DNA from: a virus
Virus record (IMG/VR): IMGVR_UViG_3300030085_001501
Span: 1 to 28,421 of that record
Direction: 5' to 3' (one strand)
Length of the DNA: 28,421 nucleotides
Shown here: positions 1 to 28,421 of the stretch, piece after piece
How positions within the stretch are numbered: position 1 is the first letter of the stretch
Layout of the letters: the number at the start of each line of letters is the position of its first letter
Made by a program: the position numbers and the translations under genes
The notes under the pieces: generated by a model
Told to the model about the DNA's origin: nothing
What the model saw: only the letters and a program-made list of their open reading frames with translations
Database searches by the model: none

Positions 1-1
1 T

Positions 2-301
2 CACACATGGGCAAAGGCATTTACCCATGTGATGCCTGTAATCATGGAAGACCTATGGTATGGGCATAGCAATCAACTAGAACGTCTAGAGGAGTTTGTA
101 GGGTATCCTGTGGGCATCCTGTACGACAATGGATATACTTCTGGACATGTGACTGAAGGGCATCAGAAGTCTGATCTACAGATCCTGACAGACAGTGATA
201 GAGAGTATGCATTTGAGCGTATGCAGTGGGTCTATCAGGAGTACGAGACAGTCTGTGGACCCAGACCAAGCACGTGGTATACTAGTGGAGTTCGAGCATA
301 G
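2..301 (+). CDS. C-terminal part of an unknown protein (truncated by window edge)
   Basis: The reading frame is already open at base 2 and stops at 299-301, so this is the 3' end of a gene starting outside the window. A GTG-ATG pair at 29-34 could be an internal start, but the codons before it (reading HTWAKAFTH) are open and look coding, so a partial gene is more likely. The visible part is soluble, rich in Tyr, Glu and aromatic residues, with no membrane segment or motif I recognise. The next gene begins two bases after the stop, suggesting one transcript. Function unknown. Confidence 0.55.
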   Translation, partial: HTWAKAFTHVMPVIMEDLWYGHSNQLERLEEFVGYPVGILYDNGYTSGHVTEGHQKSDLQILTDSDREYAFERMQWVYQEYETVCGPRPSTWYTSGVRA

Positions 302-303
302 GT

Positions 304-498
304 ATGCATCGTTACCTCAAAGCATTCTTGAACCCTTTGGTTCAGATCAATGTTCTTACCGTGGGGTGTCTACTTATAGTAGGTATCCTACACAATCACG
401 CCCACTACAGCATGGAAGTCGATGCCGATTCGTACGTCCGGAATTGGTGCAAGCAGAATCCTGACAAGTGTGCCAGATTCATCGACGACGACTATTGA
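304..498 (+). CDS. Small membrane protein, unknown function
   Basis: A 64-residue protein with one hydrophobic segment at about residues 12-30 (LVQINVLTVGCLLIVGIL) followed by a His-rich turn and a polar, acidic C-terminus (ending DDDY). It starts two bases after the preceding stop. Its last codons carry the -35 box of the promoter for the downstream hli gene. The topology suggests a single-pass inner or thylakoid membrane protein. I do not recognise the family. Confidence 0.55.
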   Translation: MHRYLKAFLNPLVQINVLTVGCLLIVGILHNHAHYSMEVDADSYVRNWCKQNPDKCARFIDDDY

Positions 499-523
499 CA
501 AAATCTTTACATTCCTATATAAT
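495..523 (+). promoter_or_regulatory. Consensus sigma70-type (early) promoter for the hli cassette
   Basis: TTGACA at 495-500 and TATAAT at 518-523 are separated by exactly 17 bases, a perfect match to the bacterial housekeeping consensus. Transcription would start near 530, about 18 bases before the hli start codon at 548. Host-like promoters are the expected type for early transcription in T4-like cyanophages. The -35 box overlaps the stop codon of the preceding gene. Confidence 0.85.
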
Positions 524-547
524 AATGTAACAGTTCGTAACATCAGC

Positions 548-766
548 ATGACAGTGATCACAGAAGACGGCGGCAGAACAAATCTGTATGCCCGTGAACC
601 CCGTATGTATGTGTCTAAAACCGACGCTGAGCGTTATGGTTACGAGACCTATGCAGAACGTGCGGAGAAACTGAATGGACGCACTGCTATGCTTGGATTT
701 GTTGCTGCTGTTATTTCTTATGCTACTAGTGGTAGTCTATTTTTCTTTGGTATCTTCGGATTCTGA
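548..766 (+). CDS. hli: High-light-inducible protein (Hli), 72 residues
   Basis: Hli proteins are single-helix relatives of chlorophyll a/b-binding proteins that sit in the thylakoid, bind pigment and protect photosystem II. Residues about 35-60 carry the family signature: AERAEKLNGRTAMLGFVAA, with the Glu/Arg and Asn pigment-binding positions, then a hydrophobic helix ending in a Gly/Phe-rich tail. The frame extends upstream, but ATG 548 lies just after the consensus promoter and gives the normal family length. A second, shorter Hli lies at 1035. Cyanophages carry such genes to sustain host photosynthesis during infection. Confidence 0.92.
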   Translation: MTVITEDGGRTNLYAREPRMYVSKTDAERYGYETYAERAEKLNGRTAMLGFVAAVISYATSGSLFFFGIFGF

Positions 767-768
767 TC

Positions 769-1038
769 ATGATTGAACTTTTGACGCAGACTGAGTTTTC
801 TTGGGCTGCCAACCACACCATCGCAGAATTCCTTGCGGGTTATGTATTTGGTGCGGCACTTATCATTGGAGCACCTGGAGTGTTCTTCTTCGTTGCCTTT
901 ATGGCAGCACTACAAAATACAAAAGGTCGTATGGTTGGTTACAAGGACCATAAAACCTACGGTGATTCTTCTACTTACGAGAATACACCTAGCGACACCT
1001 CTAAAGCATACTTACAACTTTCAATCCTAGAACAATGA
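769..1038 (+). CDS. Small membrane protein in the hli cassette
   Basis: An 89-residue protein starting three bases after the hli stop. Residues about 17-47 form a long hydrophobic stretch (from IAEFLAGYVFGAALIIGAPG onward), long enough for one extended or two short helices, followed by a hydrophilic tail rich in Lys, Thr, Ser and Tyr. The position between two Hli genes suggests a thylakoid role. The shape loosely recalls low-molecular-weight photosystem II subunits, but I see no decisive signature. Its stop overlaps the next start (ATGA at 1035-1038), implying coupled translation. Confidence 0.65.
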   Translation: MIELLTQTEFSWAANHTIAEFLAGYVFGAALIIGAPGVFFFVAFMAALQNTKGRMVGYKDHKTYGDSSTYENTPSDTSKAYLQLSILEQ

Positions 1039-1142
1039 ACGAAAAGGCAGAACGCATCAATGGGTGGGCAGCGATGATTGGAGTCGTTGCAGCAATGGGA
1101 TCTTACGCAGTGTCTGGACAACTCATCCCCGGTATCTGGTGA
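1035..1142 (+). CDS. hli: Minimal high-light-inducible protein, 35 residues
   Basis: A very short complete gene: ATG 1035, TGA 1140-1142. The product contains the whole Hli core and little else: a Lys/Ala/Glu-Arg-Ile-Asn-Gly motif (KAERINGWAAMIG), one transmembrane helix, and the family ending SGQLIPGIW. The Glu, Arg and Asn pigment-binding positions are kept. It overlaps the gene before it by four bases and shares one base with the next ATG, so it is probably translated by coupling. Phage Hli proteins of about 35-50 residues are common. Automatic callers with a length cut-off would miss it. Confidence 0.9.
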   Translation: MNEKAERINGWAAMIGVVAAMGSYAVSGQLIPGIW

Positions 1143-1207
1143 TGGGATTTGTAGCAGCAGCGTTGTTGCTACTGATTCCTATCGGTGTAGCAGCAAGTAA
1201 GTCATGA
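1142..1207 (+). CDS. Putative 21-residue membrane peptide
   Basis: ATG at 1142 overlaps the TGA of the minimal hli gene, and the stop at 1205-1207 overlaps the next ATG at 1204. The predicted peptide is one hydrophobic helix (MGFVAAALLLLIPIGVAASK). Tiny single-helix subunits are typical of photosystems and the cytochrome b6f complex, so the size and setting are suggestive, but no family signature is visible. The double start/stop overlap is the main evidence that it is translated; it could instead be a spacer for coupled translation. Confidence 0.4.
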   Translation: MGFVAAALLLLIPIGVAASKS

Positions 1208-1341
1208 GTATTGAATGGGGACAGACGGTAGTCTTTTTCTTGACACCTCTTTTCTTCATGCTTCTCTTTGTAGAGACTGATGACGACGATGGAGACGGTC
1301 CAGACAGTGGACTGATGACTCCGGCATACAATCCAATATGA
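1204..1341 (+). CDS. Putative 45-residue membrane protein with acidic tail
   Basis: Starts in an ATGA overlap with the preceding micro-ORF. Residues 1-24 include a hydrophobic segment (VVFFLTPLFFMLLFV), followed by a strongly acidic linker (ETDDDDGDGPDSG) and a Pro/Tyr tail. This is a single-pass membrane protein with an exposed acidic end. It is the last gene before the terminator at 1343, so it closes the hli cassette. Function unknown; a thylakoid role is inferred only from the neighbours. Confidence 0.55.
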   Translation: MSIEWGQTVVFFLTPLFFMLLFVETDDDDGDGPDSGLMTPAYNPI

Positions 1342-1342
1342 G

Positions 1343-1367
1343 AAAGGGGGCACGGACCCCCTTTTTT
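1343..1367 (+). terminator. Intrinsic terminator of the hli cassette
   Basis: AAAGGGGG (1343-1350) pairs with CCCCCTTT (1357-1364) around a six-base loop, followed by a run of T to 1367. It lies directly after the last cassette stop and just before the gp45 promoter, so it insulates the two transcription units. Confidence 0.9.
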
Positions 1368-1372
1368 CATGG

Positions 1373-1401
1373 TTGACTGCTAGAAACCGTGGTGATATAA
1401 T
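1373..1401 (+). promoter_or_regulatory. Sigma70-type promoter for gene 45
   Basis: TTGACT at 1373-1378 and TATAAT at 1396-1401 with a 17-base spacer: one mismatch from consensus. Transcription would start near 1408, giving a short leader before the clamp gene. It immediately follows the hli terminator, so the clamp and replication genes have their own early promoter. Confidence 0.82.
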
Positions 1402-1439
1402 ATGGTATCCCCGCCAACCCGATGAAACTCCGTAACACT

Positions 1440-2114
1440 ATGAGACTGTCTGAAAAGACCCTTGAAATCCTGAAGAACTTTACGACTATCAACCAGTCGC
1501 TGTTCTTCAAGCAGGGGAACACACTGCGTACGATTTCCGTGATGAAAAACGTACTCGCGGAGGCGGAAATCGATGAACATATTCCTCGTGACTTTGCTAT
1601 CTACGACTTGCCTCAGTTCTTGAACACACTGTCTCTGTACAAGTCTCCTGATATTGACGTGTCTACTCATACTAGTCATGCCCTTATCAAAGACGGAGCA
1701 CAGAATCGGGCAAAGTTCTTCTTCTCTGATCCTAGTGTGATCATTGCACCTCCCGAGAAGGAGATGAAACTTCCCTCACAGGAAGTGTCCTTTGATTTGA
1801 GTGAGAGTGATCTTACCCGAATCATGAAGTCTTCTGCTATCATGCAACTGCCTGACCTGTCAGTGGTTGGTGCTGATGGCATTGTCAAACTCGTGGTTAG
1901 TGATCGTAAGAACGACACCTCTAACGAGTATGCGATCAAGGTTGGCGAAACTGAAAGCAACTTCTCCTTCAATTTCAAAATTGAGAACATCCGACTGATC
2001 CCTAAGGACTACCGGGTGCTGATCTCTGCACAGAAACTTGCTAAGTTTGTCAACGATGACTTCAAACTTACATACTTCATTGCTCTGGAACCTGACTCTA
2101 AGTATTCTGAATGA
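1440..2114 (+). CDS. 45: Sliding clamp (DNA polymerase processivity factor), gp45
   Basis: gp45 forms a ring on DNA that tethers the polymerase gp43; in T4 it is also needed for late transcription. The N-terminus MRLSEKTLEILKNFTTIN matches the T4 gp45 start pattern (MKLSKDT..LLKNFATIN), then FAIYDLPQFLNTLSL and the ending FIALEPDSKYSE match clamp landmarks. Length 224 residues is normal (T4: 228). ATG 1440 is chosen because it aligns with T4; an in-frame ATG at 1422 would add six residues and cannot be excluded. Neither has a clear Shine-Dalgarno sequence. The stop overlaps the next start (ATGA). Confidence 0.95.
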   Translation: MRLSEKTLEILKNFTTINQSLFFKQGNTLRTISVMKNVLAEAEIDEHIPRDFAIYDLPQFLNTLSLYKSPDIDVSTHTSHALIKDGAQNRAKFFFSDPSVIIAPPEKEMKLPSQEVSFDLSESDLTRIMKSSAIMQLPDLSVVGADGIVKLVVSDRKNDTSNEYAIKVGETESNFSFNFKIENIRLIPKDYRVLISAQKLAKFVNDDFKLTYFIALEPDSKYSE

Positions 2115-2788
2115 AAAAATTTCTTACAGCAGCGGTTGCTGCGGCAGTGGTTGCCCTACCTGCCCTTTCAGACCCAAACCACGATAAGATCACCAAGGGA
2201 TACAACACCATGGATGCCATGGGATGTATGCTGCTCCGGGAGTGCACTGAAGGTACTGATGAAGTGTTCTCTCTGCTGGACATCAGCAGCGAGTATCCTA
2301 ATACGGAGGAGTTTACCTTCCTCTCAGCAGAGTTCAACACTATGCTGATGGCACTGAATCAAGTTGGTGTCAAGGTTTTCCTTGCAGACGAGAAGTATTT
2401 CCCTCATCAACACCGTGGTGTCTACCACACTGTGAGCAATAACTTCTTCCTGAATCGTAAGTACATGGGTCAACCACATGTCCTTATGCAAGTGATGCGT
2501 CACGAAGGATGGCATGCTGCACAGGACTGTATGGCAGGTTCGATCAAAAATAGTTTGATTGCTATTATCAAACCTGAAGATGAGGTACCTATGATCTGGC
2601 GTGTGATGGCAGAACGCACTTATCCAGAGTCTGCTGTTCCCTGGGAAGCGGAAGCAGGTTGGGCAGGTCACACTGAAAGTATGACTATGCAGGCACTACA
2701 GTCCTGTGCTCGTGGTAAAATGTGGGAGGACTACGATCCCACTCCTATGACACGTGAATGGTTGGAAGAAAATGGGTACATCAAGTAA
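2111..2788 (+). CDS. Predicted exported HExxH metallopeptidase-like protein
   Basis: 225 residues. The N-terminus is a classic signal peptide: MKKF, a hydrophobic Ala/Val core, and a likely cleavage after residue 20 (ALS|DPN). Residues 131-135 read HEGWH, the HExxH zinc-binding and catalytic motif, in the context VMRHEGWHAAQDC. Glu179 and Glu181 in PWEAEAGW could supply the third ligand. Four or more Cys (39, 44, 140 and a C-terminal one) could form disulfides after export. The gene overlaps gp45 by four bases. A role in modifying the cell envelope or periplasm is inference; no substrate can be read from the sequence. Confidence 0.75.
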   Translation: MKKFLTAAVAAAVVALPALSDPNHDKITKGYNTMDAMGCMLLRECTEGTDEVFSLLDISSEYPNTEEFTFLSAEFNTMLMALNQVGVKVFLADEKYFPHQHRGVYHTVSNNFFLNRKYMGQPHVLMQVMRHEGWHAAQDCMAGSIKNSLIAIIKPEDEVPMIWRVMAERTYPESAVPWEAEAGWAGHTESMTMQALQSCARGKMWEDYDPTPMTREWLEENGYIK

Positions 2789-3008
2789 AGCTACCAATCA
2801 CATCAATCAGAATCCTTCTAGTGAGAAGGACAAACCATTCCCCAAGAAACTGTACTTGCAACTGATGCGGAGACCTCCTTTCTACCGTCTCTGCATCTTG
2901 CCTGATGAAGTACAAAAACTAACGCTTCAGCAGTGGATGGACGTATGTCCAGACCTTCCCAAGTTCAAAGAAACCTTTTTCTTAGATGATCCCGAAAGTC
3001 ACTACTGA
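2772..3008 (+). CDS. Small unknown protein between gp45 and gp44
   Basis: 78 residues from ATG 2772, which overlaps the 3' end of the HExxH gene by 17 bases and is preceded by GGAAG, a reasonable ribosome site; a start at 2754 is possible but deeper in the upstream gene. The product is soluble, with a polar N-terminus rich in Ser, Asn and Lys and a C-terminal half with Pro, Leu and aromatic residues (LPDEVQKLTLQQWMDVCPDL). No family recognised. Confidence 0.55.
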   Translation: MGTSSKATNHINQNPSSEKDKPFPKKLYLQLMRRPPFYRLCILPDEVQKLTLQQWMDVCPDLPKFKETFFLDDPESHY

Positions 3009-3174
3009 TACCATTGCCACATTGTACCTTGATTATCTAGCAGAATTTTTCAATGCAAGGTGGTACCGATCAGAAACCCTCAACTCTAGAGGAGAAAGAA
3101 CCCAGCGATACATCATTGAAGGACCCATTAGTCCCGGTCCTCATGCTCCTGGGAGTGATAGCAGCGACGCTTAG
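2986..3174 (+). CDS. Possible small ORF overlapping its neighbour
   Basis: 62 residues, ATG 2986, overlapping the previous gene by 23 bases and the next candidate (3053-3250) by about 120 bases in a different frame. The first two thirds look protein-like (TIATLYLDYLAEFFNARWY) but the C-terminus is Pro/Gly/Ser-rich low complexity, as expected of a shadow reading of the other frame. Either only one of the two ORFs is real or they genuinely overlap. No function can be assigned. Confidence 0.3.
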   Translation: MIPKVTTDTIATLYLDYLAEFFNARWYRSETLNSRGERTQRYIIEGPISPGPHAPGSDSSDA

Positions 3175-3250
3175 TGTCATTGTTGCCGGGTATATCCATG
3201 GTAACATGCACATTGAAGCAGTATACAAATCTCTTACACAATTCAAATGA
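3053..3250 (+). CDS. Small single-pass membrane protein
   Basis: 65 residues with a charged N-terminal arm (residues 1-25, rich in Glu, Lys and Asp), one convincing transmembrane helix at about 27-47 (PLVPVLMLLGVIAATLSVIV), and a short tail. Its stop overlaps the next start (ATGA 3247-3250), the usual junction in this genome, which favours this frame over the overlapping ORF at 2986. No strong ribosome site precedes ATG 3053. Function unknown. Confidence 0.55.
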   Translation: MQGGTDQKPSTLEEKEPSDTSLKDPLVPVLMLLGVIAATLSVIVAGYIHGNMHIEAVYKSLTQFK

Positions 3251-3501
3251 GCGACTTTGCCTGGGATCATGGTTCTATCATGGACCAGATCGATGAAACA
3301 ATCAAAAATCTTGGTTGGGAATCCACCGACAATATTGTTGTAGAGGTTGGTGGTACATCAGTCTATGAGATTGATGGCGCTGGAACCAAGTGGGCACCTG
3401 TCAAAGGTACCCGTAAGTACAACAAAGATGCCTTCATTGTCATCAAAAGAAAAACCCCCGTAATTTCTAGTAATGCACATCCACCCGTACCGGAACAATA
3501 A
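3247..3501 (+). CDS. Unknown 84-residue protein
   Basis: Starts in an ATGA overlap with the upstream membrane-protein ORF. The sequence alternates acidic and hydrophobic residues (IDETIKNLGW, NIVVEVGGTSVYEIDGAG) and looks like a small alpha-beta fold with a Lys-rich strand (DAFIVIKRKTP) near the C-terminus. No membrane segment. Its end overlaps the next gene by 29 bases. No family recognised. Confidence 0.55.
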   Translation: MSDFAWDHGSIMDQIDETIKNLGWESTDNIVVEVGGTSVYEIDGAGTKWAPVKGTRKYNKDAFIVIKRKTPVISSNAHPPVPEQ

Positions 3502-3817
3502 AAGAAACCAACTGAAGAACTACATCTGGAAGTACAATGAAATCTTTGATACTTTCATTGGTACGAAGAGTGATTGGGATGCCTTACAAGAACAACGTAA
3601 GATCTTTGTAGAAAACAAAGAGAAGTATGGATTCTTTTGTCACTCAGAAGACTATGATGTGAATGGTTACTTCGATTTCATTGAGAAGATCGATTCACTG
3701 ATCGAACCGGGCGATGCCAAAAGGGCGTTCCGGTCTGCTATAATTGACAATCGGTTGATCGACATCGAGCATTTGGTGGAACGATCAACGTGTTACCAGG
3801 AGACGTTTGAGGAATGA
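3473..3817 (+). CDS. Unknown 114-residue protein upstream of gp44
   Basis: A soluble, Tyr/Asp/Lys-rich mostly helical protein (KNYIWKYNEIFDTFIG near the N-terminus). ATG 3473 lies inside the preceding gene; no stronger in-frame ATG is available. Its stop overlaps the gp44 start (ATGA 3814-3817), so it is probably co-translated with the clamp loader. I considered the small clamp-loader subunit because of the position, but a much better gp62 match lies at 9886. Function unknown. Confidence 0.6.
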   Translation: MHIHPYRNNKRNQLKNYIWKYNEIFDTFIGTKSDWDALQEQRKIFVENKEKYGFFCHSEDYDVNGYFDFIEKIDSLIEPGDAKRAFRSAIIDNRLIDIEHLVERSTCYQETFEE

Positions 3818-4761
3818 GCACTGACTATTTGTGGGTCGAAAAATATCGTCCCACAACGATTGAAGAATGCATTCTTCCTGATAACATCAAAAAAACTTTT
3901 CAGGAATTTGTAAATAGTGGTGAGATCCCTAATCTACTTCTTGCCGGACCACCTGGTATCGGTAAGACAACTGTTGCTAAGGCACTGTGTCAGGAACTTG
4001 GGGTTGATTACTACGTTATCAACGGGTCTGATGAAGGACGGTTTCTGGACACGGTTCGTAACCAAGCAAAGAATTTTGCTTCAACTGTTTCTCTTACGTC
4101 AGAGTCTAATCACAAGGTCATCATCATTGATGAGGCAGATAACACTACACATGATGTTCAACTCCTTCTCCGAGCTAACATCGAAGCGTTCTACAACAAC
4201 TGCCGATTCATCTTCACCTGTAATTACAAGAACAAAATTATTGAACCTCTCCACAGCCGATGCGCGGTGGTCGATTTCGGAATTACAGGGAAAGATAAAC
4301 CAAAAATAGCATCACTGTTCTTCAAGAGACTCCAGACTATCCTCACGAATGAGGGTGTTGAGTGCGATCCTAAGATCCTAGCGGAACTTATCAATAAGCA
4401 TTTTCCTGACTGGAGAAGGGTTCTCAACGAACTGCAAAGACATAAGAGTGATGGTATAATACATACATCTGTGCTCTCTGAGTTGACCAACGTCAACACC
4501 AGTGAGTTAGTCGGATTTATTGCTAAGAAAGAGTTTCCTAATGTTAGGAAATGGATCGTACAGAACTTGGACAACGATCCTAATACTATTCTTAGGGGTG
4601 TCTATAACTCAATCTATGAGTATATGAAACCTAAATCCATTCCTGAGGCGGTCTTGATCATTGCCAAGTATCAATACCAATCTGCTTTTGCAGCAGATCA
4701 GGAAATCAATCTCCTAGCAGCAATGACCGAAATTATGGTCAACTGCGAATTCAAATCCTAA
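3814..4761 (+). CDS. 44: Clamp loader large subunit, gp44
   Basis: An AAA+ ATPase which, with gp62, opens the gp45 ring and loads it at primer ends. Visible landmarks: N-terminal WVEKYRP, Walker A GPPGIGKT at residues 45-52, Walker B VIIIDEAD at about 102-109, sensor-like FIFTCNYKNKII, and the arginine-finger motif SRC at 148-150. Length 315 matches T4 gp44 (319). It is translationally coupled to the preceding unknown gene. Unlike T4, where gene 62 follows directly, gp62 lies about 5 kb downstream here. Confidence 0.97.
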   Translation: MSTDYLWVEKYRPTTIEECILPDNIKKTFQEFVNSGEIPNLLLAGPPGIGKTTVAKALCQELGVDYYVINGSDEGRFLDTVRNQAKNFASTVSLTSESNHKVIIIDEADNTTHDVQLLLRANIEAFYNNCRFIFTCNYKNKIIEPLHSRCAVVDFGITGKDKPKIASLFFKRLQTILTNEGVECDPKILAELINKHFPDWRRVLNELQRHKSDGIIHTSVLSELTNVNTSELVGFIAKKEFPNVRKWIVQNLDNDPNTILRGVYNSIYEYMKPKSIPEAVLIIAKYQYQSAFAADQEINLLAAMTEIMVNCEFKS

Positions 4762-4770
4762 TTCTGAAAA

Positions 4771-4854
4771 ATGACAGCAGTTATTATTGTCTACGGAACG
4801 CTTGTATTGGCGGTTATCGTAGCGTCCCTGTGGTTGATTGGCAAAGGTAAGTAA
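4771..4854 (+). CDS. Putative 27-residue membrane peptide
   Basis: ATG 4771 begins nine bases after the gp44 stop; TAA 4852-4854 overlaps the epimerase ATG (TAATG). The peptide is one transmembrane helix with a basic end: MTAVIIVYGTLVLAVIVASL then WLIGKGK. Size and shape resemble single-helix photosynthetic subunits, but there is no diagnostic motif. The exact stop/start overlap with a real gene supports translation, possibly to couple gp44 and the epimerase. Confidence 0.45.
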   Translation: MTAVIIVYGTLVLAVIVASLWLIGKGK

Positions 4855-5741
4855 TGAAGTGTCTTGTAACAGGCGGTGCTGGGTTCATCGGATCCCACGT
4901 CGTTTCTCGCCTGCTGCATGATGGTCATGAAGTTGTCGTTATCGACAACGAATCGGCAGAAGCCAACGATGCCTTCAACTGGTATGAAGACGACGCAGAG
5001 AATCATGTCTTGGATATTCGAGACATCGATGCTTGTCGTCCAGTTTTCAAAGGTGTCGAAGCAGTCTTCCATCTAGCAGCACAGTCTAGAATTCAACTTG
5101 CTATGTCTAATCCGTTTGACTGTGTTCAAACGAATGTCATAGGCACTTGCAATATGCTGGAACTTTCCCGTGAAGTTGGAGTTCAGCGTTTTGTCAATTC
5201 CTCAACTTCATCTTGCTATGGTCTGAACAATACTCCTCCTCTTGTGGAGTCCATGCCAACGGATTGTTTGAATCCGTATTCAGCAAGCAAAGTTTCTGCT
5301 GAAAAATTCTGTTATATGTATTATCGCCTGCATAAACTGCGGACGATCACGCTTAGGTACTTCAATGTCTATGGTCCTAGGCAACCTCTGAAGGGCATGT
5401 ACGCCCCTGTAATCGGTCTGTTCCAAGAACAGGCACGGAAGGGTGAATACCTGACGATCGTTGGAGACGGGACGCAGCGTAGAGACTTTACCCATGTCGA
5501 TGATGTGGTAGAAGCAAACATGTGTGCTCTCAACACCAACATCTCTGGAGTTGCTGTCAACATCGGAACGGGTACCAACTACTCCGTGAACGAGGTTGCT
5601 GCTATGATCTCTGACAAAGTGACTTACATCGCTCCTCGTAAGGGTGAGGCACAGGAGACTCTAGCCGACAACACAAAAGCAAAAAATATGCTAGGATGGG
5701 AACCAACAATCGACCTTAGGTCCCAACTCTGCAATGTTTGA
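4854..5741 (+). CDS. NAD-dependent epimerase/dehydratase (sugar-nucleotide SDR)
   Basis: An extended short-chain dehydrogenase of the UDP-glucose 4-epimerase type, acting on nucleotide sugars with bound NAD. Seen in the sequence: Rossmann glycine motif GGAGFIG (7-13), acidic end of strand 2 (VVVIDN), HLAAQ at about 73, Ser-rich catalytic strand VNSSTSS (about 114-120), the YSASK pair Tyr142/Lys146, and RYFNVYGPRQ plus RRDFTHVDDV of the substrate domain. Length 295 is slightly short for the family. It overlaps the next gene by eight bases. It may modify host or phage glycans; the exact sugar cannot be told. Confidence 0.9.
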   Translation: MKCLVTGGAGFIGSHVVSRLLHDGHEVVVIDNESAEANDAFNWYEDDAENHVLDIRDIDACRPVFKGVEAVFHLAAQSRIQLAMSNPFDCVQTNVIGTCNMLELSREVGVQRFVNSSTSSCYGLNNTPPLVESMPTDCLNPYSASKVSAEKFCYMYYRLHKLRTITLRYFNVYGPRQPLKGMYAPVIGLFQEQARKGEYLTIVGDGTQRRDFTHVDDVVEANMCALNTNISGVAVNIGTGTNYSVNEVAAMISDKVTYIAPRKGEAQETLADNTKAKNMLGWEPTIDLRSQLCNV

Positions 5742-6252
5742 CATTGACCGCATCAACCTCCAAGAGTTTTTTGGATGCGTAGCAGCAACCAATACAACTC
5801 AGATGAAGTCGAATGCTTTCAAGACCATTCGCACCTGGTTGCAGGAGAAGTCCTTCGCCAAGTGGAGTGACGGACAGTTGCGATATGTTGGTGACTATAA
5901 AGACGGTATGGACTTTGAGTCAGATGAACATGCCTATGAGATGAAAGGCAAACTAAAGATGTTCAACAAAAACGGTAGCACTTCTGCCGTAGACTTGAAG
6001 AACTTCCGTGGTGAGAGTAAGGTAGTCAATAAGACGTTTGACTACATGATCCTTGTGGACACCCTGTCTATGAGTATTGCCGTCACTGATTGGGAGACCA
6101 TCCAGAAGCGTATTTACTTTACTGAGAAGTCACCTGTTGCTAAGTTCAAACTAGAACCTGGCGAGTACACAATGCTCGCAGAAAACGTTACCCCTACTGA
6201 GAAGTCCATGACTTCTACAGAAATTCTGGAAAATCTACAAAAGATCCTGTGA
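5734..6252 (+). CDS. Unknown protein with possible PD-(D/E)XK nuclease core, next to Dam
   Basis: 172 residues. The segment from Asp60 (GMDFESDEH) to Glu69-Met-Lys71 (YEMKGKLKMF), followed by a hydrophobic strand (FDYMILVDTLSMSIAV, about 102-117), has the order expected of a PD-(D/E)XK restriction-type core: acidic residue, ExK strand, helix, strand. The helical N-terminus (NAFKTIRTWLQEKSFAKW) would fit such a fold. The stop shares bases with the start of the DNA adenine methylase (TGATG), so the two are co-translated. The nuclease call is motif-level inference; the protein may have another role. Confidence 0.6.
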   Translation: MFDIDRINLQEFFGCVAATNTTQMKSNAFKTIRTWLQEKSFAKWSDGQLRYVGDYKDGMDFESDEHAYEMKGKLKMFNKNGSTSAVDLKNFRGESKVVNKTFDYMILVDTLSMSIAVTDWETIQKRIYFTEKSPVAKFKLEPGEYTMLAENVTPTEKSMTSTEILENLQKIL

Positions 6253-7085
6253 TGTATCAGTCATTCAAACTCAAGACTCCTCTTCGTTATCCTGGCGGCA
6301 AGTCACGTGCGGTAAAGAAAATTTACCCATACCTTCCTGAACTGAGCATGTACGACACCTATAAGGAGTGCTTCCTTGGTGGTGGTAGCATGGCACTATG
6401 GGTAACCCAGCAGTTCCCTGGTGTGGACATTGAGGTCTGTGACCTGTACGAACCGCTTATCAACTTCTGGAAAGAACTCCAGAAAAATGGAGACCGTATG
6501 GTTCGGACTCTTACTGAAGCAAAGCAAGATCACAATGATCCTGACACTGCACGGGTGCTCTTTGATGAGTGCAAACTGATTATCAATCAGCAGTCACGTT
6601 CTAACCATGACCGTGCCTGTGCTTTCTATGTTGTAAACAAGTGCTCTTTCAGTGGACTGACAGAAGCATCTTCTTTCTCCAAGCAAGCGAGTAATCAGAA
6701 CTTCAGTCAGAGTGGTATTGATCGTTTGTCTCAGTTCTCTGAGTTGATTCAAGACTGGAAGATCCGTCACGATTCCTATGAATCTCTTCTCAATGTGATG
6801 GACAATGCATTTGTCTATCTTGATCCTCCGTACGACATCAAAGACAATCTGTACGGTCGTAAAGGATCTATGCACAAGTCGTTTGATCATGACGACTTTG
6901 CTGCTAAATGCAATGCTGCAAGGCACGATTGTCTGATCAGTTACAATTCAAATCAGTTGGTAGAAGATCGGTTTGGTGACCAGTGGAAAGCGGGTGAGTT
7001 TGATCTGACTTACACCATGCGTTCTGTTGGTGATTATATGAAAAACCAAACACAACGCAAGGAACTCCTACTGATGAATTACTAG
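6252..7085 (+). CDS. dam: DNA adenine methylase (Dam family)
   Basis: Transfers a methyl group from S-adenosylmethionine to N6 of adenine in DNA. Motif order is that of alpha-class D12/Dam enzymes: PLRYPGGKSR (10-19), the AdoMet-binding FLGGGSMALW (41-50), acidic EVCDLYEPLINFWK (61-74), the catalytic DPPY at 191-194, and a late SYNSNQ strand. Length 277 is normal (E. coli Dam: 278). ATG 6252 is chosen over the GTG at 6249 because it gives the TGATG overlap common here. It may protect phage DNA, or pair with the upstream nuclease-like protein. Target site is not readable from sequence. Confidence 0.94.
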   Translation: MYQSFKLKTPLRYPGGKSRAVKKIYPYLPELSMYDTYKECFLGGGSMALWVTQQFPGVDIEVCDLYEPLINFWKELQKNGDRMVRTLTEAKQDHNDPDTARVLFDECKLIINQQSRSNHDRACAFYVVNKCSFSGLTEASSFSKQASNQNFSQSGIDRLSQFSELIQDWKIRHDSYESLLNVMDNAFVYLDPPYDIKDNLYGRKGSMHKSFDHDDFAAKCNAARHDCLISYNSNQLVEDRFGDQWKAGEFDLTYTMRSVGDYMKNQTQRKELLLMNY

Positions 7086-7107
7086 ATAGTATGGTATATA
7101 CCTGACC

Positions 7108-7623
7108 ATGAGAAGACTGAATTCGTTTTTCCTAAACGTAACTGTCGCGATCCTGGACTACCTCTACAACGGTAGAGACTATCAAAGATTTTGGGTGCTT
7201 GAGGAAATTGCTCGGGCACCCTATTTTGCTTTCTTGAGTGTGTTACATTTCCGTGAAAGCATGGGTCTTCGAGGTCCAGATCACCTATACTTGATGAAGC
7301 AGCACTTCGAGCAAAGCGTCAATGAAACCGAACATCTGGAATACATGGAGAGTAGGGGCGGTAATTCTTATTGGATTGACCGTTTTCTCGCAAGACACCT
7401 TGTTCTTGTATACTATTGGACCAATGTGGTGTATTACTGGTTGGCTCCTAAGTCAGCGTACCATCTATCGTACGAGGTAGAAGTCCACGCTGCTCATACC
7501 TATGAGAAGTATATTCGGGACAATGGAGAAGACGAAAGGATTCTAGAGATCATGAACGATGAAATCGAACATTCTCTAGAACTGAAAGCGGCAATGGAAA
7601 AGTCCCTAGATAGTATCATCTAA
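7108..7623 (+). CDS. ptox: Plastoquinol terminal oxidase (PTOX, alternative oxidase family)
   Basis: Oxidises plastoquinol and reduces oxygen to water at the thylakoid membrane, relieving excess electron pressure during infection. All six di-iron ligands are present: Glu32 in LEEIARAPYF, Glu73 and His76 in NETEHL, Glu125 in VEVHAAHTY, Glu152 and His155 in DEIEH. The family phrase FAFLSVLHF and WIDRFLARHLVLVYYW (membrane-bound region) are also clear. 171 residues is compact, as expected of phage forms lacking the plant N-terminal extension. A 22-base gap separates it from dam. Phage PTOX is known mostly from Synechococcus phages. Confidence 0.95.
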   Translation: MRRLNSFFLNVTVAILDYLYNGRDYQRFWVLEEIARAPYFAFLSVLHFRESMGLRGPDHLYLMKQHFEQSVNETEHLEYMESRGGNSYWIDRFLARHLVLVYYWTNVVYYWLAPKSAYHLSYEVEVHAAHTYEKYIRDNGEDERILEIMNDEIEHSLELKAAMEKSLDSII

Positions 7624-7632
7624 TTGAGTAAT

Positions 7633-7932
7633 ATGCTGTCTACTCAGTATCGTCTCCGTCTTGAAGAGATCTGTAGGAAGATTGTCAATAAGGAAGAAGT
7701 TCCTTTAGCAGACATGATTTGGGCAAACAAATTAGCGAAGGCAAATACTACGGCAAAGACTTGGTTGAACCGTGCTAGGAGGGAGGTCCTGAACCCTGGT
7801 GACGATTTTTTCAATGATCTAAATCTTGGTTCTCCGGATCCGACCGAGCACAAACAGAAGTTTGATGGTGCTGAGGATATTATGGATTGGTTCCGTCATG
7901 AAAGATGTGACGACTGGAGACAGCGAGATTGA
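7633..7932 (+). CDS. Conserved small cyanophage protein, unknown function
   Basis: 99 residues from ATG 7633 (a TTG at 7624 would add three). The product is soluble and helical, rich in Arg, Lys and Glu (LSTQYRLRLEEICRKIVNKE, then MIWANKLAKANTTAKTWLNR), with an acidic C-terminus (DIMDWFRHERCDDW). The pattern looks familiar from other cyanomyoviruses but I know no function. The stop overlaps the TTG start of the amidinotransferase gene. Confidence 0.65.
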   Translation: MLSTQYRLRLEEICRKIVNKEEVPLADMIWANKLAKANTTAKTWLNRARREVLNPGDDFFNDLNLGSPDPTEHKQKFDGAEDIMDWFRHERCDDWRQRD

Positions 7933-9269
7933 AACACACGGTATATCAACACTGGGATCCTCTGAAAGTATGTGCAGTCGGGAGGTGCTTCCCTCCTGAG
8001 TACATGAGTAGGATCCAGAACGCCAAGGTTCGCCCCGTCATGGAGAGGATCTGTCAGGAGACCTGTGAGGACCTAGACAAACTTGCAGATAAACTGCGAG
8101 AGTTTGGCGTCGAAGTGCTCCGTACAGACCTCTGTGACGACCCTGACGCCTATGTAGACGGCAGACAGGGTGCACCCCCCGGCAAGGGTCAGGTGACCTG
8201 CTATCCGCCCATGCTGCCCCGTGACTACACGGCAATGATTGGGGATACTTTCTACATGCCTGGTCAAAGGTTTGGGGATAAGATCGATATTCGCCATGTT
8301 TTTGACCAGTTGACCAGTGGAAAGTCTGAAGGCAACGGTTCTCGTGAGAGACTACTGGCAAAACTACTAGAGGATGCACTGGAACCGGACAAAAATCTGT
8401 CCACCAGCATGTCTTTGTTCAAATTTAGGACAAGAAAAAACTATCATACCGCTGCAAAGACCCTGATGGGTCTTGATGCCGAGCAAATGCGAGAGCAAAT
8501 TACTCTTGCAGAGACGATGCAGATTGGAAACAGTCAAAGATACCCTTCTACGGGATCATTTTATCCATTTTCTAGCATTGAAAAGTGGTTACAGGACAAT
8601 AATGTCCCGATTGTCTATGATCAACACATCAACACTGCTACTAGCATTAGATGTGGCAAGGATTTATATTTTAGTTTCTGTAATGTTATCAATAAATTGA
8701 ATCAAAAGAGTTTTGATGCTAAGTTGACTAGATTATTTCCTAATAATCGCATCAATTACTTGGCACATACGGGTCATAGTGATGGTTCTACCTGTGTAAT
8801 CAAACCTGGACTGGTGGTTTCCCTAAAAGGAACTGAAGATTGTGAGAAATTGTTCCCTGGTTGGGACATTTGTTCTATCAGCGGTGAGTCTTGGGACAAA
8901 GTGGACGGGTTCCTCAAGATGAAGGAGAAGAATCGTGGCAAATACTTCGTCGCAGGTGAGGAAGACAACGATGATCTGATAGAATACATGGATGTCTGGT
9001 TGAATCACTGGCAACTGTACGTTGAGGAGTCTGTCTTCGACGTAAACATGCTTGTAATCGACGAGAACAACGTCATCTGTAACGGTTATAATAAGAAGGT
9101 GTTCGACGCCTTTGAACGTCATGGTGTGACTCCTCACATCCTGAACCTTCGACACCGTTACTTCTGGGATGGTGGTCTGCACTGTGTCACATCTGACATT
9201 TCTCGTCAGGGTGAGTGCAAAGACTTCTTCCCAGACCGTGGTGACTACCAATCCAAAGTTATAGCATGA
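7929..9269 (+). CDS. Amidinotransferase-like protein (guanidino-group enzyme superfamily)
   Basis: 446 residues. The C-terminal motif FWDGGLHCVTSDISRQG, with Cys419 as likely nucleophile, strongly resembles the active site of arginine:glycine amidinotransferase. GHSDGST at about 282-288 (His283) resembles its catalytic His motif, and TATSIRCGKDLYFS resembles the conserved IRAGRD strand. The acidic member of the triad is not obvious. The start is TTG 7929, preceded by GGAG; the next ATG (8004) would remove the conserved opening WDPLKVCAVGRCF. Expected chemistry is amidino transfer from arginine or a related guanidine; the acceptor is unknown. Coupled to the genes on both sides. Confidence 0.8.
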   Translation: MKHTVYQHWDPLKVCAVGRCFPPEYMSRIQNAKVRPVMERICQETCEDLDKLADKLREFGVEVLRTDLCDDPDAYVDGRQGAPPGKGQVTCYPPMLPRDYTAMIGDTFYMPGQRFGDKIDIRHVFDQLTSGKSEGNGSRERLLAKLLEDALEPDKNLSTSMSLFKFRTRKNYHTAAKTLMGLDAEQMREQITLAETMQIGNSQRYPSTGSFYPFSSIEKWLQDNNVPIVYDQHINTATSIRCGKDLYFSFCNVINKLNQKSFDAKLTRLFPNNRINYLAHTGHSDGSTCVIKPGLVVSLKGTEDCEKLFPGWDICSISGESWDKVDGFLKMKEKNRGKYFVAGEEDNDDLIEYMDVWLNHWQLYVEESVFDVNMLVIDENNVICNGYNKKVFDAFERHGVTPHILNLRHRYFWDGGLHCVTSDISRQGECKDFFPDRGDYQSKVIA

Positions 9270-9709
9270 ACTCTACACTGACTAATTGGGTAAAGATGCT
9301 CACTACACCTAGTGAAGCGTTTGGTGGTATGCCACCATGTCCATTTGCAAAGAGTGCTTTCCTTCGCAAGAAGGTAGAAGTCCTTGAGTACACAGACTTT
9401 GCTCAGATTGTTGGATACATGACAAAGGAGTGGACCAAAGAGGTGGTCATCTTTGTCATTGATAATATGAATGCCAACTGGGTTACTGAATTGGCAGAGA
9501 AATGTAACAAAATCTATCCAGAGTTCTTGTTCTTGGAGGAACATCCAGACCTGGTGGAGGTAGTTGATGGTCAGCACTTGAATAGTGGCATGACATTGCT
9601 CCTAGTGCAGAAGAGAAAGGAGTTGGAGGACGCTAGAAAGGAGTTGAAATCAACAAAATACTATGATAAATGGACCGAAGAATTGAAGCAAAGGATTTTC
9701 AACCGATAG
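9266..9709 (+). CDS. Unknown protein coupled to the amidinotransferase
   Basis: 147 residues, starting in an ATGA overlap with the amidinotransferase stop. Notable: a conserved-looking N-terminal motif GGMPPCPFAKSAFLRKKVEV, with Cys25 in a PPCPFAK turn, then alternating hydrophobic strands (EVVIFVIDN) and a charged helical tail rich in Glu, Lys and Arg. The tight coupling suggests a partner of the amidinotransferase, perhaps acting on its product. No family name can be given. Confidence 0.65.
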   Translation: MNSTLTNWVKMLTTPSEAFGGMPPCPFAKSAFLRKKVEVLEYTDFAQIVGYMTKEWTKEVVIFVIDNMNANWVTELAEKCNKIYPEFLFLEEHPDLVEVVDGQHLNSGMTLLLVQKRKELEDARKELKSTKYYDKWTEELKQRIFNR

Positions 9710-9742
9710 ATAATATGCTAGACTGGTAATTTGGTAGACACT

Positions 9743-9895
9743 ATGTCAGAAGAACCAACGGACCTCTGGGAAGACATGGCAACCCTCAATAGTCTTTATG
9801 AAGAGTTGCTTTGGGAACCTAGTGAAGTTCTTGAGTTTGTTCCTGACTACGAAAACGACTGCATTATTATTCGCCGCAAAAACAAATGGACTTGA
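9743..9895 (+). CDS. 50-residue acidic protein before gp62
   Basis: ATG 9743 to TGA 9893-9895, overlapping the gp62 start by ten bases. The peptide is acidic (MSEEPTDLWEDMATLNSLYE, then LLWEPSEVLEFVPDYEND) and ends with a basic IIIRRKNKW strand. The codon pattern and tight overlap with gp62 support it as a real small gene; no function is known. Confidence 0.6.
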   Translation: MSEEPTDLWEDMATLNSLYEELLWEPSEVLEFVPDYENDCIIIRRKNKWT

Positions 9896-10266
9896 AGGAC
9901 TGGTTGAAGTCGATCAACGAAACTAAGGACAATCTGATCGATGAAGATCCGTTGCTAGAGTCAAAATATCTGCCTTACATTGTCAATCGATGCATGTCTG
10001 GGCATATTGATGCCTTGATGTATGCAAATGAGATGAATATCAATTCTCATCTAGATAAAAAGTTACAGTATGACTTCTTTCTAAATAGTCTGAGATCCAA
10101 GAAGAGATTTTCTCCTTGGATGCGGAAAGAAGAGTTATCAAACCTCCAAACCGTCAAAAAATACTATGGGTATAGTGACGAAAAGGCGAGGCAAGTGCTT
10201 CCTCTACTATCTGATGAACAACTAGACATTATTCGACAACGATTTGACACTGGAGGATTGAAATGA
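9886..10266 (+). CDS. 62: Clamp loader small subunit, gp62 (short cyanophage form)
   Basis: gp62 joins four gp44 subunits to make the clamp loader. The product starts DWLKSINETKDNLIDEDP and contains YIVNRCMSGHIDALMYANEM and KKRFSPW, phrases I recognise from cyanophage gp62. At 126 residues it is much shorter than T4 gp62 (187), as is usual in cyanophages. It is followed by regA through an ATGA overlap, as in the T4 regA/62 neighbourhood, but gp44 is separated from it by about 5 kb. Confidence 0.9.
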   Translation: MDLKDWLKSINETKDNLIDEDPLLESKYLPYIVNRCMSGHIDALMYANEMNINSHLDKKLQYDFFLNSLRSKKRFSPWMRKEELSNLQTVKKYYGYSDEKARQVLPLLSDEQLDIIRQRFDTGGLK

Positions 10267-10700
10267 GCGGTACTGAACCGATTTATCAATGGTCGCCTGA
10301 TAAAATGATTGAAGTGGTTCTTGCAGAACCAGATGATTTTCTAAAAGTACGCGAGACGCTTACTCGTATTGGTGTAGCGAGTCGCAAAGAGAAAAAACTG
10401 TACCAGTCCTGCCATATTCTGCATAAGCAGGGACGTTACTATATTGTGCACTTCAAAGAACTGTTTGCTCTTGATGGAAAGAAGGCAAACTTGAGTGTGA
10501 ATGACGTTCAACGTCGTAATCGCATCGTAAAATTGCTTGTAGACTGGGGTCTTGTTCAGATTTCTGAAGAAGGATTCAATAGAATTGTTGACGTGTCTCC
10601 TCTGAATCAGATCAAAGTTATCTCATTCAAAGAGAAAGCAGAGTGGTCTTTGGAAACGAAATACAACATTGGTAAGAAAAAAGTTGCCACAGATACCTAA
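10263..10700 (+). CDS. regA: RegA translational repressor
   Basis: RegA binds AU-rich start regions of early phage mRNAs and blocks ribosome loading. The signature runs through the protein: EPDDFLKVRETLTRIGVAS, KLYQSCHILHKQGRYYIVHF, LLVDWGLVQI and VISFKEKAEW all mirror T4 RegA. At 145 residues it is longer than T4 RegA (122) because of an N-terminal extension (MSGTEPIYQWSPDK) and a slightly longer tail; an internal ATG at codon 15 aligns with the T4 start. The gene overlaps gp62 by four bases. Confidence 0.96.
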   Translation: MSGTEPIYQWSPDKMIEVVLAEPDDFLKVRETLTRIGVASRKEKKLYQSCHILHKQGRYYIVHFKELFALDGKKANLSVNDVQRRNRIVKLLVDWGLVQISEEGFNRIVDVSPLNQIKVISFKEKAEWSLETKYNIGKKKVATDT

Positions 10701-10755
10701 ATAAATCGTCGCTCTTTCGTGCGCGACACGCTACATACGGAATATACGCTACGAG

Positions 10756-10782
10756 AAGGGGGGTTACCAACACCCCCTTTTT
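10756..10782 (+). terminator. Intrinsic terminator after regA
   Basis: AAGGGGG (10756-10762) pairs with CCCCCTT (10773-10779); inside, GTT/AAC (10763-10765 with 10769-10771) extends the stem with one bulged A. A T run follows to 10782. It ends the gp62-regA transcript before the hsp20 leader. Confidence 0.88.
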
Positions 10783-10794
10783 CATGCTTGCTCT

Positions 10795-10800
10795 TATAAT
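10795..10800 (+). promoter_or_regulatory. Possible -10 box for hsp20
   Basis: A perfect TATAAT lies 13 bases after the regA terminator, but no -35 box is visible at the right distance and there is no TGn extension. If used, transcription starts near 10807 and gives a leader of about 90 bases before hsp20. It may need an activator or be weak. Confidence 0.5.
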
Positions 10801-10818
10801 TAGTACTGTAAGAGGATT

Positions 10819-10893
10819 GGGATCTTAGGATCCCCCTTTTACGCCAAAGGTTGCCTTCGGGGACCACACAACACATTCTGCCTAACAGGAGAA
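10819..10893 (+). promoter_or_regulatory. hsp20 leader with three hairpins; putative RNA thermometer
   Basis: Three hairpins can be drawn by eye. (1) GGGATC 10819-10824 with GATCCC 10829-10834. (2) GGTTGCC-TTCG-GGGACC, 10849-10865, a UUCG tetraloop with one bulged G. (3) TTCTGCCT 10876-10883 with AGGAGAA 10887-10893: seven pairs, a three-base loop and one bulged G (10880). The third hides the whole Shine-Dalgarno sequence AGGAG just before ATG 10896. A weak, bulged, SD-covering hairpin before a small heat-shock gene is the layout of ROSE-type and cyanobacterial hsp17 thermometers. Function is inference. Confidence 0.5.
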
Positions 10894-10895
10894 CA

Positions 10896-11327
10896 ATGTC
10901 TAACATCGAGAAGTATCGTGCAGCCAGTCTGCCGGACCTTATTGACCGTATCAATAAGAACGCCCTTGGATGGGATCAATCATTCAATCAGTTTTGGGAA
11001 TCAAATACCTTTGGTGGTAACTATCCCCCATACAACATCGTACAACTCAGCAATCATGAGACTAGACTTGAGGTAGCACTCGCTGGATTCAAGAAAGATG
11101 AAGTCAAGGTCTTTACTGAGTATGGTAAGTTGGTTGTAGAAGGATCCAAAGCAGAAAACGAAGAGGAAGAATATCTTCACCGTGGTCTAGGCACCCGGAA
11201 GTTTACCCGCAAGTGGTCGATTGCCGAGGATGTCAAAATCAATTCGGTGACTTTTGAAGATGGTTTGTTGGTAGTGAACATCGGTAAGATTGTTCCTGAG
11301 CATCACGCCCGTAAAGATTACCTCTAA
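10896..11327 (+). CDS. hsp20: Small heat-shock protein Hsp20
   Basis: An ATP-independent chaperone that holds unfolding proteins; common in cyanomyoviruses. 143 residues. The alpha-crystallin domain spans about residues 45-133: NIVQLSNHETRLEVALAGF, KLVVEGSKAENEEEEYLHRG, then FTRKWSIAEDVKINSVTFEDGLL, with the typical GLL strand and the RKW/FxRxW-like motif. The start at 10896 is set by the Shine-Dalgarno AGGAG six bases upstream; an in-frame ATG at 10851 lies in the structured leader and is rejected. The usual C-terminal IxI motif is not obvious (ending IVPEHHARKDYL). Confidence 0.93.
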   Translation: MSNIEKYRAASLPDLIDRINKNALGWDQSFNQFWESNTFGGNYPPYNIVQLSNHETRLEVALAGFKKDEVKVFTEYGKLVVEGSKAENEEEEYLHRGLGTRKFTRKWSIAEDVKINSVTFEDGLLVVNIGKIVPEHHARKDYL

Positions 11328-11353
11328 ATACTACTACGGTTAGTAGTCAGTAA

Positions 11354-12094
11354 GTGTACCGGAGAATCTTACATCATATCAAAGCATCAGACTTGCGGGA
11401 GACCGCAGGTCTGACTTTGCGTTTTAGGGAAGACTTGAACCCCAAGTTTTGGTTTGGTAGTAAGTTGAAACCTGAAGTGCGTAAGGCACTGATGAATTTT
11501 GCTAAAGCATTTGCAGATTTTGTGGATCTGGATGATCGTGCCATCTCTGATGTGTTGATGTTGGGTGGCAATGCAGGGTATAATTACACTCAGTACAGTG
11601 ACATTGATGTCCATCTGGTTGTAGATCCTGATATGATCCCAGACTGTGATCCAGATTTGATTGCAGACTACTACATGGACAAGAAGACTCTGTGGGAACT
11701 GACTCACGATGTCAAAGTCTATGGTGCTCCTGTAGAACCCTACATTGAACGTCCTGGTATCACTCGCAAGAAGAACCAGGGTGTGTATAGTGTTCTCAAG
11801 AACAAGTGGGTGCAGGAACCCGAGAAGATGGAAGGCGAGATTGATGAGTTTGAACTGACTAAGAAGACAAACAACCTCAAGAACAAAATCGATACTCTGA
11901 TTCAGACTGAGAAACCTGAGGCACTCAAGAGTGTCGTACACAAACTCAGGTCAGCACGTGCGTCATCGCTTGACAAGTTTGGCGAGTATGGATTTGAGAA
12001 CCTGGTCTTCAAAGAACTAAGAAATTCTGGGTATATCGACAAGATCCGTAAGTCTATGGTAGAATTGAAAAACCGAAAGCTGTCGCTTCCATGA
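11354..12094 (+). CDS. Nucleotidyltransferase-fold protein
   Basis: 246 residues. Residues about 69-90 contain the pol-beta-type nucleotidyltransferase signature: MLGGNAGYNYTQYSDIDVHL, that is a GG/GN turn followed by SDID with two metal-binding Asp, then HLVV. A helical region and a basic C-terminus follow. Similar stand-alone proteins occur in several phages; they may add nucleotides to RNA or protein targets. The start is GTG 11354 with no clear ribosome site, so the N-terminus is uncertain. The stop overlaps the next start (ATGA). A CTAAATA motif spans the hsp20 stop just upstream. Confidence 0.75.
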   Translation: MYRRILHHIKASDLRETAGLTLRFREDLNPKFWFGSKLKPEVRKALMNFAKAFADFVDLDDRAISDVLMLGGNAGYNYTQYSDIDVHLVVDPDMIPDCDPDLIADYYMDKKTLWELTHDVKVYGAPVEPYIERPGITRKKNQGVYSVLKNKWVQEPEKMEGEIDEFELTKKTNNLKNKIDTLIQTEKPEALKSVVHKLRSARASSLDKFGEYGFENLVFKELRNSGYIDKIRKSMVELKNRKLSLP

Positions 12095-12357
12095 TCCAAA
12101 TTTTGTTATTGAAGAACGATCTCGTTCTGATCTCTAGGATTGAGGAGGTATCTACTGAACTCGGAGAACCTGACTGCAAACTGATCAAACCTTATAAGAT
12201 GGTGCTGCATGGTGACTGCACCGATAGTGTCACGTTTGAGTCTTGGCCTTCGTTTACTGATCAAACGGAGTTGATGATCCACTCCGATAGTATCCTCACC
12301 CTAGTCGAACCTAATAAGTTCCAACTCGATAAGTACCAATCACTGACTGCTGAATGA
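12091..12357 (+). CDS. Small beta-rich conserved cyanophage protein
   Basis: 88 residues between the nucleotidyltransferase and gp43, overlapping both by four bases. The pattern is a row of short strands: IQILLLKNDLVLISRIEEV, CKLIKPYKMVL, then a loop and SILTLVEPN near the end. Similar small proteins occur in several cyanomyoviruses. The strand layout could fit an Sm-like barrel, but that is a guess from pattern only. Confidence 0.65.
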   Translation: MIQILLLKNDLVLISRIEEVSTELGEPDCKLIKPYKMVLHGDCTDSVTFESWPSFTDQTELMIHSDSILTLVEPNKFQLDKYQSLTAE

Positions 12358-14849
12358 GGTATTACACGAACGTTCAGATGGTCGGGAACGACTTTCTGGT
12401 CCGTGGTTATGAAAACGGTAAATCATTCACTGCCAGAGAGAGTTACCAACCTACATTATTTGTACCTAGCAAGAAGAAAACACAATTCAAGACGCTCGAT
12501 GGACGATATGTCCAGAGCATACAACCTGGAACAGTCAGAGAATGTCGTGAGTTTGTACGTACCCACGAGAACGTAGAGAACTTTGACATCTATGGGAACA
12601 ATCGGTATATCTATCAGTACATCTCAGATAAGTATCCTGAAGATCAGATCGACTTTGATCTGAAGAAGATGAAACTCGTTACTATTGACATTGAGGTGTC
12701 AGCAGAACGAGGATTCCCTACTGTTGAGGCATGTGACGAGGAGATGCTGTGCATCACCCTTCAGAACTATGCTACAAAACGCATCCTGACCTTTGGTATC
12801 GGTAAGTATCACAACACCGATCCCATGGTCAAGTATGTGGAGTGCAACGATGAGTATGATTTGTTGCAGCACTTCATCAACTACTGGTCTAGTGACCCTC
12901 CTGAGGTCATCACTGGATGGAACTGCCAACTGTATGACATCCCATACCTTGCCAAGAGGATTGCTCGTGTCCTGGGCGAGAAGCAAGCAAAGAAACTGTC
13001 TCCGTGGAATCTACTGACCTCTGAAGAGACCTATATCATGGGTCGTCCACACTTGGTGTATGACATCGGTGGGGTCACAGTGCTTGACTACATGGACCTG
13101 TACAAGAAATTTACGTACAAGGCACAAGAAAGTTATAGATTGGACTATATTGGAGAGGTTGAACTTGGTCAGAAGAAACTTGACCACAGTGAGTTTGACA
13201 CCTTCCGCGAGTTCTACACAAAAGACTGGCAAAAGTTTGTCAGGTATAACATCCAAGACGTGAGACTGGTTGACTCCCTTGAGGAGAAGATGAAACTCAT
13301 TGAACTGGCAGTCACCATGGCATTTGACGCTAAGGTGAACTTCACCGATGTGTTTTACCAGGTGCGGATGTGGGATATGATCATCTATAACGACCTGAAG
13401 AAGAAGGGTATTGTCATTCCTCCCAAGAAAGATGCAAACAAGAACGAAAAATATGCTGGCGCATATGTAAAAGAACCTATCCCTGGCATCTATGAGTGGG
13501 TTGTAAGTTTTGACTTGAACTCTCTGTATCCGCACCTCATCATGCAGTACAACATCTCTCCCGAGACTCTGCTAGATGACAGGTACCCTAACGTCAGTGT
13601 TGATAAACTCCTGAATGAAGAAGTAGACCTGTCTGGACTGACAGATACCACTGTATGTCCCAACGGAGCACAGTTTACTAAGAAAGTTAGGGGATTCCTT
13701 CCCAAACTTATGGAGAAAATCTACAGTGAACGGGTGGTCTTCAAGAAGAAGATGCTCAAGGCGAAGCAAGAGTATGAAAAGAATCCTACAAAGGACTTAG
13801 AGAAGGAGATTGCCCGGTGTAACAACATCCAGATGGCAAAGAAGATCCAACTCAACTCTGCTTATGGTGCTATTGGTAACAATTACTTCCGCTATTACAA
13901 ACTAGCAAACGCAGAAGCGATTACATTGTCTGGTCAGTTCAGCATCCGCTGGATTGAGAACAGAATGAACCAGTATCTCAACAAAATCCTGAAAACTGAG
14001 GGTGAAGACTATGTTATTGCCAGTGACACTGACTCTATCTATCTCAATATGGGTCCTCTGGTCGAAACTGTATACAAAGGGAGAGAAAAAACTACTGAAG
14101 GCATTGTCGATTTCCTTGATAAGGTCTGTTCGATGGAACTTGAGAAGTATATTTCGAGTTCTTATGAAGCGTTGGCGACCTATGTGAACGCATACGAACA
14201 GAAGATGTTCATGAAGCGGGAGACTATCGCTGAACGTGGTATTTGGACCGCTAAGAAGCGATACATCCTCAACGCATGGGATATTGAGGGTGTGAGGTTT
14301 GCTGAACCCAAACTCAAGATCATGGGCATTGAAGCAGTCAAGTCATCGACTCCTGCACCTTGTCGTCAGATGATCAAAGATGCTCTGAAGATCATCATGA
14401 GCAAGACTGAGGTGGATGTTATCAATTATATTGAGGACATGCGTCGGGAGTTCAGAAAAATGGATCCTGCTGCTGTCTCATTCCCTAGATCATGCAACAA
14501 TGTAGATAAGTACAAGAGTAATCTGTCTATCTACGCCAAGGGCACACCTATCCATGTGAGGGGTGCACTTCTATTCAATCACTATATCAAGAAGGCAGAT
14601 CTTGGATCTAAATATAGTGCTATCAACAACGGAGACAAGATCAAGTTCTGTTATCTCACCAAACCGAACACAATCCAAGAGAACGTTATCTCTTTTACTG
14701 GTGATTTCCCTAAAGAACTCGGTCTAACGCAGTATGTTGACTATAATTTGATGTTTGACAAAGCATTCCTTGAACCACTCAAGGCGGTGTTAGATGCTAT
14801 CGGGTGGTCTGTTGAAAGGCAGGCAACTCTGGATCTTTTCTTTGTCTAA
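12354..14849 (+). CDS. 43: Replicative DNA polymerase, gp43 (family B)
   Basis: Copies the phage genome together with clamp gp45. 831 residues (T4: 898). Exonuclease motif I VTIDIEVSAE is at about 110-119; the second exo region includes VITGWNCQLYDIPYL at about 186-200, and the third includes YNIQDVRLV near residue 300. Polymerase motif A SFDLNSLYPHL lies at about 384-394, motif B KKIQLNSAYGAIGN near 497-510 and motif C ASDTDSIYL near 555-563. All catalytic acids are present, so both proofreading and synthesis should be active. It is a single uninterrupted gene, unlike some phage gp43 genes that are split. Preceded by an ATGA overlap. Confidence 0.97.
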   Translation: MRYYTNVQMVGNDFLVRGYENGKSFTARESYQPTLFVPSKKKTQFKTLDGRYVQSIQPGTVRECREFVRTHENVENFDIYGNNRYIYQYISDKYPEDQIDFDLKKMKLVTIDIEVSAERGFPTVEACDEEMLCITLQNYATKRILTFGIGKYHNTDPMVKYVECNDEYDLLQHFINYWSSDPPEVITGWNCQLYDIPYLAKRIARVLGEKQAKKLSPWNLLTSEETYIMGRPHLVYDIGGVTVLDYMDLYKKFTYKAQESYRLDYIGEVELGQKKLDHSEFDTFREFYTKDWQKFVRYNIQDVRLVDSLEEKMKLIELAVTMAFDAKVNFTDVFYQVRMWDMIIYNDLKKKGIVIPPKKDANKNEKYAGAYVKEPIPGIYEWVVSFDLNSLYPHLIMQYNISPETLLDDRYPNVSVDKLLNEEVDLSGLTDTTVCPNGAQFTKKVRGFLPKLMEKIYSERVVFKKKMLKAKQEYEKNPTKDLEKEIARCNNIQMAKKIQLNSAYGAIGNNYFRYYKLANAEAITLSGQFSIRWIENRMNQYLNKILKTEGEDYVIASDTDSIYLNMGPLVETVYKGREKTTEGIVDFLDKVCSMELEKYISSSYEALATYVNAYEQKMFMKRETIAERGIWTAKKRYILNAWDIEGVRFAEPKLKIMGIEAVKSSTPAPCRQMIKDALKIIMSKTEVDVINYIEDMRREFRKMDPAAVSFPRSCNNVDKYKSNLSIYAKGTPIHVRGALLFNHYIKKADLGSKYSAINNGDKIKFCYLTKPNTIQENVISFTGDFPKELGLTQYVDYNLMFDKAFLEPLKAVLDAIGWSVERQATLDLFFV

Positions 14850-14858
14850 TGCTATAAT
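14850..14858 (+). promoter_or_regulatory. Extended -10 promoter after gp43
   Basis: TGCTATAAT at 14850-14858 fits the TGnTATAAT extended -10 type, which can work without a -35 box. It starts one base after the gp43 stop codon. Transcription would begin near 14865, 14 bases before the next ATG, and would feed the small ORF, the cytidylyltransferase and uvsX. Confidence 0.6.
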
Positions 14859-14878
14859 CGAAACACTATCAGGACACT

Positions 14879-15049
14879 ATGGACCTCCCCATCAACGATA
14901 AAGAACTGACGACCATCTGTAACGCACTGCGTCTCGGTGGCGACACTTCTCTTTATCAGAAACTGGTTCGCATCAAGGATATCCGTGCCGATAATCCTGG
15001 TGGACCGTACAAAAAAATTGCCAGGGAGCAGTTTGGTTACGTTATTTGA
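14879..15049 (+). CDS. 56-residue unknown protein between gp43 and the cytidylyltransferase
   Basis: ATG 14879 to TGA 15047-15049, with AGGA just upstream. The product (MDLPINDKELTTICNALRLG, then DTSLYQKLVRIKDIRADNPG, ending AREQFGYVI) is small, charged and helical. The next ATG follows the stop with no gap. A real gene is likely from the promoter, ribosome site and packing. Function unknown. Confidence 0.6.
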   Translation: MDLPINDKELTTICNALRLGGDTSLYQKLVRIKDIRADNPGGPYKKIAREQFGYVI

Positions 15050-15517
15050 ATGAATCTCGTGTTTTTTGAAAAAGTTAGTCTGGTTACAGGCGGATTCGAC
15101 CCTATCCACAGCGGTCACCTACATTATTTTGATCGTGCTAAGGACTTTTCAGACTACCTGGTGGTAGGATTGAACGGTGATCCTTGGTTGAAACGTAAGA
15201 AGGGTCAGTATTTTCAGTGTTGGACTGAACGTGCCGACATTGTACGGCATCTTGACATGGTTGATGCTGTCATCTCTTGGGATGATGCCGATGATAGTGC
15301 CTGTGGTGCTATCGAGAAGTGTCTAGACATTGCAGAGACTGTTGTCTTCTGTAATGGAGGAGACCGGGGTGCAACTAACACTCCAGAATATGAAAGGTTC
15401 AAGGATAATGAACGAGTTGTCTTTGAATGGGGTGTGGGTGGTACAGACAAGATCAATAGTAGCTCCTGGATCCTTCATGGATACTTTGAGAGACAACGTA
15501 AACTATTAGGTATTTGA
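15050..15517 (+). CDS. Cytidylyltransferase-like nucleotidyltransferase
   Basis: 155 residues. The N-terminal motif TGGFDPIHSGHLHYFDRA contains HxGH (His20-His23), the signature of the cytidylyltransferase/RfaE-C superfamily, which joins a nucleotide to a phosphorylated sugar or alcohol. VVGLNGDPWLKRKKG matches the second conserved block, and DKINSSSWIL near residue 137 matches the ISSS-type C-terminal motif. Closest in shape to glycerol-3-phosphate or heptose-1-phosphate nucleotidyltransferases. With the epimerase and glycosyltransferase elsewhere in the window it could belong to a sugar-modification pathway. Substrate not determinable. Confidence 0.83.
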   Translation: MNLVFFEKVSLVTGGFDPIHSGHLHYFDRAKDFSDYLVVGLNGDPWLKRKKGQYFQCWTERADIVRHLDMVDAVISWDDADDSACGAIEKCLDIAETVVFCNGGDRGATNTPEYERFKDNERVVFEWGVGGTDKINSSSWILHGYFERQRKLLGI

Positions 15518-15518
15518 C

Positions 15519-16523
15519 ATGGATTTTTTCAAGGACATCATCAAAGAGATTGGCGATGACTACACAAAACTCGCGTCGGATGTTGACGATACGGAGCGAT
15601 TTGTTGACACTGGCTCTCACATTTTCAATGCCCTGGTTAGTGGCAGCATTTATGGGGGAATCAGTGGCGATAAAATCACTGCAATCGCTGGTGAAACCTC
15701 CACAGGAAAAACATTCTTCTCCCTTGCGGTAGTCAAAAACTTCTTGGAGAAGCACCCTGACGGTGGTGTCATGTATTTTGACACTGAGTCTGCTATCAAG
15801 AAAGGTATGCTGGTCGAGCGTGGCATTGACCTGGAAAGGTTTGGTCACGTGCAGGTTGTCACTATCGAACAGTTCCGTAATCGGGCACTGAAGATTGTTG
15901 ACAAATATCTCAGTCTAGATGAGAAGGATCGCAAACCCATGATGTTTGTACTAGACTCTCTAGGAATGCTCTCCACTGAAAAGGAGATCAAGGATGTCCT
16001 TGAGGACAAACAGACCCGTGACATGACGAAGAGTCAACTCGTCAAGGGTGCATTCAGAATGCTTACACTCAAACTCGGTCAAGCAAATGTTCCACTCATT
16101 GTCACCAACCATACATACGATGTCATCGGAGCTTACGTACCAACTAAAGAGATGGGAGGAGGTTCGGGACTCAAGTATGCAGCGAGTACAATCATTTATC
16201 TCAGCAAAGCAAAAGAAAAGGATGGAACGGAAATCATTGGAAACATTATCAAAGCTAAGGCAGTCAAGTCACGTTTGAGCCGTGAGAACCGTACTGTTTC
16301 GATCCGTCTGTATTACGATGAGCGTGGTCTTGATCGATATTATGGTCTTCTGGAGCTCGGTGAAAGCACTGGGGTAATCAAGAAGGTCGGCAATCGATAT
16401 GAGATTGACGGTAAGAAGGTGTATGCCAAAGAAGTGTACAGCAACCCTGAGAAGTATTTCACTCCAGAGTTGATGGAACAACTTGACGAGGCAGCGGGCA
16501 AAGAGTTTAGTTATGGTAGTTGA
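15519..16523 (+). CDS. uvsX: RecA-like recombinase UvsX
   Basis: Forms filaments on single-stranded DNA and drives strand exchange for recombination-dependent replication and repair. 334 residues. Walker A GETSTGKT is at 58-65, followed by FFSLAVVKNFLEKH; GGVMYFDTESA holds the catalytic Glu region; MMFVLDSLGML is Walker B; NVPLIVTNHTYD and EMGGGSGLKYAAS match the DNA-binding loop and C-terminal core. It starts two bases after the previous stop and ends inside the next gene, which overlaps it by 11 bases. Confidence 0.96.
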   Translation: MDFFKDIIKEIGDDYTKLASDVDDTERFVDTGSHIFNALVSGSIYGGISGDKITAIAGETSTGKTFFSLAVVKNFLEKHPDGGVMYFDTESAIKKGMLVERGIDLERFGHVQVVTIEQFRNRALKIVDKYLSLDEKDRKPMMFVLDSLGMLSTEKEIKDVLEDKQTRDMTKSQLVKGAFRMLTLKLGQANVPLIVTNHTYDVIGAYVPTKEMGGGSGLKYAASTIIYLSKAKEKDGTEIIGNIIKAKAVKSRLSRENRTVSIRLYYDERGLDRYYGLLELGESTGVIKKVGNRYEIDGKKVYAKEVYSNPEKYFTPELMEQLDEAAGKEFSYGS

Positions 16524-17172
16524 CCTACCACTATTCCCTATACCCATATCTCTTTATAATTTTGGAGAAGACAATCACGAACTAAACGTTGATTTAGTTA
16601 CTGATATACTCAAAGAACAAGACAGAGATCCTGATGGTTTGACTCGATCAAACCTGGGTGGGTGGCATAGTAGTTCTGATTTAGAGGATAGGTACGAAAG
16701 TTTTAGTACCCTCAGAAACCAGATAGAGAATAGTGCTAACGAATATTGTGTCAAGCATGGGTATCTACCTGGACTTGTTTGTCAACAGTTGTGGGCAAAC
16801 ATAAACCAGAGTGGTGACATGACTGTTGGTCATCATCATGGTGTGTCAGCGTTGACGGGGGTGTATTACCCTGTCCAATCTATCGTTGACAACGATTGTA
16901 ACTTCAGTTATAGTGACACGAACCCAATACAAGCAGGTATATGGGACGGTAAGAAGGGTGGATCTATCTATTTCCAAGATCCTTCTTATGGTTTGAAGAC
17001 AGGACTCAGAAAGGATGACAGACCAAGTGCATACAACTTGGATGCATACCACACTTACCCTGTTGCCGGACTTCTAATTCTATTCCCCTCATACCTAACT
17101 CACGCAGTGCTACCATTCAGAGAAGAACAAACCAAAAGACTTAGTATTTCTTTTACTGCTGTGTATAGATGA
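16513..17172 (+). CDS. 2OG-Fe(II) oxygenase family protein
   Basis: 219 residues from ATG 16513, overlapping uvsX by 11 bases; a start at 16483 would lie deeper in uvsX. The double-stranded beta-helix signature is clear: GHHHGVSALTGVYYP (His107/His109 region, iron ligands), GGSIYFQDPS, then FPSYLTHAVLPF with the distal His197, and Arg209 in KRLSISFTAVYR to bind 2-oxoglutarate. Such proteins are frequent in cyanomyoviruses; they use 2-oxoglutarate and oxygen to hydroxylate a substrate that is not known here. Stop overlaps the gp41 start (ATGA). Confidence 0.85.
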   Translation: MVVDLPLFPIPISLYNFGEDNHELNVDLVTDILKEQDRDPDGLTRSNLGGWHSSSDLEDRYESFSTLRNQIENSANEYCVKHGYLPGLVCQQLWANINQSGDMTVGHHHGVSALTGVYYPVQSIVDNDCNFSYSDTNPIQAGIWDGKKGGSIYFQDPSYGLKTGLRKDDRPSAYNLDAYHTYPVAGLLILFPSYLTHAVLPFREEQTKRLSISFTAVYR

Positions 17173-18560
17173 CAGAACGAGTACCACTATCGATTCTCAA
17201 CAACCTGGTACACGATGAAGAGTATGCTCGGCAAGTCGTTCCATTTATTGAACCAGATTACTTTGAGGAGAAGACTGATCGCGTAGTATATCAGCAGGTT
17301 GCTGAGTATCTAACGAAGTACGATACGATTCCAACCAAAGAAGCACTCCAAATTGAGGTCGGATCTCGAACAGATCTTACCCAAGAGGAGTTTCAGTTGA
17401 TAGAGAATTTGGTTTCCTCGCTAGACTTGCAGGAGAAACCAAACTCGTCGTGGTTGCTTGATACCACTGAGAAGTGGTGTAAGGACAGAGCAATCTACCT
17501 TGCTCTAATCAAGAGTATTCAAGTTGCTGATGGTAATGATGACAAACTCTCTCCCGATGCGATCCCAGGCATCCTTTCCGACGCTCTTGCGGTCGGGTTT
17601 GATCAGCATGTGGGACATGACTACCTCGATGATTCCGAGGATCGCTTTGCATATTATCACCGAGTCGAAAATAAAATCCCCTTTGATCTTGAATACTTCA
17701 ATAAGATTACTTCGGGCGGACTCAGTGATAAAACGCTCAACATCGCTCTTGCTGGCACAGGCGTCGGTAAGTCTTTGTTTATGTGCCATGTCGCTGCCAG
17801 TGTTCTCCTCCAAGGAAAGAACGTTCTATACATCACAATGGAGATGGCTGAAGAGAAGATTGCAGAAAGAATTGATGCTAACCTTCTCGATGTCAACATC
17901 CAAGACATACAGGAAATACCTGAACAAGTCTTCACAAAAAAGATTGCAAAGATCGCAGCGAAGACTACAGGACACCTGATTGTCAAAGAGTATCCTACTG
18001 CCTCTGCACACTCTGGGCACTTCCGTGCTCTGATGCAGGAACTCAAGATGAAGAAGAACTTCAAACCAGATATTATCTTTGTTGACTATCTAAACATCTG
18101 TGCATCATCACGGTATAGAGGTGCTACCAACATCAATAGTTACACCTATGTCAAGGCGATTGCAGAAGAACTACGTGGTCTAGCGGTGGAGATAGGTGTT
18201 CCTATCGTCTCCGCTACTCAGACCACACGATCTGGTTATGGTAGTTCTGACCCTAACCTGACAGATACTTCCGAGTCTTTTGGTCTCCCTGCTACTGCCG
18301 ACCTTATGTTCGCATTGGTTAGCACAGAGGAGATGGAGCAACTCAATCAAATTATGGTCAAGCAGTTGAAGAACCGCTACAATGATTTGAGTATGAACAA
18401 GCGATTCGTGGTGGGCATTGATCGTGCCAAGATGAGACTGTATGACTGTGAGCAAACAGCACAGGACGACCTGGTTGACGACATTGTAGAAGTGCAGTAC
18501 AATACAAAAGAAGACAACACCAAATCCAAATCCAAATTCGACGATTTCAAATGGGAGTAA
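17169..18560 (+). CDS. 41: Replicative DNA helicase, gp41
   Basis: DnaB-type hexameric helicase that unwinds DNA ahead of the polymerase and works with primase gp61. 463 residues (T4: 475). Helical N-terminal domain about 1-150; Walker A AGTGVGKS at 195-202; ITMEMAEEKIAERIDAN at about 220-236; Walker B DIIFVDYLNIC near 300; SATQTTRSGYGS near 345; C-terminal tail Lys/Asp-rich (KSKSKFDDFKWE). Overlaps the oxygenase by four bases and MazG by ten. gp61 is not next to it as in T4; it begins at 28118. Confidence 0.96.
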   Translation: MTERVPLSILNNLVHDEEYARQVVPFIEPDYFEEKTDRVVYQQVAEYLTKYDTIPTKEALQIEVGSRTDLTQEEFQLIENLVSSLDLQEKPNSSWLLDTTEKWCKDRAIYLALIKSIQVADGNDDKLSPDAIPGILSDALAVGFDQHVGHDYLDDSEDRFAYYHRVENKIPFDLEYFNKITSGGLSDKTLNIALAGTGVGKSLFMCHVAASVLLQGKNVLYITMEMAEEKIAERIDANLLDVNIQDIQEIPEQVFTKKIAKIAAKTTGHLIVKEYPTASAHSGHFRALMQELKMKKNFKPDIIFVDYLNICASSRYRGATNINSYTYVKAIAEELRGLAVEIGVPIVSATQTTRSGYGSSDPNLTDTSESFGLPATADLMFALVSTEEMEQLNQIMVKQLKNRYNDLSMNKRFVVGIDRAKMRLYDCEQTAQDDLVDDIVEVQYNTKEDNTKSKSKFDDFKWE

Positions 18561-18952
18561 ATTTCACAAACTATCAACGCTTCGTCAACGGAGTGACAAG
18601 CAAAGAATCCCAGGATTCTGATGCCTTCATCTACCGTCTGCAAGAACTTGGTGGGCAGATTGCAGTGCAACGCCTTCTTACCGCTTCTGTTGGTATGTCT
18701 GCTGAAGCAGGTGAGTTCACAGAGATCGTAAAGAAGATGATCTTCCAAGGAAAACCTGCCAACGAAGAGAACCTGTTCCATCTAAAGCGAGAACTGGGTG
18801 ACATCATGTGGTATGTGGCACAAGCATGCATGGCACTGGAGGTGGACATGAATGAAGTGCTAGATATGAATGTCAAGAAACTCGAAGCACGTTTCCCTGA
18901 GGGTACGTTCAGCGAGTTCTATTCGGAGAATCGTCAAGAAGGTGACATCTGA
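18551..18952 (+). CDS. mazG: MazG-like nucleotide pyrophosphohydrolase
   Basis: Hydrolyses nucleoside triphosphates to monophosphates and pyrophosphate; in cyanophages it was proposed to act on ppGpp or to remodel nucleotide pools. 133 residues. The metal-binding pattern is complete: Glu52-Ala-Gly-Glu55 in SAEAGEF, Lys residues after it, and Glu81-Leu-Gly-Asp84 in RELGDIMWYV. It is the single-domain form typical of cyanophages. ATG 18551 lies ten bases inside gp41. The following gene starts inside its 3' end. Confidence 0.93.
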   Translation: MGVNFTNYQRFVNGVTSKESQDSDAFIYRLQELGGQIAVQRLLTASVGMSAEAGEFTEIVKKMIFQGKPANEENLFHLKRELGDIMWYVAQACMALEVDMNEVLDMNVKKLEARFPEGTFSEFYSENRQEGDI

Positions 18953-19628
18953 TTACTGCATCACCTGCATCAAGATCGGTGACAAATTTGATGCACAGTA
19001 CGTAAACAAGCTTTATAATATGGTGCGTCTCCAAACCGATGCACCCTTTTATTGCTTCACAGACGACGCATCAGACATCAACTCAGAGGTAAACGTCATC
19101 CCTATTGACGTAACCGAATACCTAACGTGGGAGAACTGGTGGGCAGCATGGTGGAAGATCCAAATGTTTGTCCATCCTGATATTTCTACCTACGAAAGAA
19201 AGATCTTTTTTGATCTAGATGTCATCATACATGGTGATATAACTGAGGTTCTTGATCATGATGCAGAGTTCGCATTAGTCTACTCTACTTGGAAGGGCGT
19301 CCCATTCAAAATGCGTAACCCACGCAAATCACTATATAATTCATCAGTAATTGTTTGGAGAGACGCAACGCGAGTTTACGAATATTTCATGCAGTCTCCA
19401 CGAGAATTTGTGGCGAAGTACGCAGGAACAGACGACTTTTATCATAATGAAAAAGTAAAAAGAACTCAACTTCCTCACTGTATCTACTCATATAGAGATG
19501 GTGAGTCTCCTAACCAATTGAATAGTTTCACACTAAGAGCAAATAAATCAATTGCTCTGCTCCACCAGTATCCAAAGAATCATGAACTTGACGAACAAGT
19601 TCATCCGATAGTAAAATACTGGGTGTAG
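18942..19628 (+). CDS. Glycosyltransferase-like protein
   Basis: 228 residues from a GTG at 18942, overlapping MazG by 11 bases, which places CITCIKIGDKFDAQYVNKLY at the N-terminus as expected of a nucleotide-sugar-binding fold; longer starts would lie inside MazG. KIFFDLDVIIHGDI (about 87-100) contains the DxD-type metal motif of GT-A glycosyltransferases, followed by YNSSVIVWRD and a late HLLHQYP-like segment (ALLHQYPKNH). May glycosylate phage or host molecules. Donor and acceptor unknown. Confidence 0.75.
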   Translation: MTSDYCITCIKIGDKFDAQYVNKLYNMVRLQTDAPFYCFTDDASDINSEVNVIPIDVTEYLTWENWWAAWWKIQMFVHPDISTYERKIFFDLDVIIHGDITEVLDHDAEFALVYSTWKGVPFKMRNPRKSLYNSSVIVWRDATRVYEYFMQSPREFVAKYAGTDDFYHNEKVKRTQLPHCIYSYRDGESPNQLNSFTLRANKSIALLHQYPKNHELDEQVHPIVKYWV

Positions 19629-19695
19629 AAACGAGGAGTGATGCCGCCTCAGTAAAGATCGTCATGTAATACCTGTAATTTTTTGTAGCAACAAA

Positions 19696-19950
19696 ATGTC
19701 CTTTGCATCCCCTAAGTGGTTCGAGCGTTTTCCTCGTACCGTGACCAAAGCTGTTACCTGGCGTTCCTGGATGATGGTGACCAACTCTGTGATTGGTTGG
19801 ATCGTCTCTGGTAACCCCTGGAAGGGTCTGACTATCGGTCTGATGGCACTTGTCATCAACTCCACTCTGTATATCCTCCACGAACGTCTGTGGAACCGTA
19901 ACGACTGGCAGCGTCGTACGACTGCCGATGGTGATCGCGTGTATATCTGA
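19696..19950 (+). CDS. DUF2061 small membrane protein
   Basis: 84 residues. The pattern TKAVTWRSWMMVTNSVIGWI, then a second hydrophobic segment (LTIGLMALVINSTLYIL) ending in HERLW, is the signature of the DUF2061 family of two-helix membrane proteins; no biochemical role is known. A 67-base gap precedes it and no clear promoter is seen there. The late promoter TATAAATA follows ten bases after its stop. Confidence 0.8.
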   Translation: MSFASPKWFERFPRTVTKAVTWRSWMMVTNSVIGWIVSGNPWKGLTIGLMALVINSTLYILHERLWNRNDWQRRTTADGDRVYI

Positions 19951-19959
19951 TCACATACT

Positions 19960-19967
19960 TATAAATA
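19960..19967 (+). promoter_or_regulatory. T4-type late promoter
   Basis: TATAAATA, identical to the T4 late consensus read by gp55 with gp33 and the gp45 clamp. Transcription would start near 19973, about 20 bases before the TRAP-protein gene. A separate TATAAT at 19982-19987 is too close to the start codon for a normal leader. Confidence 0.75.
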
Positions 19968-19992
19968 CATCTGTAATCCTGTATAATATCCG

Positions 19993-20937
19993 ATGAAAAC
20001 AATTCGCTGGGTTCTAGCCCATGAACCGATTGAATTGTTCCTCAGAGCAGCAAAGCGTTTCAAAGCTTCCATGGAAGCGTGTGCTCCTGGAGAACTAAAC
20101 GTTGAAATTCTGACCCTTTCTGAGTATTCAGATAAGTACAAGGGCGGTGCTACCATCACCAAACATGACCTCCTCCAACTCATGGAGGATGGTGAGGTAG
20201 AGATGTCGCAGATGTATACGTCTACACTTGGTAGGAAGCATCACCGGGACATGTGGGCACTTGATATGCCTTTCTTGTTCCGTGATCACGACCACGCGAA
20301 AAATGTCCTGGAAGGTGAGGTTGGAAAATCTCTCCTCGACGGACTAAATAAGGATTCCAATGTTCAGGGTCTTGCCTTCACCTATTCTGGTGGTTTCCGC
20401 ATGATCCCTGCTAACACGGAACTGCACACAATTGAAGATTTTGAAGGCGTCCGCCTTCGTTGTAACAAATCACCCATTGCTCAGGAAACCCTGAAAGCAG
20501 TTGGTGCAATCCCCGTCCCCATTGAACTTGAGCAGATCAATGAGGGTGTCCAAGATGGTGAGATTGTTGGTGGTGAGTCTACCTATCCTCGTTTCTTCGG
20601 TCTGAAGCAAAACGAGTGCATGGATACCATCAATGACGCAGAGCATAGTCTCTTCCTTACTTCCATCATCGTTGCAAGCGACTTCTGGGAAACTCTTGAC
20701 GAAGAGTTGAAAGGAAAAATCGAAGCAGCGTCCTTCGACGCAGCACGTGCTGAGCGTGTCTGGTCTGTTGAAGACATCGATGTTGTGAAATCTCAGTGTA
20801 AAGAAGAAGACATCACTGTTGTCACCATGTCTGACGCAGAGCGTGGTCGTTTCAAGGATGCAACTGCATACCTGTATGATCAGTTCTCAGACATGTTCTC
20901 TGATGGTTTGATTGATAGTATCAAGAACACCAAGTGA
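19993..20937 (+). CDS. TRAP-type (DctP-like) solute-binding protein without signal peptide
   Basis: 314 residues. It resembles the binding protein of TRAP transporters: domain 1 starts at once (IRWVLAHEPIELFLRAAKRF), then DMPFLFRDHDHAKNVLEG, the ligand region FEGVRLRCNKSPIAQETLKA (about 150-169, with Arg154/Arg156 where the family binds a carboxylate), AVGAIPVPIELEQINEGVQDG, and a C-terminal helix. There is no signal peptide, so it should stay in the cytoplasm unless exported otherwise. No TRAP membrane subunits are nearby. It follows a late promoter and is closed by a terminator, so it is a single-gene late unit. Confidence 0.85.
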   Translation: MKTIRWVLAHEPIELFLRAAKRFKASMEACAPGELNVEILTLSEYSDKYKGGATITKHDLLQLMEDGEVEMSQMYTSTLGRKHHRDMWALDMPFLFRDHDHAKNVLEGEVGKSLLDGLNKDSNVQGLAFTYSGGFRMIPANTELHTIEDFEGVRLRCNKSPIAQETLKAVGAIPVPIELEQINEGVQDGEIVGGESTYPRFFGLKQNECMDTINDAEHSLFLTSIIVASDFWETLDEELKGKIEAASFDAARAERVWSVEDIDVVKSQCKEEDITVVTMSDAERGRFKDATAYLYDQFSDMFSDGLIDSIKNTK

Positions 20938-20955
20938 TCTTATCGCTCACATCCT

Positions 20956-20963
20956 AATAAATA
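20956..20963 (+). promoter_or_regulatory. Possible late promoter before the PP-loop gene
   Basis: AATAAATA fits the cyanophage late pattern NATAAATA and lies 44 bases before ATG 21007, but it abuts the terminator stem, so a transcript starting near 20969 would begin inside the hairpin. Moderate to low confidence. Confidence 0.45.
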
Positions 20964-20989
20964 ACCGGGGGTCATACCCCGGTTTTTTT
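20963..20989 (+). terminator. Intrinsic terminator after the TRAP-type gene
   Basis: AACCGGGG (20963-20970) pairs with CCCCGGTT (20977-20984) around the loop GTCATA, and the T run continues to 20989. It lies 25 bases after the gene's stop. Confidence 0.92.
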
Positions 20990-21006
20990 GTACCTATCGA
21001 TATATT

Positions 21007-22164
21007 ATGCATCCTGACTGGCATTGGGGGGCGGAGTATTTACCTAGATCTTTCCATGGTATCCCCAGACTAATAGAAAAGAATTTTTACCCAGATGAAT
21101 TATATATTGATCGATATTATCAAACCAGATTTGTATGTAGAGCTGGAAAACTAAAGACTAAGCGTAATTATAAAATCATATCACCAATGCCTGATAACTT
21201 CTTCACGGAGATGACCGTGGAAGAGGTGTGTGCAGACGCTGTTGAGATCCTGGTAGAGAAAGCACGTGGCCGAACAATAAACCTACTGTGGTCTGGTGGA
21301 ATTGACAGCACAGTAGCGTTATATGCTTTCATTAGAGCAGAAGTTCCTTTTCAAGTTCACTTTGATGCTGGATCTATAGCCGAGTGTGAGACTGGTTACA
21401 AGGATATTATGAAGCACAGTCTCGCAACACCCATTCAACATGCTCATACAGATATAGATCCTACTTCTCCTCTGACTTCTCACATTTGTTCTGGATCAAA
21501 CAATAAACCAGATGAATGCCTTACTCCATATGTCAATGATCCAAATAACTTTTTCGTTACTGGTGAAGTAGGTGATCAAATATATGGTACGGGTAGGGTT
21601 TTTATATACAATGAAGAAGAACGTGAAAAATGCTTTAGAGAGAATACCCCTGAAAGAAATATCAAGATACTTGACAAGTGCGTCTCGGTGGTACTGAATA
21701 CAAAGAATCCAAATCTAAAGCAATGGCATTGGGCATGGAGTTTTATGGCAAAGTATCAGTACGTTACACTAAGATGTGCTAAGCAATATAATTTGCACCC
21801 AGTAGAACCTGAGGAAAACGTTTGGGCATTCTTTGATACTCCTAACTGGCAACGTTGGTCTATCACTCATCAAACTGCCAATAGTGCATGGCGAGATTTG
21901 CGGGAGTATAAGTGGGCATCAAAAAAATACATCTATGAGAGCAATGGAGATGCATTCTATAGAGACAATAAACTAAAAACTCCTTCTGCAAATAGAGAAC
22001 GCACAAAGGAGGGAGTAAATTTTCAAAAGACAGTCACTGGTTTGGAACTCAATGATGATTACATTGCAGTCATCAAAAAAACTTTTGGATCTAATACTCC
22101 AGATGTTGAACGTATGGATGGGAATGGATATATAACAGATGAGGATACTAAAACTATGGTGTAA
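21007..22164 (+). CDS. PP-loop ATPase resembling asparagine-synthetase C-domain
   Basis: 385 residues. INLLWSGGIDSTVALYAFIR (91-110) holds the PP-loop SGGIDS that binds ATP, and TGEVGDQIYGTG (185-196) mirrors the GE.GDE.F.G motif of asparagine synthetases. The first 90 residues do not look like a glutaminase domain and the usual N-terminal Cys2 is absent. Such proteins activate a carboxylate as the adenylate and join it to an amine. The gene is visibly more AT-rich than its neighbours, suggesting separate acquisition. Its TAA overlaps the next ATG (TAATG). Substrate unknown. Confidence 0.75.
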   Translation: MHPDWHWGAEYLPRSFHGIPRLIEKNFYPDELYIDRYYQTRFVCRAGKLKTKRNYKIISPMPDNFFTEMTVEEVCADAVEILVEKARGRTINLLWSGGIDSTVALYAFIRAEVPFQVHFDAGSIAECETGYKDIMKHSLATPIQHAHTDIDPTSPLTSHICSGSNNKPDECLTPYVNDPNNFFVTGEVGDQIYGTGRVFIYNEEEREKCFRENTPERNIKILDKCVSVVLNTKNPNLKQWHWAWSFMAKYQYVTLRCAKQYNLHPVEPEENVWAFFDTPNWQRWSITHQTANSAWRDLREYKWASKKYIYESNGDAFYRDNKLKTPSANRERTKEGVNFQKTVTGLELNDDYIAVIKKTFGSNTPDVERMDGNGYITDEDTKTMV

Positions 22165-23093
22165 TGACAAGAGGAGACAACACCAGGTTAGCGGACGTAA
22201 ATGAAATTTGGTGTGCTTATTTGTTGAACGGAGATCAGTTTCCTGATCGTATAACTGAACAAACTTTCAATAGAAAGAAGACAGCATTGTCTGATCAAGA
22301 GTATAAAGATCAGATAGGTCGTGCTGAAGCAATGGTAAAAGAGTTTACCAAGATGGCAGAACGAAAAGGATATGGTACAATTATAGATTCTGTCTACTGG
22401 ACTGCCAAACCTGGATTTGATTTCCTTCCCATAGTAGGAGTGAAAGTAAATCAAACAAAGTTTCCCGCAGACATTCTTGTTCAGTATGCCATGGGAGGAT
22501 TCTTAGGACTGTCTGCTAAGTCAACTATCTCCGGTGACGTTGGTTTCAAAAACCCTGGTGTGGGCACAGTTGATGCTGATCTAGGTTTGAATCTTGCTGG
22601 TTATATTGCAGCAGCAGAGGAAGAAGCACTAGAGGACTACCCTGACTTTGCCAGAATGACTAAGGCAAATAGAACATTGCAGATGAGGAGGTGGAAAGAG
22701 TCAGGTGATGAGCGTTACAAAATTTTGAATGAGAAGGGGTCTGAGGTTGAGACTTATTGTAGGGATCAACTCTTTGCCAAACTCAATAACATCGTCAGTC
22801 AACAGCAACGTAGGCAATATCTTATTAGTAGTTGGTTAGATGCAACAAATGCATACCCACCATACCTCAAAATAACAGGGTCCGGGGAGAAAGGACGCTA
22901 TAATGCTGTTGGAATGGACCCACTTGCCAACAGCAAAATGGATGCTATCAATACGAAACGCATCACGTTTGTCAAGGCAGGTAAAAACAGTATCACTGTC
23001 AACGCTGGGTCCACTGCACTGTTCAACATACGCTACAAGTTCAAGTCCTACAAATTTTCCGGTGCTATGAAACTATCAGGAGACCCACGATGA
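22164..23093 (+). CDS. Unknown protein with weak nuclease-like features
   Basis: 309 residues, co-translated with the PP-loop gene. The opening RGDNTRLADVNEIWCAYLL and the block FPADILVQYAMGGFLGLSAK (about 100-119) followed by GDVGFKNPGVGTVD look like a conserved family. A strand ending in Asp103 and one ending S-A-Lys119 have the spacing of a PD-(D/E)XK core, but the Glu/Asp before Lys is replaced by Ser. A C-terminal basic beta region follows. No membrane segments. Could be a nuclease relative; otherwise unknown. Confidence 0.55.
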   Translation: MTRGDNTRLADVNEIWCAYLLNGDQFPDRITEQTFNRKKTALSDQEYKDQIGRAEAMVKEFTKMAERKGYGTIIDSVYWTAKPGFDFLPIVGVKVNQTKFPADILVQYAMGGFLGLSAKSTISGDVGFKNPGVGTVDADLGLNLAGYIAAAEEEALEDYPDFARMTKANRTLQMRRWKESGDERYKILNEKGSEVETYCRDQLFAKLNNIVSQQQRRQYLISSWLDATNAYPPYLKITGSGEKGRYNAVGMDPLANSKMDAINTKRITFVKAGKNSITVNAGSTALFNIRYKFKSYKFSGAMKLSGDPR

Positions 23094-23392
23094 TTGATTT
23101 TTTGGATAGTGCTATCGACGTTTACGCAGAGAACTATGGTAAACGTAGGATGACAAACAGGAAACGTATCGAAGACTTTCAAAGGTTTCTATACTGCATC
23201 TTGCAGACACAAGATAAATATAAACAGTATCAGACGCCACTGATGGTGTTTGTTCAAAATAATAATTCCGAGATCTTACGAAAAATCAGTGAAAAAGTTC
23301 TCATCTTTCATAACAGAAGCAAGGATCACCAAGGCATCCCAGGAAGCACGGCGACTGGGATTGGTCGGGGACGGTCACGGCGATTGGTATGA
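23090..23392 (+). CDS. Unknown protein, N-terminal part convincing
   Basis: 100 residues starting in an ATGA overlap with the preceding gene. Residues 1-55 look like a real helical protein (MIDFLDSAIDVYAENYGKRR, then RIEDFQRFLYCILQTQDKYK). The C-terminal third (rich in Gly, Arg, Ser) overlaps the next gene in another frame by about 104 bases and resembles a shadow reading, so the gene may have been extended or shortened by a past frameshift. Function unknown. Confidence 0.5.
   Translation: MIDFLDSAIDVYAENYGKRRMTNRKRIEDFQRFLYCILQTQDKYKQYQTPLMVFVQNNNSEILRKISEKVLIFHNRSKDHQGIPGSTATGIGRGRSRRLV
23213..23220 (+). promoter_or_regulatory. Late promoter inside the upstream ORF
   Basis: GATAAATA fits NATAAATA and lies within the preceding ORF, 69 bases before GTG 23289 and 30 before TTG 23250. 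Transcription would begin near 23226 and serve the next gene. Confidence 0.6.
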
Positions 23393-24185
23393 TAGAACCG
23401 GTGTACTGAAAGCAAAAACAGTACGCGGAGAACTTCAAATGTTCGACGCTCGTGCTGGTAAAGATGATGAATTGGGAACTCCTGGATCCTCTGCCGCTCA
23501 GGTGGTTGCTCGCAAGGGCAGTAGTCGTGATGATGGTGGTCAACAAAAGAGCGCGGCAGGTGGATCTGCTGCTGACAACGCTAATCCTAATTCTACTAAC
23601 GGTCAGGCCAAAGCAGCACTACAGCAAGTCAGTAGAGATCAACCCCTGACTATTGCTTTTGACAAATTTGACAATGACGAAACTACTGTAAACATTCTTC
23701 AAGCGGTCGAAGAAGTTTCTGGTGGTGACTACTATTACATTTTCCCTAGCAGGGATACAAACATTCAAGAACTAAAAGATGCATATCCTGAGATTGGCGA
23801 TGCCTTCGTTGACGACACCAACGCAGAGACCATCTACGATGTCCTCTCCTCACTCTATGAAAACGGTTTTGATGCAATTAGTATCGTTGTACGACAGTCA
23901 AGAGCAAAAGAAATCTCAGAACTCGCAATGAAGGGTAATGGGAAACTCTACAATTATGTCATGATGAATGTGATTCCTGTGGATGAGCGTAGTATTCGTG
24001 AGCAATATATTGCAGGCGACATCTTCAAAAATGGATCGATCATTGAATCAAATGGAAAGACTGGACAAGTCTTCCGTCGCGGTGCAAATCATTTGATTTG
24101 TATGTCTGAGGACAAGCAAATTTTTAGAGCGTGGATCTCTGAAGCAAGAGAGGTAGACAGGTTTTTTCTCGCAATGGACTTTTGA
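23289..24185 (+). CDS. Nucleotidyltransferase-like protein with degenerate active site
   Basis: 298 residues from GTG 23289 (a TTG at 23250 is the alternative). Order: N-terminal KKFSSFITEARITKASQEA, the block GLVGDGHGDWYDRTGVL common in cyanophage proteins, a Gly/Ser/Ala-rich linker, a Rossmann-like domain, and a KOW-like end (NGKTGQVFRRGANHLICMSE). In relatives I remember, the domain starts FGRFNPPTIGH; here the same place reads FDKFDNDETTV, so the HxGH-type motif is gone, and VVGADR-type is VVRQSR. GGDYYYIFPSRD and YDVLSSLYENGF keep the family pattern. Probably a non-catalytic or structural relative. Confidence 0.65.
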   Translation: MKKFSSFITEARITKASQEARRLGLVGDGHGDWYDRTGVLKAKTVRGELQMFDARAGKDDELGTPGSSAAQVVARKGSSRDDGGQQKSAAGGSAADNANPNSTNGQAKAALQQVSRDQPLTIAFDKFDNDETTVNILQAVEEVSGGDYYYIFPSRDTNIQELKDAYPEIGDAFVDDTNAETIYDVLSSLYENGFDAISIVVRQSRAKEISELAMKGNGKLYNYVMMNVIPVDERSIREQYIAGDIFKNGSIIESNGKTGQVFRRGANHLICMSEDKQIFRAWISEAREVDRFFLAMDF

Positions 24186-24191
24186 TAAATA
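24184..24191 (+). promoter_or_regulatory. Late promoter for the repeat-protein gene
   Basis: GATAAATA overlaps the stop codon of the previous gene and fits NATAAATA. Transcription would start near 24197, about 20 bases before ATG 24218. Confidence 0.72.
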
Positions 24192-24217
24192 AAACTACGG
24201 TATAACACGTTTGTAAG

Positions 24218-26254
24218 ATGAGTAACCCTTGGGCACAGTCATATGAGGACCTTCGTCGCCCCTATCTCGAAGAGAAGAAGGCGAAGAAAGATTATGATGG
24301 AGACGGTAAAGTAGAGAGCGGTTCCAAAGAACACGCTGGCGTTGTGCATAATGCTATTCAACGTGCCAAGGGTGGCAAAGCAGACGGGAATGACACCCGT
24401 AAGGAAGAGGTAGAGACTGTTGATGAGAAGTTCTCGATGGCAGCAAAGCCAGAGAAGAGAGAAGCACCTCGTCCTACCCGCAAGGCAGAAAATAAGAAGG
24501 GTATGAGCATGAAGTCCCGTGCCGTGAAGGCAGTGGGAACTCAGCGTCGCCAAGATAAGGAGACCGGTATTACTGAAGACCTGGCAGGCATGGTTGATAA
24601 GGCAACCAAAGCAGGTCAAGGTGCCCTTGAAAAAATTGGCGTAAAGATCAACCGTACTCCTCGACCCACTGCTCGTCCTTCTGCTCAAACCTCAAACACC
24701 GTGCGTCAAAACAGCATGAGTAATGAGGAGACTCTGGAAGAGAAGAAAAAAGGTCTCTGGGATAACATCCATGCCAAGCGTAAGCGTGGTGAAAAACCTG
24801 CCAAGAAAGGTGACAAGGATTATCCCAAGACTCTGAACGTTGAGGGTGTACGTGACCCTGATCCTAAGAAGGGAACTGAAGAGCGTAAGGCACGTCTTGA
24901 GAAGAAGCGTGGTCACAAAGTTGACGACCATCCTCAGTACAAGAAGGAGGAGATGGAGCATGCCGAGAAGGTAGAATTCTACGGCGAGGTATACACCATC
25001 ACTAATGCTGATGTGAAGGGCAATACTCCTGCATTCCGCAACTATAAGTCGGGCATGAAGAGCAAGATTGATGGCAAACCTCTGTACAAGTTGGCACCTC
25101 ATGTAAAACTTGCCAACTCCTTCGAACCTGAAGGTGAGACCATCGAAGAGAAGAAGAAGGGTCTCTATGCTAACATCCATGCCAAACGTGCTCGTGGTGA
25201 GGCACCTGCCAAACCTGGTGACGAGGACTATCCTGCTAAGGATGCCTTTAAGAAAGCAGCAAAGACTGCTAAGAAAGAGCATTATGACTGGCGCGAAGAC
25301 TTTGACTTCGTAATCGAAAAAAAGTCTGACGACTGTGGTTGCGATCACACCGCTAAGAAAGGTGTAAAGAACAAGATCACAGTCATGCCCGAGGTCAAGA
25401 CCGAAGAGGTTGAGCAGGTCGCTGAGGCAGATTCTCTAGCAGCAATGGCGGCACGTCGTGAGAAGCGTCTCAAGGCACAGAGAAAGAGGGAGGGCATGAC
25501 TGGCGCTGGTCATGACTTTGGTCACGATCACGGCATTTCTTCTGCCGAGCGTAAGAAGAGACAAGACAAAGAATTTGATGCTTTCATTGGTCGTGGTAAG
25601 AAGACTAAGAAAGAAGAGGTAGAGTTCGCTGGTAACTACGAGGGTCCTCTATACGCTCCTCATCCCGACCTAAAAGAAGGTGGTATGCAGGGTGCTGTTG
25701 ATAGCATCACCAAGAGAGCACAAGGTGCCCTCCAAAGCATTGGTGTAAAGATCAACAACAAACCCAGACCTACTGCTCGTCCTTCTGCTCAGACCGCAAA
25801 CACCATGCGTCAGAACAGCATGAGTAATGAGGAGGCAGTCTCCGAGGGTAAGAAGAAAAAGGATGATTCGTATTTGGAAACAAATATGAAGAAGCGCCAT
25901 GCCAATAACGAGAAGGCTCGTAAGGACATGGAGAAGATGGGTACTAAGATGAAGAACCCACACTTCGAAGAGACACTTCTAGACAAGGTTATCAAGACTT
26001 ATGTCTCCGAAGAAGATTATGATCGCATGAAGGACCGTCGCATGGAGCGTGGTGGTGTCGGTGGTAACACCAACTACAAGAACCCTCCTAAGAACAACAC
26101 CAATAAGTTCGGCAAAGGCAAGACTGCCATGCAGAAGGAGTTGGAGAAGAAGCACGGTAAGGGTAAGTCTGCTATGGATATCGTCCGAGCAGAGATTACT
26201 AAGAAACATGGTAAAGGTGCCCTCATCGATACCAAAAAGAAGAAGGACAAGTGA
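24218..26254 (+). CDS. Large Lys/Glu-rich repeat protein, probable virion-associated
   Basis: 678 residues, highly charged, low complexity, no membrane segment. It starts with an EF-hand-like loop (KKDYDGDGKVESGSKE). Two modules each occur twice: GALEKIGVKINRTPRPTARP...MSNEE at about 132-171 and 501-540, and KKGLWDNIHAKRKRGE...DYP at about 176-206 and 312-342. A CGCDH Cys/His cluster lies in the middle and the C-terminus is GKG/KKHGKG repeats. Driven by its own late promoter and closed by a terminator. Likely an internal or assembly-related protein, by analogy with cyanophage proteins sharing these modules; no enzyme fold is visible. Confidence 0.8.
   Translation: MSNPWAQSYEDLRRPYLEEKKAKKDYDGDGKVESGSKEHAGVVHNAIQRAKGGKADGNDTRKEEVETVDEKFSMAAKPEKREAPRPTRKAENKKGMSMKSRAVKAVGTQRRQDKETGITEDLAGMVDKATKAGQGALEKIGVKINRTPRPTARPSAQTSNTVRQNSMSNEETLEEKKKGLWDNIHAKRKRGEKPAKKGDKDYPKTLNVEGVRDPDPKKGTEERKARLEKKRGHKVDDHPQYKKEEMEHAEKVEFYGEVYTITNADVKGNTPAFRNYKSGMKSKIDGKPLYKLAPHVKLANSFEPEGETIEEKKKGLYANIHAKRARGEAPAKPGDEDYPAKDAFKKAAKTAKKEHYDWREDFDFVIEKKSDDCGCDHTAKKGVKNKITVMPEVKTEEVEQVAEADSLAAMAARREKRLKAQRKREGMTGAGHDFGHDHGISSAERKKRQDKEFDAFIGRGKKTKKEEVEFAGNYEGPLYAPHPDLKEGGMQGAVDSITKRAQGALQSIGVKINNKPRPTARPSAQTANTMRQNSMSNEEAVSEGKKKKDDSYLETNMKKRHANNEKARKDMEKMGTKMKNPHFEETLLDKVIKTYVSEEDYDRMKDRRMERGGVGGNTNYKNPPKNNTNKFGKGKTAMQKELEKKHGKGKSAMDIVRAEITKKHGKGALIDTKKKKDK
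24611..24730 (+). repeat. Internal duplication, copy 1
   Basis: About 120 bases coding for A-GQGALEKIGVKIN...MSNEE. The same module recurs at about 25718-25837 with most bases identical, including the stretch from TACTGCTCGTCC-type codons to AACAGCATGAGTAATGAGGA. In-frame duplication within one gene. Confidence 0.8.
25718..25837 (+). repeat. Internal duplication, copy 2
   Basis: Second copy of the module at 24611-24730, about 1.1 kb apart in the same frame. Differences are mostly silent or conservative (Glu-Lys to Gln-Ser, Ser to Ala, Val to Met), so the repeat is kept at the protein level. Confidence 0.8.
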
Positions 26255-26259
26255 TATAT

Positions 26260-26282
26260 AAGGTGGTACCAAACCACCTTTT
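26260..26282 (+). terminator. Intrinsic terminator after the repeat-protein gene
   Basis: AAGGTGGT (26260-26267) pairs perfectly with ACCACCTT (26273-26280) around ACCAA, followed by TT. The T tail is short, so termination may be partial. The next ATG is seven bases downstream. Confidence 0.75.
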
Positions 26283-26288
26283 ATAGTC

Positions 26289-26489
26289 ATGCTAGCATTC
26301 CTACTTCCTATGGCGGGCAAGATTGTCCGCGATGCCGTCGCTAACATTCCTGAGAATGAAGCACTAGGCGAAAAACTAATCGAGATTTGTATTGTCATTC
26401 TAGAGAAAGCTGTGAAGCTGACTAAGACTGACATGGACGACCAACTACTAGAGGTCGTTAAGAACGCAATCGCAGAACGCGAATCTTGA
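26289..26489 (+). CDS. Small unknown protein with hydrophobic N-terminus
   Basis: 66 residues between two hairpins. Residues 1-10 are hydrophobic (MLAFLLPMAG), then KIVRDAVANIPENEALGEKL and ICIVILEKAVKLTKT form amphipathic helices, ending in an acidic-basic tail. Too short and polar for a typical holin, although the size and late setting would allow a membrane-active peptide. No family recognised. Confidence 0.6.
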   Translation: MLAFLLPMAGKIVRDAVANIPENEALGEKLIEICIVILEKAVKLTKTDMDDQLLEVVKNAIAERES

Positions 26490-26495
26490 TAACAT

Positions 26496-26522
26496 TGCCA
26501 CGGCTTATGTCGTGGCATTTTT
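26496..26522 (+). terminator. Intrinsic terminator fused to a late promoter
   Basis: TGCCACG (26496-26502) pairs with CGTGGCA (26511-26517) around GCTTATGT, followed by TTTTT to 26522. The final T is also the first base of the late promoter TATAAATA. Confidence 0.9.
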
Positions 26523-26529
26523 ATAAATA
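26522..26529 (+). promoter_or_regulatory. T4-type late promoter for the Ig-like gene
   Basis: TATAAATA, exact T4 late consensus, starting at the last T of the upstream terminator. Transcription would begin near 26535, about 25 bases before ATG 26560. Confidence 0.85.
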
Positions 26530-26559
26530 TTCTTACAGAAACAACTCGTAGTAGAAAAC

Positions 26560-27126
26560 ATGGCACTCTGGGGTATTTCAGATTCGGACGAGTCCAAGCC
26601 TAAGAATCTAACCGCTGCTGAGAAGAAAGAAGTCTTCGCTAACGCTAGTGGTTGGGTCCGTGAAGCAGGGTCTCCTTTGAGCGGCAATGGTAATGTCAAC
26701 GCTGACCCAGAGTTGCTCGTAGCAGTCAGTGGTCTAGCAGTCAAACTTGGTTCTGCTGACATCACCGAGATCGAATTCATCACAACAGCATTCGACAAGT
26801 CGGAAGGCGGTACGCTACAGGTACGAGTAAGATTCAACGAAGCAGTTGATGTTACCGGTACACCACAACTTACCGTTGTAAACGACACCAACTCCAACCA
26901 CACGTTGTCCTACGCCTCGGGCACAGGCACCAACGAACTGGTATTCTCGCTAACCATCGCTGGTGGTGCTGGCGCAACCGATGCTGGTGACGTTCTATCG
27001 ATCGGTAGCGATGCCATGGCACTCAACAGTGGTACCGTCAAGGATGCTGGAACCAGCACCAACTCCACGATCACCAACAGTGCTGCTATCGGAACCGCTG
27101 CTGGCACAATTACTGTAGAAGCGTGA
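26560..27126 (+). CDS. Structural protein candidate with Ig-like domain
   Basis: 188 residues. The N-terminal MALWGISDSDESKPK is a start I associate with small cyanophage structural proteins. Residues about 86-170 form a bacterial Ig-like/cadherin-like repeat: VRVRFNEAVDVTGTPQLTV, LSYASGTGTNELVFSLTI, then DAGDVLSIGSDAMALNSGTV. Such domains commonly decorate phage heads or tails and bind sugars or cell surfaces. No membrane segment or signal peptide. It has a strong late promoter directly upstream, fitting an abundant virion protein. Exact position in the particle unknown. Confidence 0.8.
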   Translation: MALWGISDSDESKPKNLTAAEKKEVFANASGWVREAGSPLSGNGNVNADPELLVAVSGLAVKLGSADITEIEFITTAFDKSEGGTLQVRVRFNEAVDVTGTPQLTVVNDTNSNHTLSYASGTGTNELVFSLTIAGGAGATDAGDVLSIGSDAMALNSGTVKDAGTSTNSTITNSAAIGTAAGTITVEA

Positions 27127-27131
27127 TGTAA

Positions 27132-27503
27132 ATGAGATTTGATGAATTGAACGAGGAGAATCATCTCCTCTTTGCTATTAAATATTACGAAAATCCACAA
27201 GCAGTCACGATCGAAGACTTTGAGGAGGACCTGAAAAGGTTCAAATACATCAAACGTCTTTTTAAGAAGTATGTGATGACGGATGAGTTGAAAGCACATC
27301 TCATCCTGAATCACTTTATCATCTGTTTTAATGTCTTTGGCGAGGCAACTGTGCCTTTGATGTTTTACAAGATTGAGAAAGAATACTGGTGTCTGATTAA
27401 AACGTTCTTGTTATTTCTTAATCGTATTCCAGAGTACCCAAAGTCAGGTCTGGACGATATAGAGACTGACGAAAAGTGTCTCGCTATCCTAAAAACAATC
27501 TGA
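27132..27503 (+). CDS. Conserved cyanophage protein, unknown function
   Basis: 123 residues, five bases after the Ig-like gene. A helical protein: MRFDELNEENHLLFAIKYYE, EDFEEDLKRFKYIKRLFKKY, LKAHLILNHFIICFNVFGEA, then FLLFLNRIPEYPKSG. Similar proteins occur in many T4-like phages of cyanobacteria and other marine hosts, always small and soluble; I know no function. The stop overlaps the next start (TGATG). Confidence 0.7.
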   Translation: MRFDELNEENHLLFAIKYYENPQAVTIEDFEEDLKRFKYIKRLFKKYVMTDELKAHLILNHFIICFNVFGEATVPLMFYKIEKEYWCLIKTFLLFLNRIPEYPKSGLDDIETDEKCLAILKTI

Positions 27504-27718
27504 TGGATATTGATCGCATCATAAATATTGTTAGAGAAATGACTACCCTTGCTGGTGGTGGAGCAACTGCTGCCAAACCAGGATTCAGTGGTAAATCGGA
27601 TCGTGAAGGTCCGGTTGCTGGTTATGATCCCGCAATGGATTTGCGTAAGAGATATGGTAGAAAATTAAATCCATTCTATCGTAAGGCATTGAAAAATGTT
27701 AGGGGACACAAGAAGTAG
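27503..27718 (+). CDS. Small basic protein, unknown
   Basis: 71 residues from ATG 27503, which shares a base with the previous stop; a longer start at 27476 would overlap the upstream gene more. A Gly/Lys/Arg-rich product (GGGATAAKPGFSGKSDREGP) ends very basic (RKALKNVRGHKK), possibly nucleic-acid or capsid binding. CATAAATA at 27520-27527 fits the late motif but lies within codons 6-9, so it may be chance. Confidence 0.6.
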   Translation: MDIDRIINIVREMTTLAGGGATAAKPGFSGKSDREGPVAGYDPAMDLRKRYGRKLNPFYRKALKNVRGHKK

Positions 27719-28121
27719 AGTCGCCGTACTAGAACAGAGAACCGAAGATCAACAAAGATTATTTGAAAAGGTTGATACTGCTATCCAGGTAATGCAGGAA
27801 GCAGTCGCCAGCGTGACACAGATGCTCGCTGTTCATAACGAACGACTGGAACAACACAGTAAGACTGAGACTCTTCTGGTCGAGATGATCAAAGAAGTCA
27901 AGACGAGTCTGGAAGCAGAGAACGTAGATCTGGCAGATCAAATACACGAGATCGATCAGCGGGTAGACGATCTAAAAAAGTTCAAGTGGACGGTGGTTGG
28001 TATTGCTTCGGCAACTGGGTTTGTGTGTTCCGTCCTGGTATCTCTCGCATCTGGGTGGTTGACACCGAGTGAAATTAATTATAGAATGGAGGCACCGCCT
28101 TCAGTAGAACAACGTAGATGA
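27696..28121 (+). CDS. Coiled-coil protein with C-terminal membrane anchor
   Basis: 141 residues. Residues about 5-92 are predicted by eye to be a long coiled coil with regular heptad hydrophobics (VAVLEQRTEDQQRLFEKVDT, then LEQHSKTETLLVEMIKEVKT). A transmembrane helix follows at about 97-117 (TVVGIASATGFVCSVLVSLA) and a short Pro-rich tail. The shape resembles the haemolysin XhlA type of phage lysis accessory proteins and also simple membrane tethers. The gene overlaps the previous one by 23 bases and gp61 by four (ATGA). Confidence 0.65.
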   Translation: MLGDTRSRVAVLEQRTEDQQRLFEKVDTAIQVMQEAVASVTQMLAVHNERLEQHSKTETLLVEMIKEVKTSLEAENVDLADQIHEIDQRVDDLKKFKWTVVGIASATGFVCSVLVSLASGWLTPSEINYRMEAPPSVEQRR

Positions 28122-28421
28122 TCTACATCGATTCCAAGTACATTGGATTGATATCAGCAAGACTAGAAAAGTTCTCACGGGTAAAAGATCACCTCTATAA
28201 CTTTAGATGTCCTTATTGCGGGGACTCAAAGAAGAATAGAACTAAGAAACGAGGGTATCTTTACCGACAGAAGACTGACTATAACTTCAAGTGCCACAAC
28301 TGTGGTGCTTCGAAGTCGTTTACTTATTTTCTGAAGGACTTAGACAAAGGACTCTATGACCAGTATGTCATGGAGCGATATAAAGAAGGTCTGACAGGTC
28401 GTGGTTCCGTAACACCAGAAC
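28118..28421 (+). CDS. 61: DNA primase gp61, N-terminal part (cut by window end)
   Basis: gp61 synthesises RNA primers and works with helicase gp41. The frame is open at 28421. The N-terminus holds the zinc-binding domain: FRCPYCGDSKK (Cys-x2-Cys) and FKCHNCGASKSF (Cys-x2-Cys) separated by about 24 residues, with RGYLYRQKTDYNF between them. The wording matches cyanophage gp61. ATG 28118 overlaps the preceding stop by four bases. The catalytic TOPRIM region would lie beyond the window. Confidence 0.92.
   Translation, partial: MIYIDSKYIGLISARLEKFSRVKDHLYNFRCPYCGDSKKNRTKKRGYLYRQKTDYNFKCHNCGASKSFTYFLKDLDKGLYDQYVMERYKEGLTGRGSVTPE

What the first reader, a model, noticed from the sequence alone, without database searches (positions are those of the whole stretch)
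10807..10898. Putative RNA thermometer controlling phage hsp20
The leader can form three hairpins; the last pairs TTCT-G-CCT with AGGAGAA and hides the Shine-Dalgarno site, with a bulged G on the anti-SD strand as in ROSE elements. A phage-encoded thermosensor would tune chaperone output to host heat stress.
Basis: partly seen in the sequence, partly recalled or inferred. Interest (0 to 1): 0.72.

Follow-up and report, generated by a model that had tools for sequence, protein, structure and literature searches.

The report
ROSE-like RNA switch before phage hsp20
Marine phages, mostly cyanophages, place a conserved RNA switch in front of their small heat-shock chaperone gene that hides the ribosome-binding site in the same bulged-G hairpin used by bacterial ROSE thermometers, so they probably make this chaperone only when warmth or misfolded protein opens the hairpin.

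Summary
The three hairpins are in the sequence, and G10880 is bulged as stated. From this leader alone the Shine-Dalgarno (SD) hairpin is not significant: 145 of 1000 shuffles fold as well. Comparison carries the case.

Among distinct hsp20 leaders chosen by protein only, 53 of 57 have the same 3 bp + bulged G + 3 bp hairpin over the SD, against 15 of 475 other genes and 1.1% of shuffles. Its usual form, CUCGCUU…AAGGAG, contains the ROSE signature U(U/C)GCU opposite AGGA, as in E. coli ibpA. A second bulged-G hairpin precedes it and covaries strongly; a late-promoter-like motif lies just upstream. A covariance model finds one significant site per genome, at the hsp20 leader, in 9 of 11 complete phage genomes. 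Rfam's three ROSE families recognise their bacterial controls but not the phage leaders tested.

Best reading: an unannotated ROSE-like SD-sequestering leader family in marine phages. The phage Hsp20 is IbpA-type and keeps Arg93 (211/212) and an aromatic residue 34 (212/212), which E. coli IbpA needs to repress its own leader, so feedback by the chaperone is a serious second mechanism. Temperature response is inferred, not shown; predicted melting is uninformative even for validated ROSE controls.

The parts
10758..10782 (+). Terminator-like hairpin (GGGGGG..CCCCC, then T run) after regA, separating regA from the hsp20 transcript
   Evidence: sequence; read by eye, not scored
10795..10802 (+). 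Late-promoter-like TATAATTA; transcript predicted to start near 10808
   Evidence: motifs of this type lie in -110..-35 of 184 of 206 distinct hsp20 leaders, 9 expected by shuffling
10808..10842 (+). Hairpin A, accessory 5' hairpin: GUAAGAGG/CCUUUUAC outer stem with a variable inner stem
   Evidence: fold; in 14 distinct leaders with compensatory outer-stem changes GUCAGAGG/CCUUUGAC and GUUGGAGG/CCUUCAAC
10849..10865 (+). Hairpin B (family hairpin I): GGUU-(G10853)-CC-UUCG-GG-GACC
   Evidence: covariation in 92 leaders: stem levels 2-4 paired 99-100%, 45-68% after shuffling partners;
10866..10875 (+). CA-rich unpaired linker ACACAACACA; 18-mer CTTCGGGGACCACACAAC (10855-10872) is exact in 71 viral contigs, 69 of them directly 5' of hsp20
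10876..10893 (+). Hairpin C (family hairpin II): UUCU-(G10880)-CCU AAC AGG-AGAA, sequestering the SD
10887..10891 (+). Shine-Dalgarno AGGAG
10896..11327 (+). hsp20, IbpA-type small heat-shock protein, 143 aa
   Evidence: Pfam PF00011 52.7 bits, PHROG 432 E 5.8e-51; Arg93, Tyr34 and Arg97 equivalents present

Best explanation
The leader is a ROSE-like translational switch of phage hsp20. A late-promoter-like motif probably starts the mRNA at about 10808. The mRNA folds into stable 5' hairpins (A and B) and a weak SD hairpin (C) whose stem is interrupted by a bulged G. At normal temperature hairpin C hides the SD; heat opens it and ribosomes enter. Shown: the structure, its conservation, its specificity to hsp20 and the late-promoter context. 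Inferred: opening by temperature, by analogy with ROSE elements that have the same anti-SD motif, and a likely added feedback in which phage Hsp20 binds its own leader.
For: SD hairpin with bulged G in 53/57 protein-selected hsp20 leaders, 15/475 other genes, 1.1% shuffles. Anti-SD is CUC-G-CUU/AAG-GAG in 68 of 74 scored loci. E. coli ibpA ROSE_2 has UUCUCGCUGAUUUCAGGAG; P. aeruginosa ROSE_3 has CUUGCUGAUAAUUCAGGAG. U(U/C)GCU blocking the SD is the stated hallmark of ROSE, and a short two-hairpin ROSE works in Pseudomonas (PMC3669281). Hairpin I covariation. Compensated SD-hairpin variants: window UCU-G-CCU/AGG-AGA, L008 UCU-G-CCU/AGG-GGA, S-TIM5 CCAC-G-CUU/AAG-GUGG. One significant model hit per genome, at hsp20, in 9 of 11 genomes. 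Window SD hairpin has predicted stability (dG=0 at 58 C) like the validated P. aeruginosa (57) and E. coli (67) hairpins; typical phage ones 46-50 C; without G10880 it is 79 C.
Against: No measured temperature effect. Predicted SD accessibility barely changes from 10 to 50 C, although this holds for the validated controls too. RNAalifold on the alignment predicts only hairpin I. The SD hairpin shows little covariation because it hardly varies. Rfam's ROSE models do not match, and the phage model R1 does not match the P. aeruginosa element or the E. coli ibpA leader significantly. The window is an atypical register-shifted variant.
Confidence: 0.68

Rival explanations
1. The leader is mainly a protein-responsive switch: phage Hsp20 binds its own leader and represses translation until misfolded phage or host proteins titrate it away. 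Heat is only one way to trigger it.
For: E. coli IbpA represses itself through its ROSE leader; R93 is irreplaceable for this and nearly dispensable for chaperone activity, and position 34 must be aromatic (PMC10474464). The R93 equivalent is Arg in 211 of 212 phage Hsp20s, position 34 is Tyr/Phe in 212 of 212, R97 is R or K in 201; E. coli IbpB, which lacks the activity, has Gln at 93. Hairpin I keeps a sequence-specific UGCC/CGCC..GG core with bulged G despite a freely changing stem.
Against: R93 may be conserved in class A small heat-shock proteins for other reasons. No binding data. K98 is not conserved.
Confidence: 0.4
2. The hairpins only protect the 5' end of the mRNA or set a fixed low translation rate, with no sensing.
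For: A stable hairpin lies directly at the predicted 5' end; predicted melting is weak over the physiological range.
Against: Stability alone would not conserve the anti-SD sequence and bulged G across proteins 29-98% identical to the query, while linker and loop vary.
Confidence: 0.2
3. The leader is a target of a T4-type post-transcriptional regulator: RegA repression (regA lies just upstream) or RegB cutting at GGAG.
For: regA is the preceding gene in the window (PHROG 242) and in several relatives.
Against: The element persists where hsp20 has other neighbours (S-SSM5, P-SSM4, P-RSM6). RegB model silent in 11 phage genomes, though its control was silent too. Neither regulator explains the anti-SD pairing.
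Confidence: 0.06
4. The SD hairpin is a chance fold.
For: In the window alone, 145 of 1000 shuffles are as stable.
Against: 53 of 57 versus 15 of 475; one significant model hit per genome at hsp20 in 9 of 11.
Confidence: 0.02

Closest known systems
ROSE_3 (RF02523), short ROSE-like thermometer of Pseudomonas ibpA
   Same: Two hairpins: GC-rich hairpin I with bulged G (GGGAU-G-CC..GG-GUUCC) and SD hairpin with U(U/C)GCU opposite AGGA and bulged G; controls an IbpA-type gene
   Different: Phage inner SD stem is usually CUU/AAG (3 bp) rather than CUGA/UCAG; late-promoter-like motif upstream; host is a cyanobacterium; no cross-match of covariance models
ROSE_2 (RF01832), E. coli ibpA
   Same: Identical anti-SD core CUCGCU opposite AGGAG; upstream hairpin with bulged G
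   Different: Longer and more stable inner stem; phage leaders score below the Rfam threshold
ROSE (RF00435), rhizobial hspA
   Same: UUGCU opposite GGAGGA; the closest cellular proteins found in the plasmid collection are alphaproteobacterial Hsp20s
   Different: Longer, with more hairpins
Synechocystis hsp17 thermometer
   Same: Cyanobacterial-host setting, single short SD hairpin (PMC4477652 abstract)
   Different: A 1x3 internal loop rather than the ROSE motif; host small heat-shock proteins are class B, phage ones class A (PMC3827213)
Phage lambda cIII RNA thermosensor
   Same: A temperature-responsive leader in a phage (from general knowledge; not tested here)
   Different: Two alternative conformations, controls lysogeny, unrelated sequence

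Membership tests
ROSE-type RNA thermometer (general definition) | U(U/C)GCU motif pairing with the SD in the 3'-proximal hairpin | tested here: met
   Family: CUCGCUU or CUUGCUU opposite AAGGAG. The window itself has the shifted variant UCUGCCU/AGGAGA, so strictly UGCC there.
ROSE-type RNA thermometer (general definition) | Bulged G in the anti-SD strand | tested here: met
   53 of 57 protein-selected leaders; G10880 in the window
ROSE-type RNA thermometer (general definition) | One or more additional upstream hairpins | tested here: met
   Hairpin I covarying in 92 leaders; hairpin A in 14
ROSE-type RNA thermometer (general definition) | Leader of a small heat-shock protein gene | tested here: met
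ROSE-type RNA thermometer (general definition) | Heat-induced opening and translation | not testable with these tools
   Energy models do not resolve it even for validated elements
Rfam ROSE families RF00435, RF01832, RF02523 | Covariance-model score at or above the gathering threshold | tested here: not met
   Controls match; window, 20 relatives and the S-T4 leader do not
IbpA self-repression system | Arg93 and aromatic residue 34 in the protein | tested here: met
   211/212 and 212/212
IbpA self-repression system | Protein binds its 5' UTR and represses translation | not testable with these tools
   needs binding and reporter assays

The most novel reading that the evidence does not exclude
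Hundreds of marine phages, infecting cyanobacteria, Pelagibacter and methylotrophs, carry a proteobacterial-type chaperone cassette (IbpA-type Hsp20 plus ROSE-like leader). In it the protein binds its own leader, so the phage senses heat and misfolded protein by itself and adjusts chaperone supply during virion assembly, independent of the host's heat-shock system.
Probability: 0.33. Interest if true: 0.85.

Novelty: new variant of a known kind. Interest (0 to 1): 0.7.

Why it matters
hsp20 is one of the 25 core genes of T4-like cyanophages (PMC3037559) and its role is unsettled. A conserved thermosensing or misfolding-sensing leader would give a directly testable link between ocean temperature, protein folding and phage production, extend ROSE-like control beyond proteobacteria, and add a structured RNA family missing from the Rfam release searched. 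The same element before phage hsp20 in distant phage groups suggests that gene and switch travel together.

Tried and rejected
Computed melting of the window leader: no clear transition, but equally none for E. coli and P. aeruginosa ibpA, so dropped as evidence either way. Rfam at gathering and at loose thresholds: no relevant match. Phage model R1 in 94 genomes of the class of G001: apart from a phage-like contig, only one hit lies before an ibpA-type gene (L305, E 0.02); the others had no hsp20 nearby and look like chance. Search of the genome collection for cellular relatives by protein gave six weak or phage-like loci. RegB search silent, with a silent control. A first anchoring of hairpin I was off by one for UUCG loops and was redone. 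Literature searches found no description of an RNA thermometer in cyanophage hsp20 leaders in the open-access library held; subscription papers were not searchable.

Full report
WHAT IS THERE. The window belongs to a marine T4-like cyanophage fragment (G000, 32,270-base virus record). hsp20 is 10896-11327. Upstream lie a RegA homologue (10263-10700), a terminator-like hairpin (10758-10782) and a late-promoter-like TATAATTA (10795-10802). The leader from about 10808 folds as hairpin A (10808-10842), hairpin B (10849-10865, bulged G10853, UUCG loop) and hairpin C (10876-10893, bulged G10880) over the SD AGGAG.

IS IT MORE THAN CHANCE? The whole leader folds better than shuffles (z -2.59). Hairpin C alone does not (145 of 1000). 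So the single sequence does not decide; relatives do.

CONSERVATION AND SPECIFICITY. 80 loci were fetched by protein similarity alone; 74 have exactly 3 bp + bulged G + 3 bp with a 3-4 base loop over the SD, and four more have the variant CCU-AG-CUU/AAG-G-AGG. As distinct leaders it is 53 of 57, compared with 15 of 475 other SD-bearing genes on the same contigs and 1.1% of shuffles. The 18-mer CTTCGGGGACCACACAAC is exact in 71 viral contigs, 69 of them directly 5' of hsp20; in the other two no hsp20 was found, and the match lies within about 110 bases of the end of the DNA held. A blind scan for ACTCGCTT-N1-8-AAGGAG gave 120 contigs, at least 77 directly before hsp20 and about a dozen more when start codons were placed by hand. 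A covariance model (R1, built from the alignment) has one significant hit in the window (10847-10898; by construction, since the window is in the training set) and otherwise nothing below E 7. In 11 complete phage genomes it gives one hit below E 1e-5 in nine, each at the hsp20 leader, and no other hit below E 0.1; five of those nine (S-SSM5, S-CAM3, P-SSM2, P-HM2, S-PM2) were not in the training alignment, though near relatives may be.

COVARIATION. Hairpin I (window hairpin B), anchored by sequence only in 92 non-redundant leaders, has stem levels 2, 3 and 4 paired in 99-100% of leaders, against 45-68% after shuffling partners, with at least four pair types each; the alignment count agrees (60 cells changed on both sides, 22 in shuffles). 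Its bulged G and CC/GG core do not vary in this set; note that the anchor GCC..GG required them. Hairpin II is nearly invariant, so covariation is thin. The informative cases are compensated variants: window UCU-G-CCU/AGG-AGA, L008 UCU-G-CCU/AGG-GGA, S-TIM5 CCAC-G-CUU/AAG-GUGG. Hairpin A is an accessory module in 14 distinct leaders and also covaries.

PROMOTER. 184 of 206 distinct leaders have a late-promoter-like 7- or 8-mer in -110..-35, 9 expected, so hairpin I (or A, where present) sits near the predicted 5' end of the mRNA. The start site is inferred.

WHAT IT RESEMBLES. PMC3669281 states that U(U/C)GCU blocking the SD is the major characteristic of ROSE thermometers and that a two-hairpin version suffices in Pseudomonas. 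E. coli ibpA, recognised by Rfam as ROSE_2, reads UUCUCGCUGAUUUCAGGAG; phage leaders read CUCGCUU-N-AAGGAG; some, such as S-CRM01 and Melnitz, read CUUGCUU. P. aeruginosa ibpA (ROSE_3; held inside a deposited 'phage Y7' record) has both a bulged-G hairpin I with AUGCC..GGGU and a bulged-G SD hairpin. Yet no Rfam ROSE model reaches threshold in the phage leaders tested, and R1 does not find the P. aeruginosa leader. I therefore call it ROSE-like in architecture and motif, not a member of any of the three Rfam families.

PROTEIN. The phage Hsp20 is class A/IbpA-like, while host cyanobacterial small heat-shock proteins are class B and the 13 Prochlorococcus genomes examined have none (PMC3827213). 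The closest cellular matches in the plasmid collection are alphaproteobacterial. So the host is an unlikely donor; a proteobacterial donor of gene plus leader fits but is not proved, since no tree was built. The residues that E. coli IbpA needs to bind and repress its own leader are kept: Arg93 in 211 of 212, aromatic 34 in 212 of 212, basic 97 in 201 of 212 (roles from PMC10474464).

MECHANISM. Most likely the SD is closed at normal growth temperature and opened by heat. Predicted isolated-hairpin stabilities (dG = 0 at 58 C for the window, 46-50 C for typical relatives) are at or below those of the validated P. aeruginosa (57 C) and E. coli (67 C) hairpins, and the bulged G lowers the window value from 79 C. 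Full-leader melting calculations are uninformative for all of them. Self-repression by Hsp20 is a compatible second layer. Thermosensing and feedback are both inferred.

BREADTH. Beyond cyanophages, a recognisable form precedes hsp20 in Pelagibacter phages HTVC008M, Mosig and HTVC115P, Methylophilales phage Melnitz and Pseudomonas jumbo phage PA5oct.

Noticed in passing
L177 1596-1654 (-), L277 2294-2357 (-), L242 966-1018 (-), L191 4297-4341 (-), L226 2091-2133 (+), L219 1467-1524 (+): The same leader element precedes small uncharacterised genes (63-84 aa, some phasin-like to the eye, no significant Pfam match); in L177, L277 and L242 the next gene is hsp20, suggesting a two-gene stress operon.
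   Followed up: partly
L170 2468-2506 (-): ACTCGCTTAACAAGGAG stands before an AhpC-type peroxiredoxin gene; model E 0.046, perhaps chance.
   Followed up: no
L305 1501-1560: An ibpA-type gene in genome G001, a gammaproteobacterial MAG, is preceded by an element that the phage-trained model finds at E 0.02; a possible cellular relative. The same MAG holds a T4-like phage contig with hsp20 (L280).
   Followed up: partly
L293 (OQ572409.1, 'Pseudomonas phage Y7'): This unverified phage record contains what looks like P. aeruginosa chromosomal ibpA with its ROSE_3 leader, probably host contamination.
   Followed up: no
L033 1968-2157: A strong manA RNA motif (RF01745, 187 bits) lies just downstream of hsp20 in this viral contig.
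   Followed up: no
L286 1896-1974 (-): The phage-trained model gives a weak match (E 0.068) at the leader of E. coli ibpB, not at ibpA.
   Followed up: no
window 10808-10842: The 3' arm CCUUUUAC of hairpin A resembles an anti-SD; in some relatives (L115) it could pair with AAAGG of the SD region as an alternative fold.
   Followed up: no
window 10697-10703 and 11324-11330: Further CTAAATA late-promoter-like motifs lie at the end of regA and at the hsp20 stop codon.
   Followed up: no
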